From NCBI RefSeq assembly GCF_902167635.1, contig NZ_CABHMS010000009.1, forward strand, positions 1 to 64,000: a DNA stretch of 64,000 bases, written 5' to 3'. Positions within the stretch are counted from its first letter, which is position 1. Each line of letters starts with the position of its first letter. The translations under genes were made by a program, and so were the position numbers. This DNA comes from Chitinophaga vietnamensis (GTDB taxonomy: Bacteria > Bacteroidota > Bacteroidia > Chitinophagales > Chitinophagaceae). Shown here piece after piece: positions 1 to 64,000 of this stretch. The notes under the pieces are model-generated. The model searched no databases and was not told the origin of the DNA. It was given only the letters and a program-made list of their open reading frames with translations.

Positions 1-72
1 TTATTAATCCTTATAAAAAAATCCTGGTAATCCTTTCAATCAGTATAATCCTGAGCAAAGACAACCTTCGCG
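1..72. repeat. AT-rich intergenic edge with repeated taatcc units
   Basis: The first 72 bases lie downstream of the minus-strand peptidase gene. They contain short reiterations of aatcct/taatcc and end in gagcaaagacaacc. This resembles one arm of the dispersed intergenic repeats common in Chitinophaga-like genomes, but the other arm would lie outside the window, so the assignment is tentative. Confidence 0.3.
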
Positions 73-2598
73 TTACTGCCCCACGAGGAACACTGCATTA
101 CTAAACATCAGTTTGCCGTTTTCCCAGAAGCTCCTGAATAGCGGGTTATCTGCGAGGATCACGATGGAGCCGCTGCCTATTTCCCTGACGCCGAAAAGGA
201 GGCCATCTTTGAGTAGGCGGCGGGTTTCAGTGCCTACAAAACCACTGAGGTAGTTATCTTTTTTCAGTATGCCCACGTTCCAGCCGCCGTTATCGAAAAA
301 TTCGTATAGGCGTGCATCCTGTTTGAGGGTATAATAGTGTGAAGGGTAACCAAAAGCCAAAGGATGGGTGGTATCCATTTCTACTTTGAAAATAGCGCCG
401 GGGATGAATTGTTTAACGCTCTCCCTTTCACGGTTGGCGTAAGGTTTCAGCACATCGTAGGGACGGGCTTTTTCAGCGCGCTCCTTGGCTTCTTTCTCAT
501 CTTCTTTCTTCAGGCGTATGCCCCATTCGCCGGTGGCGAGTTGCGCGGCAGCGCCTTCCAGCGCAATAAGACGGCCACCATTGCCCACCCAATCTTTCAG
601 GCGCTCGGTAAACAACTTATCACCCAAGAAACGGTATTCGCCATTGGCAAGGATCAATACATCCACATCTTGCAGGGTTACTTCGCCTATATTTCGTTCA
701 TTCACCACCGTTATAGGGTAGTTGATCTGCTGCTCGAAGAAATGCCATATCTCTCCCATGCCGAGCGAAGATACCTCGTCGCCCGCCACCAGTAATACTT
801 TCGGAGGTTTGATGAAACGGATCTTGTCGGAGCCGAAGTCGGTGCCTTTCTCCACGAAGCCGGTGCTGACAGCATCCAGCGATATCCTGAAGCGATTGGC
901 CTGTGTGGTAACGAAGTTATCGAAATCGAAGCTGGAATGGTTATTACCATTGCGCGCGATGATGAGCGTGCCTGCCGGAAACTCTTTACCAGCGGCGGTA
1001 AACGCCGTTTCAGAGAAACGGACTTTCACGCCATTCTTCAGTAAGGCGGAAAGGAACTTCACATCACGTACGCTGTTCCACCGCGAAAGGTAGGCATAAG
1101 GCTGTTGTGCAATCAATGCCTTGTTGTTGCGCACCGCAGGTGAATCGTTGGCCGGTGTGAGCGGCTGCTTCAGACCGTAGGTGGTAAGTCCGTATGCATA
1201 AGGCAATGCCCATGCAGTGATATCGTAAGTAACAGAATCCGTGAGGCGCGATACCGGTTCAAACAATACCCGCAGCATATTGGAATGCGGCTGGTAGGCA
1301 TTGATGACAATATCTTCCTTGTTGATGCTGAAGTTCTCCGTTTTGCCGCTGAAGTAGTTGAAACCATTGGCATTGCCAGTGTTGGCGCCATAGCCGAAGG
1401 CGATATCATTCTTCCTGAGCAGATCGGCCAGGGTATTGAGTTTTTCCGTGTTGCCGCCCGCCTTTACCACATAGGATTTGAAGCCGCCTTGCGGATCGCG
1501 CCTGGCGTTCTGGAAATACTGTGCATACTCTTGTAATATCTTGCCGGCATGTTGCGAGGCTATTTCGATGGTAGACATGCCCGTGGTAAAGTGATGTGCG
1601 ATGCGGTCAGAGAGGGTGAGGGTATCGCCATCATTTTTGAGCACGGCAACGCCGGCGCGGCCACTGCCGCCTTGTTCGTAGGTCATGCCCAGGGCGCCAT
1701 TGTACATGGGATAGGTATCGCCGTAGCTGGGGTAGAACAGATCAAAGCGTTCTTTGGTAAAGTACAGCCATCCCTGTTGGTCAAAATATTTTGCGTTATT
1801 CTTGCCGATCATCACCTGTAACTGGCGCTGCCAGGGCGTTATCACGTCATGGAAGGGTTCTGCTGCCGGCGCAAAATAATAGGGGTTGTCGATCTCCTGT
1901 TCGTGGAAATCAACATGCAGCTGTGGCATCCACTGGCGGTATTTTGCAACGCGTTGCTGGGATTCCTGCTGCGTTTGCCAGGCCCAGTCGCGGTTAAGAT
2001 CGAAGTAGTAGTGATTGGGCCTTCCGCCGGGCCAGGGTTCATTGTGTTCGCGTGCGTAGCGGTCTACGCTGGGTACGCGGGTGCGGGTCATGTTGTAGTA
2101 GTTCACATATCTTTCGTGGCCGTCGGGGTTGAGGCAGGGGTCAATGATCACGACTGTATTTTGCAGCCACTGCTGCGTTTGTGCGTTACCGTTATTCACC
2201 AGTTCATAAAGCGTGGCCATGGCCGCTTCGGTAGATACGGCCTCGTTGCCATGCACATTATAACTGAGCCATACGATCACGGGCTGGCTCGTACCTTTGA
2301 CGCCGTTGGCATTGGCCATTTCCACGCTGTTCTGCCGGATCTGATCGAGGCGGGCGAAATTGTCGGGAGAGGCCACCACAGCGGTGATGAGCGGACGGCC
2401 TTCATAGGTGGAACCATATTGTTCTACCTTTACATTTTTGACGGTGGCGGCTACCAGTTTGAAATAATCCACCACCCGGTAATGTGGGGTGAACTGTGTC
2501 CCCAGGGGATAACCAAGGAACTGTTCGGGCGTAGGCACCTGCGCATAGGCCATGGAAAAGCCCAGGAGCATCAGTGACAGCAGCAAATATCGGCGCAT
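73..2598 (-). CDS. Secreted M14 family zinc carboxypeptidase
   Basis: An 841-residue exported metallopeptidase. The first 20 residues form a signal peptide (basic MRR, hydrophobic core, AYAQ cleavage site). The M14 zinc motif HxxE is visible as VHGNEA (H116, E119), followed by NPDGHERY, the substrate-binding LNRDW segment and a later zinc histidine in VDFHEQE. TYEQGG near residue 306 carries the expected catalytic Glu. The C-terminal third (from about residue 600, KVLLVAGDE) looks like a class I glutaminase-type Rossmann domain with no catalytic role apparent, an architecture seen in large Bacteroidota M14 proteins. Likely acts in the periplasm or outside the cell on peptides. It stands alone, divergent from the gamma-glutamyltransferase gene. 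Confidence 0.9.
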   Translation of the reverse strand: MRRYLLLSLMLLGFSMAYAQVPTPEQFLGYPLGTQFTPHYRVVDYFKLVAATVKNVKVEQYGSTYEGRPLITAVVASPDNFARLDQIRQNSVEMANANGVKGTSQPVIVWLSYNVHGNEAVSTEAAMATLYELVNNGNAQTQQWLQNTVVIIDPCLNPDGHERYVNYYNMTRTRVPSVDRYAREHNEPWPGGRPNHYYFDLNRDWAWQTQQESQQRVAKYRQWMPQLHVDFHEQEIDNPYYFAPAAEPFHDVITPWQRQLQVMIGKNNAKYFDQQGWLYFTKERFDLFYPSYGDTYPMYNGALGMTYEQGGSGRAGVAVLKNDGDTLTLSDRIAHHFTTGMSTIEIASQHAGKILQEYAQYFQNARRDPQGGFKSYVVKAGGNTEKLNTLADLLRKNDIAFGYGANTGNANGFNYFSGKTENFSINKEDIVINAYQPHSNMLRVLFEPVSRLTDSVTYDITAWALPYAYGLTTYGLKQPLTPANDSPAVRNNKALIAQQPYAYLSRWNSVRDVKFLSALLKNGVKVRFSETAFTAAGKEFPAGTLIIARNGNNHSSFDFDNFVTTQANRFRISLDAVSTGFVEKGTDFGSDKIRFIKPPKVLLVAGDEVSSLGMGEIWHFFEQQINYPITVVNERNIGEVTLQDVDVLILANGEYRFLGDKLFTERLKDWVGNGGRLIALEGAAAQLATGEWGIRLKKEDEKEAKERAEKARPYDVLKPYANRERESVKQFIPGAIFKVEMDTTHPLAFGYPSHYYTLKQDARLYEFFDNGGWNVGILKKDNYLSGFVGTETRRLLKDGLLFGVREIGSGSIVILADNPLFRSFWENGKLMFSNAVFLVGQ

Positions 2599-2753
2599 AG
2601 GAGCGATTGATTTTAGGGTCGAATATAGGCATTGTTTTACAAAGCCGGTATAACGTTGATCATTATACGAAGATGATTGTATAGAGATAATTTGAGATAG
2701 ATTTAAATTTCTGGAAATTCGCTGCTTGTCTTAATTTAGTTAAAATCCTTTTC

Positions 2754-4460
2754 ATGCGATCTCTGATATTGACAGGAGTAGCCATTTGCAATGTGCTGGT
2801 GGCCTGTGCGCAGCAATCTACGGACCCGCTGCATCCGTTCGACTATACTATTGAGAAAGATATTACCGTGCAACACGGCGCTGTGGTGTCGGCCCATCCG
2901 CTGGCCAGCCGTGCAGGTGCGCTGATATTGCAGCAGGGCGGCAATGCGGTGGATGCCGCCATCGCTACACAGCTGGCACTGGCCGTAGTATATCCCGGCG
3001 CCGGCAACATCGGCGGCGGAGGCTTTCTGGTAGCCCATCTTAAAAATGGCCGCAACATTGCCATCGACTACCGCGAATCCGCTCCTGCCAAGGCTTCCAG
3101 GGATATGTACCTCGATAGCGCCGGCAACGCTATCACCCGCCTCAGCCTCGACGGCCACCTCGCCGCCGGCATCCCCGGCACCGTAGCAGGCCTCTTCGCC
3201 TCTATGAAGTACGCCAGGCTGCCCTTCTCCAAACTGATAGATCCCGCCATACGCCTTGCAGAGAAAGGCTTCGTGATCACAGAACAGGAAGCCAAAGGCC
3301 TCAATGCCAGCCGCGAAGACTTCCTCCGTCTCAACACTGTAAAAACAGCTTTCGTCAAAGAACAACCCTGGAAAGCCGGCGACACCCTTATACAACCACA
3401 ACTGGCCAAAACGCTGAAACTCATCCGCAGCAAGGGCGCCGCCGGTTTCTATGAAGGCGAAACCGCCCGCAGCATCGTTGCCGAAATGCAACGCGGCAAA
3501 GGCATCATCACCCTCGCCGACTTGAAAAATTATAAAGCCAAAGAAAGACAAGCGCTCACCTTTCCCTATAAAGGCTATACCATACTCACCATGCCCCTGC
3601 CCTCCAGCGGCGGCATCTGCCTGCAACAGATGATGGGCATGATCGCCAAATACCCGATTGCACAATGGGGCTTTCAATCGCCGCAAGCCATGCAGCTCAT
3701 GATAGAAGTGGAACGCCGCGCCTATGCCGACCGCGCACAGTACCTCGGCGATCCCGACTTCGTAAAAGTGCCGGCCGCACAACTCACCAACCCGAAATAC
3801 CTCGCCAGCCGCATGCAGCAATATGTGCCGATGAAAGCCGGCAACAGCGACAGCACCCGCGCCGGCGCCATCAAAGAAAGTGAAGAAACCACCCACCTCA
3901 GCGTGATCGACGCTGAGGGCAACGCAGTAGCCGTTACCACCACCCTCAATGGCCACTTCGGCAGCAGAACAGTAGCCGGCGAGGCAGGCTTCCTGCTCAA
4001 CAACGAAATGGACGACTTCAGCGTGAAACCCGGCGTACCCAACATGTACGGCCTCGTGGGCACAGAAGCCAATGCCATCGCGCCAGGTAAACGCATGCTC
4101 AGCTCCATGACGCCCACCATCGTGCTGCAACAACAACAGCCACTGTTTTCGCTGGGCACGCCCGGCGGCTCCACCATCATCACCTCCGTTTTCCAGACGC
4201 TGATGAACGTACTCGAATTTGGCCTCTCTCCCGCTGAAGCTGTGAACAGGCCCAAGTTCCACCACCAGTGGCTGCCCGACGTGGTATACGTGGAACCCGG
4301 ATTTCCGGAAAGTAATATCACCGAACTGGAAAAAATGGGCTACAAGATCGTGAAACGAGGCCCCATCGGCAGAACAGAACTGATCAAAAGAACACCCGCC
4401 ACACGCGTGCTGGAGGCGGCAGGAGATACGCGCGGCGATGATAGCGCCGCGGGATATTGA
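2754..4460 (+). CDS. ggt: Gamma-glutamyltransferase, lipoprotein
   Basis: A 568-residue Ntn hydrolase that transfers or hydrolyses gamma-glutamyl groups of glutathione-like peptides. The N-terminus has a lipobox (LVAC, Cys18), so the protein is probably membrane-anchored and exported. GGNAVDAAIA near residue 60 and GAGNIGGGGF are family signatures. The autoprocessing site is the EE|TTHLSV stretch, with Thr379 as the predicted new N-terminus and nucleophile, followed by AVAVTTTLN. MLSSMTPTIVL and the C-terminal RGDDSAAGY also fit. The length is normal for the family. No close operon partner; a perfect palindrome lies 41 bases after the stop. Gamma-glutamyl chemistry may link it to the GCS2 ligase at 30.9 kb, but that is speculation. 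Confidence 0.95.
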   Translation: MRSLILTGVAICNVLVACAQQSTDPLHPFDYTIEKDITVQHGAVVSAHPLASRAGALILQQGGNAVDAAIATQLALAVVYPGAGNIGGGGFLVAHLKNGRNIAIDYRESAPAKASRDMYLDSAGNAITRLSLDGHLAAGIPGTVAGLFASMKYARLPFSKLIDPAIRLAEKGFVITEQEAKGLNASREDFLRLNTVKTAFVKEQPWKAGDTLIQPQLAKTLKLIRSKGAAGFYEGETARSIVAEMQRGKGIITLADLKNYKAKERQALTFPYKGYTILTMPLPSSGGICLQQMMGMIAKYPIAQWGFQSPQAMQLMIEVERRAYADRAQYLGDPDFVKVPAAQLTNPKYLASRMQQYVPMKAGNSDSTRAGAIKESEETTHLSVIDAEGNAVAVTTTLNGHFGSRTVAGEAGFLLNNEMDDFSVKPGVPNMYGLVGTEANAIAPGKRMLSSMTPTIVLQQQQPLFSLGTPGGSTIITSVFQTLMNVLEFGLSPAEAVNRPKFHHQWLPDVVYVEPGFPESNITELEKMGYKIVKRGPIGRTELIKRTPATRVLEAAGDTRGDDSAAGY

Positions 4461-4501
4461 CGATTTGAGAATTTACGAATTTGAGGATTTACGAATTTGA
4501 G

Positions 4502-4547
4502 GATTTGAGGATTGCTTGATTTGATCAAATCAAGCAATCCTCAAATC
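4502..4547. repeat. 46-bp perfect palindrome with no loop
   Basis: Arms of 23 bases, from gatttgagga to its exact complement, meet with no spacer. It is flanked on the left by reiterated gaggatttacgaattt units and on the right by aaatcaaaaaatcaaaaaat. It separates ggt from the next plus-strand gene. It could terminate ggt transcription, since an A/T-rich tail follows, and it belongs to the window's family of long intergenic hairpins. Confidence 0.85.
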
Positions 4548-4569
4548 AAAAAATCAAAAAATTTTTACA

Positions 4570-5091
4570 ATGTCTATTTACTTAAACAGTGTGGAACAAC
4601 GTTTCCTCACTTACAAACAACTCGGTGGCAAAACGCTGGAAAGGCTCAGCACCGAACAGCTGCACTGGGAGCCGGAAGGCGAGCCCAATAGCATTGCGCT
4701 CATCGTGAAACACCTGCATGGCAACATGCTCTCCCGATGGACCGACTTCCTCACCTCAGATGGCGAGAAACCCGATCGCCACCGCGATCGTGAATTTGAG
4801 GAAGACAATGCTGCTAAAGAAGAGATCATCCGCCGATGGGAAGAAGGCTGGAAATGCATGCTGGATGCCATTCACAGCCTGCAGGAAGCAGACCTCGAAA
4901 AGACGGTGCTCATCCGCAATGAGCCACATATCGTGATAGATGCGATCAACCGGCAGCTGGCGCATATTCCCTATCACGTAGGACAGATCGTATACATCGG
5001 CAAGCTGCTGCTGAAAGACCAGTGGCAAAGCCTCTCCATCCCGAAAGGACAATCGGAGGCGTTCAACAAAATGAAATTTGGTAATAAATAG
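4570..5091 (+). CDS. DUF1572 (DinB-like) family protein
   Basis: A 173-residue cytosolic helical protein resembling DUF1572, a branch of the DinB/YfiT four-helix fold that often binds a metal through histidines. Candidate ligands are in KHLHGNM (about 48-50) and the later AHIPYHVGQ (about 139-144), a typical DinB spacing. No enzymatic activity can be assigned; some relatives act as thiol-dependent transferases. The ATG lies just after the hairpin tail. The following lipoprotein gene starts four bases after the stop, so the two are probably co-transcribed. Confidence 0.8.
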   Translation: MSIYLNSVEQRFLTYKQLGGKTLERLSTEQLHWEPEGEPNSIALIVKHLHGNMLSRWTDFLTSDGEKPDRHRDREFEEDNAAKEEIIRRWEEGWKCMLDAIHSLQEADLEKTVLIRNEPHIVIDAINRQLAHIPYHVGQIVYIGKLLLKDQWQSLSIPKGQSEAFNKMKFGNK

Positions 5092-5095
5092 ATTT

Positions 5096-5524
5096 ATGTC
5101 AATCAGAAAAATACGTATATCCGTTCCCGTTATTACCGCTTTCCTGCTCGCCGCCTGCAATACGGGCCATACCAATGATTTGCTGGTACACAAGAAATGG
5201 AAGGTGTATGACGTACAGGTGCCGGCCGGCGATCCTTATAACATCACGCAGATCACGCAGGCCAAAGACCTGAAGAATGGCTACTACAGCGATGTATATT
5301 ACCAGTTCCTGGATAACAACGTATTTGTAGCCACCATTTCCGGCAAGCCTGATTCCGGCAAATACCAGTTGCTGAGCAATGGCAAGATGATTTCTGTAAC
5401 AGCGTCCAATGGCTCACGCAGCGCGGAGAACCTCGTTACGGTAGAACGCCTGGATGAGGATCATTTTGACATGAAGGTGTTGTCGGGAGATTTTCACTTT
5501 ATCTTGTGTACAAAGAAAGAATAA
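5096..5524 (+). CDS. Small lipoprotein of unknown function
   Basis: A 142-residue protein beginning MSIRKIR, with a lipobox LAAC (Cys21). An in-frame ATG lies upstream at 5078, but it overlaps the previous gene and would put six residues before the signal peptide, so 5096 is the better start. The mature part is short, polar and beta-rich (DVYYQFLDN, ATISGKPDSGKYQLL), like a small lipocalin-type or META-like domain, but I do not recognise a family. It is placed between the DUF1572 gene and the PLP enzyme gene in a tight run. Confidence 0.75.
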   Translation: MSIRKIRISVPVITAFLLAACNTGHTNDLLVHKKWKVYDVQVPAGDPYNITQITQAKDLKNGYYSDVYYQFLDNNVFVATISGKPDSGKYQLLSNGKMISVTASNGSRSAENLVTVERLDEDHFDMKVLSGDFHFILCTKKE

Positions 5525-5544
5525 AATTAAACAATTCCACGCCT

Positions 5545-6606
5545 ATGCTCCAAACCGCCGTAACACCGGGCAGAACGGTGATGATAGATGACAGGAGCTG
5601 CCTCTTTTTTTCGGGCTTCTCCTATCTCGGGCTACATCAGCACGCAACATTCAAAGCCTTGCTGGCAGAAGGTATCGGCCACTATGGCGCCTTGTTCCCT
5701 TCTTCACGGGCAGGCAACCTACGGTTAAGCCTGTACGAAGAAATAGAACATGCCCTCGCCTCGCTCCTGGTGCAGCAGTCGGCCGTCGTATTTTCTTCCG
5801 GCTATCTCTCCGGACAAGCAGCTGCGCATTACGCTACCACCTGCGGCGAGATATTATATGCGCCCGGCGCACATCCTGCCATATGGCACCACCTGCCTGC
5901 ATTGCCCGCCGGCTCCCGCGAGGCATGGATACAAGCCACCATTGAAAAAGTGAACAGCCAGCCCGATCACACCTACGTGATCGCCTCGGATACCGTAAGC
6001 CCGCTCAGCGGCATCATCTATTCTTTCGACTGGCTACAGCAGCTGCAACGCAAAGTGTTGGTAGTACTGGATGATTCGCATGGCATCGGCATCACCGGCC
6101 CCGGCGGCAAAGGCAGCATACATGCCCTTCCCGGCGCCAGCCAGGTACGTTACCTCATCACCGCCTCGCTGGCCAAAGCCTATAGCGTGGAAGGCGGCGT
6201 AGTGGCCGGCCATGCCGCCGATATCGCAGCGCTCAAGAAAACGCCCTTCTTTACCGGCAGCACACCCATGATGCCCGCCAATGCTTATGCATGGCTGCAT
6301 GCAACAGAACTGATCAAAAAGCAAAGGCAGCAACTCAAACAAAATGTGGAACACCTGGAGCAATTGTTTTCGGACATACCCGCACAACACAGCCCCGGAT
6401 TGCCCATGTTCATCCTGCCGCAACACGACGGAGCGCCGCCACTGGCGGATTATCTGGCCGACAGAGACGTGGTCATCTCCAGTTTCTCCTATCCGAAACC
6501 CACCGATCCGCCTATCCAACGTGCGGTAGTATCTGCCCTGCATCTGCATAAAGATCTCGCTACCTTACATCATTTTCTCCGGGAATATTATCTATCTGTA
6601 AAATAA
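5545..6606 (+). CDS. PLP-dependent alpha-oxoamine synthase-like enzyme
   Basis: A fold-type I PLP enzyme of the group containing 8-amino-7-oxononanoate synthase (BioF), glycine C-acetyltransferase and serine palmitoyltransferase, which condense an amino acid with an acyl-CoA. The signatures are SGYLSGQAA, the PLP-anchoring DDSHGIGITGPGGKG and the Schiff-base lysine in SLAKAYSVEGG (Lys211). At 353 residues it is a little shorter than typical BioF. An upstream GTG at 5506 overlaps the lipoprotein gene; the ATG at 5545 is preferred. No bio genes are nearby, so a biotin role is not supported. The true acyl and amino acid substrates are unknown. The GumN-like gene follows after 7 bases. Confidence 0.8.
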   Translation: MLQTAVTPGRTVMIDDRSCLFFSGFSYLGLHQHATFKALLAEGIGHYGALFPSSRAGNLRLSLYEEIEHALASLLVQQSAVVFSSGYLSGQAAAHYATTCGEILYAPGAHPAIWHHLPALPAGSREAWIQATIEKVNSQPDHTYVIASDTVSPLSGIIYSFDWLQQLQRKVLVVLDDSHGIGITGPGGKGSIHALPGASQVRYLITASLAKAYSVEGGVVAGHAADIAALKKTPFFTGSTPMMPANAYAWLHATELIKKQRQQLKQNVEHLEQLFSDIPAQHSPGLPMFILPQHDGAPPLADYLADRDVVISSFSYPKPTDPPIQRAVVSALHLHKDLATLHHFLREYYLSVK

Positions 6607-6613
6607 ACACGCC

Positions 6614-7465
6614 ATGAAAAAAACAACCCTGTTATGCTTAGCCTGTGCGATCAGCATATCCTTGTTCGCGCAGCAGTCGTCATTACTCTGGAAAATATCG
6701 GGCAAAGGCCTGCAGCAGCCATCATGGCTCTATGGCACCATGCACCTGCTATGCAAAGGAGAGATGATCTTCCCTCCTGCTGCGGCCACCGCCTTCAACA
6801 ATGCCAAAACCTTGTACATGGAAGTAGACCTTTCCGATCCTCAAACCACAGCTAAAATGCAGGCCCTCATGATGATGCCCGATCCCTATTCCTTTCGGCA
6901 ACTTTTTGATACTGCCAGCTACAACGAATTGCATCAATACCTGCTCGACAGCCTCCATATGGAATCCGCGGCACTCGATCATGCCAAGCCATTCCTGTTC
7001 ACCACGCTGCTCACTATGAAGCTGGGCGGCTGCGACGAGATTGAAAGCCCCGAACGCATACTGATGGCCAAAGCCAGCGCCATGCACAAACCAATGGCCG
7101 GCCTCGAAACCCTCGAAGCGCAAATGAAAATATTCGACGATATCCCCGATACCGCCGAAGTTCGTATGCTCATGAACGTTATACACGGCCAACAAAAAAG
7201 CAAACAACAGTTTGCCATCATGAAGCAAGCCTACCTGAAACAAGATATTAGTGAACTAACCAGGCTCATTGCCGACGAGCCGGAAATGGCTCCCTACCGG
7301 AACATCATGATCGATGACCGCAACCGTAACTGGATCCCCATCATAGAAAAACAAATACAAAGCGAGTCTACCTTCATCGCCTGTGGGGCAGGGCATCTTG
7401 GCGGAACCAATGGAGTGATAGAACTATTGAGAAAGAAAGGATATAAAGTAGAACCCGTAAAATAA
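6614..7465 (+). CDS. TraB/GumN family protein, exported
   Basis: A 283-residue protein with a signal peptide (MKKTTLLCLACAISISLFAQ). It shows both hallmark motifs of the TraB/GumN (ChaN/Tiki-like) fold: YGTMHLL near residue 40 and CGAGHLGG near residue 257, which supply the histidine/glutamate metal site of putative metallo-hydrolases. In this family some members are peptidases; the substrate here is unknown. It is the last gene of a four-gene plus-strand run and is followed by a long imperfect hairpin before the convergent SusC/D operon. Confidence 0.85.
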   Translation: MKKTTLLCLACAISISLFAQQSSLLWKISGKGLQQPSWLYGTMHLLCKGEMIFPPAAATAFNNAKTLYMEVDLSDPQTTAKMQALMMMPDPYSFRQLFDTASYNELHQYLLDSLHMESAALDHAKPFLFTTLLTMKLGGCDEIESPERILMAKASAMHKPMAGLETLEAQMKIFDDIPDTAEVRMLMNVIHGQQKSKQQFAIMKQAYLKQDISELTRLIADEPEMAPYRNIMIDDRNRNWIPIIEKQIQSESTFIACGAGHLGGTNGVIELLRKKGYKVEPVK

Positions 7466-7466
7466 T

Positions 7467-7560
7467 TTACGGATTTTTTGATTTACGGATTTGTGAATTT
7501 GTGGTAGCCTTCAGGCTCGCTACAAATTCATAAATCCATAAATCAAGAAATCCGTAAATC
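7467..7560. repeat. Long imperfect intergenic hairpin
   Basis: Arms of about 23 bases (gatttacggatttgtgaa at 7480-7502 and its near complement at 7522-7544, two mismatches) enclose a smaller gtagc/gctac stem. Further outer pairing uses the same atttacgg unit. It lies between convergent genes, so it may act as a two-way terminator. The atttacgg wording matches other hairpins in the window. Confidence 0.75.
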
Positions 7561-7574
7561 AAAAAATTCTCACA

Positions 7575-8561
7575 TCAACCAACTTTCCTCGTAACCTTCG
7601 GAACTTTGATCGTTACTTCGTAAGTGCCTGGTACCAGCAGCCGGAAGGCAAACCGGGGGTTTACGCTGTAGATGCGGTCTGGCGTAGGTGTTACGCCCGG
7701 GTCGATCTGTACAACGCTGCTGGGAATCCTGTAGTACATCAGATAGCCATAGCCGGGTACTTCCTTCAGCGGGAACGGCGTTACCTCAAAATCACAGATC
7801 ATCGTGGTATCGGTATATTGTACCGGATGAAAACGGGAATAGCTTTCAAACAGCGGCCTGTCGCCACGTTTCATCAACTCCCCTGCATTGGGATTGAACG
7901 GCGTACCGTTCTTGTCCGTTACCTTCAGCACTACCCGGTAGCCATCGTTAGACAGTTTTTTGTAAGTCATGGTAGGCGCGCCGATATCGCCGCTGGTGGT
8001 GGTATTGTTCTTGAACCATGCGCAGCCCTTACCATTGTCCTGGAATTCCAGCAGGTACAGCTGCAGCACGGAAATGTTCTTGAATATCTTCGTACCTCTT
8101 TCATTCGATACGCTGATATCAAACGTATAATTACCATCGGGAATGTTGATTGATCCGTTGTTGACGATCAGCTGTCCTGATTTTTCCACGATCTGCAAAG
8201 GTGGTACGCGTTGTTTGGTACGGATAGCGTTCAATTGCGCTACGGTGGTATCAGTATCAGGATTGAAGAGTCTGGTGAACACCAGAATCTCTTGCGAATC
8301 AGTAAAAGCCTTCACCGATTTACCGGTGGCGAGGTCGCGGATATCCACCAGTTTCACGCTGAGCGGGTAGCTGGTGCCATCGCCCTGGAAGGAGCGGGAA
8401 TCCGCCGTAAAATAAGTGCCTTTAGGCACCCGGAAGGTATCATCTACATACCTGATCTGGTCGCTGATATAACCTGGGATAACCTTCTTACAGGAGAGGA
8501 ACGCCATGATGACCAACAGCGCCAGCAGTCCTTTTTCGTATATGCGTTGGAGTAGTTTCAT
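7575..8561 (-). CDS. Lipoprotein of a SusC/D-fasciclin operon
   Basis: A 328-residue lipoprotein (lipobox FLSC, Cys24), last gene of the minus-strand SusC-SusD-fasciclin operon, nine bases after the fasciclin gene. After the signal the chain is beta-rich, with DGNYTFDISVSNERGT and a C-terminal GTYEVTIKVPKVTRK strand typical of an Ig-like or jelly-roll surface protein. It resembles the DUF5007/DUF1735-type lipoproteins found beside SusD genes, but I cannot fix the family. It probably sits on the outer membrane and helps capture the ligand imported by the SusC partner. Confidence 0.7.
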   Translation of the reverse strand: MKLLQRIYEKGLLALLVIMAFLSCKKVIPGYISDQIRYVDDTFRVPKGTYFTADSRSFQGDGTSYPLSVKLVDIRDLATGKSVKAFTDSQEILVFTRLFNPDTDTTVAQLNAIRTKQRVPPLQIVEKSGQLIVNNGSINIPDGNYTFDISVSNERGTKIFKNISVLQLYLLEFQDNGKGCAWFKNNTTTSGDIGAPTMTYKKLSNDGYRVVLKVTDKNGTPFNPNAGELMKRGDRPLFESYSRFHPVQYTDTTMICDFEVTPFPLKEVPGYGYLMYYRIPSSVVQIDPGVTPTPDRIYSVNPRFAFRLLVPGTYEVTIKVPKVTRKVG

Positions 8562-8569
8562 AGCCTGAC

Positions 8570-9262
8570 TTATTTAGGTTGCTTGGCAAAAGTGAAAGTG
8601 TGGGAGTTGCTCATCACATGCACCACACCATTGTTTGTGATAATTCCGGACGATTGGATGATATCTTTCACATCCCGCTGCGATTCCGGCAAAGCAGCCA
8701 GGGAATCGGGATCTACCGGGTCGCGGGCGCCGAATATCTTCGTTATGTATATGTATTTGGGACGGTCGGTAAAACCGGCATTTACATAGGTATTGCTCTG
8801 ATCTTCTTCCAGCGAGATCAAACGTTGTTCGCCATCTTTCGCGGTATACATCGCACCATCTTTATTGAGCGAATCGCGGATGATATGACCGGGGAAGATG
8901 TAGGCCCGCAGCGAATCTTTCAGGCTCGGAAAATCCAGCTGGTCGAAGTTGAACACCAGGTTTTCGTCGCCTGTCTGCAATTGCAGCCTTGCTTGCACTA
9001 CCTTCTTCACATAGTTGAAGATGCAATAATTAGTAGGTGCAAAAAAAGTGGTGTTATTGGCGTTCACTTCGTCCTTCAATCCAGTTTTATCGATCAGCAG
9101 GATGAGCGTATCGAAGAGCGGGTTGGTATGCAGGTATTCGTAAGTGGTACCGTTGAACTTGGCGGTGTGCAGGCTGCCGCCGATGATGTAGTCCTTCTTG
9201 CATGCCTGGAATGCCACCAGTGCCATGCAACAGAAAAGGATATAACTACTGATCTTTTTCAT
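8570..9262 (-). CDS. Fasciclin-domain lipoprotein
   Basis: A 230-residue lipoprotein (FQAC, Cys21) with one fasciclin (FAS1) domain. The FAS1 H1 box appears as NNTTFFAPTNYCI near residue 68, and the H2-like segment as TNNGVVHVMSNS near residue 210. FAS1 domains mediate adhesion to proteins or glycans. Here it is the third gene of a SusC/SusD operon, so it most likely forms part of the surface binding complex of the importer. Spacing is 18 bases after susD and 8 bases before the last gene. Confidence 0.88.
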   Translation of the reverse strand: MKKISSYILFCCMALVAFQACKKDYIIGGSLHTAKFNGTTYEYLHTNPLFDTLILLIDKTGLKDEVNANNTTFFAPTNYCIFNYVKKVVQARLQLQTGDENLVFNFDQLDFPSLKDSLRAYIFPGHIIRDSLNKDGAMYTAKDGEQRLISLEEDQSNTYVNAGFTDRPKYIYITKIFGARDPVDPDSLAALPESQRDVKDIIQSSGIITNNGVVHVMSNSHTFTFAKQPK

Positions 9263-9280
9263 GATCTTCTTTTTAGATGG

Positions 9281-10786
9281 TTACAGTCTTCCGTTCCAGT
9301 AAGGTGTTTGTTTCATCAGTGGGTTATCCTTGAAGATATTCCTGTTGATGGGCCAATATGTTCTGCCGTAGTTGGCATGGCCTATAGTGAAGGCACCTTC
9401 GAATACGCTATTGAATTTGTCCAGCTTTTGTGTGCGGCAGAGATCCCAATAGGTTTGTCCTTCGGCAAACAGTTCCCTTACTCTTTCATTCACGATAAAC
9501 GTGAAGAGTTTATCACCGGTGAGGGAGGGACTGGTCGGCGCTACACCTGCACGCTGGCGGATTTTGTCTACCAGGCCACGTGCGCCGGCTTCATCACCGA
9601 GTTTGTAGAGCGCTTCCGCGCGGAGCAGGATGATGTCGGATAAACGGTAGATGAGGATATTATTGGAGAACCAGGGATCACGTTTGACATCACCATCTTT
9701 ATAGAACACATTCGCGTATTTCCTGAGCATGGGCCATTTGCCATCAAGGGAATAGTACCATATTTTGTAACGGAGATCTGTAGTATCAGATTTGGAGCGG
9801 TCATATATCTTGTTAATGGTTTCCAGGTTCACGAGCCAGGGCACATCGTCGGTGTTCGCCGGCTTGCGGGTGGCCAGGAAGGGGTCGTACAGCGTCCTTT
9901 CACCGATACCCTGTTTGGAGCCTTCGTTCTGATCATAGTTGATATTGATCTCGAAAATGCTTTCGGTGGAATGCCCGATACTCATCTTCACATACTGTGC
10001 GGAGTCGGTGATGAGGGCGAGATTGAACTTGCCGGGATTGTTGACGATATCGCGGGTATTCTCTTCGCATTTAGCGTAGTTGCCCATCCATGCATAGATG
10101 TGTGCTTCCAGTGCCAGTGCGGTGGCGAGGCTGGCGCGGATGCCGCGGTCGTCAGTGCTTTCGGTATTCACAGGCAACAGCTGTTTGGCTTGTTCGAGAT
10201 CAGCGATCGCTTGTGTGAGCACTTTCTGCTGCGCTTCGCGACCATAGTTCTTAGCATCTGCCACATCTTCCACGGCATCTGTTACCAATGGCACATCTCC
10301 CCATACTTTTGAGATGAAGAAATAGTTGAAAGCGCGGAGATAGTAGGCTTCGCCGAGAAAATAATTCTTCCTTTCAGGCACTTTGAATGCACTCACCGGG
10401 ATCGTGGGTATCTTCTTGATCAAGAGGTTGGCCTGTGCGATCGCTTTGTAGAATATGGTCCAGTCCTGAAGATTATCGAGATAACCATAATACACGCCGT
10501 CAAAGGAACCATCCCGCAACTGATGTATGGCGTAGTCGCTGCCGTAGGTGATGAGGAAAGTATTACAAGGCACATCCCCATATACATAGTAGCGGTTTTG
10601 ATCGGTGAGGGCATCGCGCAGCAGGGAATAACCGCCGAGCAGGCCCGCAAACGCATCGTTCTCATTCTGCCAGTACACCCCGCTGGACGGCGTTTCACGC
10701 GGATTCAGCTCCAGCACTTTCTTGCAGGATAGCCCCATCAGGCTGATCACGCACAACAGGCAAGCAATTATATGGATTCGTTTCAT
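9281..10786 (-). CDS. RagB/SusD family nutrient-binding lipoprotein
   Basis: A 501-residue SusD-like lipoprotein (GLSC, Cys21). The N-terminal ELNPRETPSSGVYW, the tetratricopeptide-like helical core and the C-terminal INRNIFKDNPLMKQTP segment, which resembles the SusD closing motif, support the family. It caps the extracellular face of the SusC channel encoded 18 bases upstream and delivers the substrate. No glycoside hydrolase lies in the operon, so the substrate (glycan, peptide or other) cannot be read from context. Confidence 0.93.
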   Translation of the reverse strand: MKRIHIIACLLCVISLMGLSCKKVLELNPRETPSSGVYWQNENDAFAGLLGGYSLLRDALTDQNRYYVYGDVPCNTFLITYGSDYAIHQLRDGSFDGVYYGYLDNLQDWTIFYKAIAQANLLIKKIPTIPVSAFKVPERKNYFLGEAYYLRAFNYFFISKVWGDVPLVTDAVEDVADAKNYGREAQQKVLTQAIADLEQAKQLLPVNTESTDDRGIRASLATALALEAHIYAWMGNYAKCEENTRDIVNNPGKFNLALITDSAQYVKMSIGHSTESIFEININYDQNEGSKQGIGERTLYDPFLATRKPANTDDVPWLVNLETINKIYDRSKSDTTDLRYKIWYYSLDGKWPMLRKYANVFYKDGDVKRDPWFSNNILIYRLSDIILLRAEALYKLGDEAGARGLVDKIRQRAGVAPTSPSLTGDKLFTFIVNERVRELFAEGQTYWDLCRTQKLDKFNSVFEGAFTIGHANYGRTYWPINRNIFKDNPLMKQTPYWNGRL

Positions 10787-10804
10787 ATCATTTTCATTTA
10801 AACG

Positions 10805-13800
10805 TTAAAAGCCGAGATCAATTCCCAGTGTGAACTTCGTGGGGATGGGGTAACCATCGCCATCGTAAACGCCGTAGGCATTCACCGCTTCTGCATCAGG
10901 GATATGCGATTTCTGTAGTGTGAACACATTGTCCATAATGCCATATACACGCAGGCGGCTGAGGTGCAGCGCCTTCAGCACACGCGGAGTGAAGGCATAG
11001 TTGAGCGAGATGTTCTTCAAACGGGCATAGGCTCCACTTTCGATGTACATCGTGCTTTTATCCAGCCAGGCATAGTGATAGTCACGGTCCGCAGAGCGCA
11101 GTGATAAGGACGGAATATCGGCGATATCACCCGGCTTTTTCCAATAGTTGATCTTGGTGAGATCGAACAAGGCGCCCTTGGCAAGATTGATCTCTCCACC
11201 ATCACCGCTACCATCAAACAAGCTCACAAAACGACGGATCTTGTAAGAGTTAAGTATCTGCCGGCCCATGGTGAATGTGAAGAAGAAAGAGAAGGAGAAA
11301 CCTTTATAAGAAATGGTGTTGTTGATACCACCGGTATACTTCGGATTCGGGTCTCCTCCTACGATCTGATCCATCGGCTCTTTGATATAGTAGTTACCTA
11401 CCTGGTCAACCAGGACGGGATCGCCGGCCTTGTAAGGCGTACCCACAAAGTTTTTCAGCGGCTGCCCGGTGAGGTAGTTGAAGGGCACATCAGAGTCTTT
11501 GGAATAAACGCCCCGCTGCTCAAACACGAACATCTGGTTGGCAGGGCGGCCTACATCCAGCAGGTAATCGAAGCCGTAGGCGCCGCCGTTGTACGAAACG
11601 ATCAGGCTTCTGCCACCATTGGGCAGGCTGGTGATGATATTTTTGTTATAAGAGATATTGAAATCGGTAAACCACTGTACCGGGCTTTTATCAGGCAGGT
11701 TCTTGCTGTTGATCATCAATTCCACCCCGGAGTTGCGGATACCGATAGCATTGGTTTTCGCCAGATCGTAACCGCTGTAGATGGGCAACCTGTAATCAAA
11801 GAAGCCGCGGCTGGTACCACGGGAATAGGCATCCACCGTCAGGCGGATACGGTCTTTGAAGAAAGTGGCTTCCAGTCCGATGTTGCTCTGGATCGACTGT
11901 TCCCACGACAGATCACGTTGCGCGATACCGCTGGAATAGTTAGGAATGATCACAGAACCGCCATTGTAGGTAGTGGCTACGGAATTGCTCTTGTCGGCAA
12001 ACTTGGCGGCGTTCACGGTGTAGGTGTTGTAGCCGAGGTAGTTGCTTTCCGGCTGACTGCCCGTAATACCATAGCTACCACGGATCTTCAGGTAACTGAG
12101 CCAGTTGTTGACGCCTTTCATGAATTCTTCGTCGCTGATGATCCAGCCGGCCGATACAGATGGGAAAAAGCCCCAGCGGTTGTTCTTACCAAATTTGGAA
12201 GAAGCGTCAGCATTGAATACGGCCGACAGCAGGTATTTCTCTTTAAAGTCGTAGTTCATCCTCGCAAACAGGCTCTGGAGGCCATATTCCTGGAAAGCGG
12301 AAGTAGCGGTACTGAAGTTTTTATTAGCCGGGTTCACCACATTCACATAATCGTTGGCGATGAAATCCGCATCAGCATATGTGTTGCGATAGGAGTTGTA
12401 TTCCAGGTTCTGACCGCCGATCAGGTTGAGGGTATGGCGTCCGAATTTTTTCGTGTATTCGAGGGTGTTATACACGGTGAGGTGCTCGGATTTATCTGCA
12501 AAGGAAGAAGCAAAGCCAAAGCCGTTATCCCTCACCACCGACGGCGAATAGTAATCGCGGTTGGAGCTTGCGGACTCGTAAGAAAAAGTGGTATTGAACA
12601 TCAGCGATGGCAGGATGGCGTAGTTGAACACGGTGCTCAGCTGCATGCTGTTATTGATGTTCTTGTCGAACTTGCGGCTGTTGCCCACCAGGTAATCTTC
12701 GCCGGCCTGCGTGAGATGATAGAACGACGATGGCAGCTGATCACTGCTGAATGAGAAGTTACCGCCGGTACGCTCGTTCAGGGAACGCGGGCGATCGGTC
12801 CTGTACAGGCGGAAGATGGTGCGGTTATTGAGTTTCGGCGTGATCTGAATGCTCACATTGGAGATCATGCTATACCTTTTGAAACCGGTATTTTTAAGAA
12901 TACCTTCTTCATTGTAATGCCCGAGGCTCACGCGATAGTTCACCAGTTCCGTACCCCCCGCAATAGAGAGGTCATAGTTGTGGATCATACCCTTCTGGTA
13001 GAAGAGACCTTGCCAGTCGGTATTATTATTGAATGCCGGATTGAGGCTATCTGTCAGCATCTGCGGCAATTGATAATTATCTTCCCAATGATTGTATTGT
13101 TGCAGCACATTCAGTTTCATGCGGCGTTCTTCTGCGCCGGTTACGAGTTCTGTAAGTTTGCGCTGTTCAGACATACCGTGATAGGTGCTGAAATTGAACT
13201 GTGCTTTTCCTGCGCGTGCCTTTCTTGTTTTGATGATGATCACACCATTAGAACCTCTGGAGCCATAGATGGCAGCAGCGGAGGCATCTTTCAATACGTC
13301 GATGGACTCAATATCGTTCGGGTTCAAACCCGCCAGCATATTGGTGTTGGTGCCTTGTCCGTAGGTGAGTGAACTGATATCATCGGTAGTGGTGGGGATA
13401 CCGTCGATCACGAAGAGCGGCGAGCTCACCGCCCTGGCGGCATCGAAACCTCTGAGCACGGAGGTATTACCTCTAACTACAAGACTGTTACGTACGCCCG
13501 GCTCACCGGAAAAGTTCTGTACGTTCACACCAGCTACACGGCCCTGCAAAAGCATGTCGAAGCTCGGTGCAGGAATGTCTTTGATCACATCTCCTTTCAC
13601 ACTCGCGATAGCAGCGGTGTTCTTCTTACGGGAAACTTCCTGGTAGCCGATCACCACCACGTCTTTGAGCGACTTAGCATCCGGCGAAAGGCTGATAGTG
13701 ACATTATTCTTGCCATTCACATTGATCTCACGTGACAGATAGCCCACAAAGGATAACTGCAATACATGGGTGTTTCCTTTGAGGGTGATGGTAAAAATAC

Positions 13801-13972
13801 CAGCGGCATTAGTGGTGGTACCATTAGATAAAAGCCCCTTCTCAACGATGGTAACACCGGGAAGCGGCGAACCGGTTTCGTCTTTGACGATACCCGTTAC
13901 TTTCAGGTCCTGCGCCTGTACGGATAGTCCCAGGCACAGCAGACTTAAAAAGTGTAAAAGTTTTCTAAACAT
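10805..13972 (-). CDS. SusC/RagA family TonB-linked outer membrane protein
   Basis: A 1,055-residue importer. Order: signal peptide (1-20, ending VQAQ), carboxypeptidase-regulatory-like beta-sandwich (about 23-105), TonB-box/plug with the SusC marker DVLKDASAAAIYGSRG near residue 230, then a 22-strand barrel ending in the aromatic IDLGF C-terminus needed for BAM insertion. First gene of the operon susC-susD-fasciclin-lipoprotein. Unlike the second Sus locus in this window, no sigma/anti-sigma pair is adjacent, and the regulatory-like domain leads directly into the TonB box without an STN domain. Its upstream leader is long and contains a duplicated segment. Confidence 0.95.
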   Translation of the reverse strand: MFRKLLHFLSLLCLGLSVQAQDLKVTGIVKDETGSPLPGVTIVEKGLLSNGTTTNAAGIFTITLKGNTHVLQLSFVGYLSREINVNGKNNVTISLSPDAKSLKDVVVIGYQEVSRKKNTAAIASVKGDVIKDIPAPSFDMLLQGRVAGVNVQNFSGEPGVRNSLVVRGNTSVLRGFDAARAVSSPLFVIDGIPTTTDDISSLTYGQGTNTNMLAGLNPNDIESIDVLKDASAAAIYGSRGSNGVIIIKTRKARAGKAQFNFSTYHGMSEQRKLTELVTGAEERRMKLNVLQQYNHWEDNYQLPQMLTDSLNPAFNNNTDWQGLFYQKGMIHNYDLSIAGGTELVNYRVSLGHYNEEGILKNTGFKRYSMISNVSIQITPKLNNRTIFRLYRTDRPRSLNERTGGNFSFSSDQLPSSFYHLTQAGEDYLVGNSRKFDKNINNSMQLSTVFNYAILPSLMFNTTFSYESASSNRDYYSPSVVRDNGFGFASSFADKSEHLTVYNTLEYTKKFGRHTLNLIGGQNLEYNSYRNTYADADFIANDYVNVVNPANKNFSTATSAFQEYGLQSLFARMNYDFKEKYLLSAVFNADASSKFGKNNRWGFFPSVSAGWIISDEEFMKGVNNWLSYLKIRGSYGITGSQPESNYLGYNTYTVNAAKFADKSNSVATTYNGGSVIIPNYSSGIAQRDLSWEQSIQSNIGLEATFFKDRIRLTVDAYSRGTSRGFFDYRLPIYSGYDLAKTNAIGIRNSGVELMINSKNLPDKSPVQWFTDFNISYNKNIITSLPNGGRSLIVSYNGGAYGFDYLLDVGRPANQMFVFEQRGVYSKDSDVPFNYLTGQPLKNFVGTPYKAGDPVLVDQVGNYYIKEPMDQIVGGDPNPKYTGGINNTISYKGFSFSFFFTFTMGRQILNSYKIRRFVSLFDGSGDGGEINLAKGALFDLTKINYWKKPGDIADIPSLSLRSADRDYHYAWLDKSTMYIESGAYARLKNISLNYAFTPRVLKALHLSRLRVYGIMDNVFTLQKSHIPDAEAVNAYGVYDGDGYPIPTKFTLGIDLGF

Positions 13973-14237
13973 AGCACTAGTTTTTGGTTGATGTGGTTGA
14001 TAATACGCATAGCACGGCCAGGGGCTCCAGTAGAGCCCAAGCCCGGCGGAACCGGTTCGGATGGAATCTGATGAAACTACAGTGCAATAGCCGGCCGTAT
14101 CCTGCTACAGCAGGACAACAGTACAGCAAACTATAGTTCACAAAATTTACATCTGCACGCCGTGCAGATACACTTTAACCACTATGAATGTGGGCAGGGA
14201 AAGCAAGTGTTGACATGTTACTGATTTTTGGTTGATG
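13973..14237 (-). promoter_or_regulatory. Structured, partly duplicated leader upstream of susC
   Basis: The 13-base string catcaaccaaaaa (minus strand) occurs just before the susC ATG (13981-13993) and again at 14225-14237. Between the copies lie a 19-base palindrome with 9-base arms, atctgcacg/cgtgcagat (14151-14169), and small hairpins at cctgctacagcagg and ggctccagtagagcc. A loose TAnnTTTG-like element (taaattttg) lies near 14140-14148. These suggest a 5' leader with possible RNA-level control, but no known riboswitch class is recognisable. Confidence 0.4.
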
Positions 14238-14290
14238 AGCAGGGCATTCCTGCTAAATGGCAGCGCAACTTGTTTTTTTTCATTATTCAT
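14147..14290 (-). CDS. Possible 47-residue small ORF upstream of susC
   Basis: An open frame starting MNNEKKQVALPF and ending VYLHGVQM, with a gggagg Shine-Dalgarno-like sequence six bases before the ATG. It overlaps the upstream copy of the duplicated leader segment and stops at the palindrome at 14151-14169. A second ATG in another frame (14216, 13 codons) follows the repeat with the same spacing as the susC start. Strong Shine-Dalgarno sites are unusual in this phylum, so this may be coincidence. No homology is recognised. Confidence 0.2.
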   Translation of the reverse strand: MNNEKKQVALPFSRNALLINQKSVTCQHLLSLPTFIVVKVYLHGVQM

Positions 14291-14690
14291 AGTATACCTC
14301 CCGTGCGCCGGGGGAACCGATCAAAACATTTACCTCCTTTTCATTTTAGTAAAAAATCGATTTAGCTTGGTTCTTATACGGAAAAGATCATTGGACAAAA
14401 AAGGTACTGGCATTGATGTGAGAAGAATTGATTTAGCAATTCAAACTTTGGTTGAGATAATAAATACTTTAATTGAGAAGCTAACTGCACAGGCCCGCGA
14501 CTAACAATACAAGGATTAAAGTAACAACTCGAATTTTTTCAATGTTCTTTTTTCTACGGCTAGATCATACACCTAATTCGTTGCGACAGTTATTTAAATG
14601 CTCATGTAAGGTAAAGTTAAAATCAGCGATTATATAATACTGGATTACTTTCTGACAGATTATTGACAAACGTTCCATTTTTTTTACCGT
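14291..14690. other. AT-rich gene-poor stretch
   Basis: About 400 bases clearly more AT-rich than the neighbouring genes. A plus-strand frame (14232-14504) ends with a plausible amphipathic helix (IDLAIQTLVEIINTLIEKL), but its first half reads like translated non-coding DNA and no ATG starts the helical part. A 27-codon minus-strand frame (about 14333-14416) ends MKRR. Either could be a gene remnant. I cannot support a real gene here. Confidence 0.4.
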
Positions 14691-14730
14691 TATTGGTGAG
14701 GAGTATGCAAATATTGTCTCCTCACCAATA
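14691..14730. repeat. Hairpin after the isoaspartyl peptidase gene
   Basis: A 13-bp perfect stem (tattggtgaggag / ctcctcaccaata) with a 14-base loop lies 17-56 bases beyond the stop codon of the minus-strand peptidase gene. It is a likely transcript end, although the run following it on the minus strand is A-rich rather than U-rich, so it is not a textbook intrinsic terminator for that strand. Confidence 0.6.
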
Positions 14731-14746
14731 ATGGATCAATACTTTT

Positions 14747-15823
14747 CTAGTCTTCTTTATAAATACGCACCTCCATTTTACCATCCGCGCTCACGCTCCC
14801 GCGATACATACCAGCGGTATTAAAAGGCATTGCTATGTTACCATCTTTATCAATGGCGATCAAACCACCGTCGCCACCGAGTTTCGGCACTTGTTGCATG
14901 ATCAGCTCATCGGCAGCCTGTTGAATGCTCCATCCTTTATACTCCATCAGATCACTGGTTGTTTTAGCTACCACAAGGCGGATAAAATATTCTCCCCAAC
15001 CGGTGCAGGAAATGGCGCAGGTATTATTATTGGCATAAGTACCGGCGCCGATGATCGGTGAATCACCCACCCTTCCGAATTTTTTGTTGGTCATGCCGCC
15101 GGTAGATGTAGCGGCGGCCAGGTTACCGGCACGGTCTAACGCTACCGCACCTACGGTGCCAAACTTGTGATCCTTGTTTTCGATGCCCAGCAATGCATTG
15201 GGTTTATGAACAGTGGAATCATGATCGAGCTGCACCTGGCTGGAGTCTTGTGCTTTCACCCGCTGCAGGCCTTTCCAGCGATCTTCCGTATAAAAATAGG
15301 AAGGGTCTACGATCTCAAGGCCGGCCTGCTTCGCGAACTTTTCTGCGCCTGCGCCGATCATCATCACATGCTGCGATTTTTCCATCACAGCGCGGGCAGC
15401 GCTGATGGGATTGCGGATAGTGGTAACGCTGGCTACGGCTCCCGCTTGCAGGGTTTTGCCATTCATGATGGCGGCATCCATTTCATTCTTGCCTTCATTG
15501 GTAAATACAGCGCCCTTGCCGGCATTGAACAGGGGATTATCTTCCATGACCCGCACGGCCGCCTCCACAGCATCCAGGCTGCTGCCGCCTTTCCTGAGGA
15601 TATCATAACCCGCCTGCAAGGCCTGCATCAGCCCTGCACGATAAGCCTTTTCACGCTCCGGCGTCATCTGCGATTTCAGGATAGTACCCGCGCCTCCATG
15701 GATCACTAACATATATTTATTCTTTTGTAAGAGGGAATCACCTTCATAACGCGCTACAGCAGCGGCATTCAGCCGCCCTGCCATCAGGATGGTCATCACC
15801 GCAATAAAGATTCTGGTAAGCAT
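14747..15823 (-). CDS. iaaA: Isoaspartyl peptidase / L-asparaginase (type 2, Ntn hydrolase)
   Basis: A 358-residue plant-type asparaginase that removes beta-aspartyl (isoaspartyl) residues from damaged peptides and can hydrolyse asparagine. Near residue 40 is LVIHGGAGT, and the autoprocessing site is KFG|TVGAVALD, with Thr223 as nucleophile. GDSPIIGAGTYAN and CTGWGEYFIR line the active site. An N-terminal hydrophobic segment with a NAAAVA cleavage region indicates export to the periplasm. It is divergent from tamB, with a perfect 45-bp hairpin between them. Confidence 0.92.
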   Translation of the reverse strand: MLTRIFIAVMTILMAGRLNAAAVARYEGDSLLQKNKYMLVIHGGAGTILKSQMTPEREKAYRAGLMQALQAGYDILRKGGSSLDAVEAAVRVMEDNPLFNAGKGAVFTNEGKNEMDAAIMNGKTLQAGAVASVTTIRNPISAARAVMEKSQHVMMIGAGAEKFAKQAGLEIVDPSYFYTEDRWKGLQRVKAQDSSQVQLDHDSTVHKPNALLGIENKDHKFGTVGAVALDRAGNLAAATSTGGMTNKKFGRVGDSPIIGAGTYANNNTCAISCTGWGEYFIRLVVAKTTSDLMEYKGWSIQQAADELIMQQVPKLGGDGGLIAIDKDGNIAMPFNTAGMYRGSVSADGKMEVRIYKED

Positions 15824-15861
15824 ATCACCTTTTTGCTATAAAAATAGAACAAACAATTACG

Positions 15862-15953
15862 AATTACGAATTACGAATTAAGAATTACGGATTTGTGGGG
15901 AGATCATGTGATCTCCCCACAAATCCGTAATTCTTAATTCGTAATTCGTAATT
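15862..15953. repeat. Perfect 45-bp stem hairpin between divergent genes
   Basis: The left arm starts with aattacgaattacgaatt and runs through ggatttgtggggagatca; the right arm is its exact complement after a 2-base spacer. The arms are built from 7-base aattacg units. An extra unit on the left extends beyond the paired region. It lies between genes that point away from each other, so it cannot be an ordinary terminator of either. It ends three bases before the tamB promoter element. Confidence 0.9.
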
Positions 15954-15956
15954 GAT

Positions 15957-15964
15957 TATTTTTG
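15957..15964 (+). promoter_or_regulatory. TAnnTTTG -7 promoter element for tamB
   Basis: TATTTTTG matches the Bacteroidota -7 consensus exactly. Transcription would begin near 15970, just upstream of the only start-like codon preceding the tamB N-terminus. This placement supports a start near 15983. Confidence 0.5.
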
Positions 15965-15982
15965 CGAGATAAAATTTAGCGC

Positions 15983-18900
15983 CTGAGAAAAGTACGGAAA
16001 ATATTATCAGTAGTTTTATTGTGTTTGTTGGGCCTCATCATTTTGATCGGGATACTGGTAAACATCCCGGCTGTACAGAACTATCTTGTGCATGTGGCCA
16101 CCGCCCGCCTGTCGGAACAACTGAATACACGTGTAGAGATACAACATGTGAACCTGCGGCTGTTCAATAGCATGGACCTGGAAGGGGCGCTGATCGAAGA
16201 TCAGCATAAAGACACGCTCCTGTACGCGGGCCGCCTCCGGCTGCGCATTACCGACTGGTTCTTTTTCCAGGACAAGCCCGTGATCAAATTCATTGGTCTC
16301 GACGATGCACAGCTGAACCTGATCCGCCATCGCAACGATTCCGTCTGGAACTATGCCTTCATCTCCGATGCCTTCGCCCCCGCTCACCCCGATACCAGCC
16401 ATACGCCGTCAAAAGGCATCTCCCTCGATCTCAAAAAAATTGATCTGCACAACATCAAGATCAACCAGGTAGATGCCTGGGTGGGAGAAGATATGCGGGC
16501 CACCGCCAAACGTATCTATCTCGACGCCAAAAACCTCGACCTGCAAAAACATAATATCGATATACAGGAACTGCTGCTCGACAAGCCCAGCTTCATCATC
16601 AGCAGCTATGCCTCCTCTCCCCTGCGCAAAAAACGCGTCCATCCCGAAGCAGCCCCCCTCGTAGCCGATACCTCCAAAGTACCGGCCCTGCGATGGAACA
16701 ACGATAACTGGAAACTGATCATCAAAGAACTCTATATCAGGGACGGCCTCCTTGGCGTGGATAACCCCGACGACTCTACGAAAATAACAAACGGCTACTT
16801 CGCGCCCAATCATATCCGGTTTGGCAGCATCAACCTCGCCCTTACCAATACCAGCCTGGTGAAAGACAGCGTGATCGGCGATCTCAGCCTCACCACCAAA
16901 GAACGCTGCGGCTTTGAAGTGAAAAAACTCAACTGCCGCTTTAAAATGTCGCCGGTGGAAATGGAGTTCAACCACCTCGACCTCGAAACCAACCGCAGTC
17001 ATATCGGCGACTACTACACTATGCAGTATGCCGATATCAATGATATGAACGACTATATCAACAGCGTATTCATGCAAGCCCGCTTCAAGGACTGCAAACT
17101 CTCGTCTGATGATATCGCCTTCTTCGCGCCACCGCTCTCCTCCTGGAAAAAGGAGATCAAACTCAACGGAAAAGCCCGCGGCCCTGTCAGCAACCTGAAA
17201 GCATCCGATATCGACCTCGATGCCGGTAACACCACACACCTCAAAGGTACCCTTGAAATGCGCGGCCTGCCGGACATCTACGAAACATTCATCGACTTCC
17301 GCGCCGAAGAACTCGTGACCACCGGCAACGACGTAATGCAAATCATGCCCATCGTAAAAGAGGTGAAGACCGTCCGCATCGACCGCCTCTCGTCTATCCG
17401 CTTCGCAGGAAGCTATACCGGCTTTGTGAACGACTTCGTGGCCTATGGCCAGTTCCAGACCAACCTCGGGAAAGTCAATTCCGATATCAACTTCAAAACC
17501 AACCGCGATATCCCGGTATATTCCGGTAGTCTTACTACCAGCAATTTCGACCTCGGCGCCCTGCTGGATAACAGCAACATCGGCGAAGTAAGTCTTGATG
17601 CAAAAATCAATGGCGAAGGCTTCAACTTCAAAACGCTCAAATCCAGCGTGGATGCGGATGTAAAAAACATCTCCCTCTACGGCTACAACTATCAGAACAT
17701 CAAAACCAAAGGGGAAATGAGCCGCAAATTCTTCAATGGCTCCCTCACCGCCAATGATCCCAACCTCGATATGGACTTCGCCGGTACGATCGACTTCAAC
17801 CAGGCATTGCCGGTATTCAAGTTCAATTCCGAGATCCGCAAAAGCGACTTGAAAGCATTACATATCACCGAAGATTCCGTTACGCTGCAAGCCAAGCTGG
17901 ACCTCAATTTCGCCGGTAACAACATCGATAACTTCGATGGCAGCGCACGCATGTACGAAGTGTCTGTTTTCAAAGACAAAAAACGCCTGGAGTTCGACTC
18001 CCTCGCCATCTCCACGCACGTGCAGGACAATATGAAGATACTGGAACTCGCCGGCAGCGAGGTGTCCGGCTATGTGAAAGGGACCTACAGCTTCCTCGAA
18101 CTGCCCAATGCTTTCCAGCTGCTGCTGAATAAATATTATCCCAGCTTCTTTAAAGCGCCGAACGACAGGAATATCCACGAAGATTTCAGCTTCGCATTCC
18201 AGTTCGGCCAGGTGGCCAAACTGCTGAAAGGCTTTACCACCAAGCTTTCCGGCTTCGACCAAACCAAGGTGGAAGGCGCGCTCAATACCAATACCGGCGC
18301 ACTGTCCCTGAATGTGAACGTACCCGAAGCAGCCTATCTCGGTTACCGGGTGCAGGACTTACAGGTACGTGGCGAAGGTAATTTCAACAAGATCAATCTC
18401 AGTACCAACCTCGGGAAAGTGTTCAACGGCAACAACCAGGTACTGCAAAATACCTTGCTGATAGCCAGTTCCAGCCATGATACCTCCTTCATCAAACTGG
18501 ATCTGCAATCGCTCGATACTACCTCGCTGGATGGTTTCTATGCCCGCGTGGTGACGGTGCCCGAAGGCCTCAAGATCAATTTCCTGAACAGTGCCTTCAC
18601 CGTCAACGAGCGCCAGTGGAACGTTGCGCCGGGTAATGAAATATATTGGAGCAAACATTTCCTGACTGTCAAGAACCTGCGCATCACCCGCAATGATCAG
18701 AGCGTAACCGTTGAAACCAATGAATTCAATCCCGATGAATCCAAGTTTATCGTTACGCTCAAAAACCTGAGCCTCGCAGATGTCATCCCCTCGCAGCTCA
18801 TCACGACCCGCATCGAAGGGGTGACCGATGGTACTATCAACATCTCCGATCCTACGCAGAACCTTGATATCAATACAGCGCTGCGCACCCGTCAGCTGCG

Positions 18901-20749
18901 CATCGACAATGATTCTATCGGTGTGCTGTCGATCGATGGCTCCTATCATCAGGCAACCGGGGTGGCCACCTTCGCCGTGAAATCCGATAATGAAGGCAGG
19001 AGCTTCCTCGCGCAGGGCCGCGTGGGGCTATCTTCCGCGGATAAAGGTCTCGACGCTACCGTGGATCTCGGCGGCATGTCTATCAGTCTGCTCAATAAAT
19101 ACCTGGTGGGTTATGTTTCAGACCTGAGCGGCAGCGTAAGCGGTAAGATCAATGTGAGCGGCACTACCGACCAGCCCTCCTTCAAAGGGGCGCTGCAACT
19201 GGATACGGTGGCCGTCACGGTCAACTATCTCGGTACGAGGTACCGCATTCCCAAACTGAATGTGAATGTGGATGATAACCTCATCGAGTTCGGCAGCTTC
19301 ACCCTCATCGACAAGTATAACACCAGAGGCACGGCCAGCGGGTATATCAGCCATGATCACTTCGACAAGCTGAACTTCGATTTTGATGTAACCGGGCGCC
19401 ATTTCCTCTTCCTCAATACCTCCGCTACTGACAACGATTTGTTTTATGGAGATGTGATCGCCGATGGAAAAGTATATTTCTCCGGACCGCTGAACGACCT
19501 GCAATTGCATGTGCTGGCGCGTCCCCTCCAGGGCACGCATTTTTATCTGCCCATATCCGACAGCAAGGATATCGGTAAATATGATTACATCACTTTCAAG
19601 ACTTATGGTAAAGAGATAAAAGAGACGAAGAAGAAGAAAGACAATACCAAACTCACCGTGAAGCTGGACATCGCCGCTAATCCTGACGCACAGATCGATG
19701 TGATCCTCGACGCCACTACGGGCGACGTGATCTCTGCCAATGGCACCGGCAACCTGCAGATCATCGCTAACACCGAAGGCGATTTCAATATGTATGGCAA
19801 CTATGAGATCAACAATGGTTCCTACAACTTCACGTTCCAGCGTGTTACCAGCTGGAAATTTGATATCGAGAAAAACAGCAGCATCAGCTGGAATGGCGAT
19901 CCCCGCGAGGCCAAGATGAATATCACGGCCAAGTACTCCCTGCCGAAGGTGAGCCTCTACAACCTGCTGGGGCAGGCCGCCACGCTGGCTACCAACGACA
20001 AGCTGGCTACCCGCCAGGAGAAAGTGGATGTGCTCATCTCACTGCGCGGCGCGCTCATGAAGCCGGACATTACTTACTCTATCGAGTTGCCCGATGTGGG
20101 CACCATGTCTTACGAGAGTGGTGTAGCCGCTAAACTGAAAGAGATCAACAACGACCAGAACAAGGCGCTGTTGCAGATCTACGGGCTGCTGATCGCCAAC
20201 CAGTTCCTGCCGGATGATGCCGGCGGTGGCGCCAATGTGGGCATCACTGGTAAGAATAGCGTGGGCCAGGCTCTCTCTGCACAGGCTTCTGCTATCCTCA
20301 ACAATATCACCGGCGCCCTGCTCAAAGGCAGTGGCATCGGTATCAACGTCAACTACCGCGCGTACAATGTGGGCGGGGTCGATAATTCATCAGTAGATCG
20401 TAACCAGGTGAGCGCCGGTGTTACCAGTACTTTATTTAATAACCGTTTCCGTTTGTATGCCGGCGGCGACTACGACTGGGGCAAAACCGCTACGGCGGCC
20501 AGCAGCAACCGTTTCGCGGGCGACTTCCGCCTGGAATACCTGCTTACGCCGGATGGCCGTTTCCGTATCAATGCCTTCAGTAAATCAGACTATGATATCT
20601 ATAACCTTAACAACCGTACGAAATCAGGTCTGGGTATTTCCTATGTAAGGGAGTACAACCGCTTCTCTGAATTATTTGCCCGCCGCAAACGCACGCCCCT
20701 CCTCGATTCGCTGAGGGCAGCCCGGCAAGATAGCACACAAAATAAATAA
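15983..20749 (+). CDS. tamB: Translocation/assembly module TamB-like protein
   Basis: A 1,588-residue inner-membrane-anchored AsmA/TamB-type protein that forms a long beta-taco across the periplasm and helps move lipids or outer membrane proteins. After a basic RKVRK comes one membrane helix (LCLLGLIILIGILVNIP), then repetitive beta structure, and the C-terminal TamB (DUF490) domain from about residue 1130 to 1540, with GNYEINNGSYNFTFQ and the late ITGKNSVGQALSAQA region. The frame has no ATG near its beginning. The CTG at 15983 would give the natural basic N-terminus, whereas a TTG at 16019 would cut into the membrane helix. An in-frame TAG at 15977 bounds the choice. No TamA-like gene is adjacent. 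Confidence 0.88.
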   Translation: MRKVRKILSVVLLCLLGLIILIGILVNIPAVQNYLVHVATARLSEQLNTRVEIQHVNLRLFNSMDLEGALIEDQHKDTLLYAGRLRLRITDWFFFQDKPVIKFIGLDDAQLNLIRHRNDSVWNYAFISDAFAPAHPDTSHTPSKGISLDLKKIDLHNIKINQVDAWVGEDMRATAKRIYLDAKNLDLQKHNIDIQELLLDKPSFIISSYASSPLRKKRVHPEAAPLVADTSKVPALRWNNDNWKLIIKELYIRDGLLGVDNPDDSTKITNGYFAPNHIRFGSINLALTNTSLVKDSVIGDLSLTTKERCGFEVKKLNCRFKMSPVEMEFNHLDLETNRSHIGDYYTMQYADINDMNDYINSVFMQARFKDCKLSSDDIAFFAPPLSSWKKEIKLNGKARGPVSNLKASDIDLDAGNTTHLKGTLEMRGLPDIYETFIDFRAEELVTTGNDVMQIMPIVKEVKTVRIDRLSSIRFAGSYTGFVNDFVAYGQFQTNLGKVNSDINFKTNRDIPVYSGSLTTSNFDLGALLDNSNIGEVSLDAKINGEGFNFKTLKSSVDADVKNISLYGYNYQNIKTKGEMSRKFFNGSLTANDPNLDMDFAGTIDFNQALPVFKFNSEIRKSDLKALHITEDSVTLQAKLDLNFAGNNIDNFDGSARMYEVSVFKDKKRLEFDSLAISTHVQDNMKILELAGSEVSGYVKGTYSFLELPNAFQLLLNKYYPSFFKAPNDRNIHEDFSFAFQFGQVAKLLKGFTTKLSGFDQTKVEGALNTNTGALSLNVNVPEAAYLGYRVQDLQVRGEGNFNKINLSTNLGKVFNGNNQVLQNTLLIASSSHDTSFIKLDLQSLDTTSLDGFYARVVTVPEGLKINFLNSAFTVNERQWNVAPGNEIYWSKHFLTVKNLRITRNDQSVTVETNEFNPDESKFIVTLKNLSLADVIPSQLITTRIEGVTDGTINISDPTQNLDINTALRTRQLRIDNDSIGVLSIDGSYHQATGVATFAVKSDNEGRSFLAQGRVGLSSADKGLDATVDLGGMSISLLNKYLVGYVSDLSGSVSGKINVSGTTDQPSFKGALQLDTVAVTVNYLGTRYRIPKLNVNVDDNLIEFGSFTLIDKYNTRGTASGYISHDHFDKLNFDFDVTGRHFLFLNTSATDNDLFYGDVIADGKVYFSGPLNDLQLHVLARPLQGTHFYLPISDSKDIGKYDYITFKTYGKEIKETKKKKDNTKLTVKLDIAANPDAQIDVILDATTGDVISANGTGNLQIIANTEGDFNMYGNYEINNGSYNFTFQRVTSWKFDIEKNSSISWNGDPREAKMNITAKYSLPKVSLYNLLGQAATLATNDKLATRQEKVDVLISLRGALMKPDITYSIELPDVGTMSYESGVAAKLKEINNDQNKALLQIYGLLIANQFLPDDAGGGANVGITGKNSVGQALSAQASAILNNITGALLKGSGIGINVNYRAYNVGGVDNSSVDRNQVSAGVTSTLFNNRFRLYAGGDYDWGKTATAASSNRFAGDFRLEYLLTPDGRFRINAFSKSDYDIYNLNNRTKSGLGISYVREYNRFSELFARRKRTPLLDSLRAARQDSTQNK

Positions 20750-20831
20750 TTACGGATTACGAATTAATAATTACGGCCCACAGCGTATACATACACGGTG
20801 GGCCGTAATTATTAATTCGTAATTCGTAATT
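20748..20831. repeat. Long hairpin of the dispersed aattacgg family
   Basis: Arms of 34 bases (aattacggattacgaatt ... ggcccac and its complement, one mismatch) enclose a 16-base loop. It lies between convergent tamB and ribBA. Its arms are almost identical to those of the hairpin at 49959-50046, while the loops differ, so these are two copies of one element. Confidence 0.9.
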
Positions 20832-20845
20832 GCCGAAGGCAAAAA

Positions 20846-22048
20846 TTATCCTTTCAGTATCTCATGTCCGAGCTTATCGCGCTTGGTTCTGAGATAGTTT
20901 TCGTTATGCGGGTTGGGATGTATTTCGATGGGAACGTTTTCCACTACTTCCAGTCCGTAGCCGGCGAGGCCTGCGCGTTTGCGCGGGTTGTTGGTGATGA
21001 GGCGAAGTTTGGAGATGTTGAGGTGGCGGAGTATCTGGGCGCCAACGCCATAATCGCGTTCATCCATTTTGAAACCCAGTTCCAGGTTGGCTTCTACGGT
21101 GTCGCGGCCTTCTTCCTGAAGTTTGTAGGCTTTCAGTTTATTCATGAGGCCAATGCCGCGGCCTTCCTGGTTCATATATAATATGAGTCCTTTCCCTTCT
21201 TTTTCCACCATCTGCATGGCGGCATGCAGTTGTTCGCCACAGTCGCAGCGCAGGGAATGGAGGATGTCGCCGGTAACGCAGGAGGAGTGTACCCTTACGA
21301 GTACTGGCTCGCCCGGTTCCCAGTCGCCTTTCTTCAGCGCCATGTGGATATCGTTGGAGTTGAGTTGTTTGAATGCGATGAGTTCAAAGTTGCCGTATTT
21401 GGTGGGCATCTGTACCCTTACGCCTTCTTCTATCAGCGTTTCCTTTTCGAGTTGATAGGTGATGAGGTCTTTGATGGAGATAAGTTTCAGCCCGAATTTG
21501 GTGGCGATCTCGCGGAGTTGCGGGAGCCGGGCCATGGAGCCGTCTTCATTCATGATTTCTACGAGTACGCCTGCTGGCTCAAATCCGGCGAGGCGGGCGA
21601 GGTCGATGGTGGCTTCGGTGTGGCCGGATCGGCGAAGAACGCCGCCTGTTTTGGCTTTCAGCGGGAAGATGTGGCCGGGTTTACCCAGTTCTTCCGGTTT
21701 GGTGGCCGGATCGATGAGCGCCTGAACGGTTTTGGCCCTGTCGTGTGCGGAGATGCCCGTGGTGCAGCCATGTCCGAGCAGGTCCACGGATACGGTGAAG
21801 GGGGTCTGGTGCAGGGCGGTATTATCACGAACCATGAGGTCCAGTCCCAGCTCTTCGCAACGCTCTTCTACCAGCGGTGCGCAGATCAGGCCGCGGCCAT
21901 GCATGCTCATAAAGTTGATGATCTCGGGTGTTACGTTGCGGGCGGCAGTTACAAAATCCCCCTCGTTCTCACGGTCTTCATCATCCACCACAATTACCAG
22001 CTTACCATTTTTTATATCTTCTATTGCTGCTTCTATTGTATCTAACAT
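20846..22048 (-). CDS. ribBA: Bifunctional riboflavin enzyme RibBA
   Basis: A 400-residue fusion that makes both riboflavin precursors. The N-terminal half is 3,4-dihydroxy-2-butanone-4-phosphate synthase ([11 protein letters not shown] near residue 25, RRSGHTEA near 145). The C-terminal half is GTP cyclohydrolase II, with zinc cysteines in [17 protein letters not shown] and the [11 protein letters not shown] loop. The frame extends 13 codons upstream, but [12 protein letters not shown] at 22048 is the natural start, and a good -7 element lies at 22085-22092. No FMN riboswitch fits, since the predicted 5' UTR is only about 30 bases. Confidence 0.96.
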
Positions 22049-22084
22049 ATAAATTATCCTCTGGTCAATTAATATAGAATGGCG

Positions 22085-22092
22085 CAAAGTTA
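22085..22092 (-). promoter_or_regulatory. TAnnTTTG -7 promoter element for ribBA
   Basis: TAACTTTG on the minus strand, 37 bases before the ribBA ATG, matches the Bacteroidota -7 consensus. It lies inside the extended open frame, which supports the shorter ribBA start. Confidence 0.5.
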
Positions 22093-22306
22093 CGACTTAA
22101 ACCTGTGAAAAAACGAGGGCGCCGGAAAGCCCTGCGGCGGCGCTTATACAATGGAGATCAAGAAAAGTTTAAGCGGTCTGGCGCTTTTACGCATTAACAT
22201 TAACTTCCATTTGATAGTTTATAATTTTTTGATAAATAACTGTGAAAATATCCTGCGAATATACCCTTCAGATATAGGGCTTTCAAACAATCGAAAAGGG
22301 GCCAAG

Positions 22307-22315
22307 TTATCCACA
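22307..22315 (+). other. Single DnaA-box-like 9-mer in a 353-bp divergent gap
   Basis: TTATCCACA is an exact match to the classical DnaA box. It lies in the AT-rich gap (22049-22401) between ribBA and the TonB receptor. Only one copy is visible, so this is not an origin. Apart from the ribBA promoter and a near-consensus -7 element (CATCTTTG, 22369-22376) for the receptor, I see nothing else in the gap. Confidence 0.3.
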
Positions 22316-22401
22316 GAGGGCTTAACAATTTGTTAATTCGGAGTTAAATTTTAACCACGATTATTTATCATCTTTGCGCCATGAATCAAACTTCTCTAAT
22401 C

Positions 22402-25400
22402 ATGGGATTTAGAAAATTACTTCTTACATTTTCTTTATTACTCACAGTCCTTTTTACCTATGCTCAGGTAACGACAAGTAGCATGACTGGCGTTGTTACA
22501 GACGCAAAGGGCCAGGCCCTGATCGGCGCCACCGTTAAGGCAACCCACACTCCTACCGGTACTGTATATGGTACTACTACCCGCGAAAGTGGTGAGTTTA
22601 CCATCCCCAACATGCGTGTTGGCGGCCCGTACAAGGTAGAAATTTCCTTTATCAGCTACAGCACTGAAACTTTGAACGAGCTGTATCTGAAACTGGGTAC
22701 ACCGCTGAAACTCAGCATAAAGCTGAATGAAGGCGCCCAATCACTGAAAGAAGTGAACATCACTGCCTCCAAAGCGATCGCACAAGGCAATGGCGGTACT
22801 GCCATGAACGTTTCCCGCGCGCAGCTCGATGTGTTGCCGACTGTAAACAGGAGCGTACAGGATTTCGTAAGACTGAGCCCTCAGGCTGCTGTTTCTACCA
22901 ATGGTAAAGACGGTTCGCCAATGGGGATCTCTTTCGGCGGTCAGAGTAACAAGTACAACCAATTCGCTGTGGATGGTGCTGTTACCAACGACGTATTCGG
23001 CTTGTCTGCCTCCGGTACTAACGGTGGCCAGGCTGGCGCCAACCCCATCTCTATTGAAACAATCGACCAGTTACAAATCGTATTAAACCCTTATGACGTA
23101 AAACAGAGCGGCTTCACCGGCGGCGGTATCAATGCTATCACCAAGAGTGGTACCAATAACTTCCACGGCGCAGCTTACCTTTATTACCAGACCCAGGGCC
23201 TGGTAGGTAAAGCTCCGGATTCCACCCGTCAGAAGTATGGCGACTTTACCAGTAAAGTATTCGGTGCTTCACTGGGCGGTCCGATCATCAAAAACAAACT
23301 GTTCTTTTTTGTAAACGCAGAAAGAAGTGTAAGGAATAATCCGATCGACTTCAACCCTGCTGCCGGCGGTTCCAACGTTACTGTAGACGAGCTGAAAAGC
23401 ATCTACAATTTCGTGAAAACCAAATACAACGTTGACCTGGGCGGCTATACCGACCAGCAACGCGACAAAACCGCTACCACATTGTTTGGCCGTATCGACT
23501 GGAACATCAACGCAGTGCACAAACTGACCATTCGCCACAACTACCTGAATGCCAGTGATCTCATTTATAGCAGAGGTTCCAGCTCCGCCGCTTTCTTCAA
23601 TGATTATTATACTTTCCCTTCAAAAAGTAACTCCAGCGTAATCGAGTTGAACTCCAACTTCTCCAATAAGCTGAGCAACGAACTGAGGGTAGGTTATAAT
23701 AATGTAAAAGACAGAAGAAGTTACATTGGCCAACCTTTCCCGACCGTTACCATCAATGATAACGGCCGTACTATCAACCTGGGTAGTGAATTCTCTTCTA
23801 CTGCCAACGCGCTGGATCAGAGCATCTGGACCATCACCGATAACCTCACCATGTACAAAGGCAAACACACCATCACTGTTGGTGCAAACGCTGAGATCTA
23901 CAAGATCAAAAATACCTTCATCCAGGGTGCTTTCGGTTCTTATGTTTACGATTCTATCGCCGGTTTCATCAACAACCTGAAACCAAGACAATATCAGATC
24001 AACTATACCACTGCCGACTCTACTATGAGAGATGGTATTGGTTTCAAAGCTGCGCAGATCGGCTTCTACGCACAGGATGAATGGAACATCAGAAGAAACT
24101 TCACCCTGACTTATGGTGTGAGAGTAGACATTCCGATCTTCCCGACCACACCTCCTGATAACGTGGCGTTCTCTAAAGACCCTGCATTCGCTGGCTACTC
24201 TACCACTACCATTCCGAAATCCCGCCCGCTCATCGCTCCGCGCGTAGGCTTCAACTGGGATGTGACTAACGATGGTAAAACTATCATCCGTGGTGGTGCT
24301 GGTATCTTCACCGGCCGTGTGCCATTCGTATGGATCTCCAACCAGTACGGCAATACCGGTAACGTATATACGAACGTGAACCTGAGCGGCGCCGGTTTAC
24401 CTGCTGCCTTCCGTTTCAACTACGATGGCAACAGTCCGTTCTACGGTCAATACTCTGCTGCTAACCTGGCTGCAATGGGCGCCAATGTGGGCTCCAGACC
24501 GTCCAACATCAACCTGTCTGACAAGGATTTCAAATTCCCTCAGATGTTCAAAACCAACCTGGCTGTTGAAAGACAACTGCCTTGGGGTATGACAGGTACC
24601 ATTGAAGGTAACTTCACCAAAACGCTGAACAACGCTATCTGGGAAAACCTGAACATTATTCCTACCGGCGATAGCGTAGCACTGGGTGGCGGTATCAAAA
24701 GACCTACCTGGAAAAAGAAAACTACCAACTGGGGCGATCAGATCCTCCTGCTGAAAAATACCAACGAAGGTTATACTTATAACGTATCTGCCGAGTTGAC
24801 CAAAACAACCAGCAATGGCCTGTTCTTTAAAGTAGGTTATTCTTACGGTGATTCATATGCCATTAACGACGGTACTTCTTCTACTGCAGGTTCTAACTGG
24901 CGCTTCGGCCCCAATATTAATGGTCTGAATAATCTGGAACTGGCCCGCTCCAACTACAGCATGGGCAGCCGTGTACTGGCGGTGGTTTCAAAAACATTCA
25001 AATATGGTAAGGAAAATAAATTCCGTACAACTGTTACCTTGTTCTACAACGGTCAGTCCGGCATTCCTTATTCATGGGTATACTTCAACACAGTTGATCC
25101 TACCGGCGACGACCTCGGTTCCAACGGTAACAACGACCTGATCTACATCCCGAAAGCAACAGAAGTAGCCACTATGACCTTCGATCCTATCAGCCAGAAG
25201 GATTCTAAAGGTAATGTGATCTACACCCGTTCTCAGGATCAGCAACGTGCTGACCTCGAGCGCCTGATCACCAATGATGGCTACCTGAGCAAACACCGTG
25301 GCGAGAACGCGAAGAAAAATGCCGTACGTACGCCGTTTGAAAACATCTTCGATTTCAAAGTGGCACAAGTACTGCCAATCTTCAAACAACACAAACTCGA

Positions 25401-25641
25401 GATCACATTTGATGTGCTGAACGTAGGTAACCTCCTGAACAAAGACTGGGGCAGAACTTACTTCATCGCCAACAATGCCTCCACTCCGCTCACATTCAGA
25501 AAACTGGATGCCGCCGGCAACCCTGTTTTCCAATATGACAGAAGAAGAGAGATTAATGGTTTCGGTGATGAAAAGCCTTACTACATCAACAACTTCACTG
25601 CTCGCTGGAGAGGTCAATTAGGCCTGCGTTACAGCTTCTAA
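22402..25641 (+). CDS. Oar-like TonB-dependent receptor
   Basis: A 1,079-residue outer membrane protein. A signal peptide (MGFRKLLLTFSLLLTVLF, TYAQ) is followed by a carboxypeptidase-regulatory-like domain (SMTGVVTDAKGQALIGATV), a plug beginning near VNRSVQDFVRLSPQA and a large barrel ending GLRYSF. It lacks the SusC-type linker motif and has no SusD partner, as expected for Oar-type receptors. An ATG also exists seven codons upstream (22381), but it lies only four bases after the near-consensus -7 element, so 22402 is the more likely start. Codon choice is rich in GGT, AAC and CTG, suggesting high expression. Confidence 0.92.
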   Translation: MGFRKLLLTFSLLLTVLFTYAQVTTSSMTGVVTDAKGQALIGATVKATHTPTGTVYGTTTRESGEFTIPNMRVGGPYKVEISFISYSTETLNELYLKLGTPLKLSIKLNEGAQSLKEVNITASKAIAQGNGGTAMNVSRAQLDVLPTVNRSVQDFVRLSPQAAVSTNGKDGSPMGISFGGQSNKYNQFAVDGAVTNDVFGLSASGTNGGQAGANPISIETIDQLQIVLNPYDVKQSGFTGGGINAITKSGTNNFHGAAYLYYQTQGLVGKAPDSTRQKYGDFTSKVFGASLGGPIIKNKLFFFVNAERSVRNNPIDFNPAAGGSNVTVDELKSIYNFVKTKYNVDLGGYTDQQRDKTATTLFGRIDWNINAVHKLTIRHNYLNASDLIYSRGSSSAAFFNDYYTFPSKSNSSVIELNSNFSNKLSNELRVGYNNVKDRRSYIGQPFPTVTINDNGRTINLGSEFSSTANALDQSIWTITDNLTMYKGKHTITVGANAEIYKIKNTFIQGAFGSYVYDSIAGFINNLKPRQYQINYTTADSTMRDGIGFKAAQIGFYAQDEWNIRRNFTLTYGVRVDIPIFPTTPPDNVAFSKDPAFAGYSTTTIPKSRPLIAPRVGFNWDVTNDGKTIIRGGAGIFTGRVPFVWISNQYGNTGNVYTNVNLSGAGLPAAFRFNYDGNSPFYGQYSAANLAAMGANVGSRPSNINLSDKDFKFPQMFKTNLAVERQLPWGMTGTIEGNFTKTLNNAIWENLNIIPTGDSVALGGGIKRPTWKKKTTNWGDQILLLKNTNEGYTYNVSAELTKTTSNGLFFKVGYSYGDSYAINDGTSSTAGSNWRFGPNINGLNNLELARSNYSMGSRVLAVVSKTFKYGKENKFRTTVTLFYNGQSGIPYSWVYFNTVDPTGDDLGSNGNNDLIYIPKATEVATMTFDPISQKDSKGNVIYTRSQDQQRADLERLITNDGYLSKHRGENAKKNAVRTPFENIFDFKVAQVLPIFKQHKLEITFDVLNVGNLLNKDWGRTYFIANNASTPLTFRKLDAAGNPVFQYDRRREINGFGDEKPYYINNFTARWRGQLGLRYSF

Positions 25642-25722
25642 TAGCCGCACAAGATATCTTCAATAGAAAAGGCGCCGCAGATCTGCGGCGCCTTTTCTAT
25701 TGAAGATATCTTGTGCGGCTAT
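25641..25722. repeat. 82-bp perfect palindrome directly after the receptor stop codon
   Basis: Two 41-base arms, from atagccgcacaagatatctt inward to gcgccgcaga, are exact complements with no loop. The first base is the last base of the TAA stop. The centre is GC-rich (ggcgccgcag/ctgcggcgcc), with a following ttttct. On RNA it would form a very stable hairpin at the 3' end of the receptor message, likely a terminator or RNA stabiliser. Confidence 0.95.
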
Positions 25723-25829
25723 GAATACAGTACAGCGATATTTTCGCAGTATCATCTAATAATTTAGTGATTGAATACCCTGTCATCTTTTATAACTGTA
25801 CTGTTTTTATAACCTTAACCTATATTACC

Positions 25830-28217
25830 ATGCGAAAACCTCTACTATTATTTTTCCTACTTGTTTATGGCGCCCTATCCGCTGTTGTATCGGCACAAAA
25901 TTGTCCGATCAGGACCGTTACAACCAAATGGGATGGCCCGGGAACCAGCAATACCTGGAATTGGAGCACTGCGTTTTATGATAACGTGTATATAAAGAAC
26001 CGAAGCTACACCACCATCGCTTCTCCATTCTACGCCCCCACTTCCACTTTGCAGAACCCTAATCTTATTTTTCTGCAATCACCAGTAGTAAAAGAGTTAT
26101 TGCCGGAAGACGGATGGGAGCTGTTGGTAAAAGATTTCGGTAATAATGTGAACTTACCTGCAACAGCGGTCACCAATCCTTTCTTCGCCCTGTATAACCG
26201 GTACACAGGGACCATAAGGGCTTTCTTTATGGTGATAGATCCCCTGGCCGGAAACAACAATGGAGCAACTATAAGCCTGATGTTTGAAAGTGGCCCCGGG
26301 GGCAATGAAAGCGCCTTACTGGCATTTGCCAATCCAATTACCAGCTCTGTAGATAAATTCGTAAAGGGCAGCATGCTCCGCATGCCCAATAAATATTCCA
26401 ACGAATATGATTATTGGTTGTTTGCTGATTTTCCCGTGGCATATGATCCATGTACCTGTGTATATAATTCTAAAATTACTTTCACCGTTCAGTTAATTGA
26501 AACCACCAATGCCTCGCTTTCCATCAAGCTCAAAGGTGCTTCCACAGGGTCTATCAAAGAAGTGATCAAAGCAGCTCCTGCAGGCGTACAATCATCATTG
26601 GAAAGTAATTCAGTGCTGGATTGGGTAAATGGTGTTGTAAAATCAGGTACAGAAGGATACAAAAGCTGGCAGGGCTTCAGCACAGCAATAAATGGTGTAA
26701 AAGATGCGATAGTGACCGCTAATCCGGGTCAGTCACAGAAAATAACGCAGGAATTGTCGGGCATATTAAACATTGCTAAAGCCATTCCTTATGTGGGCGC
26801 CGTGGCAGGTGTACTCGACTTCTTTATTGGTGGAGGTAAGAATGCTGCACGATCTGCGCCGATGGCTTTTGAAGCCAACCTTCAGCACGTTATCAATGGT
26901 ACAGCCGATGGTAAACTGGAATTGTCCACCGTAAGAGGCTATCGTACCATTTGTACACCAGGCGCCAATAACACCGGTACCATCACTGCTATACCTACCT
27001 ATGATAACCCCCTTGGAGTATTTACCCTGATGGAAACCCCTAAAGTGGAATTTTTACAATATCAACGAATATATACTACTTCCATCGGTTATACAGCCCC
27101 GAATCCTTCATACGATCCAAACTGTGCACCCACTCCCGACGACCCCTATAAATGTGATGGTAACACACCTTACATTAATGGTTCGATCGGTACGCTTGAT
27201 GATAAAATCCGTGTTTACAAAGTGAGCGCACCGATCAAATATGTGCTTAACCCCGCCGCAAAAGTAGATCTGATAGATCTAAAAGTTGCCCTGGTAGTCT
27301 ATGATACTATGTATCATGAACACTGGAACACACCCGCTACCTTTGGTAATGTTGCTCCCTATACCTCGCTGAATGGGCAATTAAACAATATGGGGTATGA
27401 ATATGAGAATGACATACGCTACAGAACACCGTTTGTTTCCCTAAACTGTATTAATAATACCAGCATTGCGGTGGTCATGAGTAACAATATCAATGGCAGG
27501 CTGATCATGCCAACAGATATATACCTGAAAGTGAAAGCCATTTTCCGCAGACAAGATGCAGGCCCCAATACACAGGACATTCTGTTCATAGGCACTTATA
27601 AAACAGACCAGGCGCGTTCGGCAGCAGATCCGGGTAACCTGACCTTTACCTTGCAACCTACCAACAGAAAAGATGGCAATTCATTCGATATTCCACCTTA
27701 CGAGTACCCTAATACTTATTATTACCAGGCATCCCAGATTATATTCCCTATGCCGGTTCCTGGTATAGCAGGTCAGGATAGTCCAACTTTTCCTGCCGGA
27801 TGTCCTACCGGTATTCCTCCTGCACAGAATGCTTCACAGATCGCCGCTTTCTGTGGAGATCGTTCCAGGTATAATCCGCAAGTATTAGCTATGCTGGCGA
27901 ATGCGAAAGATTCATACCGCCCGGTAGAACCAATGGATTATAGAACGAAAGAGGCCCAGGAAAGAAAACTATGGAACAGCCCCAACCCCGTAAAAAATCA
28001 GACAACGATTTCTTTTGAACTGGATAAAGAAGAGAAAGTGTTATTGTATGTAAGTGATTTGAATGGACGTCAGATAAAAATGCTGATAGATAAAAGCCTT
28101 CCGGCAGGTACACACAACACGGTCTTTTATACTGATCAACTGAGCAGCGGTACCTACTTTTATACGCTGGTAGCGGGAAACAGGCATTATACCAACAAAC
28201 TGATTGTAACAAGATAG
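25830..28217 (+). CDS. Secreted protein with type IX secretion C-terminal signal
   Basis: A 795-residue protein. A signal peptide (MRKPLLLFFLLVYGALSAVV, then SAQ) starts at the ATG at 25830; an upstream in-frame start at 25767 would add 21 non-signal residues. The last 80 residues form a T9SS type A sorting domain: NSPNPVKNQTTISFEL, then LLYVSDLNGRQIKML, GTHNTVFYTDQLSSGTYFY and a terminal KLIVTR. The bulk has no domain I recognise. A mid-protein hydrophobic stretch (AIPYVGAVAGVLDFFIGGG, near 325) is unusual for a soluble cargo. Probably displayed on the cell surface or released. Confidence 0.85.
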   Translation: MRKPLLLFFLLVYGALSAVVSAQNCPIRTVTTKWDGPGTSNTWNWSTAFYDNVYIKNRSYTTIASPFYAPTSTLQNPNLIFLQSPVVKELLPEDGWELLVKDFGNNVNLPATAVTNPFFALYNRYTGTIRAFFMVIDPLAGNNNGATISLMFESGPGGNESALLAFANPITSSVDKFVKGSMLRMPNKYSNEYDYWLFADFPVAYDPCTCVYNSKITFTVQLIETTNASLSIKLKGASTGSIKEVIKAAPAGVQSSLESNSVLDWVNGVVKSGTEGYKSWQGFSTAINGVKDAIVTANPGQSQKITQELSGILNIAKAIPYVGAVAGVLDFFIGGGKNAARSAPMAFEANLQHVINGTADGKLELSTVRGYRTICTPGANNTGTITAIPTYDNPLGVFTLMETPKVEFLQYQRIYTTSIGYTAPNPSYDPNCAPTPDDPYKCDGNTPYINGSIGTLDDKIRVYKVSAPIKYVLNPAAKVDLIDLKVALVVYDTMYHEHWNTPATFGNVAPYTSLNGQLNNMGYEYENDIRYRTPFVSLNCINNTSIAVVMSNNINGRLIMPTDIYLKVKAIFRRQDAGPNTQDILFIGTYKTDQARSAADPGNLTFTLQPTNRKDGNSFDIPPYEYPNTYYYQASQIIFPMPVPGIAGQDSPTFPAGCPTGIPPAQNASQIAAFCGDRSRYNPQVLAMLANAKDSYRPVEPMDYRTKEAQERKLWNSPNPVKNQTTISFELDKEEKVLLYVSDLNGRQIKMLIDKSLPAGTHNTVFYTDQLSSGTYFYTLVAGNRHYTNKLIVTR

Positions 28218-28228
28218 TGGATATTTTG

Positions 28229-28259
28229 CCGGCACTCCGTGTCCTTATAGGAGTGCCGG
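28229..28259. terminator. Two-way terminator hairpin
   Basis: A 10-bp perfect stem (ccggcactcc / ggagtgccgg) with an 11-base loop lies between the convergent T9SS cargo gene and the esterase gene. Confidence 0.7.
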
Positions 28260-28277
28260 TATTCCCCAGGGAACTTT

Positions 28278-29027
28278 TTATTTTCTCTCTGAAAAAAACG
28301 GCAGCCGCAACATCGCTTCCACAGCCAGTTTCCAGGTATCCGGATGATGCCGCCCGCCTTGTATTTCCAGGTAATGTATATCTTGTTGCAGCTGGTAACC
28401 GTGCATCTGCAATTCTTCAATCAGGTCCAAGGTATCATCGATGCTGTCGATAACGCCATTGTTGTTACGATCGGCGGTTTCGTCATCGGTTCCACATTCA
28501 AAGAAAAACTGCATGCCGGGATGAAAGTGTCCCTTACGGATCACACGGTGCATGATGCGGTCGGTCAGGTCGCTGTAATGGGCGTCGAGAGGCTTGTCGC
28601 GCCACCAGAGCGCGCCGGAGCATACGCCCGCAAAAGTAAAGATATCCGGATGCCGCCATACGATATCCAGGGCCGACAGCCCACCGAGCGAAAAGCCGGC
28701 AAAGCCACGCGGGAGGCCCGCTACAGCAGGATGCTGCTGATACAGCCATGGCAGCAGCTCTTCCAATATGAATGCGGTATATTCGGCGGCCAGACTACCA
28801 TCGCCCTGAAAATCGGGGATGCCGGCTACGCCATATTCCTGCCTCCTGGCACTGCCGGCATGTATGCCGGCCACCATCACCGGCGTAGCCTTCAGCAAGG
28901 TCGGGATATCCAGCAACGGCAGGTCCTGCCCGTCGTTGACCAGCAATAATGTTTCTGGCGGTAATTCCGGCAGGTAAATATCTACCTGCACTTCCCGTCC
29001 TAACTTCTTCGAATAAACGAAACCCAT
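28278..29027 (-). CDS. Alpha/beta hydrolase, esterase family (esterase D-like)
   Basis: A 249-residue cytosolic protein of the PF00756 esterase type. The nucleophile elbow is GFSLGG (Ser113), an NDGQDLP segment near residue 32 is typical of this family, and GGRHHPDTW near the C-terminus supplies the catalytic His. Residues 186-198 (DRNNNGVIDSIDD) form an EF-hand or dockerin-like calcium loop placed inside the hydrolase domain. It is divergent from, and 132 bases away from, the plus-strand amidoligase run that begins with another esterase. The substrate is unknown; an ester or peptide conjugate made by the neighbouring ligases is possible. Confidence 0.82.
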   Translation of the reverse strand: MGFVYSKKLGREVQVDIYLPELPPETLLLVNDGQDLPLLDIPTLLKATPVMVAGIHAGSARRQEYGVAGIPDFQGDGSLAAEYTAFILEELLPWLYQQHPAVAGLPRGFAGFSLGGLSALDIVWRHPDIFTFAGVCSGALWWRDKPLDAHYSDLTDRIMHRVIRKGHFHPGMQFFFECGTDDETADRNNNGVIDSIDDTLDLIEELQMHGYQLQQDIHYLEIQGGRHHPDTWKLAVEAMLRLPFFSERK

Positions 29028-29159
29028 CTTTTGGGGATTTGAATATTTAATTATCTGGGTATTTTATTATTGGCAGACTTTCAATCTATGAATTTATGCA
29101 TTTTAATCCTCCCATCAAATCCCAAAATATCTAAATAAATAAATCCGTAAATTTATTTA

Positions 29160-29867
29160 ATGACTGAAAACTTCTACAAATGGCATTCCCCCAGTCTGGA
29201 CCGGGAATTTGAGATGCTGGTGTTTGGCCACAGTGGCTATCCCCTGCTGCTGTTCCCTACGTCCATGGGAAGGTATTTTGAAAGCAAGGACTTCGGCCTG
29301 ATCGAAGCCATCCGCTGGTTCATTGACGAAGGCCATGTGAAAGTTTACTGTCCCGACAGCATCGATGCACTCAGCTGGTACAATAAAAATATCCCGCCGG
29401 CGCAAAGAGCGTATAACCATACCTGTTATGACCGCCTGCTGATGGAAGAGATATTGCCGCGCATCAACGCCGAAACCGGCTACCAGCGCATCGCTGCGGC
29501 CGGGTGCAGTTTCGGCGGGTACCATGCAGCCAACTTTGCCTTCCGGCACCCGGAACGTGTATCCTACCTGTTCAGCCTCAGCGGCGTGTTCGATATCAAA
29601 CCAAGGGTAGACGGCTATTACGACGATAACATCTATTTCAATAACCCGGCAGATTTTATCTCCGGCAATAACGAGGCAGACCTCTGGCGCATGGGCATCA
29701 TACTCGGCGTAGCCAGCGAAGACGTTACCCGACCACAGAATGAAATGCTGTCGCGCATGCTGACCGCCAAAAAAATCAGCCACTGGCTCGATATCCGCCA
29801 GGGCGCCGTACACGACTGGCCCGTATGGCGCGAGATGCTGCCGCATTATCTGTCACTCATACAATAA
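29160..29867 (+). CDS. Alpha/beta hydrolase, esterase family
   Basis: A 235-residue protein of the same PF00756/COG4947-like group. The nucleophile is in AGCSFGGYHAA (Ser117); the acid is probably in the region after GVASEDVT, and His in AVHDWPVW near the C-terminus. It has no signal peptide, so it should act in the cytoplasm. First gene of the plus-strand run hydrolase - ATP-grasp - GCS2 ligase - amidotransferase - ATP-grasp-like; the next start is only five bases after its stop. It may trim, transfer or release the product of the ligases, or hydrolyse an activated intermediate. Confidence 0.85.
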   Translation: MTENFYKWHSPSLDREFEMLVFGHSGYPLLLFPTSMGRYFESKDFGLIEAIRWFIDEGHVKVYCPDSIDALSWYNKNIPPAQRAYNHTCYDRLLMEEILPRINAETGYQRIAAAGCSFGGYHAANFAFRHPERVSYLFSLSGVFDIKPRVDGYYDDNIYFNNPADFISGNNEADLWRMGIILGVASEDVTRPQNEMLSRMLTAKKISHWLDIRQGAVHDWPVWREMLPHYLSLIQ

Positions 29868-29872
29868 AGCAC

Positions 29873-30847
29873 ATGAAAAAGATCGGCATCCTTTTCGGAC
29901 AGGAAAACACTTTCCCCCAGGCATTTGTAGACCGTGTGAACAAGATCAATCCACCGGGGATCTTCGCGGAATTTGTATCGATAGATAAAGTGATACAGGG
30001 CGCCGATAGCGGCTATGCGGTCATCATCGACCGTATCTCCCAGGATGCTCCCTTCTACCGCGCCTACCTGAAAAATGCCGCCATCAGCGGCGCCGCCGTC
30101 ATTAACAACCCTTTCTGGTGGAGCGCCGACGATAAATTTTTCAACAACGCACTCGCCCAGCAAACAGGCGTACATGTGCCCCGCACCGTATTGCTGCCGT
30201 CCAACAAGCTACCCAACAACACCACCGATAACTCTTTCCGCAATCTTGTATATCCGTTCGACTGGAACACTATCTTCGACTACGTGGGCTTTCCCGCCTA
30301 TATGAAACCATATGATGGCGGTGGATGGAGAGATGTGTACAGACTGGAAGACCGGGAAGAATTTTTCCAAAAACATAAAGAAACCGGGCAACTGGTGATG
30401 TTATTACAGGAAGAGATCAACTTCACGCAATACTACCGCTGCTACTGCATTGGCGGCAAACATGTGCGCATCATGCCTTATGACCCGCGAAACCCGCACC
30501 AGCAGCGTTACAACGCCGATTTTAAAAGCAGCAAGTCCTTGTTGAAAGAAATATCACAGGCCGTGATCACCCTCAACCAATACCTGGGCTATGATTTCAA
30601 TACAGTAGAAATAGCGGTGCGCGGAGGAGTGCCCTATGCCATCGACTTCTGCAATCCTGCACCCGATGCCGACCTTCATTCCATTGGAGAAGAGCATTTT
30701 GAATGGGTAGTGGAAACCAGCGCCCAGTACGCCATCAAGCGCGCCAAAGCACAGGCGCCAGGTGCAGATAATCTCACCTGGGGAAAATTTATCAAACCCG
30801 TCTCTCCCCAAAAAAATACCGCCAAAAAACAACAAAAAGAAAAATGA
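29873..30847 (+). CDS. RimK-like ATP-grasp carboxylate-amine ligase
   Basis: A 324-residue ATP-grasp enzyme, of the class that couples ATP to amide-bond formation through an acyl phosphate. MKKIGILFGQENTFP at the ATG 29873 starts a Rossmann-like pre-ATP-grasp domain. PAYMKPYDGGGWRDV (near 145) is the ATP-binding loop with its Lys, MLLQEEI is the hinge, and VEIAVRGG with AIDFCNPAPDAD gives the Mg-binding acidic/Asn set. The frame extends 16 codons further upstream into the previous gene, which is less likely. The C-terminus is a lysine-rich tail. Acceptor and donor are unknown. Confidence 0.85.
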   Translation: MKKIGILFGQENTFPQAFVDRVNKINPPGIFAEFVSIDKVIQGADSGYAVIIDRISQDAPFYRAYLKNAAISGAAVINNPFWWSADDKFFNNALAQQTGVHVPRTVLLPSNKLPNNTTDNSFRNLVYPFDWNTIFDYVGFPAYMKPYDGGGWRDVYRLEDREEFFQKHKETGQLVMLLQEEINFTQYYRCYCIGGKHVRIMPYDPRNPHQQRYNADFKSSKSLLKEISQAVITLNQYLGYDFNTVEIAVRGGVPYAIDFCNPAPDADLHSIGEEHFEWVVETSAQYAIKRAKAQAPGADNLTWGKFIKPVSPQKNTAKKQQKEK

Positions 30848-30863
30848 AACCGTTTTACCGGGC

Positions 30864-30871
30864 TACATTTG
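30864..30871 (+). promoter_or_regulatory. TAnnTTTG -7 element before the GCS2 ligase gene
   Basis: TACATTTG lies in the 51-base gap and would give a 5' UTR of about 20 bases. It suggests that the ligase can be transcribed from its own promoter as well as by read-through. Confidence 0.45.
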
Positions 30872-30898
30872 TATCCATAAAAAACTAACAGCAATACC

Positions 30899-31999
30899 AT
30901 GTACAACGCGTTCACGCTGGGCATAGAAGAAGAATATATGGTCATAGATCCTGCAACGCGGGAACTCAGATCACATGAGCAAAAGATCGTGGAGCAGGCC
31001 CACAAAGTGATCCGCGACCAGGTGAAAGCCGAATTTCACCAGGCAGTAGTGGAAGTAGGCACCCGCGTGTGCGCTAACATACATGAAGCCCGCGAAGATG
31101 TAGGCCTGCTGCGCCGCACCATCCACCAGATCGCCGGCGAGCTGGGTTTCAGCGTTGGCGCCTCTGGCACGCATCCCTTTAGCAAATGGGAAAAACAACT
31201 CATCACCGACCACCCGCGATATTTCGAGATCGTCAATGAAATGCAGGATGCCGCAAGGTCGAACCTTATCTTCGGTATGCACGTGCATGTAGGCATGGAA
31301 AACCGCGAAATGGCCCTGCACATCGCTAATTCCGTACGTTATTTCCTGCCGCATATCTTTGCGCTCAGCACCAACTCCCCTTTCTGGGAAGGGCGCAACA
31401 CCGGCTTCAAATCCTTTCGTACCAAGGTGTTCGACAAATTCCCCCGCACCGGCATCCCCGATTTTTTCAGCAGCATAGAAGAATACGATAACTATATTAA
31501 ACTGCTGGTGAAAACCAATTGTATCGACAATGCCAAAAAAGTATGGTGGGACCTGCGTGTACATCCTTTCTTCAACACGGTAGAATTCCGCATCTGCGAT
31601 GTGCCGCTGACGGTAGACGATACCATTACGCTAGCAGGCCTGTTCCAGGCCGTATGCGCCAAGATATACAAGCTGCGCATGCAAAATCTCAACTTCATCA
31701 TCTATAACCGCGCGCTCATCAATGAAAACAAATGGCGCGCCTCCCGCTATGGCATCGATGGCAACCTCATTGATTTTGGTAAGGAGATGGAAGTGAACGC
31801 CCGCTCCCTCATCTTCGAACTCCTCGATTTTGTGGATGATGTAGTGGATGACCTGGGCAGCCGCGATATCATTAACGCCACCGTTCACATCCTGGAAAAC
31901 GGTACCGGCGCGGATAAGCAGCTCCGCTGTTACGATACAACCCACGACCTGGTGGCCGTTACAGACTATATCCAGCAACAATTCCTCGCAGGATGTTAG
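30899..31999 (+). CDS. GCS2-type carboxylate-amine ligase (YbdK/glutamate-cysteine ligase 2 family)
   Basis: A 366-residue member of the glutamine-synthetase-like GCS2 family. LGIEEEYMVIDPATREL at the N-terminus carries the metal-binding glutamates; GMHVHVGM near residue 128 and RVHPFFNTVEFRICD near 220 are the other hallmark motifs. Characterised relatives form gamma-glutamyl amides such as gamma-glutamylcysteine, but many act on unknown substrates. The length is normal. The setting with two ATP-grasp-like proteins and an amidotransferase argues for a dedicated biosynthetic role rather than ordinary glutathione synthesis. Confidence 0.9.
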   Translation: MYNAFTLGIEEEYMVIDPATRELRSHEQKIVEQAHKVIRDQVKAEFHQAVVEVGTRVCANIHEAREDVGLLRRTIHQIAGELGFSVGASGTHPFSKWEKQLITDHPRYFEIVNEMQDAARSNLIFGMHVHVGMENREMALHIANSVRYFLPHIFALSTNSPFWEGRNTGFKSFRTKVFDKFPRTGIPDFFSSIEEYDNYIKLLVKTNCIDNAKKVWWDLRVHPFFNTVEFRICDVPLTVDDTITLAGLFQAVCAKIYKLRMQNLNFIIYNRALINENKWRASRYGIDGNLIDFGKEMEVNARSLIFELLDFVDDVVDDLGSRDIINATVHILENGTGADKQLRCYDTTHDLVAVTDYIQQQFLAGC

Positions 32000-32028
32000 G
32001 TTCCCGCTCCTTTGCCAGAAACTTCGCG

Positions 32029-32036
32029 TAATTTTG
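32029..32036 (+). promoter_or_regulatory. TAnnTTTG -7 element just before the amidotransferase ATG
   Basis: TAATTTTG ends four bases before the ATG at 32041, so transcription from it would start at or beside the initiation codon and give a leaderless or near-leaderless message. Confidence 0.45.
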
Positions 32037-32040
32037 CAGT

Positions 32041-32925
32041 ATGCGTTCTATTAAAATAGCCGTGCTGGATATGTACGAAGGTGTGCCGAACGAAGGCATG
32101 CGCTGTATCCGCGAGATTTTGACGAAGTATGCCGATATGCACCGCCTCCAGCTGCATTTCGATGAATTTGAAGTACGCCTGCAACAACAGGTTCCCGACA
32201 CCTCTTATGATATCTACCTCTCTACCGGCGGCCCCGGCAGCCCGGTAGACAGTGAAGGCAGCGACTGGGAAAAAGCCTATTTCAAACTGGTAGAAGATCT
32301 CCTGCAATGGAACCGTAGCGAAGCACAAAAGAAGCCCATGCTTTTCATCTGCCACTCTTACCAGATCATGTGCAGATATTACGGACTCGGAAAGGTATGC
32401 AAGCGCAAATCCCCTGCCTTCGGGGTTTTCCCGGTACACAAAACCGCGGCCGGCCTACAGGAGAAAATATTCGGCGCACTGCCCGATCCCTTCTATATCG
32501 TCGATAGCCGCAACTGGCAAGTGATCGAACTGAACGACGATAAGTTACAAGCCATGGGCGCTAAAGTACTGGCATTGGAAAAAGAACGGCCGCACGTACC
32601 GCTGGAACGCGCTACCATGGCCATTCGTTTCAATGAACATTTTATCGGCACACAGTTCCATCCGGAAGCCGATGCCGCCGGTATGCACATGTACTTGCTA
32701 CAGGAAGAAAAGAAAAAGCAGGTGGTAGACAACCACGGCATCGAGAAATATAACAGCATGATCGAGCAGCTGACCGATCCCGACAAGATCATGCTTACGC
32801 ACGACCGCTTTGTGACGGCATTCCTGGACTATGCCATCTATGGCGCGCTGTCTGACCGTCTCGCCGCCATCGAACGGAGCGTGCAGGTAGTGGCGCACAA
32901 CGATGCCGAAAATTCGTTCTTTTAA
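32041..32925 (+). CDS. Class I glutamine amidotransferase-like protein
   Basis: A 294-residue protein with the complete class I glutaminase triad: Cys104 in FICHSYQIM, and His207 and Glu209 in TQFHPEAD. YLSTGGPGSP near residue 60 is the oxyanion-side loop. Such domains take ammonia from glutamine and hand it to a partner synthetase; they can also act as gamma-glutamyl hydrolases. About 80 helical residues follow the triad, beyond a minimal glutaminase. The gene is embedded between the GCS2 ligase and a divergent ATP-grasp-like protein, so amidation of their product is the natural inference. The next gene begins 10 bases after its stop. Confidence 0.88.
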   Translation: MRSIKIAVLDMYEGVPNEGMRCIREILTKYADMHRLQLHFDEFEVRLQQQVPDTSYDIYLSTGGPGSPVDSEGSDWEKAYFKLVEDLLQWNRSEAQKKPMLFICHSYQIMCRYYGLGKVCKRKSPAFGVFPVHKTAAGLQEKIFGALPDPFYIVDSRNWQVIELNDDKLQAMGAKVLALEKERPHVPLERATMAIRFNEHFIGTQFHPEADAAGMHMYLLQEEKKKQVVDNHGIEKYNSMIEQLTDPDKIMLTHDRFVTAFLDYAIYGALSDRLAAIERSVQVVAHNDAENSFF

Positions 32926-32935
32926 TGTTTACACT

Positions 32936-34132
32936 ATGATCCGAACCGTCAGAACAGCCTATAACGAGCAATTCACCGATCATCGCTACCAGCAGTTCCT
33001 GCAAGGCATGGCCGCAGATGCAGGCGTGGCGCCTGCCTTCAGGGTAGCGGAAACGCCCGTGTTCGTACCCGCCAGCCTCACCACCAAACTGGTACAAGCC
33101 TGCGAAGAGATCGTGAATGTGATCCTGCGGCCCGATTTCAAAACCCTTACCCAGGAAGCCATTCCGCCGGCATTGAAAGTACCGCAGGAAAATGATCACC
33201 CACATTTTATCGTGATCGATTTTGCAGTTTGCAAAACAGATGATGGTACGCTCGTGCCCCAACTCATCGAACTACAGGGCTTTCCGACCATGTTCGCCTT
33301 CCAGGAAGTAATGGCACGACAGTATCAAATACATTTTGACATCCCTTCTCATCTCAATAACTTCTTCAATAACCTCGACCAGCAAAGCTATTATCAGCTG
33401 CTCCACGATATGATCGTAGGCAACGCTGCTCCCGAAGAGGTGATACTGCTGGAAGTGAAGCCGGAAGAGCAAAAGACGAAGATCGATTTCTATTGCACGG
33501 AAAAATATATCGGCATACGCACCGTTTGTCTGACCGAATTGATACAGGAAGGCAAGCAGCTTTTCTATATGCGCGACGGCGTGAAAACGCCTGTGCGCCG
33601 CATTTACAACAGGATCATCTTCGATGACCTTCAAAAACAGGCAGATACTTTAGGAGATCATATCAACCTTTTCCAGGAACTGGATGTAGAATGGATCACG
33701 CATCCCAACTGGTTTTACCGCATCAGCAAATTCATGATGCCGCTCATCCACAGCGAGTATGCACCGAAAAGCTGGTTCCTTCACGAGTTACCGGTGATAC
33801 CCGCCGACCTCGAAAATTATGTGCTCAAACCATTGTTCTCATTTGCCGGACAAGGCGTAATTATAGATGTGAAGCAGGAAGATATCGACCAGGTGAAAGA
33901 TCCGGAAAACTGGATACTGCAACACAAAGTAAAATATGCCCCTGCCATTGAAACGCCCGGCGGGCCTGCCATCTGTGAGATCAGGATGATGTACGCCTGG
34001 CCCGATGGCGCCGCAAGGCCGGTATTGGTACACAACCTTTCCCGCCTCAGCAAAGGCAAGATGATTGGCGTAGGCTTTAATAGTACTGATACCTGGGTGG
34101 GCGGCAGTTGTTGCTTCTTTGAGTTTGAGTAA
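32936..34132 (+). CDS. Divergent ATP-grasp-like protein, last gene of the amidoligase run
   Basis: A 398-residue protein that I do not recognise by name. Several stretches look like an ATP-grasp fold, possibly of the circularly permuted type: LIELQGFPTMF near 105, TPVRRIYNRIIFDDL near 218, then YVLKPLFSFAGQGV near 296, with a candidate ATP-binding Lys and glycine loop, WILQHKV as a hinge strand, and ICEIRMMYAW as possible Mg ligands. The ATG at 32936 is preferred to an upstream frame extension inside the previous gene. If active, it would be the third amide-forming ligase in the cluster. Fold assignment is inference. Confidence 0.65.
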   Translation: MIRTVRTAYNEQFTDHRYQQFLQGMAADAGVAPAFRVAETPVFVPASLTTKLVQACEEIVNVILRPDFKTLTQEAIPPALKVPQENDHPHFIVIDFAVCKTDDGTLVPQLIELQGFPTMFAFQEVMARQYQIHFDIPSHLNNFFNNLDQQSYYQLLHDMIVGNAAPEEVILLEVKPEEQKTKIDFYCTEKYIGIRTVCLTELIQEGKQLFYMRDGVKTPVRRIYNRIIFDDLQKQADTLGDHINLFQELDVEWITHPNWFYRISKFMMPLIHSEYAPKSWFLHELPVIPADLENYVLKPLFSFAGQGVIIDVKQEDIDQVKDPENWILQHKVKYAPAIETPGGPAICEIRMMYAWPDGAARPVLVHNLSRLSKGKMIGVGFNSTDTWVGGSCCFFEFE

Positions 34133-34214
34133 AGCAGATACATTGCGCAGCCACTGGTTATCTTCGTAATAATATCTACATTTACTAGTATGTGTCAACT
34201 TAACTACTATCCTT

Positions 34215-35312
34215 ATGTTTAGTAACCTGGCTATCGATGTTGCCCTGGGGCTGATCTTCATCTATCTATTATACAGTTTATTCGCGTCTATTCTGCAAGA
34301 GATGATCGCGCGGGCATTCAACCTGCGGGCGCGGATCCTCACCAAAGGCTTGCGGCGCATGCTGGAAGATGATGACCATCGCGATGATCTCGGCTTTTTC
34401 GGCAAGTTCACTTTCTTCAACTTTTTTTATGAGCTGGGATGGAGCGTGGTGCATTTTTTCTCCCCCTTCCGCAATGCGCCCCTGCTGAAGAAATTTTATG
34501 CTTCCCCTTCTATCCGCTACCTCGGAGAGAACAGCGCGGCAGCAAGGCCGGCTTATATCAGTCCGCAAGTATTTTCGCAGACGGTGGTGCACCTGTTAAG
34601 GGGCAGCGCAGCGCCACAGGAAAATGATGCCGCCATCATTGCCGCCAGTCTGGCAGACAATCCGCTGCACATCGCGCCAGACACGCTTTCGCACCTGCGC
34701 AACCTTTTCGAAGATGCCGGTCATGATGTGAAACAATTCCGCATATACCTGGAAGCCTGGTTCAACGAAACCATGGCCCGCGCTACCGGCTGGTACCGTA
34801 AGCATACACAAACCTGGCTGCTGGTGATAGGGATGTTCATGGCAGGTATTTTTAATGTAGATACGATCGCTATTGCGAGGATATTGATGAAAGACAAGAC
34901 GGTACGCCAGGAGATGGTACAGCTGGCAAGCAGCCAGGCGCCTGCCTTTGCGGGTATAACGGACACGCTTGCACGAAAAAATATGTATTTTAAAGATAAG
35001 GACAGCGCCTTCCGCCGCGCCGATACCTCGCTGCGTGTATTCGTGGCCGATACCTCGCTTATTGGCGTATATGCCATGCTGCGCCACGATGCCGGCGATG
35101 CCCGCAATGTGCTGGGCATCCATAGGGAGTTCAGTCCGCAGCACCCTTACGGACTGGTGCATCCATTGCAACAAAATGGCTGGCTGGTGCTGGGCGGCTG
35201 GTTCATGACCGCCATGGCCATGTCTTTGGGCGCCCCTTTCTGGTTCGACCTGCTAGGCCGGGTGGTGAAGTTCCGCACCACCGCGCCAGACAATACCCGC
35301 GCTGCCGAGTAA
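34215..35312 (+). CDS. Multi-pass membrane protein of unknown function
   Basis: A 365-residue protein. A first membrane helix (ALGLIFIYLLYSLFASILQEM) is followed by a cytosolic region with the motif RARILTKGLRRML, a central helix TWLLVIGMFMAGIFNVDTIAI near 200, a long extracytoplasmic loop, and a last helix near 325 (GWLVLGGWFMTAMAMSLG). No family is recognised. It follows the amidoligase run by 82 bases on the same strand, with an imperfect -7 element (TACATTTA) in the gap, so it may belong to the cluster or be independent. Confidence 0.7.
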   Translation: MFSNLAIDVALGLIFIYLLYSLFASILQEMIARAFNLRARILTKGLRRMLEDDDHRDDLGFFGKFTFFNFFYELGWSVVHFFSPFRNAPLLKKFYASPSIRYLGENSAAARPAYISPQVFSQTVVHLLRGSAAPQENDAAIIAASLADNPLHIAPDTLSHLRNLFEDAGHDVKQFRIYLEAWFNETMARATGWYRKHTQTWLLVIGMFMAGIFNVDTIAIARILMKDKTVRQEMVQLASSQAPAFAGITDTLARKNMYFKDKDSAFRRADTSLRVFVADTSLIGVYAMLRHDAGDARNVLGIHREFSPQHPYGLVHPLQQNGWLVLGGWFMTAMAMSLGAPFWFDLLGRVVKFRTTAPDNTRAAE

Positions 35313-35323
35313 CAAAGTTTTAG

Positions 35324-35331
35324 TAATTTTG
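35324..35331 (+). promoter_or_regulatory. TAnnTTTG -7 element for the RidA gene
   Basis: TAATTTTG, 31 bases upstream of the ridA-like ATG, directly after the membrane protein stop. Confidence 0.45.
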
Positions 35332-35362
35332 GTGCTCACCTCACCTCCTAATTTCGCATCTT

Positions 35363-35749
35363 ATGACACGAACAAACTATGGCTCCGGCGCTACCTGGGA
35401 AGACAAGGTAGGCTATTCCCGTGCCGTGCGTGTGGGTAATATCATTGAAATTGCCGGCACAGTAGCGGTAGATAATGATAAAGTAGTGGCAGAAGGTAAC
35501 GCCTATGAACAAACGAAATTTGCACTGGCCAAGATAGAAGCTGCGCTGGTACGCGCCGGCGCTACTCTCCACGATGTGGTGCGCACCCGCATGTTCGTCA
35601 CCGACATCTCCCGCTGGGAAGAATATGGCCGCGCCCATGGCGAATTTTTCAGAAGCATCAAACCCGTCACCTCTATGGTGGAAGTGAGCAAACTAATCGA
35701 TCCACGCTACCTCGTTGAAATAGAAGCTACCGCTATCATAAAAATTTAG
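35363..35749 (+). CDS. RidA family (YjgF/UK114) protein
   Basis: A 128-residue small cytosolic protein of the Rid family, which deaminates reactive enamine/imine intermediates released by PLP enzymes. ALAKIEAALVRAGATLHDVVRTRMFVTDI is the core helix-strand region, and the terminal YLVEIEATAI carries the conserved Glu. The N-terminus (SGATWEDKVGYSRAVRVG) fits the Rid6/7-like groups more than archetypal RidA, so the exact activity is uncertain. Single gene; its stop codon lies at the base of a long hairpin. Confidence 0.88.
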   Translation: MTRTNYGSGATWEDKVGYSRAVRVGNIIEIAGTVAVDNDKVVAEGNAYEQTKFALAKIEAALVRAGATLHDVVRTRMFVTDISRWEEYGRAHGEFFRSIKPVTSMVEVSKLIDPRYLVEIEATAIIKI

Positions 35750-35965
35750 GGATTTATTGATTTACGGATTTTTTGATTGGGGTTTTGTGGCCCGGTGTTT
35801 TGTTGTTTGTTTTTGTTGTTGATGGCCCGGCATTTTTTTACCCGGGTTTACACCCGGGCCTACCGAGCTTCGGCCCCTATGGGCCGATCTACATTTATGA
35901 TTAAACAACAAAACACCGGGCACAAAACCCCAATCCATAAATCCGTAAATCAATAAATCCCTAAA
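35745..35965. repeat. 220-bp nested hairpin between convergent genes
   Basis: Outer arms of about 63 bases (35745-35808 and 35903-35965) starting tttagggatttattgatt are near-perfect complements. The 94-base centre holds two smaller stems, cccggg/cccggg at 35841-35858 and cggccc/gggccg at 35871-35886. It lies between ridA and the minus-strand rhodanese gene and shares the atttacggat wording with other hairpins. Confidence 0.85.
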
Positions 35966-35976
35966 TCCCTAAATAT

Positions 35977-36279
35977 TTAATACAGTTCGCGCCATTTGAG
36001 CATGCCGCCAGCCAGGTTCTTCACGTTGGTGAAGCCCATGGTTTCGAGGAGCATGCAGGCCTGTCCGCTGCGGTTACCACTGCGGCAGTAAACGATCACC
36101 TCATCATCTTTCCACGCTTCAATCTCGTCGATCTGCATGGCCTGCACCTGGCCCAGTGGTACCAATACACCGCCGATATTGAATTCCGCACGCTCATGCG
36201 GTTCCCTTACATCTACAATATGGAGGGTCTCTCCTTTATCCAGGCGCTCTTTCAGTTCTTGCGCGGTAATATTTTCCAT
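35977..36279 (-). CDS. Rhodanese-like domain protein
   Basis: A 100-residue single-domain rhodanese. IVDVREPHERAEF and VIVYCRSGNRSGQA carry the family motifs, with the active-site Cys65 that would hold a persulfide. The frame extends upstream to 36309, but MENITAQELKERL at 36279 is the usual start. It is downstream of the PASTA and ddl genes on the minus strand. Likely function is sulfur transfer; the acceptor is unknown. Confidence 0.9.
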   Translation of the reverse strand: MENITAQELKERLDKGETLHIVDVREPHERAEFNIGGVLVPLGQVQAMQIDEIEAWKDDEVIVYCRSGNRSGQACMLLETMGFTNVKNLAGGMLKWRELY

Positions 36280-36330
36280 GTTAATAAAATTTGTGTTGCT
36301 GATTATCATTGTAATTTACACCAATTCCGG

Positions 36331-37146
36331 CTATTGCTGCTCGGGCTGCGCGGCAGCGCCGGTGCTGTCTTTTACCGGTTTGGTGGCCGACAGCCACAGG
36401 TCCACGCTTTCGCCGGCCCTCACGAGGTTGAACTCACCAATATCGTTCTTACGTGCAGGCTGCTGCTTGATCACATAGGCATTGGCCGTATCTTTTACAC
36501 TTGGATCGATGATCACTGTGCCGGCATTGAGACTGCTCGCACTGAGCGCTTCACGGGCCTCCATGTAGGTAAGTCCTACAAAATTAGGCACCGGGTTTTC
36601 AATGCTGCCAGTACCGCTGCTCAACACCAGTGTAACGTTGCTGCCTTCCGGCACCAGGGTGCCCGGCTTCACTTTCTTGCCATTGAGTATCTGTTGCAAT
36701 ACCGTGTTGGTAGCGAAATCCGGCTTATAGATGGTATCGCCTACGTTGAGGCGCATGCTTTTCAGCATCATTTCAGCGCTGCGGAAAGTAAGCCCCTCGA
36801 GGTCGGGCATCTTTACCATCGGCGCCACTACCTTGTTAATGGTCAGATAGATGGTCCTTCCCACTTTCACCTGCGCGCCTTTTTCGGGCGTTTGTACCCA
36901 TACGGCCAGCGGCGGGATACTGTCTATATAGATAGAATCTCTTACATCCGCTTCAAAACCCATCTTTTCAAGCGTGGCAATGGCCTCTTTTACATTCTTG
37001 CCATGAACATCAGGCACCGTCAGCGTTTGCCCGTGCTTGGTGATCACGCCCAACATAGAAAAGAACAGCAAGGCCAGCACAAAGAAAAAAGCGATTACTG
37101 CCAACAGGTTAAATCCGAATGAGCGTTTGGTGATGAAATCAAACAT
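36331..37146 (-). CDS. PASTA-domain membrane protein
   Basis: A 271-residue bitopic protein. A short cytosolic N-terminus and one membrane helix (LLAVIAFFFVLALLFFSMLG) precede three PASTA repeats (about 40-105, 107-180 and 184-256), recognisable by VPDVHGKNVKEAI, MPDLEGLTFRSAE and VPNFVGLTYMEAR. PASTA domains bind peptidoglycan or muropeptides. There is no kinase or penicillin-binding domain, so it is a stand-alone wall sensor or scaffold. It lies 49 bases after ddl, which fits a cell-wall role. Confidence 0.88.
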   Translation of the reverse strand: MFDFITKRSFGFNLLAVIAFFFVLALLFFSMLGVITKHGQTLTVPDVHGKNVKEAIATLEKMGFEADVRDSIYIDSIPPLAVWVQTPEKGAQVKVGRTIYLTINKVVAPMVKMPDLEGLTFRSAEMMLKSMRLNVGDTIYKPDFATNTVLQQILNGKKVKPGTLVPEGSNVTLVLSSGTGSIENPVPNFVGLTYMEAREALSASSLNAGTVIIDPSVKDTANAYVIKQQPARKNDIGEFNLVRAGESVDLWLSATKPVKDSTGAAAQPEQQ

Positions 37147-37195
37147 TGTTCAGTTATAGAGTGAATAAAATTATGGTGGAAATTACGAATTATTA

Positions 37196-38182
37196 TTATT
37201 TCATGCATTCCTCCAACAGCTCGCCGTAGAACGCCTGCAAGGTTTTACCTGCGGCCCTCACCTGTTGTGGCACCAGGCTGTTTTCTGATTGTCCGGGCAT
37301 GGTGTTGGCTTCCAGGAAAAACAGTTTACCGCTGGCTTCTTCATAAATAAAATCGATGCGTACAATACCTCGGCAATTGAGTTTGTCGTACAGGGCAGAA
37401 GCGGTATCCTGCACGAGCTTCGTAATATCGGCAGATACCGGCGCCGGCGTAATCTCGTTGGAAACGCCTGGCGTATATTTCGCCTCGTAATCGAAAAACT
37501 CTTTACTGCTCACCACTTCGGTGATCGGCAATACCTGTAGCTGGCTGCCCGTGCGGTACACGCCAATGGTGAGCTCGCGGCCTTTGATAAATTCTTCGAT
37601 GAGTACCTGTGAGTCTTCTTTGAAAGCCTTGTCGATAGCGGGTTGCAGCTCTTCGGCGGTTTTCACCTTTGACATGCCGATGCTGCTGCCGCCTTCTGCG
37701 GGCTTAACGAATACGGGTAAACGCAGTTGTTGTAATATATCAGTGGTATTGTAGGGCAGATGACGGAAGATATGTACAGATTTGGATACGTTCACGATGT
37801 TGAACGCTGCCACTACCTTGTTGCAATAGCTCTTGTTGAAGGTGAGCGCGGAGGTGACCATGCCACAGCTGGTGAAGGGGATGCCGAGCATCTCGAAATA
37901 GCCCTGCAGGCGGCCATCTTCACCGGGCGTGCCGTGGATGCCGATGAATACCGCATCAAAAGTGATCTTCTTGCCCGCCACCAGCAGGGAGAAATCATTC
38001 TTATCGATCGAATACACCTGGCCATCAGCAGCAGTGTAGTGCCATCCTTCTTTTGTGACGATGATCTTGTAAACATCGTATTTGCTGCTATCGAGATTTT
38101 TCTCAATCGTAACGGCACTTTGCACGGATATTACATATTCTCCGGAATATCCGCCGGCCACCAAAGCTATATTCTTCTTCAT
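37196..38182 (-). CDS. ddl: D-alanine--D-alanine ligase
   Basis: A 328-residue ATP-grasp enzyme that makes the D-Ala-D-Ala dipeptide of peptidoglycan. VAGGYSGEYVISVQSA at the N-terminus, GIHGTPGEDGRLQGYFE near 83, KPAEGGSSIGM near 162, and the metal-binding RIDFIYEE and FLEANTMPG near the C-terminus match Ddl. Normal length. It heads the minus-strand run ddl - PASTA - rhodanese. Confidence 0.95.
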   Translation of the reverse strand: MKKNIALVAGGYSGEYVISVQSAVTIEKNLDSSKYDVYKIIVTKEGWHYTAADGQVYSIDKNDFSLLVAGKKITFDAVFIGIHGTPGEDGRLQGYFEMLGIPFTSCGMVTSALTFNKSYCNKVVAAFNIVNVSKSVHIFRHLPYNTTDILQQLRLPVFVKPAEGGSSIGMSKVKTAEELQPAIDKAFKEDSQVLIEEFIKGRELTIGVYRTGSQLQVLPITEVVSSKEFFDYEAKYTPGVSNEITPAPVSADITKLVQDTASALYDKLNCRGIVRIDFIYEEASGKLFFLEANTMPGQSENSLVPQQVRAAGKTLQAFYGELLEECMK

Positions 38183-38255
38183 AAGATATTTTCGTAATAA
38201 GCGGGTAAAGTTAAAGGTTATTTGTCAATTGTCAACCGGCGTTGCCGGTATAAAA

Positions 38256-38285
38256 AACCGCTCCGGTATGGTGGCCGGAACGGTT
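38256..38285 (-). terminator. Rho-independent terminator of the ferredoxin gene
   Basis: An 11-bp stem with one mismatch (aaccgttccgg / ccggagcggtt on the minus strand) is followed by tttttt on the minus strand, 27 bases after the ferredoxin stop. Confidence 0.75.
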
Positions 38286-38311
38286 CATAAGCTTCCTGTA
38301 GAATATATTAA

Positions 38312-38659
38312 TTAGATGTGGAGTTTGGCTTTTTTGCCGAGCAACTCGTCTACTGTTTCCTGGTACATTTCGTCCGGTACGCAGCAATCAACCGGGCAAA
38401 CGGCTGCACACTGCGGCTCCTCGTGGAATCCCTGGCATTCGGTGCATTTGTTGGGAACGATATAGTAAGTGTCAACGCTGATAGGCGCGTTGCGCTGGTC
38501 AGCATCGATCGTAGAGCCATCCATCAGGGAATAAGTACCTTTTACGGTAGTGCCATCCGCTATGGCCCATTCCACGCCGCCTTCATAAATAGCATTATTA
38601 GGGCATTCGGGTTCGCAGGCACCACAATTAATACATTCGTCTGTTATCTTAATTGCCAT
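38312..38659 (-). CDS. 2[4Fe-4S] ferredoxin
   Basis: A 115-residue electron carrier. The first cluster motif is [12 protein letters not shown] (Cys9, 12, 15, 19). The second is CTECQGF followed by CAAVCP, with the longer CxxC-x8-CxxxC spacing of YfhL/Chromatium-type ferredoxins. A central insertion ([20 protein letters not shown]) separates the two halves, a feature of Bacteroidota versions. Monocistronic, divergent from the acyl-CoA reductase gene, with overlapping promoter regions. Confidence 0.92.
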
Positions 38660-38691
38660 AGAGTAAACTTTTTGTTTAAGTAGTAAGCCAT

Positions 38692-38711
38692 TAATTTTGT
38701 GGACAAAAATA
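38692..38711. promoter_or_regulatory. Paired divergent -7 elements
   Basis: TAATTTTG on the plus strand (38692-38699, with TTTG 17 bases upstream) would drive the acyl-CoA reductase gene. TATTTTTG on the minus strand (38704-38711) would drive the ferredoxin gene. The two elements are only four bases apart, so the promoters must overlap. Confidence 0.5.
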
Positions 38712-38751
38712 AAATATTCCCGGTTTAATTAGTCATTATTTATATAGTTTC

Positions 38752-39753
38752 ATGAACATAGCAGAAAAAAGAGCAGCGCTGGTGCGCCTGGGCCAGTACC
38801 TGGCCAGTAAGAGTCCGGAACTGGAAGCAGCGAAACAGCGGGCATATACCGCCAATGGATGGTTTATTCCTGAATTTGTTGACAAGGCGCTGGATAACAT
38901 CTGCCAATATTTCCTGGAACCCGCTGCCCTGGAGGCCTGGCTGCAACAATATCCCGCAGCTGCGGATGCCGTCACGCCCCGCAAAGTAGGCATCGTAGCG
39001 GCAGGTAATATTCCCCTGGTAGGCTTCCACGACTGGCTCTGCGGCTTTATCAGCGGCCACGAGGTGAAGCTGAAACTCTCCGGTAAGGATGAGATCCTGA
39101 TGAAACATATCCTTGAAAAGATGAACGAGTGGTATCCCGCTACAGCAGCGCAAACCACCGTACAGGATATGCTGAAGGATTGCGAAGCCTATATCGCTAC
39201 GGGCAGCAATAACTCTTCCCGTTATTTCCAGTACTATTTTTCAAAATATCCGCATATCATCCGGCATAACCGCACCTCCGCCGCTGTGCTCACCGGCGCC
39301 GAAACGCCGCAGCAGCTCGAAGCGCTTGCCGATGATGTGATGCTGTACTTCGGCCTCGGATGCCGCAACGTCACCAAAGTATTTGTACCACAGGGCTACC
39401 AGTTCCAGCCCCTGCTGGATGCGCTCAATAAATACGCCTGGCTGATGGACCATCACAAATACAAGAACAACTACGATTATAACCTGGCGCTGCTGCTGCT
39501 CAACAACAGCCCTTACCTCACCAATGGCACAGTGCTGTTACATGAAGATGATTCCCTCTTCTCCCCGCTCAGCGTATTGCATTACAGTTACTACACCGAT
39601 ATCAAGGCCCTGGAAAAAGAACTTTCCGGCAACGAAGTGCTGCAATGCCTGGTAGGACAGGATTTCACGCCTTTTGGTTATGCACAGCAGCCATCGCTCA
39701 ACGACTACGCCGATGGCGTAGATACAATGGCGTTCATGCTGGGTCTTAAATAA
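38752..39753 (+). CDS. LuxC-type acyl-CoA reductase
   Basis: A 333-residue aldehyde-dehydrogenase-fold protein of the LuxC family, which reduces an acyl-CoA to an aldehyde with NADPH. IVAAGNIPLVGFHDW near residue 83 is the cofactor-binding region, IATGSNNSSRYF lies in the middle, and GLGCRNVTKVFVPQG near 203 carries the catalytic Cys. It is shorter than Vibrio LuxC. No LuxD/LuxE partner is present, so bioluminescence is not implied; it may supply aldehydes for lipids. Confidence 0.85.
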   Translation: MNIAEKRAALVRLGQYLASKSPELEAAKQRAYTANGWFIPEFVDKALDNICQYFLEPAALEAWLQQYPAAADAVTPRKVGIVAAGNIPLVGFHDWLCGFISGHEVKLKLSGKDEILMKHILEKMNEWYPATAAQTTVQDMLKDCEAYIATGSNNSSRYFQYYFSKYPHIIRHNRTSAAVLTGAETPQQLEALADDVMLYFGLGCRNVTKVFVPQGYQFQPLLDALNKYAWLMDHHKYKNNYDYNLALLLLNNSPYLTNGTVLLHEDDSLFSPLSVLHYSYYTDIKALEKELSGNEVLQCLVGQDFTPFGYAQQPSLNDYADGVDTMAFMLGLK

Positions 39754-39759
39754 AAAGAT

Positions 39760-39798
39760 GATCATGGCGCATCTGACAATCCGCCATGATCGTTTTTT
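39760..39798 (+). terminator. Rho-independent terminator
   Basis: A 10-bp stem (gatcatggcg / cgccatgatc) followed by gtttttt, just after the LuxC-type gene. Confidence 0.85.
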
Positions 39799-39909
39799 AT
39801 CGCTAACAATTTGTCTTATTTTGTTGTTATATTGTCAGTGCAAATGCGCACCTGTTTTGGCTTTGATTAACGATTGATCTAAAAATCTGTTAAAGTGAAC
39901 AGCAGACTA

Positions 39910-39940
39910 TACGTTTGATATCGCGCCGCGATTAAATTTG
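39910..39940 (+). promoter_or_regulatory. Two TAnnTTTG elements upstream of the HtrA gene
   Basis: TACGTTTG (39910-39917) and TAAATTTG (39933-39940) both match the Bacteroidota -7 consensus, 98 and 75 bases before the htrA ATG. Either or both could serve. Confidence 0.4.
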
Positions 39941-40015
39941 TATCGGAGGCATGTAAATTGTTGACATCCCGACGTTATATTTTTAGTTGAACCACAACGC
40001 TAAACACACTATAAT

Positions 40016-41596
40016 ATGAAATTCAAGCAAATTGTTGCAACTGTACTCATCAGTTTTGTAACTGCCGCTGCCGCCATATTTGTGTACGGCAAATATTTTC
40101 AGCAAAGACAGGCAGGACTTTTCCAGAACGGCTCTAACGACATCCCCGTAAACTATGCGCGCTTTATGCCCGGCACTGAAGGCCACAGCGCAGCCACCCC
40201 GCCCTCCGATTTCACCAATGCCGCCAAAGCGGCCGTTCCCGGAGTGGTGCACATCAAAACAAAGATCAATCCACGCCAGATCACCAATGGCAATAACCTG
40301 CAACGCAAACGCAGCATCTTGCAGGACCTTTTCGGCGACGAATTTTTTGGCGACGAATTCAATGGCGGCGGAGATGGCCGTAAATACTACATCCCCGGCC
40401 AGATGGCCTCCGGCTCCGGCGTACTGATCTCTGATGATGGCTACATCGTGACCAACAACCACGTGATCGATGATGCCGACGATATCAACGTATCCCTGAG
40501 CAACAGCGGCAAAACCTACAAGGCCAAACTCATCGGCGCCGATCCCAGCACCGACCTCGCCGTAATCAAGATCGACGCTAAAGGCCTTCCCTACTTACTT
40601 TACGGCAATTCCGACAATGTAGAGATAGGCCAGTGGGTACTCGCCGTAGGCTATCCCCTGAACCTCGACGCCACCGTTACCGCCGGTATCGTGAGCGCTA
40701 AATCCCGCTCCATCGGCATCAACAAAAGCGGCGGCAAAAGGAACAGCGCCATCGAATCATTTATCCAGACCGATGCTGCCGTGAACCAGGGCAACAGCGG
40801 CGGCGCCCTCGTTAATACCAACGGTGAACTGATCGGCATCAACTCCGCCATCGCCTCACCCACCGGCTCTTACGCAGGTTATTCCTACGCGATCCCGGTA
40901 AACCTTATCAAAAAAGTAGTCAACGATCTCCTGAAATATGGCAGCGTACAACGCGCCTACCTCGGTATCACCTACGTGCCCAGCGCCATGATCGCCTCTC
41001 TTTCCGATGATCAACTCAAAGAAATCGGCGTGAAAAGGGATGTGGTTGGCGTACAGGTAAATGAAGTTACCGACAACGGCTCCGCCAAAGCTGCCGGCAT
41101 CCGCTCCGGCGATGTGATCGTCAAGATCAATGGCATTGCCATCGCAGGCCCCTCACAAATGACTGAACAGGTAGCCCGTTACAAACCCGGCGACAAGATC
41201 AGCATCACTTTCCTGCGCGACAACAAAGAAATGACCGCTAACAACGTAGTGCTGCGCAACATACAAGGTAATACCGATGTGGTGAAAGTGACCACCCTGG
41301 ACCGTTTGGGCGCCGATCTCTCCTCCCTCGATAAAGACGATGCCCGCCGCCTCGGCGTGCGTGGCGGTGTGTGGGTCAGCAATATCAGCAATGGTATCAT
41401 CAAAAAACAAACAGGCATGGCGCCAGGATTCCTGATCCTAAAGGCAGGCAGCACCAGCGTTACCAGCCCCGAAGAACTGGCCACCGTGCTCGACAAACAA
41501 AAAAGCGTACAACTGATTGGCTTATATCCCGAGAGAGGCAGCAACGTATACTACTACAACATCAATGTAGCCGGAACCTCCAGCGAAAGCTTCTAA
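40016..41596 (+). CDS. HtrA/DegP-like Do family serine protease
   Basis: A 526-residue envelope quality-control protease. An N-terminal membrane anchor or signal (IVATVLISFVTAAAAIFVYG) is followed by the trypsin-like domain with His149 (TNNHVID), Asp180 (STDLAVIK) and Ser261 (GNSGGALV). A first PDZ domain covers about 330-415 (GSAKAAGIRSGDVIVKING). A second, weaker PDZ-like region follows (about 435-510, GGVWVSNISNGI). It degrades or refolds damaged periplasmic proteins. Monocistronic; a long hairpin separates it from the convergent LytTR gene. Confidence 0.93.
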   Translation: MKFKQIVATVLISFVTAAAAIFVYGKYFQQRQAGLFQNGSNDIPVNYARFMPGTEGHSAATPPSDFTNAAKAAVPGVVHIKTKINPRQITNGNNLQRKRSILQDLFGDEFFGDEFNGGGDGRKYYIPGQMASGSGVLISDDGYIVTNNHVIDDADDINVSLSNSGKTYKAKLIGADPSTDLAVIKIDAKGLPYLLYGNSDNVEIGQWVLAVGYPLNLDATVTAGIVSAKSRSIGINKSGGKRNSAIESFIQTDAAVNQGNSGGALVNTNGELIGINSAIASPTGSYAGYSYAIPVNLIKKVVNDLLKYGSVQRAYLGITYVPSAMIASLSDDQLKEIGVKRDVVGVQVNEVTDNGSAKAAGIRSGDVIVKINGIAIAGPSQMTEQVARYKPGDKISITFLRDNKEMTANNVVLRNIQGNTDVVKVTTLDRLGADLSSLDKDDARRLGVRGGVWVSNISNGIIKKQTGMAPGFLILKAGSTSVTSPEELATVLDKQKSVQLIGLYPERGSNVYYYNINVAGTSSESF

Positions 41597-41598
41597 AT

Positions 41599-41691
41599 AT
41601 TTTGGGACGGGAGGATTTGTGAATGGGAGAATTTATTAGAGATAGTGTTTCAAATAAATTCTCCCATTCCTAAATTCTCCCATCCCAAAAT
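41599..41691. repeat. Long imperfect hairpin between convergent genes
   Basis: Arms of 39 bases starting attttgggacgggaggattt, with a few mismatches, enclose a short loop. The inner gaatgggagaatttatt segment pairs perfectly. It probably terminates both htrA and the LytTR regulator gene. Confidence 0.8.
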
Positions 41692-41693
41692 TT

Positions 41694-42455
41694 CTACAGG
41701 TTGATTACTCCTTTTAGTTGAGTGAAAAATTCATCTTTCTTTCGCGATGAAATAGGAATATTTTTCTGATCGCTCATCACCACAGCCGTTCCCAGCCCTT
41801 TGATGATCTTGACGATATGATGAATATTGATGAGGAAAGATTTGTGCACGCGGTAAAAGCCTTTGTCAGACAGCATTTCCTCGTACTCCTTCAATGATTT
41901 GGAGATCAGGTGAGAAACATTGTTGATCAGCTGGATTTTTGTATAGCTGTCGAAAGCTTCGCAATAGATAATATCCTTCAGATCGATCACATTGTAACCA
42001 TCGTTCACCGGGATCACGATCTTGGAAAAAGCGTTATCATTATTTTTGACATAATCTTTCAGGATAGAGGCCAGTTCGTTCAGGCGGCCCTTCTTGCTTT
42101 TCTTCACTTTCTCCAGCGCATCTTCCACCTCGCTCACCTTGATGGGCTTCAGCAGATAATCCAATGCAGCAAACTTGATGGCCTGCAACGCATACTCCTG
42201 AAATGCAGTGATAAAAATAACTTCGAAATTCAGAACAGGGAACATTTCGAGTAACTGGAACCCATTATGAGGGGGCATCTCAATATCGAGGAACAGTACA
42301 TCAATGGGGTTGTTCTTGATCATTTCTGCCGCTTCATGAATGTTTTGCGCCTCGCCAACTACCGTTACATCTTTACAATAGTTTTCGAGGATATTGCGCA
42401 AAATATGAATGTTGCGGACTTCATCGTCTACAATGGCAGCTTTAATATTACTCAT
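41694..42455 (-). CDS. LytTR family response regulator
   Basis: A 253-residue regulator: a receiver domain (1-120) with acidic pocket DDE at 10-12, phosphoacceptor Asp57 in LFLDIEMP and Lys in YLLKPIKV, joined to a C-terminal LytTR DNA-binding domain (about 145-245; IIYCEAFDSYTKIQL, FYRVHKSFLINIHHIVKI). It overlaps the kinase gene by four bases (ATGA), so translation is probably coupled and the kinase is its partner. Targets are unknown. Confidence 0.94.
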   Translation of the reverse strand: MSNIKAAIVDDEVRNIHILRNILENYCKDVTVVGEAQNIHEAAEMIKNNPIDVLFLDIEMPPHNGFQLLEMFPVLNFEVIFITAFQEYALQAIKFAALDYLLKPIKVSEVEDALEKVKKSKKGRLNELASILKDYVKNNDNAFSKIVIPVNDGYNVIDLKDIIYCEAFDSYTKIQLINNVSHLISKSLKEYEEMLSDKGFYRVHKSFLINIHHIVKIIKGLGTAVVMSDQKNIPISSRKKDEFFTQLKGVINL

Positions 42456-45382
42456 AACATCTTAACAATGGGAATCAGAATTTCAACTAAGGTACCTTCC
42501 TTATTGCCGAAACCAGATTTAAATTTATCAATAATTTCTAACTTTCCAACATTTCCATTAAAAGATTTTATAATCTGCAAACGCTCCTTAATCACGCTCA
42601 GTGCAGTGGATTCATGCTTGATGAGCCTTGAACTTTTGATGCTGTTCGACTTATCCCAACCAATCCCGTCGTCGTCCACAGAGCAATATAACAGGTCCCC
42701 TTCCATTTCCAGCCTGATCTCCAGGTAGCCGCTGCTGTTCTTTGGCGCCAGTCCGTGTTTGATCGCGTTCTCTACAATGGGCTGTATGATCATGGGCGGA
42801 ATATAGATCGTATAGTCCTTCAACGCATCTTCCAGAATAAAATGATACGTGAAAGAATGTGCGAAGCGAATCTTTTCCAGTTCGAGGTAACGGGTCAGGA
42901 AAGCGATCTCTTCTTCCAATGATATATATGATTTGCGGGAGTTATTGAGCATCTGCCGCATCAGTGTGGCAAAGTCGGCCAGGAAGTTCAACGCCTGTTT
43001 CTCTTCTTTTTCCAGGATAAGATGCTGAACAGAATTCAACGAGTTAAAGATGAAATGCGGGTTCATCTGGTTGGTCAATGCTTTGGCTTCCAGCTCTGCG
43101 ATGCGGCGGTTGTACTCTGTTTTGCGCTTCTCTGCCTGTTTGATACGACGCACGATATAGCGCAGGATCACGAGGATGAGCAGCAGCCCCAATACCAGCA
43201 CAATGCCTCTCGCCCACCACTGCTGGTACCATTGCGGCAGGATATTAATATTGATGCCCAGCGGCTGGCTCCAGTCACTCTTGTATTTGCGGGCCCTCAC
43301 CATCAGCTTGTAAGCGCCAGGTTGCAGGTCGGGGAATGGAATGATATTAGACATCGTAGTTACCCAACCGGTAGTAGAGTCGCCGGAGAAATTGTACTGG
43401 TACTCTACCAGGTCCGGCAAGTCGAATACGATTGTGCCGAACTCCGCTTCAAACGAGGCTTTGCGGCGGAACAGGTGCACAAAATTCTGATCTGGCAGGA
43501 AGGTACTGTCGCCATAGCGGATATTACTGAGGTAGATCACCGGCGGCACCGAATCCACCGGGATATTGTCTCCCCTGAAATAACACAGCCCGTTGGAAGT
43601 GGCGATATACAATAATCCGTCGTCATTGAACACGCCACGGATATCATCTGAAGAGAGGCCATCGTTGGAAGTGATATTGCGGATAATGGTCTGCGTTTTC
43701 ACATCGATCACGGAAACACCGTGATTGGTGGCCACATACAGATGCCCTGCCCCATCATAATATAATTGCTGACAGATATCGCTGGCGAGATTATTTACAG
43801 AGGCAAGGTGCTTCACCACTGAATCATGATGCATCACATAAATGCCCTGGTCGGAAGTACCGATCCAGAGGTAGCCATCAATCCATTTCAGGTCTTTGAT
43901 GCTCTGGCGCAGGTGTGTATCGTTGCCGGGCCGCAACAGTTGCCGGTTTCGGTCGGAACAGAAATACAGGCCGTTGTTGGTGCCTACATAGTACGACGAA
44001 TCATTGATACAAGCCACAGAAGTAACGAGCATATCAAGATCGTTGATGGAATAATCGTCCAGCGCAATCACCTGGTTCTTGGCGGCAATGCGGATCTTGC
44101 CGGAAGGCGACACATCCACATCTTTCAGCATCTTCACCGCTTTGAGGCGGGTGGCCTTTTGGGAAGTTGTATTGAATTGAAAGAGGCCATTATCTGTACC
44201 GATCAGTACATTATTATCTTTATACGGCAAGATGGAGAGCAGGCTGTTACGGCCGGTGGTAGTGTCTAGCATGAATTGCCGGATACTGCCATGTGCATCG
44301 ATGGTATTGAGGATGCCGGCGTTTTGCCCGATCAGCAGGAGATCCGTGCGTTTATCTTTGTAGATACTGAAGATCGAGTGAGAATAAAGACCATTGGTGT
44401 TATCGAGATAACTGAAATAGAAATTTTTATACGGAATATAGTAGACGCCATCTCCGAAGGTGGAGATCCAGATATTGCCATCGCGGTCTTTCAACAAAGA
44501 AGTGATGTAATGATTTTCCAGCAGGCGCGTCACTTTCTTCTCTCCCCTGAAAAAACCTTTGAGGTAGTACAATGCGCGCTGGGTGCCGATCCAGAGGTTA
44601 TCATTGTCGATACAAACATTGCTGATATCTTCCCGGATGCCCCATTCTGCACCGTTGAAAAAGCATACCGCTTCTTTTGCGGAGAAAGAATAGAGCGTGT
44701 TGCGCAGCAGTACGATAGGATTACTGCGGATATGCGCTTTAAAATCTCCGTCTGTTATTGGATAGGGCGATACGGGAAATATTTTCTGATCGGGGTTATT
44801 GATATCGTGCAGACTTTCCACCTGGAAAGCGTTCATGAGCGACCGGAATATATGGGCATTGCGCAGCATGAAAAGCGGGTCGGTATTGGCATCGCCCAGT
44901 TTGCCGTATTCCATTTTGCGGCCATTGTAAAACAGCACGCGGTTGTTGGAATTGAGGAACCACACAGCATGTGCGGAATCTTCAAAGGCATACTGCATGT
45001 AATGGCTACGGTTGTTGAAGGTCAGCGAGGAGTCGTTGTCTTCATTATGTATCACGGAGTGATAGTAGAAAGATGGCTTGCCGCTGAGGGTGAGAAACCA
45101 TACGCGCCCTTTTGAATCGGCGGCGAGTTTTACGACATCGTTATCGGTGAGACCATCTTTTTTGGAGTAGTTGCGGAAGCGTTTACCATCAAACTTGCTG
45201 ACGCCGGTGGGGGTGGCGAACCAGATGAAACCATCTTTATCCTGAACAGCAGTATATACTGTGGCATTTGCCAGTCCGTCCTTTACGTTGTAATTGCGGA
45301 TCATCAGGCCCTGGGCCAATGTTGCCGTACTTACGGAAAGGATGGCCAGCATCCATAGCAGTATGTGACGGATAAAAGGCAT
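42452..45382 (-). CDS. Sensor histidine kinase with beta-propeller sensor domain
   Basis: A 976-residue membrane kinase. A signal peptide is followed by a large periplasmic region of two-component-regulator-propeller repeats (about 25-640, e.g. DGFIWFATPTGVSKFDG and GNIWISTFGDGVYYI), a Y_Y_Y Ig-like domain (about 650-715), one membrane helix (GIVLVLGLLLILVILRYIV) and a LytS-type kinase with phosphoacceptor His776 in MNPHFIFNSLN and an ATPase N-box PIVENAIKHG. This architecture resembles hybrid polysaccharide sensors of Bacteroidota, except that the regulator is a separate LytTR protein. The ligand is unknown. Confidence 0.92.
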   Translation of the reverse strand: MPFIRHILLWMLAILSVSTATLAQGLMIRNYNVKDGLANATVYTAVQDKDGFIWFATPTGVSKFDGKRFRNYSKKDGLTDNDVVKLAADSKGRVWFLTLSGKPSFYYHSVIHNEDNDSSLTFNNRSHYMQYAFEDSAHAVWFLNSNNRVLFYNGRKMEYGKLGDANTDPLFMLRNAHIFRSLMNAFQVESLHDINNPDQKIFPVSPYPITDGDFKAHIRSNPIVLLRNTLYSFSAKEAVCFFNGAEWGIREDISNVCIDNDNLWIGTQRALYYLKGFFRGEKKVTRLLENHYITSLLKDRDGNIWISTFGDGVYYIPYKNFYFSYLDNTNGLYSHSIFSIYKDKRTDLLLIGQNAGILNTIDAHGSIRQFMLDTTTGRNSLLSILPYKDNNVLIGTDNGLFQFNTTSQKATRLKAVKMLKDVDVSPSGKIRIAAKNQVIALDDYSINDLDMLVTSVACINDSSYYVGTNNGLYFCSDRNRQLLRPGNDTHLRQSIKDLKWIDGYLWIGTSDQGIYVMHHDSVVKHLASVNNLASDICQQLYYDGAGHLYVATNHGVSVIDVKTQTIIRNITSNDGLSSDDIRGVFNDDGLLYIATSNGLCYFRGDNIPVDSVPPVIYLSNIRYGDSTFLPDQNFVHLFRRKASFEAEFGTIVFDLPDLVEYQYNFSGDSTTGWVTTMSNIIPFPDLQPGAYKLMVRARKYKSDWSQPLGININILPQWYQQWWARGIVLVLGLLLILVILRYIVRRIKQAEKRKTEYNRRIAELEAKALTNQMNPHFIFNSLNSVQHLILEKEEKQALNFLADFATLMRQMLNNSRKSYISLEEEIAFLTRYLELEKIRFAHSFTYHFILEDALKDYTIYIPPMIIQPIVENAIKHGLAPKNSSGYLEIRLEMEGDLLYCSVDDDGIGWDKSNSIKSSRLIKHESTALSVIKERLQIIKSFNGNVGKLEIIDKFKSGFGNKEGTLVEILIPIVKML

Positions 45383-45402
45383 CAGGTAGATTTAATGGTT
45401 AA

Positions 45403-45444
45403 TAATTGCTGTATCCCCTGCCATTGCGGGAGATACAGCAATTA
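45403..45444. repeat. Hairpin after proS
   Basis: A 13-bp perfect stem (taattgctgtatc / gatacagcaatta) with a 16-base loop, lying seven bases beyond the proS stop codon. A likely end of the proS transcript, though without a clean U-run. Confidence 0.6.
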
Positions 45445-45450
45445 CAAATA

Positions 45451-46926
45451 TTAGTAGGCGCGGGCAAAGAGCACTCTTTGTGTGGAGGGCTTACCACTGA
45501 GGATACAAGTGCCGGCTTCCTGCGGATTGTTCAGCGGGATGCAGCGGATCGTTGCTTTGGTGCGTTCCTTGATCTGTTCTTCGGTTTCGGCGGTACCATC
45601 CCAGTGGGCAGATACGAAGCCGCCTTTCTCATCCAGTATTTTCACGAACTCGTCGAAGCTGTCTGCTTTCGTGATGTTGGCATCGCGGAAAGTTTTTGCT
45701 TTGGTGAAGAGGTTTTGCTGGATCTCGTCGAGGAGCTGCTGGATACGGGCAGGGAGGCCATCGAGCGAGAGGCTCATTTTCTCTTTCGTATCGCGGCGGG
45801 CTACTTCGGCAACGTTGTTTTCGATATCTCTTGCGCCGATAGCGATGCGAACGGGTACGCCTTTCATTTCATATTCGGCAAATTTCCATCCCGGGCGGTT
45901 ATTATCGGAATCGTCATATCTAACGCTGACGCCTAAACGCTTCAGTTCTTCTACGATGCCTTTCACTTTTTCATCGATGGCAGTTTTCTGATCGGCGCCT
46001 TTGTAGATGGGCACGATCACTACTTGCAGCGGCGCGATACGGGGTGGCAGTACCAGTCCCTCGTCATCGCTGTGCACCATGATGAGCGCGCCGATGAGGC
46101 GGGTGGATACGCCCCAGGAGGTAGCCCATACGTAATCGAGTTTGTTTTCCTTGTTGGAGAACTGCACATCGAATGCTTTGGCGAAGTTCTGTCCGAGGAA
46201 GTGGGAAGTGCCGGCCTGCAGGGCTTTCCCGTCCTGCATGAGTGCTTCCACGCAATAGGTTTCTACGGCGCCGGCGAATCTTTCGCTGGGCGATTTCACG
46301 CCTTTGATCACGGGCACGGCCATGTATTGTTCGGCGAAGTCGGCGTATACATCGAGCATCTGTTCTGTTTCGGCGATGGCTTCCTCGGCGGTGGCATGGG
46401 CGGTGTGGCCTTCCTGCCAGAGGAATTCGGCGGTGCGGAGGAACAGGCGGGTGCGCATTTCCCAGCGTACTACGTTGGCCCATTGGTTCACGAGAACGGG
46501 AAGATCGCGGTACGATTGTATCCAGTCTTTATAAGTATTCCAGATGATGGTTTCAGAAGTAGGGCGAACGATGAGTTCTTCTTCCAGTTTGGCTTCGGGG
46601 TCTACGATCACGCCATGGCCATCCGGATCATTTTTGAGGCGGTAGTGGGTTACTACTGCGCATTCCTTGGCGAAGCCTTCCACGTGGGCGGCTTCTTTAC
46701 TGAGGAAGCTTTTGGGGATGAACAGCGGGAAGTAAGCGTTCTGGTGGCCGGTGTCTTTGAATTTGCGGTCCAGTACGTCGCGCATGGCTTCCCAGAGGGC
46801 GAAGCCATAAGGTTTGATGACCATACATCCTCTTACGGCAGAGTAATCTGCCAGGCCGCCTTTCAGCACCAGGTCATTATACCATTTTGCATAATCTTCC
46901 GAACGGGCGGTGATCTTTTTACTCAT
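45451..46926 (-). CDS. proS: Proline--tRNA ligase (archaeal/eukaryal-type, short form)
   Basis: A 491-residue class II aminoacyl-tRNA synthetase that charges tRNA-Pro. KYWYNDL-like start region ([19 protein letters not shown]), motif 2 in [23 protein letters not shown], and the HXGH-type class II core in the middle support it. It lacks the editing insertion of the long bacterial ProS and ends in the RAY tyrosine typical of this type, where the C-terminus folds into the active site. Monocistronic. Confidence 0.95.
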
Positions 46927-47133
46927 AAAAAATTATCAGATTTATATATTACTGTTTTCCAGCTATTAAGCCCTTAATTTATCCAGCAAAAATTAATCGT
47001 ATTCTAACCAGCTTATATTAGTTATTGGCTTAATTTTTGCCCTGATATTTAAAAAGAAAATGCTACAAACCTACATGAAAATCATAAAGGTGCAAATAGT
47101 TCGTTTAAAATAAATGGTTGAACTTTACTATTG

Positions 47134-47141
47134 TAACTTTG
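47134..47141 (+). promoter_or_regulatory. TAnnTTTG -7 element for the Gly/Tyr-rich lipoprotein gene
   Basis: TAACTTTG, 65 bases upstream of the ATG, in the 280-base divergent gap after proS. Nothing else is evident in that gap. Confidence 0.45.
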
Positions 47142-47206
47142 TAGCAATGAAATCCGTTAAAATACAGTAAATTTACCATACAGATCACGCAAAAAATATA
47201 TTTCAA

Positions 47207-48223
47207 ATGAAGCCTATACTATATACATGCACATTAGCCGGCCTGCTCGCATTAGGAGCCTGCTCCAGTGCGTATAAGACCGCTTCCACACCGGATGATG
47301 TGTATTATTCTCCACGTCAGCAGCAAAATGCCTATGCGAGGAATGATGGCTCCAATGGCAATTCCCGCCAGGATGATAACTCCTACTACACCAGTACTGC
47401 AGCAGCTGATGAAGATGGCGGCACTTACGTAACGTACCAGGATGAGGACCAGGGCGATTATGCGCGCAGACTGGACCGCTTCAGCAGCACCAGCAAATAT
47501 TCCGGCGATTACTGGGATGGTTATAATTCTCCCAACGTATATATCAACAGTTATTATGGCATGAGCCCGTACAGCAGCATTGGCTGGGGTTACAGCCCTT
47601 ACTGGGGTTCTTCCTTCAGCCTGGGTCTTGGCTTTGGCTGGGGCGGCGGCTGGTACGGTAGCCCCTGGGGCTACTACGGTGGCGGCTGGGGCTGGCCTTA
47701 TTACGGCTACTATAACCCCTACTACTACAATCCTTACTACAGCTACTATCCCGGCGGATACTGGGGCCATGGCGGCTACTGGGGCGGCGGCGGTTGGTAC
47801 AGCCGTCCAACTGTGTATGGTCCGGTGAGAAGAAATAATGACCGAATCATCAACAGTGGCAACACCGGCGGTGGCAGCGGTACCGGCGGCGGCGGTTATG
47901 TTCGTCCTTCACGCGGCGGCGTACAACCGATCGGCGGTAACAATGGCGGTTATGTGAACCCGGCATCCGGCAACGACAGGCCACGCAGAATATTTGCACC
48001 TTCCAGCTCTGAAAGGCCCATGATCTCCAGACCTGCCAATGGCGGCGGATGGAACGGCGGCAACAACAACGGCGGTTATTCCCGTCCTTCCAGGGTAGAA
48101 TATTCCAGACCATCCAACCCGGCGCCGAGCTATTCTCCTCCTCCCAGCTCCGGCGGCTCCCGCATCAATAGCGGCGGCGGTGGCGGCGGCGGATACTCCC
48201 ATCCTTCGAGAGGTGGCCGTTAA
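47207..48223 (+). CDS. Gly/Tyr/Trp-rich repetitive lipoprotein
   Basis: A 338-residue lipoprotein (LGAC, Cys19). After a polar Gln/Asn/Asp-rich part (20-100), residues 105-200 are dominated by Tyr, Gly, Trp and Pro (runs such as GWGYSPYWG and YYNPYYYNPYY). The rest is Gly/Asn/Ser/Pro-rich with repeated YSRPSR and GGGG. Low-complexity aromatic-glycine proteins of this kind are likely surface-exposed and may form adhesive or matrix-like assemblies. No homologue with known function is recognised. A strong terminator follows it. Confidence 0.8.
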   Translation: MKPILYTCTLAGLLALGACSSAYKTASTPDDVYYSPRQQQNAYARNDGSNGNSRQDDNSYYTSTAAADEDGGTYVTYQDEDQGDYARRLDRFSSTSKYSGDYWDGYNSPNVYINSYYGMSPYSSIGWGYSPYWGSSFSLGLGFGWGGGWYGSPWGYYGGGWGWPYYGYYNPYYYNPYYSYYPGGYWGHGGYWGGGGWYSRPTVYGPVRRNNDRIINSGNTGGGSGTGGGGYVRPSRGGVQPIGGNNGGYVNPASGNDRPRRIFAPSSSERPMISRPANGGGWNGGNNNGGYSRPSRVEYSRPSNPAPSYSPPPSSGGSRINSGGGGGGGYSHPSRGGR

Positions 48224-48240
48224 TAAAAGATCTTTACAAG

Positions 48241-48275
48241 ATAAGCGTAGCCTAAAAAACTACGCTTATTTTTTA
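48241..48275 (+). terminator. Rho-independent terminator
   Basis: A 10-bp stem (ataagcgtag / ctacgcttat) with a 9-base loop followed by a run of T, 17 bases after the lipoprotein stop. Confidence 0.9.
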
Positions 48276-48380
48276 ACCCTCATACGAATTACGTACCAGC
48301 AAACGTTTTAGCCACGAGAACACCATGTAGCCCGCACTTCATACCTTGCAGGCACTTCTCATCTTTTTAAGATACTTGAT

Positions 48381-49961
48381 ATGATTAAAAGAATTTATCC
48401 TCTTTTAGGAGGTCTGTTATTTTCCGTTTCAGCGATGGCGCAGAGCAGCTCAGATGCCTTGTTACTGTCTAACCAACAGCCCAGCGGAACCGCGAGAACA
48501 CAGGCTCTCGGAGGCGCATCTGTAGGATTGGGAGGTGACTATTCCTCCGCATACACCAACCCGGCCGGTATTGCCATGTTCAAGACTGGCGAATTCCTGA
48601 TCTCCGCCGGCGTAGGCATTTCGAATAACAAGTCGTCCTATCTCGGCAACAGCAGCCTGGATAATAGCGGCAGCCGCACGAACTTCCAGTTGCCTAACGT
48701 AGGCGTGATCTTCGCCACCAACAAAGGCAGCGGGCCGAGTTCCTGGAACAATATCACCTTTTCACTGGGCATGAACCGCCTGGCGAATTACAATAATAAA
48801 TTCGCCTTTGCAGGTCACAATACCAAAAGCTCCATCACCGACAGCTGGCTGGACGCGATGAGCGGACAAACGATAGATTATATCAAAACCCGCATGCCGC
48901 TGGATGGCGGCCTCGCTTTCGGCACCGGCGTGATCGATACCATGACCACCGCCGGCAGCCTTAACCTCATCAGCCTGGCCACGCCAGACCGTACTTTCGG
49001 CGGCCCGATCACCATACAACAACGCGGTACCGTGACCACAGAAGGCGGCCTTAATGAATATAATTTCGCTATCGGCGGCAACTATGGCGACCGCCTCTAC
49101 ATCGGCGCAGCCATCTCCCTGCCGAGCGTGAACTATAAAGAAACCACTTCCATCTCGGAAGATGATGCCACCGGCAACAAGAACAACTATTTCAGCTATC
49201 TCGATTATAACCTCTACCTGAAACGCACCGGTTTGGGTATCGGCGCAAAAGTAGGCGTACTCTATAAATTCACGGATCGCCTCAGAGTAGGCGGCGCGAT
49301 ACATACGCCAGTTTATTACTCCCTGCACGACAGCTATTCAGCAGACCTGACAGCTAATACAGAAAATTATTTCAACCCGCCTAACCAGGATATCACCGTT
49401 CGCTCCAGCGATGTAGGCGGTAATGCGGAATATGATTTCAACATCACCACGCCCTGGCGCTTCATGGGCGGCGCTTCTTACTTCATCGGCAATATCAAAG
49501 ATCCGAAAGCCGTACAAGGCTTTATCACGGCCGATTATGAATACGTGAACCAGGGCTCCAGTAAATTCCGGATCAGCGATGATAAAAATTTTGAGAGAAC
49601 GCTCAACAGTAATGTGAGCAATTTATACCAGGGCGTCTCCAACCTGAAAGTGGGCGCTGAAATCAAGTTCGCCACCTTCCTGGCTGCCAGAGCGGGTTTT
49701 GCTTACTATGGCAACCCATACACCAGCGATGCCTATAACCGCGATATCAACAACAGCACCGTAGATGCCTCCCGCAAGATCTACAGCGGCGGCCTGGGCT
49801 TCCGTAACAAAGGGCTGTACGTTGATCTTACCTACAGCTATGCGCAAGGTAAAGACAGATACCATCCTTACACCACGCAGCAGGCGGCCCTTACGCCTCC
49901 TCCGGCTACCATGGACTTCACCAGAAGCAATATCATGTTGACCATGGGACTGAAGTTTTAA
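48381..49961 (+). CDS. OmpP1/FadL-like outer membrane transport protein
   Basis: A 526-residue outer membrane barrel. A signal peptide (SVSAMAQ) is followed by the family's N-terminal motif TARTQALGGASVGLGGDYSSAYTNPAG, which resembles FadL and also the PorV-like group. Alternating beta strands continue to a terminal MGLKF. FadL-type proteins take up hydrophobic compounds through a lateral opening. Substrate unknown. Its TAA stop forms part of the next hairpin. Confidence 0.85.
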   Translation: MIKRIYPLLGGLLFSVSAMAQSSSDALLLSNQQPSGTARTQALGGASVGLGGDYSSAYTNPAGIAMFKTGEFLISAGVGISNNKSSYLGNSSLDNSGSRTNFQLPNVGVIFATNKGSGPSSWNNITFSLGMNRLANYNNKFAFAGHNTKSSITDSWLDAMSGQTIDYIKTRMPLDGGLAFGTGVIDTMTTAGSLNLISLATPDRTFGGPITIQQRGTVTTEGGLNEYNFAIGGNYGDRLYIGAAISLPSVNYKETTSISEDDATGNKNNYFSYLDYNLYLKRTGLGIGAKVGVLYKFTDRLRVGGAIHTPVYYSLHDSYSADLTANTENYFNPPNQDITVRSSDVGGNAEYDFNITTPWRFMGGASYFIGNIKDPKAVQGFITADYEYVNQGSSKFRISDDKNFERTLNSNVSNLYQGVSNLKVGAEIKFATFLAARAGFAYYGNPYTSDAYNRDINNSTVDASRKIYSGGLGFRNKGLYVDLTYSYAQGKDRYHPYTTQQAALTPPPATMDFTRSNIMLTMGLKF

Positions 49962-50046
49962 TAATTACGGATTACGAATTAATAATTACGGCCCACTGTG
50001 TGTACACAGTGGGCCGTAATTATTAATTCGTAATCCGTAATTATTA
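49959..50046. repeat. Perfect 42-bp stem hairpin, second copy of the aattacgg element
   Basis: Arms of 42 bases starting taataattacggattacg are exact complements around a 4-base loop. The left arm includes the stop codon of the FadL-like gene. The outer 34 bases are shared with the element at 20748-20831. Here it separates two genes on the same strand. Confidence 0.95.
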
Positions 50047-50074
50047 TATAACATAGTCACGTTTTTATCTTTAT

Positions 50075-50101
50075 TAATTTTGCCTATCTTCATTAACTTT
50101 G
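50075..50101 (+). promoter_or_regulatory. Two TAnnTTTG elements upstream of the ECF sigma gene
   Basis: TAATTTTG (50075-50082) and TAACTTTG (50094-50101) lie 46 and 27 bases before the sigma factor ATG. They match the housekeeping -7 consensus. Confidence 0.45.
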
Positions 50102-50128
50102 GTTATCGCGAAACACAAGTAGATCCAC

Positions 50129-50695
50129 ATGGTTACGCTGTTCAATAGTGCTGATATTGCTGCATTTGACGCTATCTATCACCAGTACCATCATGCGGTA
50201 TTCAAGAATATATACAAACTGGTGTTACAACAGGAGGCGGCAGAAGATATTCTGCAAGAGGTGTTCCTGGCCTTATGGAACAACCGCCATAAACCAGGCC
50301 TGATGGCCGATGCAGGCGGCTGGCTGTTTGTGGTGAGCTATAATAAATCCATCCAGTACCTGAAGAACAGCGCCCGCGAAAAGCGGCTGCTGGCGGAACA
50401 TCCAGCGCTACCCGCCTTTACAGAAGAAAACCAGCCATCGCTTGAAGAGTTGCAATTGCATCTCATCAATGATGCCATCGAAAAATTATCTCCCCGGAAA
50501 AAAATGATCTTCCGCCTGTGCCGCCAGGAAGGTAAAACAACTGCCGAAGCAGCGGCTGTTTTAGGCATCTCTCCATATACTGCTAAAGAATATCTGCAGG
50601 CAGCCACTCATTTCATCAGGGCTTACATTGCCTCTCAACAGGCCACTGCATCGGTTTCCAGCCTCTTGTTGCTCACCATCTACCTGCAAAAGTAA
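50129..50695 (+). CDS. ECF-type RNA polymerase sigma factor
   Basis: A 188-residue extracytoplasmic-function sigma factor. Region 2 spans about 10-75 (YKLVLQQEAAEDILQEVFLALW, then GWLFVVSYNKSIQYL). Region 4 spans about 115-170 (LSPRKKMIFRLCRQEGKTTAEAAAVLGIS) with its helix-turn-helix. It is followed after 71 bases by a FecR-type anti-sigma gene and a SusC/SusD pair, the classical cell-surface signalling layout in Bacteroidota. A hydrophobic C-terminal tail (VSSLLLLTIYLQ) is typical of this subgroup. Confidence 0.93.
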   Translation: MVTLFNSADIAAFDAIYHQYHHAVFKNIYKLVLQQEAAEDILQEVFLALWNNRHKPGLMADAGGWLFVVSYNKSIQYLKNSAREKRLLAEHPALPAFTEENQPSLEELQLHLINDAIEKLSPRKKMIFRLCRQEGKTTAEAAAVLGISPYTAKEYLQAATHFIRAYIASQQATASVSSLLLLTIYLQK

Positions 50696-50766
50696 GCGGC
50701 TTAATAATTTAGTAACACCGCCTGCCCCCTCTTTTACCTCGTCTTTCAGTTTTTATAGATGAAAGC

Positions 50767-51765
50767 ATGGAACAGATCAATTTATTATTAGCGCAGATAA
50801 GGGCTGGCAATGCCGCCGCCGCCGATATTGAACGGCTGGAAGAGATGATACGCCAGGAGCAAGACGCTCCCCTGCGGCAGGAGCTGCGTGCAGCCTTCGA
50901 CGAGGCCCTTGCCACCCGTGAGCAAGTGCTTACGCCGGAACAAACGGCTGCCATGCTCCAACGCTTGCATGCCAGCATCGGTGCGCCACAACAGTTGCGG
51001 CCTATATGGTCAGGACTCCTACGTATTGCTGTAGCAGCAGCCGTGCTACTCATCGCCGGTGTGACCACCCTGATGATCCTGCAACGTATGGATCGCCGGA
51101 AAGCGGCCACCATAGCGCAAGCAACGAATCGCATCAGCAACCAGGGCGATAAAATAAAAGTGATCACCCTTTCCGACAGCTCCGTGGTGCGGCTGGCCCC
51201 CGGCAGTACGCTCTCCTGGCAAACGCCGCGCAATATGACGCTGACAGGCAAAGCCGATTTCAGCGTGCAGGCCAACGAGCAACAGCCTTTCACCGTAGCT
51301 GCCGGCGCCACCACTACTATTGCGCTCGGCACCCGCTTTATTGTGGATGCACAGCAATCCGGCAAAGTGGCCATCAGCCTGGCATCCGGCAAGGTGCGCG
51401 TGCATACCGGCGAAGCCCGGGATGTGTACCTGCAACCCGGTGAACAATGCACGGTGAATACACTTACGCATACCTATGCCGTGCGAAGCGCCAACAGCAC
51501 TGCTGTAAGCGCAGCTGCGGGCAGCAAGCCAGCTGTCAACATAGTCGTGCTATCCTTCAACAACGAAGCGATGGACGGCGTATTACACCAGCTGGAAGCG
51601 CATTTCGGCAAACGCATTCATTATAACGCTACTGATGTCAGTGAACTGTACTTCACCGGCACGGTGCTGAAAAATGATTCACTTAAAAATATCCTTTCGG
51701 CTATATGCGCCATGAATCAGCTCACTATGCGGGCTGCGGGCGACAGTATCGTCATTAGCAGGTAA
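50767..51765 (+). CDS. FecR family anti-sigma factor
   Basis: A 332-residue transmembrane regulator. The cytosolic N-terminus (1-80) would bind the sigma factor, one membrane helix (LLRIAVAAAVLLIAGVTTLMIL) crosses the inner membrane, and the periplasmic FecR domain (about 115-220, with ALGTRFIVDAQ) is followed by a DUF4974 C-terminal domain (about 258-330, VVLSFNNEAMDGVLHQLEAHF). It should hold the sigma factor inactive until its SusC partner signals that substrate is bound. Confidence 0.93.
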   Translation: MEQINLLLAQIRAGNAAAADIERLEEMIRQEQDAPLRQELRAAFDEALATREQVLTPEQTAAMLQRLHASIGAPQQLRPIWSGLLRIAVAAAVLLIAGVTTLMILQRMDRRKAATIAQATNRISNQGDKIKVITLSDSSVVRLAPGSTLSWQTPRNMTLTGKADFSVQANEQQPFTVAAGATTTIALGTRFIVDAQQSGKVAISLASGKVRVHTGEARDVYLQPGEQCTVNTLTHTYAVRSANSTAVSAAAGSKPAVNIVVLSFNNEAMDGVLHQLEAHFGKRIHYNATDVSELYFTGTVLKNDSLKNILSAICAMNQLTMRAAGDSIVISR

Positions 51766-51861
51766 TAAATATCATTCATCGCCGGCGCTGTCACGGCCCA
51801 CATATGTACCGGGTACATGTGAAGGACCGGCTATTCACCAAACTGTTTAAATATCTATCAG

Positions 51862-54800
51862 ATGATCAAACTTTTAAAAGGGTACGCCCGCATTCTTTTA
51901 CTGTTATTGTTTGCGGTGCACAGTTTAGCACAGGAAGCCGTTAAACCCGTGCTGGTAAAGGGAAGCGTTATGAGCGAAGGCGGCGAGCCGCTGATCGGTG
52001 TATCCGTTACCGTTAGACAGCATAACGGCAAGGAAAAGTATAATGCCACCACCAATGAACAAGGCGTTTTCCAGCTGTTGGGACTGAAAGCCGGCGCTGA
52101 ATACGATTTCACTTTCACCTTCATCGGTTATGAGAACAATACCATCAATGGTTTCCGGGTGAAAGAAGGAGAAGGCAACCTCTTGCTGGTAAGAATGAAA
52201 GAGGCCAGTCGCGGCCTGAATGAGCTGGTGGTAGTGGGTTACGGCACCCGTACCAAGAAGGAACTGACAGGCGCCGTTGCTTCCGTGCGTTCCACTGATC
52301 TGAGGCAGCAGGCCGTTACCTCTTTCGATCAGGCGCTGGCGGGCAAGATGGCGGGCATACAGGTGATGCAGACCAATGGCGCACCTGGCGGCAATGTATC
52401 CATCCGCGTACGTGGCGTGGGCTCTATCAGTGCAGGCAACAACCCGCTGTTTGTGATCGATGGCATCCCGGTGACCAATGACACCCGCAATGCCTCTCCC
52501 GGCGTAAACAGCTACCAGCAACCGTTTAACCCCCTGGCGGCCATCAATGTAAATGATATCGCCTCTATTGATGTGCTGAAAGATGCGGCATCCGCCGCCA
52601 TCTACGGTTCCAGAGGATCTACCGGCGTAGTGCTGATCCGCACCAAGCGCGGCGTCGCCGGCAGGATGACTGTGAATTATGATGTGAACTACGGCATTCA
52701 GCAAGTAAACAAACATGTGGATGTGCTTAACGCTTACGACTATGCGAAACTGGTGTATGATGGCCATAACAACGCCTATCTCGACGCCGTGCCCACCGGC
52801 AAGCCCACTGACCCCAATAGCGTGAGGCCGCGCAATCCCTCTACCTGGGTGCCTCCGCAGGTATTACCTTACCTCGAAGGCAAGCCAGGACTGACAAATA
52901 CTGACTGGCAGAAAGAAATTTTCAGATCAGCGCCCATGCAAAGCCACACGCTGAGTATCTCCGGCGGGACAGAGAGTTTGTCGTACTACTTTTCCGGTAA
53001 CTATCTTAACCAGGATGGTATCGTGATCAACAATAACTACAAGCGTTATTCCAGCCGTTTCCGGATCGATGGCGGCAGCAAGAAGTTTCGTTTTGGCGTA
53101 AATATGAATCCATCCTTCACCGACAACCGTGTGGTGAATGCCGAAGGGCCCTGGTTTGCGCCCAACTCCGGCGTGATCGCTTTATCGCTGGGCTATGCGC
53201 CGATCTTCCCGGTATACAATCCTGACGGCACTTTCGCCGACTCGGTGAATGTGTGGGGCTATGGCCAGACCAACCAGCTGAACCCCGTTGCTGTAGCCAC
53301 TTTGATCAAAGACCGGATCAAAAATTTCCGCCTGATGGCTAACGCTTATATGGAGTATGAATTTCTTCCCGGGTTGAAATACAAGATTGCAGCCGGTACA
53401 GATATTAATACTTTCAGGAGAGATTATTACCGTCCTTCCACCCTGCCCTTGCCCGCCGGCACACTGCCTTCCGTGGCTACCGGCTTCTCCAATACCGATC
53501 AATATACCAACTGGCTGATAGAACATACAGTGAGCTATGCGAAAGTATTCGGCAAGCATAAAGTAGATGCCCTGGCAGGTTTTACCGTGCAGAAAGAAAA
53601 CCAGGAGCACAATACTTTAACGGCCACAAATTTCCCGACCGATATTGTAACCACGCTCAATGCAGGGCAGATCAGCGCCGGGGCTTCATCGCAAGAACAA
53701 TGGAGCCTCAACTCATACCTGGCGCGTGTGCAGTATAGTTATGCCGACAAATATTTCCTGACGGGCTCCGTAAGACGCGATGGGTCTTCCCGTTTTGGCA
53801 TCAACAAAAAATGGGCATCTTTCCCCGCCATCTCTGGTGCCTGGCAGGTATCCAACGAGCCTTTCTTCAATAAAAAAATGTTTCTCAGTTCCCTGAAACT
53901 CAGGACCAGCTATGGTTTGACAGGCAACTTCCAGATACCGAACTACGGATCGCTGGCGCAGTTGAGCAATACCAACAGCAATTACATTCTTGGTAACCAG
54001 GTATTGGTAAATGGCGTATCCATCACATCTCCCGCCAATCCCGGCCTTACCTGGGAAAATACATCCAGCTTTGACGCTGGCCTTGAAGCAGGTTTCTTTG
54101 ATGATGTGCTGCAACTCACGCTTGACTTTTATAATTCCAACACTACCAAATTGCTGCTGAACCTCCCGGTGCCAGGCGCTTCCGGCTTCAGCACCTATTT
54201 GCAGAACGTTGGCGCCTTGAATAACCGCGGCGTGGAAATGGCCTTGTCGTGGAACAAGAAGATCAGCAGGGATTGGGCGATAGAAGGCAATGCCAACATT
54301 GCTTTCAACAAGAACAAAGTAACAAAGCTCGGTCCTTCCGGTGCGCCGATCATCGCTACCGGCGGTACCGGTAATGCCTACTTCATCACCAGGATCGGGG
54401 AGCCCATCGGTTCTTATTATCTCTACATCAACGATGGTATTTATAAAGATAAAGCGGACCTGGATGCTTCCGCCAAAACCAGCAATCCTACTTATGTGGG
54501 CGATCTCAAGTTCAGGGATATTAATGGAGATGGAAAGATAGATGCCAGCGACCGGGCCATCATCGGCAGTTTCCAGCCGAAGTATATTTTTGGTTTCAGC
54601 AATACCGTGAGATACAAACAGCTTGATCTGAGCTTCTCGATACAAGGTAGTCAGGGTAACAAGATATTGAACCTCTTCCGCCGTTATATCGCTAATGTGG
54701 AAGGCAATTTCAACAACCTTGCTTTTGTGAAAGATCATTTTGTGTCTCCCGACAATATCGGTGCGGGCTATATCAACCGGGCCAACAGGCTGGCTACGGG

Positions 54801-55083
54801 CGGCAATGGTATTACTTCTTCCTGGCATGTGGAAGATGGCTCCTTTGTGCGCGTGCGCAACATCGCCATCGGTTATAATTTTCCGTCCGCATTGATGACG
54901 CGGCTGCATATGAGCGCTGCGCGCGTGTATGGCGCGGTGCAGAATCCTTTCACCTTCACGAAGTATTCGCTGTTCAACCCGGAAATCAGCAACCGGACTG
55001 ATAATGCGCTGACTGCCGGTGAAGACTATGGCTCTTATCCTCTGGCGCGCACTTATTCTCTCGGACTTAATCTTACTTTCTAA
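51862..55083 (+). CDS. SusC/RagA family TonB-linked outer membrane protein
   Basis: A 1,073-residue importer. Signal peptide (to about residue 24, SLAQ), carboxypeptidase-regulatory-like domain (about 32-120), TonB box and linker (ELVVVGYGTRTKKELTGAV), plug with SIDVLKDAASAAIYGSRGS near 240, and a barrel ending GLNLTF. No N-terminal STN domain is seen, although the upstream sigma/FecR pair suggests surface signalling, so the signalling may use another contact. Paired with SusD 18 bases downstream. Confidence 0.95.
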   Translation: MIKLLKGYARILLLLLFAVHSLAQEAVKPVLVKGSVMSEGGEPLIGVSVTVRQHNGKEKYNATTNEQGVFQLLGLKAGAEYDFTFTFIGYENNTINGFRVKEGEGNLLLVRMKEASRGLNELVVVGYGTRTKKELTGAVASVRSTDLRQQAVTSFDQALAGKMAGIQVMQTNGAPGGNVSIRVRGVGSISAGNNPLFVIDGIPVTNDTRNASPGVNSYQQPFNPLAAINVNDIASIDVLKDAASAAIYGSRGSTGVVLIRTKRGVAGRMTVNYDVNYGIQQVNKHVDVLNAYDYAKLVYDGHNNAYLDAVPTGKPTDPNSVRPRNPSTWVPPQVLPYLEGKPGLTNTDWQKEIFRSAPMQSHTLSISGGTESLSYYFSGNYLNQDGIVINNNYKRYSSRFRIDGGSKKFRFGVNMNPSFTDNRVVNAEGPWFAPNSGVIALSLGYAPIFPVYNPDGTFADSVNVWGYGQTNQLNPVAVATLIKDRIKNFRLMANAYMEYEFLPGLKYKIAAGTDINTFRRDYYRPSTLPLPAGTLPSVATGFSNTDQYTNWLIEHTVSYAKVFGKHKVDALAGFTVQKENQEHNTLTATNFPTDIVTTLNAGQISAGASSQEQWSLNSYLARVQYSYADKYFLTGSVRRDGSSRFGINKKWASFPAISGAWQVSNEPFFNKKMFLSSLKLRTSYGLTGNFQIPNYGSLAQLSNTNSNYILGNQVLVNGVSITSPANPGLTWENTSSFDAGLEAGFFDDVLQLTLDFYNSNTTKLLLNLPVPGASGFSTYLQNVGALNNRGVEMALSWNKKISRDWAIEGNANIAFNKNKVTKLGPSGAPIIATGGTGNAYFITRIGEPIGSYYLYINDGIYKDKADLDASAKTSNPTYVGDLKFRDINGDGKIDASDRAIIGSFQPKYIFGFSNTVRYKQLDLSFSIQGSQGNKILNLFRRYIANVEGNFNNLAFVKDHFVSPDNIGAGYINRANRLATGGNGITSSWHVEDGSFVRVRNIAIGYNFPSALMTRLHMSAARVYGAVQNPFTFTKYSLFNPEISNRTDNALTAGEDYGSYPLARTYSLGLNLTF

Positions 55084-55101
55084 TCCAGCAATCCAAGTAA
55101 T

Positions 55102-56487
55102 ATGAAAAAATATGTGTTATATCTTCCGGTGCTGCTGCTCATTTTTGCGTCCTGCAACAAGGAGTTCCTTGATCTGACGCCACCCTCGTCGATTTCGCCG
55201 GGTTCTTTTTTCAAAACACCCAATGATGCCATTACCGCCGTGAATGGCTGTTACGAATCATTGGCGCTGGGCAGCCAGTATGGCGCTACTTTCGAGATAC
55301 TGATGGAAGCCCGTGCCGATAATTTCACTGATCAGGATCCTTCGTCCAATGCAGGACAGAACTACCAGATCAACCGTTACTCCGACAATCCCGGCAACAG
55401 TAATTTTTATACCAGCTGGACCGGCATCTACAATGGCATCTTCCGTTGTAATACGGTGATCACCGCGATTGATGGGATCAAGATGGATGATGCTTTGAAA
55501 AACCGCATCAAAGGAGAAGCACGGTTTATCCGCGCGCTGGACTATTTCAACCTGGTGCGTTTGTGGGGCGCAGTGCCTTTGCTCACCAATGTAGTGGACC
55601 CGGTGAGCGCCGTCAATCTGAAACGCGATGATGTAGCCGCCGTGTATAAACAGATAGAAGACGATCTCATTTTTGCAGCCGCCAACCTGCCTGCCGCCTA
55701 TCCCGCTTCAGACCTGGGTCGCGTTACATCCGGCGCTGCCAAGGGTTTGCTGGGGAAGGTATATCTCTATGAAAAAAAATATGCCGCAGCGCAAAGCGTA
55801 TTGCAGGATGTGATCGACTCCAAAGTATTTTCCCTGCTGCCCAATGTGGCGGATGTTTTCAGCACCACCAACAAATATCACGCGGAAATATTATTTGCCG
55901 TGCGTTATGCCAAAGGCATTGCGAATCAGGATCATGGCTTCTGGTATGCCAATTCGCAGGTGATCACCATTGATACTACGCTGACCAAAGCCTATAGCGA
56001 CAATGACCAGCGTAAAACGTTGGTGGACCCTGTGAAGCCGGCGGGCAATGCCAACATCATGCCGCGCAAGTTCCTGGACCAGCCGGTGAATAACAATGCC
56101 GGCAACGATTTCCCGGTATTACGTTTTGCAGAAGTGTTGCTGTTGCAGGCGGAAACGCTGAATGAGCAAGGCTATAGCGCCGGCGGCAATGCCTTCCTGT
56201 ACCTGAACAATGTAAGAACGAGAGCGGGGCTGCCGGCACTGACAGCGGCCGATTTGCCCGACCAGTCCAGCTTCCGGGCGGAAGTATACAAACAGCGCCG
56301 TCTGGAATTGCCCTTTGAGTGCGATCGCTGGTTTGACCTGGTGCGTACCAATCGCGCTGTATCGGAGATATTGGCAAATAAAAAAGTGACGCTGCCTGCA
56401 TTCAGGCTGTTATATCCGATTCCGCAACAGGAGATCGATATCATGAACAATCCTGCTACCTTCCCGCAGAATCCGGGATACCAGTGA
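55102..56487 (+). CDS. RagB/SusD family nutrient-binding lipoprotein
   Basis: A 461-residue SusD-like lipoprotein (FASC, Cys17). EFLDLTPPSSISPGSFF at the start, helical repeats, RAEVYKQRRLELPFECDRWFDLVRT near 400 and the closing LYPIPQQEIDIMNNPATFPQNPGY are hallmarks. It covers the SusC channel encoded upstream. No hydrolase gene is present on either side, so the substrate remains unknown. Confidence 0.95.
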   Translation: MKKYVLYLPVLLLIFASCNKEFLDLTPPSSISPGSFFKTPNDAITAVNGCYESLALGSQYGATFEILMEARADNFTDQDPSSNAGQNYQINRYSDNPGNSNFYTSWTGIYNGIFRCNTVITAIDGIKMDDALKNRIKGEARFIRALDYFNLVRLWGAVPLLTNVVDPVSAVNLKRDDVAAVYKQIEDDLIFAAANLPAAYPASDLGRVTSGAAKGLLGKVYLYEKKYAAAQSVLQDVIDSKVFSLLPNVADVFSTTNKYHAEILFAVRYAKGIANQDHGFWYANSQVITIDTTLTKAYSDNDQRKTLVDPVKPAGNANIMPRKFLDQPVNNNAGNDFPVLRFAEVLLLQAETLNEQGYSAGGNAFLYLNNVRTRAGLPALTAADLPDQSSFRAEVYKQRRLELPFECDRWFDLVRTNRAVSEILANKKVTLPAFRLLYPIPQQEIDIMNNPATFPQNPGYQ

Positions 56488-56494
56488 TATTTTT

Positions 56495-56575
56495 TTTCAC
56501 GCAAAGGTGCATAAGCAGCAAAGAACGCAGAGATATGCTTTGCGTTCTTTGCTGCTTATGCACCTTTGCGTGAAA
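56495..56575. repeat. Perfect 35-bp stem hairpin between convergent genes
   Basis: Arms of 35 bases from tttcacgcaaaggtgcataa are exact complements around an 11-base loop. It lies between susD and miaA, so it is a likely two-way terminator. Its sequence is unrelated to the aattacgg family. Confidence 0.95.
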
Positions 56576-56576
56576 C

Positions 56577-57485
56577 TCAATCTACACTTACTGCATCCTG
56601 TAAGTACAGTTCCATTTCGTTTGCTTCGCGGGAATCGAACCAGGCGAATGAAGCGTCTTTACGGAACCAGGTGAGCTGGCGTTTTGCGTATTGGCGGGTA
56701 TGCGTTTTAATATCTTCTATGGCTTGTTGCAGGGAGAGTTTGCCATCGAGGTAATCGAATATTTCCTGGTAGCCTACGGTGCGTAATGCGTTGTGTTGGC
56801 GATGGGGCAATACGGCTTTCACTTCTTCCACGAGGCCGGCTTCCATCATGAGATCTACACGGTGGTGGATGTTTTGATGCAGCAGCTCTTTGGGCAGTGT
56901 GATGGCGGTTTTGATGATGCGGAAATCGCGCTGGCGTTGTGTGGATGTGCGGAAGGCCGTGATGGACCTGCCGGTGGCTTCCAGCACTTCCAGTGCGCGG
57001 AGCAGGCGTGCGGGGTTCTGCGTTTCTGCGATGGCGTAGAAGGCCGGATCGAGGAGCTGCACTTGTTGTTGCAGCCAGGAGAGGCCGTAGGCGGCGTATT
57101 TGATATTGAGCGCTTCGCGGATGCCGGGCGGGATGGCGGGCATATCGTCGATGCCTTCTGCGAAGGCTTTGATGTAAAGGCCGGTGCCGCCGCACATCAC
57201 GGCGATATCGTTGTGTTGGAAGATCTCCTCCGCATACTGCAGGGCGAGTTTTTCGTATAGCCCTGCGTTCACTTCTTCGCGGATGGAATGGGAGTTGATA
57301 AAATAGTGAGGCACTGCCGCCAGCTCTTCCTGAGATGGCTTTGCAGTGCCTATGCTGATTTCTTTATAACATTGCCGGGAGTCGGCAGATATAACGGAGG
57401 TATTGAACAGTTTCGCTATTCGTATAGCCATAGCCGTTTTACCGGAGGCTGTAGGCCCTGCTATGATGATCACTGTTTTCTGCAT
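56577..57485 (-). CDS. miaA: tRNA dimethylallyltransferase
   Basis: A 302-residue enzyme that adds a dimethylallyl group to A37 of tRNAs reading UNN codons. The P-loop AGPTASGKT (9-17), SADSRQCYKE near 35 and GGTGLYIKAF near 100 are the family signatures, and RQLTWFR near the C-terminus fits as well. Three bases separate it from the upstream pRiA4b-type gene, so the two are co-transcribed. Confidence 0.96.
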   Translation of the reverse strand: MQKTVIIIAGPTASGKTAMAIRIAKLFNTSVISADSRQCYKEISIGTAKPSQEELAAVPHYFINSHSIREEVNAGLYEKLALQYAEEIFQHNDIAVMCGGTGLYIKAFAEGIDDMPAIPPGIREALNIKYAAYGLSWLQQQVQLLDPAFYAIAETQNPARLLRALEVLEATGRSITAFRTSTQRQRDFRIIKTAITLPKELLHQNIHHRVDLMMEAGLVEEVKAVLPHRQHNALRTVGYQEIFDYLDGKLSLQQAIEDIKTHTRQYAKRQLTWFRKDASFAWFDSREANEMELYLQDAVSVD

Positions 57486-57488
57486 GGT

Positions 57489-58064
57489 CTAAAATCCGCT
57501 CTCTTCCTCTGCACCAAATTCTTCTGCACCGTCGTTGCCCATGGTATCTTCTTCTCCTTCTTCGCCGAAACCGTCTTCGTCCATTCCTTCTTTGTTCAGG
57601 TCGTATTTTTCTTCCATTTCCACGAGTTTGTCGCCCACAAGGCCCTTGGTGCCGTACTGGCTGGGGGCCAGGCCTTCCTTGCGTACGCAGGCGGGGTAGG
57701 TTACTTTACTGTTCTCATCTTTGGATACGCCGATCAGCTCTACCAGGAAAGACCAGTTTTTGGCAAAGTCGTAGAGATAGATGAATTTCTGGTTAGGGTC
57801 TTTTACGGCCGCCGCAATGGTTGTTTCTGCCATGAGCAGGGGCTCTGCCTTGCGGGGTTGTTTGTCCATTTCCAGGATGATCTCACGGCCGCGCTGCCAG
57901 TTGTCATTACTGCGGAAAAAGGTGGCTTTATGTTTGGAATCGAATTCGAATGCTTGCAGAATAGCTTGATGAAACTGTAAAAACGTCTGATTCGGCTTAA
58001 TGGCAATGTCTCTGTAAACACTTTCGTCTTCTTCCCAGTAAACTCTGAATTTCAAAACCGGCAT
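57489..58064 (-). CDS. Plasmid pRiA4b ORF-3-like protein
   Basis: A 191-residue protein. Residues 1-150 match the pRiA4b ORF-3 (PF07929) pattern: LKFRVYWEEDESVYRDIAI, QFHQAILQAFEFDSKH, FIYLYDFAKNWSF. A long acidic tail follows (Glu/Asp/Gly-rich from about 152). The open frame extends 24 codons upstream, but MPVLKFRVYW at 58064 is the normal start. The molecular role of the family is not known; here it is coupled to miaA. Confidence 0.85.
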   Translation of the reverse strand: MPVLKFRVYWEEDESVYRDIAIKPNQTFLQFHQAILQAFEFDSKHKATFFRSNDNWQRGREIILEMDKQPRKAEPLLMAETTIAAAVKDPNQKFIYLYDFAKNWSFLVELIGVSKDENSKVTYPACVRKEGLAPSQYGTKGLVGDKLVEMEEKYDLNKEGMDEDGFGEEGEEDTMGNDGAEEFGAEEESGF

Positions 58065-58169
58065 GACAATTAGGTTATAAGTTGAATAAATATATAAAGA
58101 TTTAGCCCTCAGTGCAGGGTAATTTTTCAACAGCACATTAACCTACTCAACACTGTAAAATTACCAATT

Positions 58170-59606
58170 TTATTTAACTGGGGTGAGATTGAATGCTTTT
58201 GCTTTTTCGAGCATAAAAGCATAGGCTGCCTCATAGGTATTTGGAATTTCTCCGTCGAGGATGGCTTCCCGGATAGCGTTTTTGAGGTCGCCCACGATCC
58301 GGCCGGGAGAGAGTGCGAATGTTTCCATGATCATTTCCCCGGTAACAGGCGGTTGCCAGTTGCGGATACGATCGCTCTCTTCCACTTCTTTGAGGCGTTT
58401 GCGGACCAGTTCGAAATTTTCGAGGTAACGTTTAACCTTGGCTTTATTTTTTGAGGTAATGTCGGCTTCGCAGAGCATCATGAGGCTGTCGATATCATCG
58501 CCCGCGTCGAATAGCAGTCTGCGTATAGCCGAGTCAGTTATATTTTCTTTCGTGAGGCTGATGGGGCGCAGGTGGAGTTCTACCAGTTTTTTCACTAGTT
58601 TCATTTTATCGCCCAGGGGCAGCTTCAGTTTGGTGAAGATGCGGGGCACCATTTTGCCGCCCACGGCATCGTGGCCGTGGAAGGTCCAGCCATGGCCTGC
58701 TTCAAACTTTTTGGTGGCGGGTTTACCGATATCATGCAGCAGTGCGGACCATCGGAGCCAGAGGTCGCGGGTATGTTGCGAGATATTGTCTACCACCTGC
58801 AGGGTATGATAGAAATTATCTTTATGCCCTTTCCCTTCGTACATCTCCACGCCCACCATGTCTATCATTTGGGGGAAGATGATCTTCAGGAGGCCTGCCT
58901 TATAGAGGAGGTCCAGTCCTACCGAGGGTTTGGGCGAGAGCATGATCTTGTTAAATTCATCCGTGATCCTTTCCTGCGAGATGATGCGGATACGTTCTGC
59001 ATTTTCGCGGATGGCGTTGAAAGCGTTTTCCTCGATATTAAAATTCAGCTGCGAGGCGAAGCGGATGGCGCGCATCATGCGGAGGGGATCGTCGCTGAAG
59101 GTTTGTGCCGGCGCGAGCGGCGTGCGGATGATCTTGTGTTCGAGATCGTCCAGTCCGTGAAAGGGGTCGATGAGGGAGCCGTAGTCTTCATCGCGGAGGC
59201 TGATGGCCAGTGCATTGATGGTAAAATCGCGGCGGTTCTGATCATCTTCGAGGGTACCGGCCACTACTTCCGGGTTGCGGGATTCGTGGCGGTAGCTTTC
59301 TTTCCTGGCGCCGACAAATTCAATTTCGAAATCGTTCCATTTGATCTGTGCGGTGCCGTATGTTTTGAAGAAATTAACGTTGACATTGTCGCCTAGCGTG
59401 GCGGCCACTTTATGAGCGAGTGCGATGCCGTCGCCGACGCAAACAACATCCATATCTTTTGTTCTTCTGCCCAGCAGTTTATCGCGCACGAAGCCGCCTA
59501 TCAGATAGGCGGGAACGCCCAGTTCGAGGGCGGCCAGCGCTATCTTCTCCAACATTTTCCTTTCCTGCAGGGAGCAGGGAATATCCATCGGCTTGTTGCT
59601 GATCAT
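58170..59606 (-). CDS. cca: CCA tRNA nucleotidyltransferase with HD domain
   Basis: A 478-residue class II nucleotidyltransferase that builds or repairs the 3' CCA of tRNAs. GGFVRDKLLGRRTKDMDVVCVG (near 38) holds the catalytic acidic pair; RRDFTINALAI and DPLRMMRAIRFASQL follow. A C-terminal HD phosphohydrolase region has LLHDIGKPATK near 290. This fits the need of the visible tRNA-Leu, whose gene does not encode CCA. A second ATG six codons in (59588) is also possible. Confidence 0.94.
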   Translation of the reverse strand: MISNKPMDIPCSLQERKMLEKIALAALELGVPAYLIGGFVRDKLLGRRTKDMDVVCVGDGIALAHKVAATLGDNVNVNFFKTYGTAQIKWNDFEIEFVGARKESYRHESRNPEVVAGTLEDDQNRRDFTINALAISLRDEDYGSLIDPFHGLDDLEHKIIRTPLAPAQTFSDDPLRMMRAIRFASQLNFNIEENAFNAIRENAERIRIISQERITDEFNKIMLSPKPSVGLDLLYKAGLLKIIFPQMIDMVGVEMYEGKGHKDNFYHTLQVVDNISQHTRDLWLRWSALLHDIGKPATKKFEAGHGWTFHGHDAVGGKMVPRIFTKLKLPLGDKMKLVKKLVELHLRPISLTKENITDSAIRRLLFDAGDDIDSLMMLCEADITSKNKAKVKRYLENFELVRKRLKEVEESDRIRNWQPPVTGEMIMETFALSPGRIVGDLKNAIREAILDGEIPNTYEAAYAFMLEKAKAFNLTPVK

Positions 59607-59656
59607 AAATTGCTTATGCTGTTATTTTTTTCCTTTCTTTCGCTAAAACCAGGGCG

Positions 59657-59664
59657 CAAATGTA
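59657..59664 (-). promoter_or_regulatory. TAnnTTTG -7 element for cca
   Basis: TACATTTG on the minus strand, 50 bases before the cca ATG, in the short gap after the threonylcarbamoyl-AMP synthase gene. Confidence 0.45.
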
Positions 59665-59678
59665 AGAAATAAACGCCT

Positions 59679-60251
59679 TTAATCCCGTATAATCGCTATT
59701 GATCCGTCTTTTCCGATCCTGATGATGCGGGAAGCCGTGTGGGTGGCGGTTTCCTGCTGGCGGTATTTCACGATATAGTCGGCGCCGCGGATGATCTCCG
59801 GGGAGATATCGGCAAACGTAGCAGGGGCGGGCGCTCCGCTGATATTGGCGGATGTGGACACCAATGGTTTCCGCAGGCGTTTGATGAGATGCCGGCAGAA
59901 GGGGTCCTGCACGATACGGATGGCGATGCTGCCATCAGCGTTGATCACGTTGGAAGCCAGTCCCAGTGCGCCTTCATAGATCACCGTGGTGGGTCGGGTA
60001 AATCCGTTGATGATCTCCGCAATGTCGGGCCTGGGGTTGGCTACATGGTGCAGCAGGTCGCGCACATCGGCCAGCAGTATTACCAGGCTTTTGCTTTCTT
60101 CTCTCTGCTTGAGCGCGAATACTTTCTTCACAGCGGCTTCATTGGTGGCATCGCAGCCGATGCCCCAGATAGTATCTGTCGGATATACGATCAGGCCGCC
60201 ATTGCGCAGTACAGGAAGGGCGGCGGTGATATCATCTTCAAAAATCTCCAT
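59679..60251 (-). CDS. tsaC: L-threonylcarbamoyladenylate synthase (Sua5/YrdC family)
   Basis: A 190-residue YrdC-domain enzyme that makes threonylcarbamoyl-AMP for the t6A37 modification of tRNAs. LIVYPTDTIWGIGCDA at the N-terminus, ALKQREESKSLVIL, TRPTTVIYEG and LVSTSANISG are the classic motifs. Single-domain, lacking the C-terminal Sua5 domain. It starts nine bases after the glycosyltransferase gene. Confidence 0.93.
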   Translation of the reverse strand: MEIFEDDITAALPVLRNGGLIVYPTDTIWGIGCDATNEAAVKKVFALKQREESKSLVILLADVRDLLHHVANPRPDIAEIINGFTRPTTVIYEGALGLASNVINADGSIAIRIVQDPFCRHLIKRLRKPLVSTSANISGAPAPATFADISPEIIRGADYIVKYRQQETATHTASRIIRIGKDGSIAIIRD

Positions 60252-60260
60252 CCCGCAAAT

Positions 60261-61400
60261 TTATAACAAAGTCGTTTTCCTGTATACTTCCATCATGGCG
60301 GCGGCACATTTTTCCGGCGTAAACAGCTGTGCATGCAGGAATCCTTTCTGCCGCATATCGGCCACCAGCACGGGATCGTGCAGCACCCGCTGCATTGCTG
60401 CCGCAATCGAGGCGGGCTTCAGCGGATCCACATAGAGTGCGGCATTGCCGCCGGTTTCGCCAAAGCAGGACCCCTCCGAGGTGATCACCGGCGTGCCGCT
60501 GCACAGCGCCTCCAGTATGGGAATGCCGAAGCCTTCGAACAGGGAGGGATACAGCAATGCGGCGGCGCCCTGGTACAGCAGTGGCAATTCGCTGTTTTCC
60601 AGGCGAGCGTGATCGTTGAGCCAGATCACCTGGTCTGTCATGCCATTATGCTCCAGGAATGCTTCCACTTTCTTTCTATAGCTGGCGCCGCTGCCCAGCA
60701 CAACGAGCGGGAGGCGGTCCGCTCCTTTTAGTGTATGCATGGCCGTTACGATGCCGAGGAGGTTCTTGCGCTCAATCACGGAGCCTACATAGAGGAAATA
60801 GCGGGCGGGCAGCCGGTATTTGCTGCGCAGCGCAGCGATGCTGGCATCGTTGTGAACGGCGGTGAAGGCGGGATCGCAGCTCTGGTATACTACATCGATC
60901 TTGTGTGCGGGCGTCTGATAATAAGAGATGAGATCCTGGCGGGTCTGTTCGCTGATGGCCACTACCCTGTCGGCGTTCTCGCAGGCGTAGCGGGCTTTCC
61001 GGCGGTAGGTCACTACATCGATCGGGTTATATTGACTGGGATATCTTTCGAAAATCAGGTCGTGCATGGTCACCACCGATTTGATACCGCTGTTCTGGAT
61101 ACCAAAGGGTATCTCGTGGCTGAGGCCATGATACAGCTGGATACCGTGCCGTTGCAGGTCGGGGATGACATAGCGGCTGCGCCAGGCCGACTTAAACCAG
61201 CGATGGTAAGCCTTTTCCGGCACCACGGTATGCATGTTGGGACGGTTGTTCCATTGGTACATGGTGGTGAGCTTCGGGGCGAACAGATAATATTCGTTCT
61301 CCGGGAAATCCGCTGCCAGAGAGCTGATGAGCGTACGGCTGTAGTTCCCCAGGCCGGTGTTGTTCTGAAACGCACGTTTGGCGTCGAATCCGATTTTCAT
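60261..61400 (-). CDS. GT4-type glycosyltransferase
   Basis: A 379-residue GT-B fold glycosyltransferase. The N-terminal domain starts MKIGFDAKRAFQNNTGLGNYSR. The C-terminal domain carries RYFLYVGSVIERKNL near 200 and the nucleotide-sugar region YPSLFEGFGIPILEALCSGTPVITS near 290. It probably transfers a sugar to a surface glycan or glycolipid. The acceptor is unknown and no polysaccharide cluster surrounds it. Confidence 0.9.
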   Translation of the reverse strand: MKIGFDAKRAFQNNTGLGNYSRTLISSLAADFPENEYYLFAPKLTTMYQWNNRPNMHTVVPEKAYHRWFKSAWRSRYVIPDLQRHGIQLYHGLSHEIPFGIQNSGIKSVVTMHDLIFERYPSQYNPIDVVTYRRKARYACENADRVVAISEQTRQDLISYYQTPAHKIDVVYQSCDPAFTAVHNDASIAALRSKYRLPARYFLYVGSVIERKNLLGIVTAMHTLKGADRLPLVVLGSGASYRKKVEAFLEHNGMTDQVIWLNDHARLENSELPLLYQGAAALLYPSLFEGFGIPILEALCSGTPVITSEGSCFGETGGNAALYVDPLKPASIAAAMQRVLHDPVLVADMRQKGFLHAQLFTPEKCAAAMMEVYRKTTLL

Positions 61401-61457
61401 GGCTGCAAGTTACAGAAAGCAATTACGGATATATTCCAAAATCCGTAAATGGTTTAT

Positions 61458-61465
61458 TATGTTTG
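61458..61465 (+). promoter_or_regulatory. TAnnTTTG -7 element for dapD
   Basis: TATGTTTG, 15 bases before the dapD ATG. A TTG within it is an in-frame alternative start but falls inside the promoter, so the ATG at 61481 is favoured. Confidence 0.5.
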
Positions 61466-61480
61466 CAAAAAAATAAAAAA

Positions 61481-62293
61481 ATGGATTTACAACAACAAAT
61501 ACTGGCTGCCTGGGCTGATCGCAGCCTGTTGCAGGAAACGCAGTACACAGATGCAGTTAAAACGGTAATAGAAGCGGTAGATAAAGGCCATCTGAGAGTT
61601 GCAGAGCCGACAGACAATGGCTGGAAGGTGAACGAGTGGGTGAAACAGGCGATCCTGCTGTATTTTTCTATTCAGCCGATGGAAACGATGGAGCTGGCTC
61701 CTTTCGAGTTCTATGATAAAATGAAACTGAAGTCTAACTATAAAGACCTGGGCGTTCGTGTGGTGCCGCATGCAGTGGCGCGCTATGGCGCTTTCATTGC
61801 AAAAGGTTGCATCCTGATGCCTTCTTATGTAAACATCGGCGCTTATGTAGACGAGGGCACCATGGTAGACACCTGGGCTACCGTTGGTTCCTGCGCGCAG
61901 ATCGGCAAGCATGTGCACCTGAGCGGTGGCGTGGGTATTGGCGGCGTGCTTGAGCCTTTGCAGGCCAGCCCGGTGATCATCGAAGATGGTTGCTTTATCG
62001 GTTCCCGCTGCATCGTGGTAGAAGGAGTTGTGGTAGAGAAAGAAGCGGTGCTGGGCGCCAACGTGGTGCTGACACAATCCACCAAGATCATCGACGTAAG
62101 CGGCAGCGAGCCTAAAGAATACAAAGGCCGCGTGCCCGCGCGCAGCGTGGTGATCCCGGGTACTTATACCAAGAAATTCCCTGCGGGCGAATACCAGGTG
62201 TCTTGCGCGCTGATCATTGGCCAGCGTAAGGCTTCCACTGATCTGAAAACAAGTTTGAACGATACGCTGCGCGAATTTAACGTGGCTGTTTAA
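61481..62293 (+). CDS. dapD: Tetrahydrodipicolinate N-succinyltransferase
   Basis: A 270-residue enzyme of the succinylase branch of diaminopimelate/lysine synthesis; its product feeds peptidoglycan. The left-handed beta-helix repeats are visible from about 100 to 225 (GAYVDEGTMVDTWATVGSCAQIG, GGVGIGGVLEPLQASP, ENGCF-like IIEDGCFIGSR). The start at 61481 gives MDLQQQILAAW and follows an A-rich ribosome-binding region. Monocistronic. Confidence 0.96.
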   Translation: MDLQQQILAAWADRSLLQETQYTDAVKTVIEAVDKGHLRVAEPTDNGWKVNEWVKQAILLYFSIQPMETMELAPFEFYDKMKLKSNYKDLGVRVVPHAVARYGAFIAKGCILMPSYVNIGAYVDEGTMVDTWATVGSCAQIGKHVHLSGGVGIGGVLEPLQASPVIIEDGCFIGSRCIVVEGVVVEKEAVLGANVVLTQSTKIIDVSGSEPKEYKGRVPARSVVIPGTYTKKFPAGEYQVSCALIIGQRKASTDLKTSLNDTLREFNVAV

Positions 62294-62346
62294 TCGCATG
62301 CTGCAAGGGTAAGCGAATATTTATTTGGTAAATTAAAAAAAGCGCT

Positions 62347-62354
62347 TACCTTTG
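62347..62354 (+). promoter_or_regulatory. Promoter of tRNA-Leu
   Basis: TACCTTTG with a TTTG 19 bases upstream (62324-62327) matches both parts of the Bacteroidota promoter, 20 bases before the mature tRNA. Confidence 0.6.
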
Positions 62355-62374
62355 CAATCCCTTTACGGGAAGAT

Positions 62375-62458
62375 GCCCAGATGGCGAAATTGGTAGACGC
62401 ACTGTGTTCAGGTCGCAGCGTTCGCAAGGATGTGCTGGTTCGAATCCAGTTCTGGGCA
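62375..62458 (+). tRNA. tRNA-Leu (anticodon CAG)
   Basis: A class II tRNA with a 7-bp acceptor stem (gcccaga/tctgggc), D arm with ggtagacgc, anticodon stem ctgtg/cgcag around loop ttcaggt (CAG at 62409-62411), a long variable arm (gttcgcaaggat) and T loop ttcgaatc. Discriminator A at 62458; CCA is not encoded. Confidence 0.96.
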
Positions 62459-62462
62459 CTTG

Positions 62463-62500
62463 GAGAAAGCCGGAGATAATATCTCCGGCTTTCTCGTTTT
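62463..62500 (+). terminator. Terminator of tRNA-Leu
   Basis: A 15-bp perfect stem (gagaaagccggagat / atctccggctttctc) with a 3-base loop followed by gtttt, directly after the tRNA. Confidence 0.9.
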
Positions 62501-62548
62501 AATATAGTTTCCAGGCAGCGTGCGTCTGTGGGGGACAGGCTTGGGTTT

Positions 62549-63571
62549 TTATTTCTCCAGGATTAAGAGTTCTCTTCTGTTATCGATAGTCCACCGGCTG
62601 AATTTATTGAGAAAGCTTTTCCCCAACAGGTATTCCTGCACATCTGGCGAGGTAGCTAACATGATATTATCAATAGTAAATTTGCCAATCTGAACATTGT
62701 TGATCTTATAAACCTTGCAATTCACCTGTTTACCATTCGCCATATTGTAAGTAGCATTTCCCAGGAAATCTTTTTCAGTGAAAAGATGCTGTCCCATCAT
62801 TTGTGTGGCAAGCGAGTCGGAGATCAGCAGATCTGTTGCGCCACTGTCCAGCAACCAGACATGCACAAAAGAACCGATTTTCACTTTCAGCTTTGTCATC
62901 GCATTAACAGTAATAATGTTCACAGTATCAATACCCGATACACTATGTACATCTGCTGCCAGAGAAGGTTTCCAGCCTGTGGTTTCCGACACTTTCTTCA
63001 CTGGCACACCGCCACAACGATAAGCAATTTCATTGTATAGAAAAGAGTTTGGATCAGATAATTCTTCCATTCTTTTAGCTGGCACCTTCCTCTCTTTCAT
63101 TACATTCACAGCACAATCGCAGTATGCGTCCAGCTTCTTTTCATCCAATGAATCCTTAACACTCTTCTTCAGGTTTTCCTTCATACCTTCCTTTACAGAT
63201 CTCACCTGCGCATCAGAAAAGAAAACATTTCTATTCCACGCTGCCTGAAAACAATTTTGAAGATCTGCTTTTAATACTGAATCCTGGTCAATCAGGAAGT
63301 TCAACCAGTCGTCGCCGGCGACATTCAATGCTTGCCGATATTGCTTATTGGTAAAATAGCCATCCAGCTTCTGTGCATTGCAGGCGCAAAGCTCCAGCGC
63401 CTCCTGGCTATCCGCCCCCTTTTTGATCTTCTCCCTGCATTTTGCAATGAATAACCTTTTGCCGACGAGCGGCATTCCTTCCTTTGTATTGATGAAGTTA
63501 TCTTTTAGAAACGACTGGCTGTTGGCAGTAAAGGATAGGGACAAAAATATCAGTATTAATAAATTACGCAT
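62549..63571 (-). CDS. Exported retropepsin-like aspartic protease
   Basis: A 340-residue protein. Signal peptide (MRNLLILIFLSLSFTANS), then a helical region with paired cysteines (KCREKIKKG, LCACNAQKL, CDCAVNVM; about 45-190) that may form disulfides. The C-terminal clan AA aspartic protease domain (about 210-340) has the motif WLLDSGATDLLIS (Asp242) and a hydrophobic LLGKSFLNKF loop. Such single-domain proteases act as dimers. The ATG at 63571 is preferred to a GTG two codons upstream because the promoter ends there. Base composition is more AT-rich than in the upstream genes. Confidence 0.85.
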   Translation of the reverse strand: MRNLLILIFLSLSFTANSQSFLKDNFINTKEGMPLVGKRLFIAKCREKIKKGADSQEALELCACNAQKLDGYFTNKQYRQALNVAGDDWLNFLIDQDSVLKADLQNCFQAAWNRNVFFSDAQVRSVKEGMKENLKKSVKDSLDEKKLDAYCDCAVNVMKERKVPAKRMEELSDPNSFLYNEIAYRCGGVPVKKVSETTGWKPSLAADVHSVSGIDTVNIITVNAMTKLKVKIGSFVHVWLLDSGATDLLISDSLATQMMGQHLFTEKDFLGNATYNMANGKQVNCKVYKINNVQIGKFTIDNIMLATSPDVQEYLLGKSFLNKFSRWTIDNRRELLILEK

Positions 63572-63578
63572 AGCCACG

Positions 63579-63586
63579 CAAAAGTA
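63579..63586 (-). promoter_or_regulatory. TAnnTTTG -7 element for the retropepsin-like gene
   Basis: TACTTTTG on the minus strand ends seven bases before the ATG at 63571, implying a near-leaderless message. Confidence 0.45.
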
Positions 63587-63785
63587 ATAAATAATAGTAA
63601 ACGCCTGCTAGTTGAGGACTTGCGATATTCGCCGTTATCTTGTAAGGATATTAAAAGATGAATTGCGTGTGCAAATTTATTTTATCTACATTCATATCCT
63701 GCCGTTAACGTCTAATTAACGCTTGCCATACTCTCATTATCTAATTTCCGAGCTGTTCATTTAATGTATCTAGACAGCACAAAGA

Positions 63786-64000
63786 ATGAGATTAATGGCA
63801 AAAAGAAAAACCGCAATATCAAGCGAACACTCCTTATTCAATGAACTTTCGCAGCTTATCGAGCAAAGCCGGCGGCAGGTATTTTCACAGACTAACAGCA
63901 CTCTTACTATACTTTTCTGGCAAATAGGCCGGCGCATCAACGATGAAGTCCTTAAAAATAAGCGAGCGGAGTACGCAAAACAGATTGTGTCGACACTGTC
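63786..64000 (+). CDS. DUF1016/YhcG-type nuclease, N-terminal part (cut by window edge)
   Basis: The frame opens at ATG 63786 (or 63795) and is still open at the window end, giving 71 residues. The N-terminal pattern matches DUF1016_N (YhcG): SLFNELSQLIEQSRRQV, then TLTILFWQIGRRINDEV and AEYAKQIVSTL. Full-length relatives carry a C-terminal PD-(D/E)XK nuclease domain and are frequent in restriction or defence islands and near mobile elements. The function is not known in detail, and the catalytic part is not visible here. Confidence 0.8.
   Translation, partial: MRLMAKRKTAISSEHSLFNELSQLIEQSRRQVFSQTNSTLTILFWQIGRRINDEVLKNKRAEYAKQIVSTL

Follow-up and report, generated by a model that had tools for sequence, protein, structure and literature searches.

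Co-inherited ligase and amidotransferase-like genes in Bacteroidota suggest a carrier-free pathway to a small amide-linked metabolite

The window analysed here, a stretch of 64,000 nucleotides from Chitinophaga vietnamensis, contains a compact group of six genes (P0001 to P0006). P0001 (28278-29027, minus strand) encodes a PF00756 esterase (alpha/beta hydrolase) and is separated by 132 bases from the divergently oriented P0002 (29160-29867, plus strand), which encodes a second PF00756-type alpha/beta hydrolase. On the same strand follow P0003 (29873-30847), an ATP-grasp ligase with a predicted RimK/LysX fold, P0004 (30899-31999), a GCS2/YbdK-type carboxylate-amine ligase, P0005 (32041-32925), a class-I glutamine amidotransferase (GATase)-like protein, and P0006 (32936-34132), a divergent subfamily of predicted circularly permuted ATP-grasp proteins; the intergenic gaps from P0002 to P0006 are 5, 51, 41 and 10 bases. 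Gene order, all five distances and the Cys104/His207/Glu209 triad of P0005, as given in the preliminary description, were reproduced when the open reading frames were checked again. The Bacteroidota promoter consensus TAnnTTTG is absent between P0001 and P0002, and one TAnnTTT is present per strand, both near the start of P0002. The neighbouring P0007 (34215-35312, plus strand) has membrane-like segments by eye and no family above cut-off in domain and family profile searches.

A scan by exact P0006 peptide words led to 80 named loci carrying the closest P0006 relatives (best 80 of 206), all apparently from Bacteroidota, the phylum to which the co-occurrence analysis below also refers. All six genes, in the order and orientation of the window, are present in 41 of these best 80 loci, more often than chance would give, though these loci are those of the nearest P0006 relatives; only P0005 and P0006 were found in 12 and P0006 alone in three, within the stretch fetched. 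P0001 lies on the opposite strand in 44/80 loci and P0002 was found in 56/80, and P0005 and P0006 are at most 200 bases apart in 67 of the 77 that carry both. P0007, present in 19/80, is a lineage-specific neighbour outside the system. A sodium:solute symporter is joined in frame with a P0006 relative in one genome (L214/L137) and a symporter-like ORF lies immediately upstream of another relative (L212), cases that are too few for use. A long frame around one P0003 relative (L176) corresponds to a frame extension by the ORF caller, and the short-chain dehydrogenase near some loci belongs to a broad family, making chance likely.

Both hydrolases match PF00756 above its cut-off of 22 bits (66.4 bits for P0001 and 33.6 for P0002). 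In P0001, the nucleophile Ser113, His227 and the residues D186, N188, N190 and D194 of an EF-hand-like acidic loop (186-198) are conserved in 28/28 aligned relatives; in P0002, which has a GCSFG motif, Ser117 and His218 are conserved in 31/31. P0002 profile matches were obtained in 96/198 genomes, many of them weak, and, as esterases of this kind are rich in paralogues, neither P0001 nor P0002 entered the co-occurrence counts.

Family matches of P0003 are limited to sub-threshold ATP-grasp hits, including the RimK family TIGR00768 (31.8 bits, below the cut-off of 143.4), and scores to R2K_2 (19.5 bits, cut-off 26.2) and R2K_3 (14.3 bits, cut-off 26.3) do not place it in the R2K clade. Structure prediction gives a RimK-like fold, which assigns the protein to the ATP-grasp superfamily, with a putative metal site reading D258-x-x-N261 instead of ExN. 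P0004 is assigned by its sequence to the YbdK/GshA-like GCS2 superfamily (NF010039, 535.1 bits, cut-off 371; GCS2, 206.5 bits). Its GxExE motif (G8-I-E10-E11-E12) has G8, E10, E11 and E12 conserved in 21/21 aligned relatives and matches the GhExE motif described as the metal/ATP motif of YbdK/GCS2 ligases (PMC2588565). With a mean column identity of 83%, the P0004 alignment is the most conserved of the six.

P0005 scores 42.1 bits against the class-I GATase family PF00117 (cut-off 22.8), and its Cys104, His207 and Glu209 are conserved in 45/45 aligned relatives; its profile gave no match to solved structures at E 0.001. The usual class-I GATase nucleophile elbow carries glycines, which are missing from that of P0005 (F-I-C-H-S). 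No family was detected above cut-off for P0006, GSP_synth (PF03738) scoring 16.8 bits against a cut-off of 29.3. The fold predicted for its whole chain, new here, is that of a circularly permuted ATP-grasp closest to YgiC/YjfC, glutathionylspermidine synthetase (GspS) and eukaryotic glutathione synthetase (GSS). Sequence support for this relation is weak (YgiC at E 0.28, ranked after an unrelated chain at 0.18; in profile comparison E 0.0007, with a probability of only 26.5% over 81 columns), and it therefore rests on the predicted fold. Motif positions were matched to RxD and ExN by eye. D95 and E112 are conserved in 45/45 aligned P0006 relatives, in all of which the position of the RxD arginine (V93 in the window protein) is occupied by V, A, I, C, S or T and position 114 by Q, giving ExQ for ExN. 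To judge from these residues, together with DxxN in P0003 and the odd elbow of P0005, one or more of the three proteins could be inactive or catalyse another chemistry.

Among 198 Bacteroidota genomes, P0006 is present in 60, P0003 in 72, P0005 in 50 and P0004 in 62, with overlaps of 56 genomes for P0006 and P0004, 58 for P0006 and P0003, and 49 for P0003 and P0005. Weak fragments of P0006 in G141 (24 residues), P0003 in G271 and P0005 in G144 were dropped before counting, and the P0006 gene of G160, split in two pieces on two contigs, was counted once. All four genes occur together in 34/198 genomes, and the ligase core of P0003, P0004 and P0006 in 54/198, of which 34 have the GATase and 20 do not. 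Phylogeny inflates such counts. In shuffles within families, the observed overlap was reached in 0/20000 for each of the six pairs (15 families); these shuffles cover part of the 198 genomes, namely the families in which presence varies plus a few invariant ones (15 in one run, 16 in another). Between 12 and 23 genomes hold both genes of a pair but lack a same-strand arrangement of the two within 5 kb, contig breaks included. As a negative control, strong GshB-like matches overlap P0003 in 3/12 genomes versus 4.4 expected. Co-occurrence, within-family shuffles and unlinked pairs rule out a chance neighbourhood. The four genes are gained and lost together, within families too and often without close linkage, which indicates one pathway. 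Far from being rarely together, they show conserved co-occurrence across Bacteroidota, which supports the initial view of a compact cluster in which three amide ligases stand with a GATase and two hydrolases, in that the ligases and the GATase are co-inherited. No single step is obligatory, because P0006 occurs without P0005 in 21/60 genomes and without P0004 in 4/60.

In 11 genomes with P0005 but no P0006, and in exactly these, another permuted ATP-grasp (CP_ATPgrasp) adjoins the GATase, so that all 50 P0005 genomes have either P0006 (39) or CP_ATPgrasp (11). The set of CP_ATPgrasp genomes (>600 bits, with a profile built from four of the 11) is identical to the set with P0005 and without P0006, and spans only five families; a 350-bit match in G229, which has P0006 and no P0005, and 25 weak matches below 38 bits were not counted. 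P0006 is thus replaced in its slot beside the GATase, a replacement that is new here. A further ATP-grasp, also new here, was found in 42 genomes, all of them among the 72 with P0003, and in 0/126 without it. Its profile combined four proteins, of which three came from sampled P0003 genomes, and the cut was set at 399 bits or more, the next matches (166 and 138 bits) being second copies in counted genomes and the remainder scoring at most 57. This gene is mostly unlinked to the cluster and in some loci adjoins an M17 aminopeptidase. Peptidases adjoin pathway genes in several lineages in a lineage-specific manner, with M17, M42, M24 or M29 aminopeptidases or an amidohydrolase near these genes elsewhere. 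The set is wider than the window shows and includes the further ATP-grasp, aminopeptidases and an amidohydrolase.

A defence origin was rejected (no PADLOC model, 0 families for the seven proteins at E 0.01), as was a phage origin, PHROG matches being weak; when viral contigs were scanned with the P0003 alignment, none of the 96 pattern matches was a relative. The plasmid search returned no match for P0003, P0006 or P0005, and relatives of P0004 (73 records) and P0002 (15 records). A profile scan of four plasmid stretches with such relatives (L192-L195) detected no partner resembling P0003, P0004, P0005 or P0006, the one exception being an ATP-grasp, scoring 11.6 bits with the P0003 profile, next to the Peptoclostridium P0002-like hydrolase; of the seven stretches in all, L196-L198 were judged by annotation tables.

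We favour, with reasonable though not high confidence, the reading that this cluster is the version found in Chitinophagaceae of a carrier-free pathway, widespread in Bacteroidota, that makes a small amide-linked metabolite by successive ATP-dependent ligations and includes P0005 and P0006 as a glutamine-dependent amidating pair. The reactions, their order, their place in the cell and the product can be proposed as follows. The metabolite, probably gamma-glutamyl or peptide-like, would be assembled in the cytoplasm using neither carrier proteins nor adenylation domains. P0003 (RimK/LysX-like) and P0004 (by gamma-glutamyl-ligase-like chemistry) would form the backbone bonds, and P0006 would convert a terminal carboxylate into an acyl phosphate. 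Linkage and co-occurrence suggest that P0005 may be a glutaminase that would supply ammonia from glutamine to this synthetase, a GATase/ATP-grasp pair like CarA-CarB. The esterases P0001 and P0002 may trim, edit or recycle the product, a role that aminopeptidases (M17, M42, M24 or M29) or an amidohydrolase could fill in other lineages.

In lineages without P0005, the acceptor may be an amine such as a polyamine, by analogy with YgiC; YgiC and YjfC are peptide-spermidine ligases. It is conceivable, if unlikely, that polyamine conjugation is the function: P0004 and P0003 would make a short gamma-glutamyl peptide, P0006 would link it to a polyamine, which in Bacteroidota may be spermidine or homospermidine, and P0005 or the peptidases would reverse the reaction. 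The joint presence of a GCS2-type ligase and a class-I GATase-like protein with a non-standard elbow also recalls PuuA/PuuD, the precedent for gamma-glutamylation followed by gamma-glutamyl hydrolysis. P0004 would then gamma-glutamylate an amine for use or detoxification, and P0005 would later hydrolyse the bond. We consider this quite improbable: P0005 keeps company with a permuted ATP-grasp (50/50 genomes) and not with P0004, which accompanies it in 39/50, and its occurrence without P0004 in the other 11 counts against a role tied to the product of P0004.

The statement in the preliminary description that none of the genes looks like GshA or GshB was too strong, given the GshA-like family of P0004 and the eukaryotic GSS/GspS/YgiC-type fold predicted for P0006; the interpretation it accompanied stands as regards a co-inherited ligase/GATase pathway (198 genomes). 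These two proteins could together make a glutathione-like thiol tripeptide, and PF00756-type esterases include S-formylglutathione hydrolase, to whose model the match of P0001 is weak (15.2 bits, cut-off 281.7). Such a tripeptide, however, needs fewer than three to four ligases, and BshC, which acts in a bacillithiol step, is present in 196/198 genomes, that of the window included, versus 54/198 for the ligase core, so that the product is not the general thiol. GshB (TIGR01380) scores 20.1 bits in the window's genome (cut-off 299.05) and is above cut-off in 2/198 genomes. The main cellular thiol is thus probably not the product, and we attach very little probability to the thiol tripeptide. 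Modification of a protein or envelope polymer, by peptide tagging or graspetide-like maturation, in place of a free metabolite is likewise highly improbable: no ORF family of at least 70 amino acids besides P0001-P0006 recurs in more than 32 of the 80 named loci, which leaves no gene of such length as a general target or precursor, and a GATase with aminopeptidases would suit small substrates better.

Returning to the carrier-free pathway to a small metabolite, it turns ligases annotated as hypothetical or vaguely named into one testable pathway, whose core is found in 54/198 sampled Bacteroidota genomes. The gene list is defined, and the P0006/CP_ATPgrasp swap and the further ATP-grasp (P0003 genomes only) name partners for reconstitution. 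More tentatively, between a quarter and a third of Bacteroidota might make a conserved small metabolite, such as a new gamma-glutamyl or peptide amide cofactor, osmolyte or signal, by a modular pathway with up to four ATP-dependent amide ligases and two non-orthologous permuted ATP-grasps in one GATase-coupled slot. If true, so widespread a metabolite would be a substantial piece missing from what is known of the biochemistry of a major phylum.

No publication on this gene set was found among the literature matches listed, which covered long result lists in part. In 2009, Iyer, Abhiman, Burroughs and Aravind reportedly predicted amidoligase operons (doi 10.1039/b917682a), and the present gene set may already be among their predictions. 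The likeness lies in linked genes for ATP-grasp and COOH-NH2 ligases, which a later summary citing that survey takes to build peptide metabolites by successive ligations (PMC4431377). P0006 has in common with YgiC/YjfC, GspS, eukaryotic GSS and fungal Cp1B its predicted fold and an order of D, E and K motif residues that agrees by eye; Cp1B, which acts in a carrier-free pathway, couples a non-amino acid to an amino acid (PMC12568646). P0006 differs from the YgiC/GspS group in falling below the PF03738 cut-off, in its missing RxD arginine and ExQ motif, and in having P0003 as a partner in 58/60 genomes. The gene set for the dipeptide-amide osmolyte NAGGN similarly groups an ATP-grasp ligase, an amidotransferase and a peptidase, but its GATase is class-II, whereas the one here is class-I. 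In one Sediminibacterium-type locus (L068), the M42 peptidase scored 35.3 bits against the NAGGN peptidase model TIGR03106 (cut-off 397.75), to which the six window proteins gave no match at E 0.1. In carbamoyl phosphate synthetase (CarA-CarB), a class-I GATase serves an ATP-grasp enzyme; P0005 and P0006 similarly combine a class-I GATase-like protein with an ATP-grasp, but here the ATP-grasp is predicted to be permuted and of the peptide-ligase type, with putative ammonia channelling between the two.

The cluster comprises a divergent gene, P0001 (28278-29027, minus strand), and five plus-strand genes, P0002 (29160-29867), P0003 (29873-30847), P0004 (30899-31999), P0005 (32041-32925) and P0006 (32936-34132), the latter separated by gaps of 5, 51, 41 and 10 bases; an ORF check agrees with this layout, already recognized in the preliminary description. 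Family searches identified P0001 as a PF00756 esterase, P0002 as a PF00756 hydrolase, P0004 as the carboxylate-amine ligase NF010039 (a clear match, 535 bits for a cut-off of 371) and P0005 as a class-I GATase-like protein; the ATP-grasp proteins P0003 and P0006 remained under every family cut-off in these searches. Among aligned relatives, the Ser and His of both hydrolases, the GxExE motif of P0004, Lys145 of P0003 and Lys298 of P0006 are invariant, as is the Cys104/His207/Glu209 triad previously assigned to P0005. The nucleophile elbow of P0005 is unusual, and its glutaminase role is putative. An EF-hand-like acidic loop, recognized by eye in P0001, has key positions invariant in 28 of 28 relatives; P0001 could perhaps be a metal-binding esterase.

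Profiles of P0003, P0004, P0005 and P0006 (three weak fragments dropped) detected these genes in 72, 62, 50 and 60 genomes, respectively, of a sample of 198 Bacteroidota genomes. P0006 co-occurs with P0003 in 58 genomes and with P0004 in 56, and P0003 with P0005 in 49; all four are present in 34 of the 198 genomes, P0003, P0004 and P0006 without P0005 in 20, and P0003 and P0005 without P0006 in 11. Conserved co-occurrence had been proposed as a check of the cluster; within this sample, the overlap of each of the six gene pairs was matched by none of 20000 shuffles of presence within families (15 families). Strong GshB-like matches, a patchy control, overlap with P0003 in 3 of 12 genomes (4.4 expected). 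Depending on the pair, 12 to 23 genomes carry both members more than 5 kb apart or not on one strand, counts that may include some contig breaks; since pair members are often present at such positions, co-occurrence is not explained by physical linkage alone.

Regions were fetched for seven of the 11 genomes that have P0005 and lack P0006 (L171-L177). Simple ORF calling, only partial in L171, L174, L175 and L176, gave the operon order hydrolase, P0003, a protein of 450-475 aa and P0005, several operons adding a PF00756-type esterase; the upstream hydrolase was not seen in the operon of L173. Each of the three 450-475 aa proteins tested against families matches models of circularly permuted ATP-grasps; one exceeds the cut-off (37.3 versus 32 bits) and the other two score below it. 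The canonical RxD and ExN are present in the four aligned. Matches above 600 bits to this second permuted ATP-grasp (CP_ATPgrasp) occur in 11 of 198 genomes, precisely those with P0005 and without P0006, and by listed coordinates lie less than 200 bases from P0005 in all 11; these genomes fall in five families, so that independent events are fewer than 11. One genome with P0006 and without P0005 holds a more weakly scoring relative (350 bits). Across the sample, P0005 is accompanied by one of the two permuted ATP-grasps in 50 of 50 genomes, yet P0004 is missing from 11 of these, and it is mainly on this ground that we predict P0005 and P0006 to be a glutamine-dependent amidating pair.

Among the matches listed, the closest named P0006 relatives are from Chitinophaga species. 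In the 80 named loci closest to P0006 (out of 206), the order of all six genes is kept in 41, and P0005 and P0006 lie less than 200 bases apart in 67 of the 77 with both. No other ORF family occurs in more than 32 of these 80 loci; the commonest, identified by eye as response regulator-like (32/80) and outer-membrane receptor-like (31/80), lie at a median distance of about 8 kb or more. Immediately before the cluster, the window encodes an outer-membrane beta-barrel protein, then a large protein whose sorting domain is of the Por_Secre_tail type (22381-28217). Downstream, P0007 (34215-35312), with no family above cut-off, has a relative likewise downstream of the cluster in 19 of the 80 closest loci, all titled Chitinophaga. 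The following RidA/YjgF-type protein (PF01042, 35363-35749) has similar ORFs in 21 of the 80, a recurrence that probably reflects general synteny. Further on are a rhodanese (35977-36309) and, side by side, a PASTA-domain protein (36331-37146) and an ordinary ATP-grasp, D-alanine-D-alanine ligase (37196-38182).

Other partners are lineage-specific, yet the kind of enzyme recurs: an ORF resembling M42 aminopeptidases immediately before P0005 (seven named loci, one tested), M29 between P0004 and P0006 (L183), M24 near P0005 (five loci of one family, one tested) and an Amidohydro_3-like ORF, either adjoining P0006 by overlap or within 17 bases (nine loci of two families, L210, L217, L218 and L239-L244, one tested) or upstream of P0005 (two Chitinophagaceae-type loci, L072 and L209). 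In five of the nine P0006-adjoining loci, a small ferredoxin-like ORF, identified by eye, just precedes the Amidohydro_3-like ORF. In one genome, a P0006 relative and a sodium:solute symporter form a single reading frame (L214:4137-6740), and in a second genome a symporter-like ORF lies immediately upstream of such a relative (L212:5290-7869); these are possible candidates for a substrate importer. On a Peptoclostridium plasmid (L192:5788-7753), an ATP-grasp gene is followed by a P0002-like hydrolase close to genes of histidine degradation, a hint that Bacillota may have related modules of two genes.

Three families (L173, L178 and L185) carry a further ATP-grasp of about 400 aa in the cluster or adjoining it. 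Strong matches to this protein (at least 399 bits) are present in 42 of the 198 genomes, all among the 72 with P0003 and none among the 126 others (Fisher 9e-24; 0 of 20000 within-family shuffles). By listed coordinates, its distance from the cluster is about 3 kb or less in only six of the 42 (G108, G109, G128, G131, G188 and G223). Neither the window's genome nor the other seven sampled genomes of the same family contain it. ORF calling recovered the gene in 16 of 20 fetched loci: an M17 aminopeptidase-like ORF directly adjoins it in five (the three Pfam-tested are all M17), and an ORF labelled by the P0001 profile lies nearby in seven, with low scores (six given at 37-56 bits). In L185, a P0001-labelled ORF (57.5 bits), the M17 peptidase, the further ATP-grasp and P0002-P0006 form a single same-strand row.

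Successive ATP-grasp and GCS2 ligations would build a short amide-bonded molecule, which the permuted ATP-grasp with its GATase would cap; esterases and peptidases might trim or recycle the product. Spread across many families and all-or-none presence make, in our judgement, a general metabolite (cofactor, osmolyte or signal) a better fit than a niche antibiotic. The product is unlikely to be the main thiol: BshC, a bacillithiol step, is present in 196 of 198 genomes, including the window's. Among the matches listed by a literature search whose scope excluded subscription papers and a 2009 survey of amidoligase operons, no paper dealt with P0001-P0006 or their product. Passages of PMC4431377 and PMC2588565 give an earlier prediction that linked ATP-grasp and COOH-NH2 ligases produce peptide metabolites, the former citing the 2009 survey for such amidoligase systems. 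Members of the P0001-P0006 set fall short of the RimK, R2K and GSP_synth family thresholds, and the set differs both from the NAGGN dipeptide-amide osmolyte system and from glutathione biosynthesis in the tests for each; it is therefore a variant of this already predicted kind, linked ATP-grasp and COOH-NH2 ligases.
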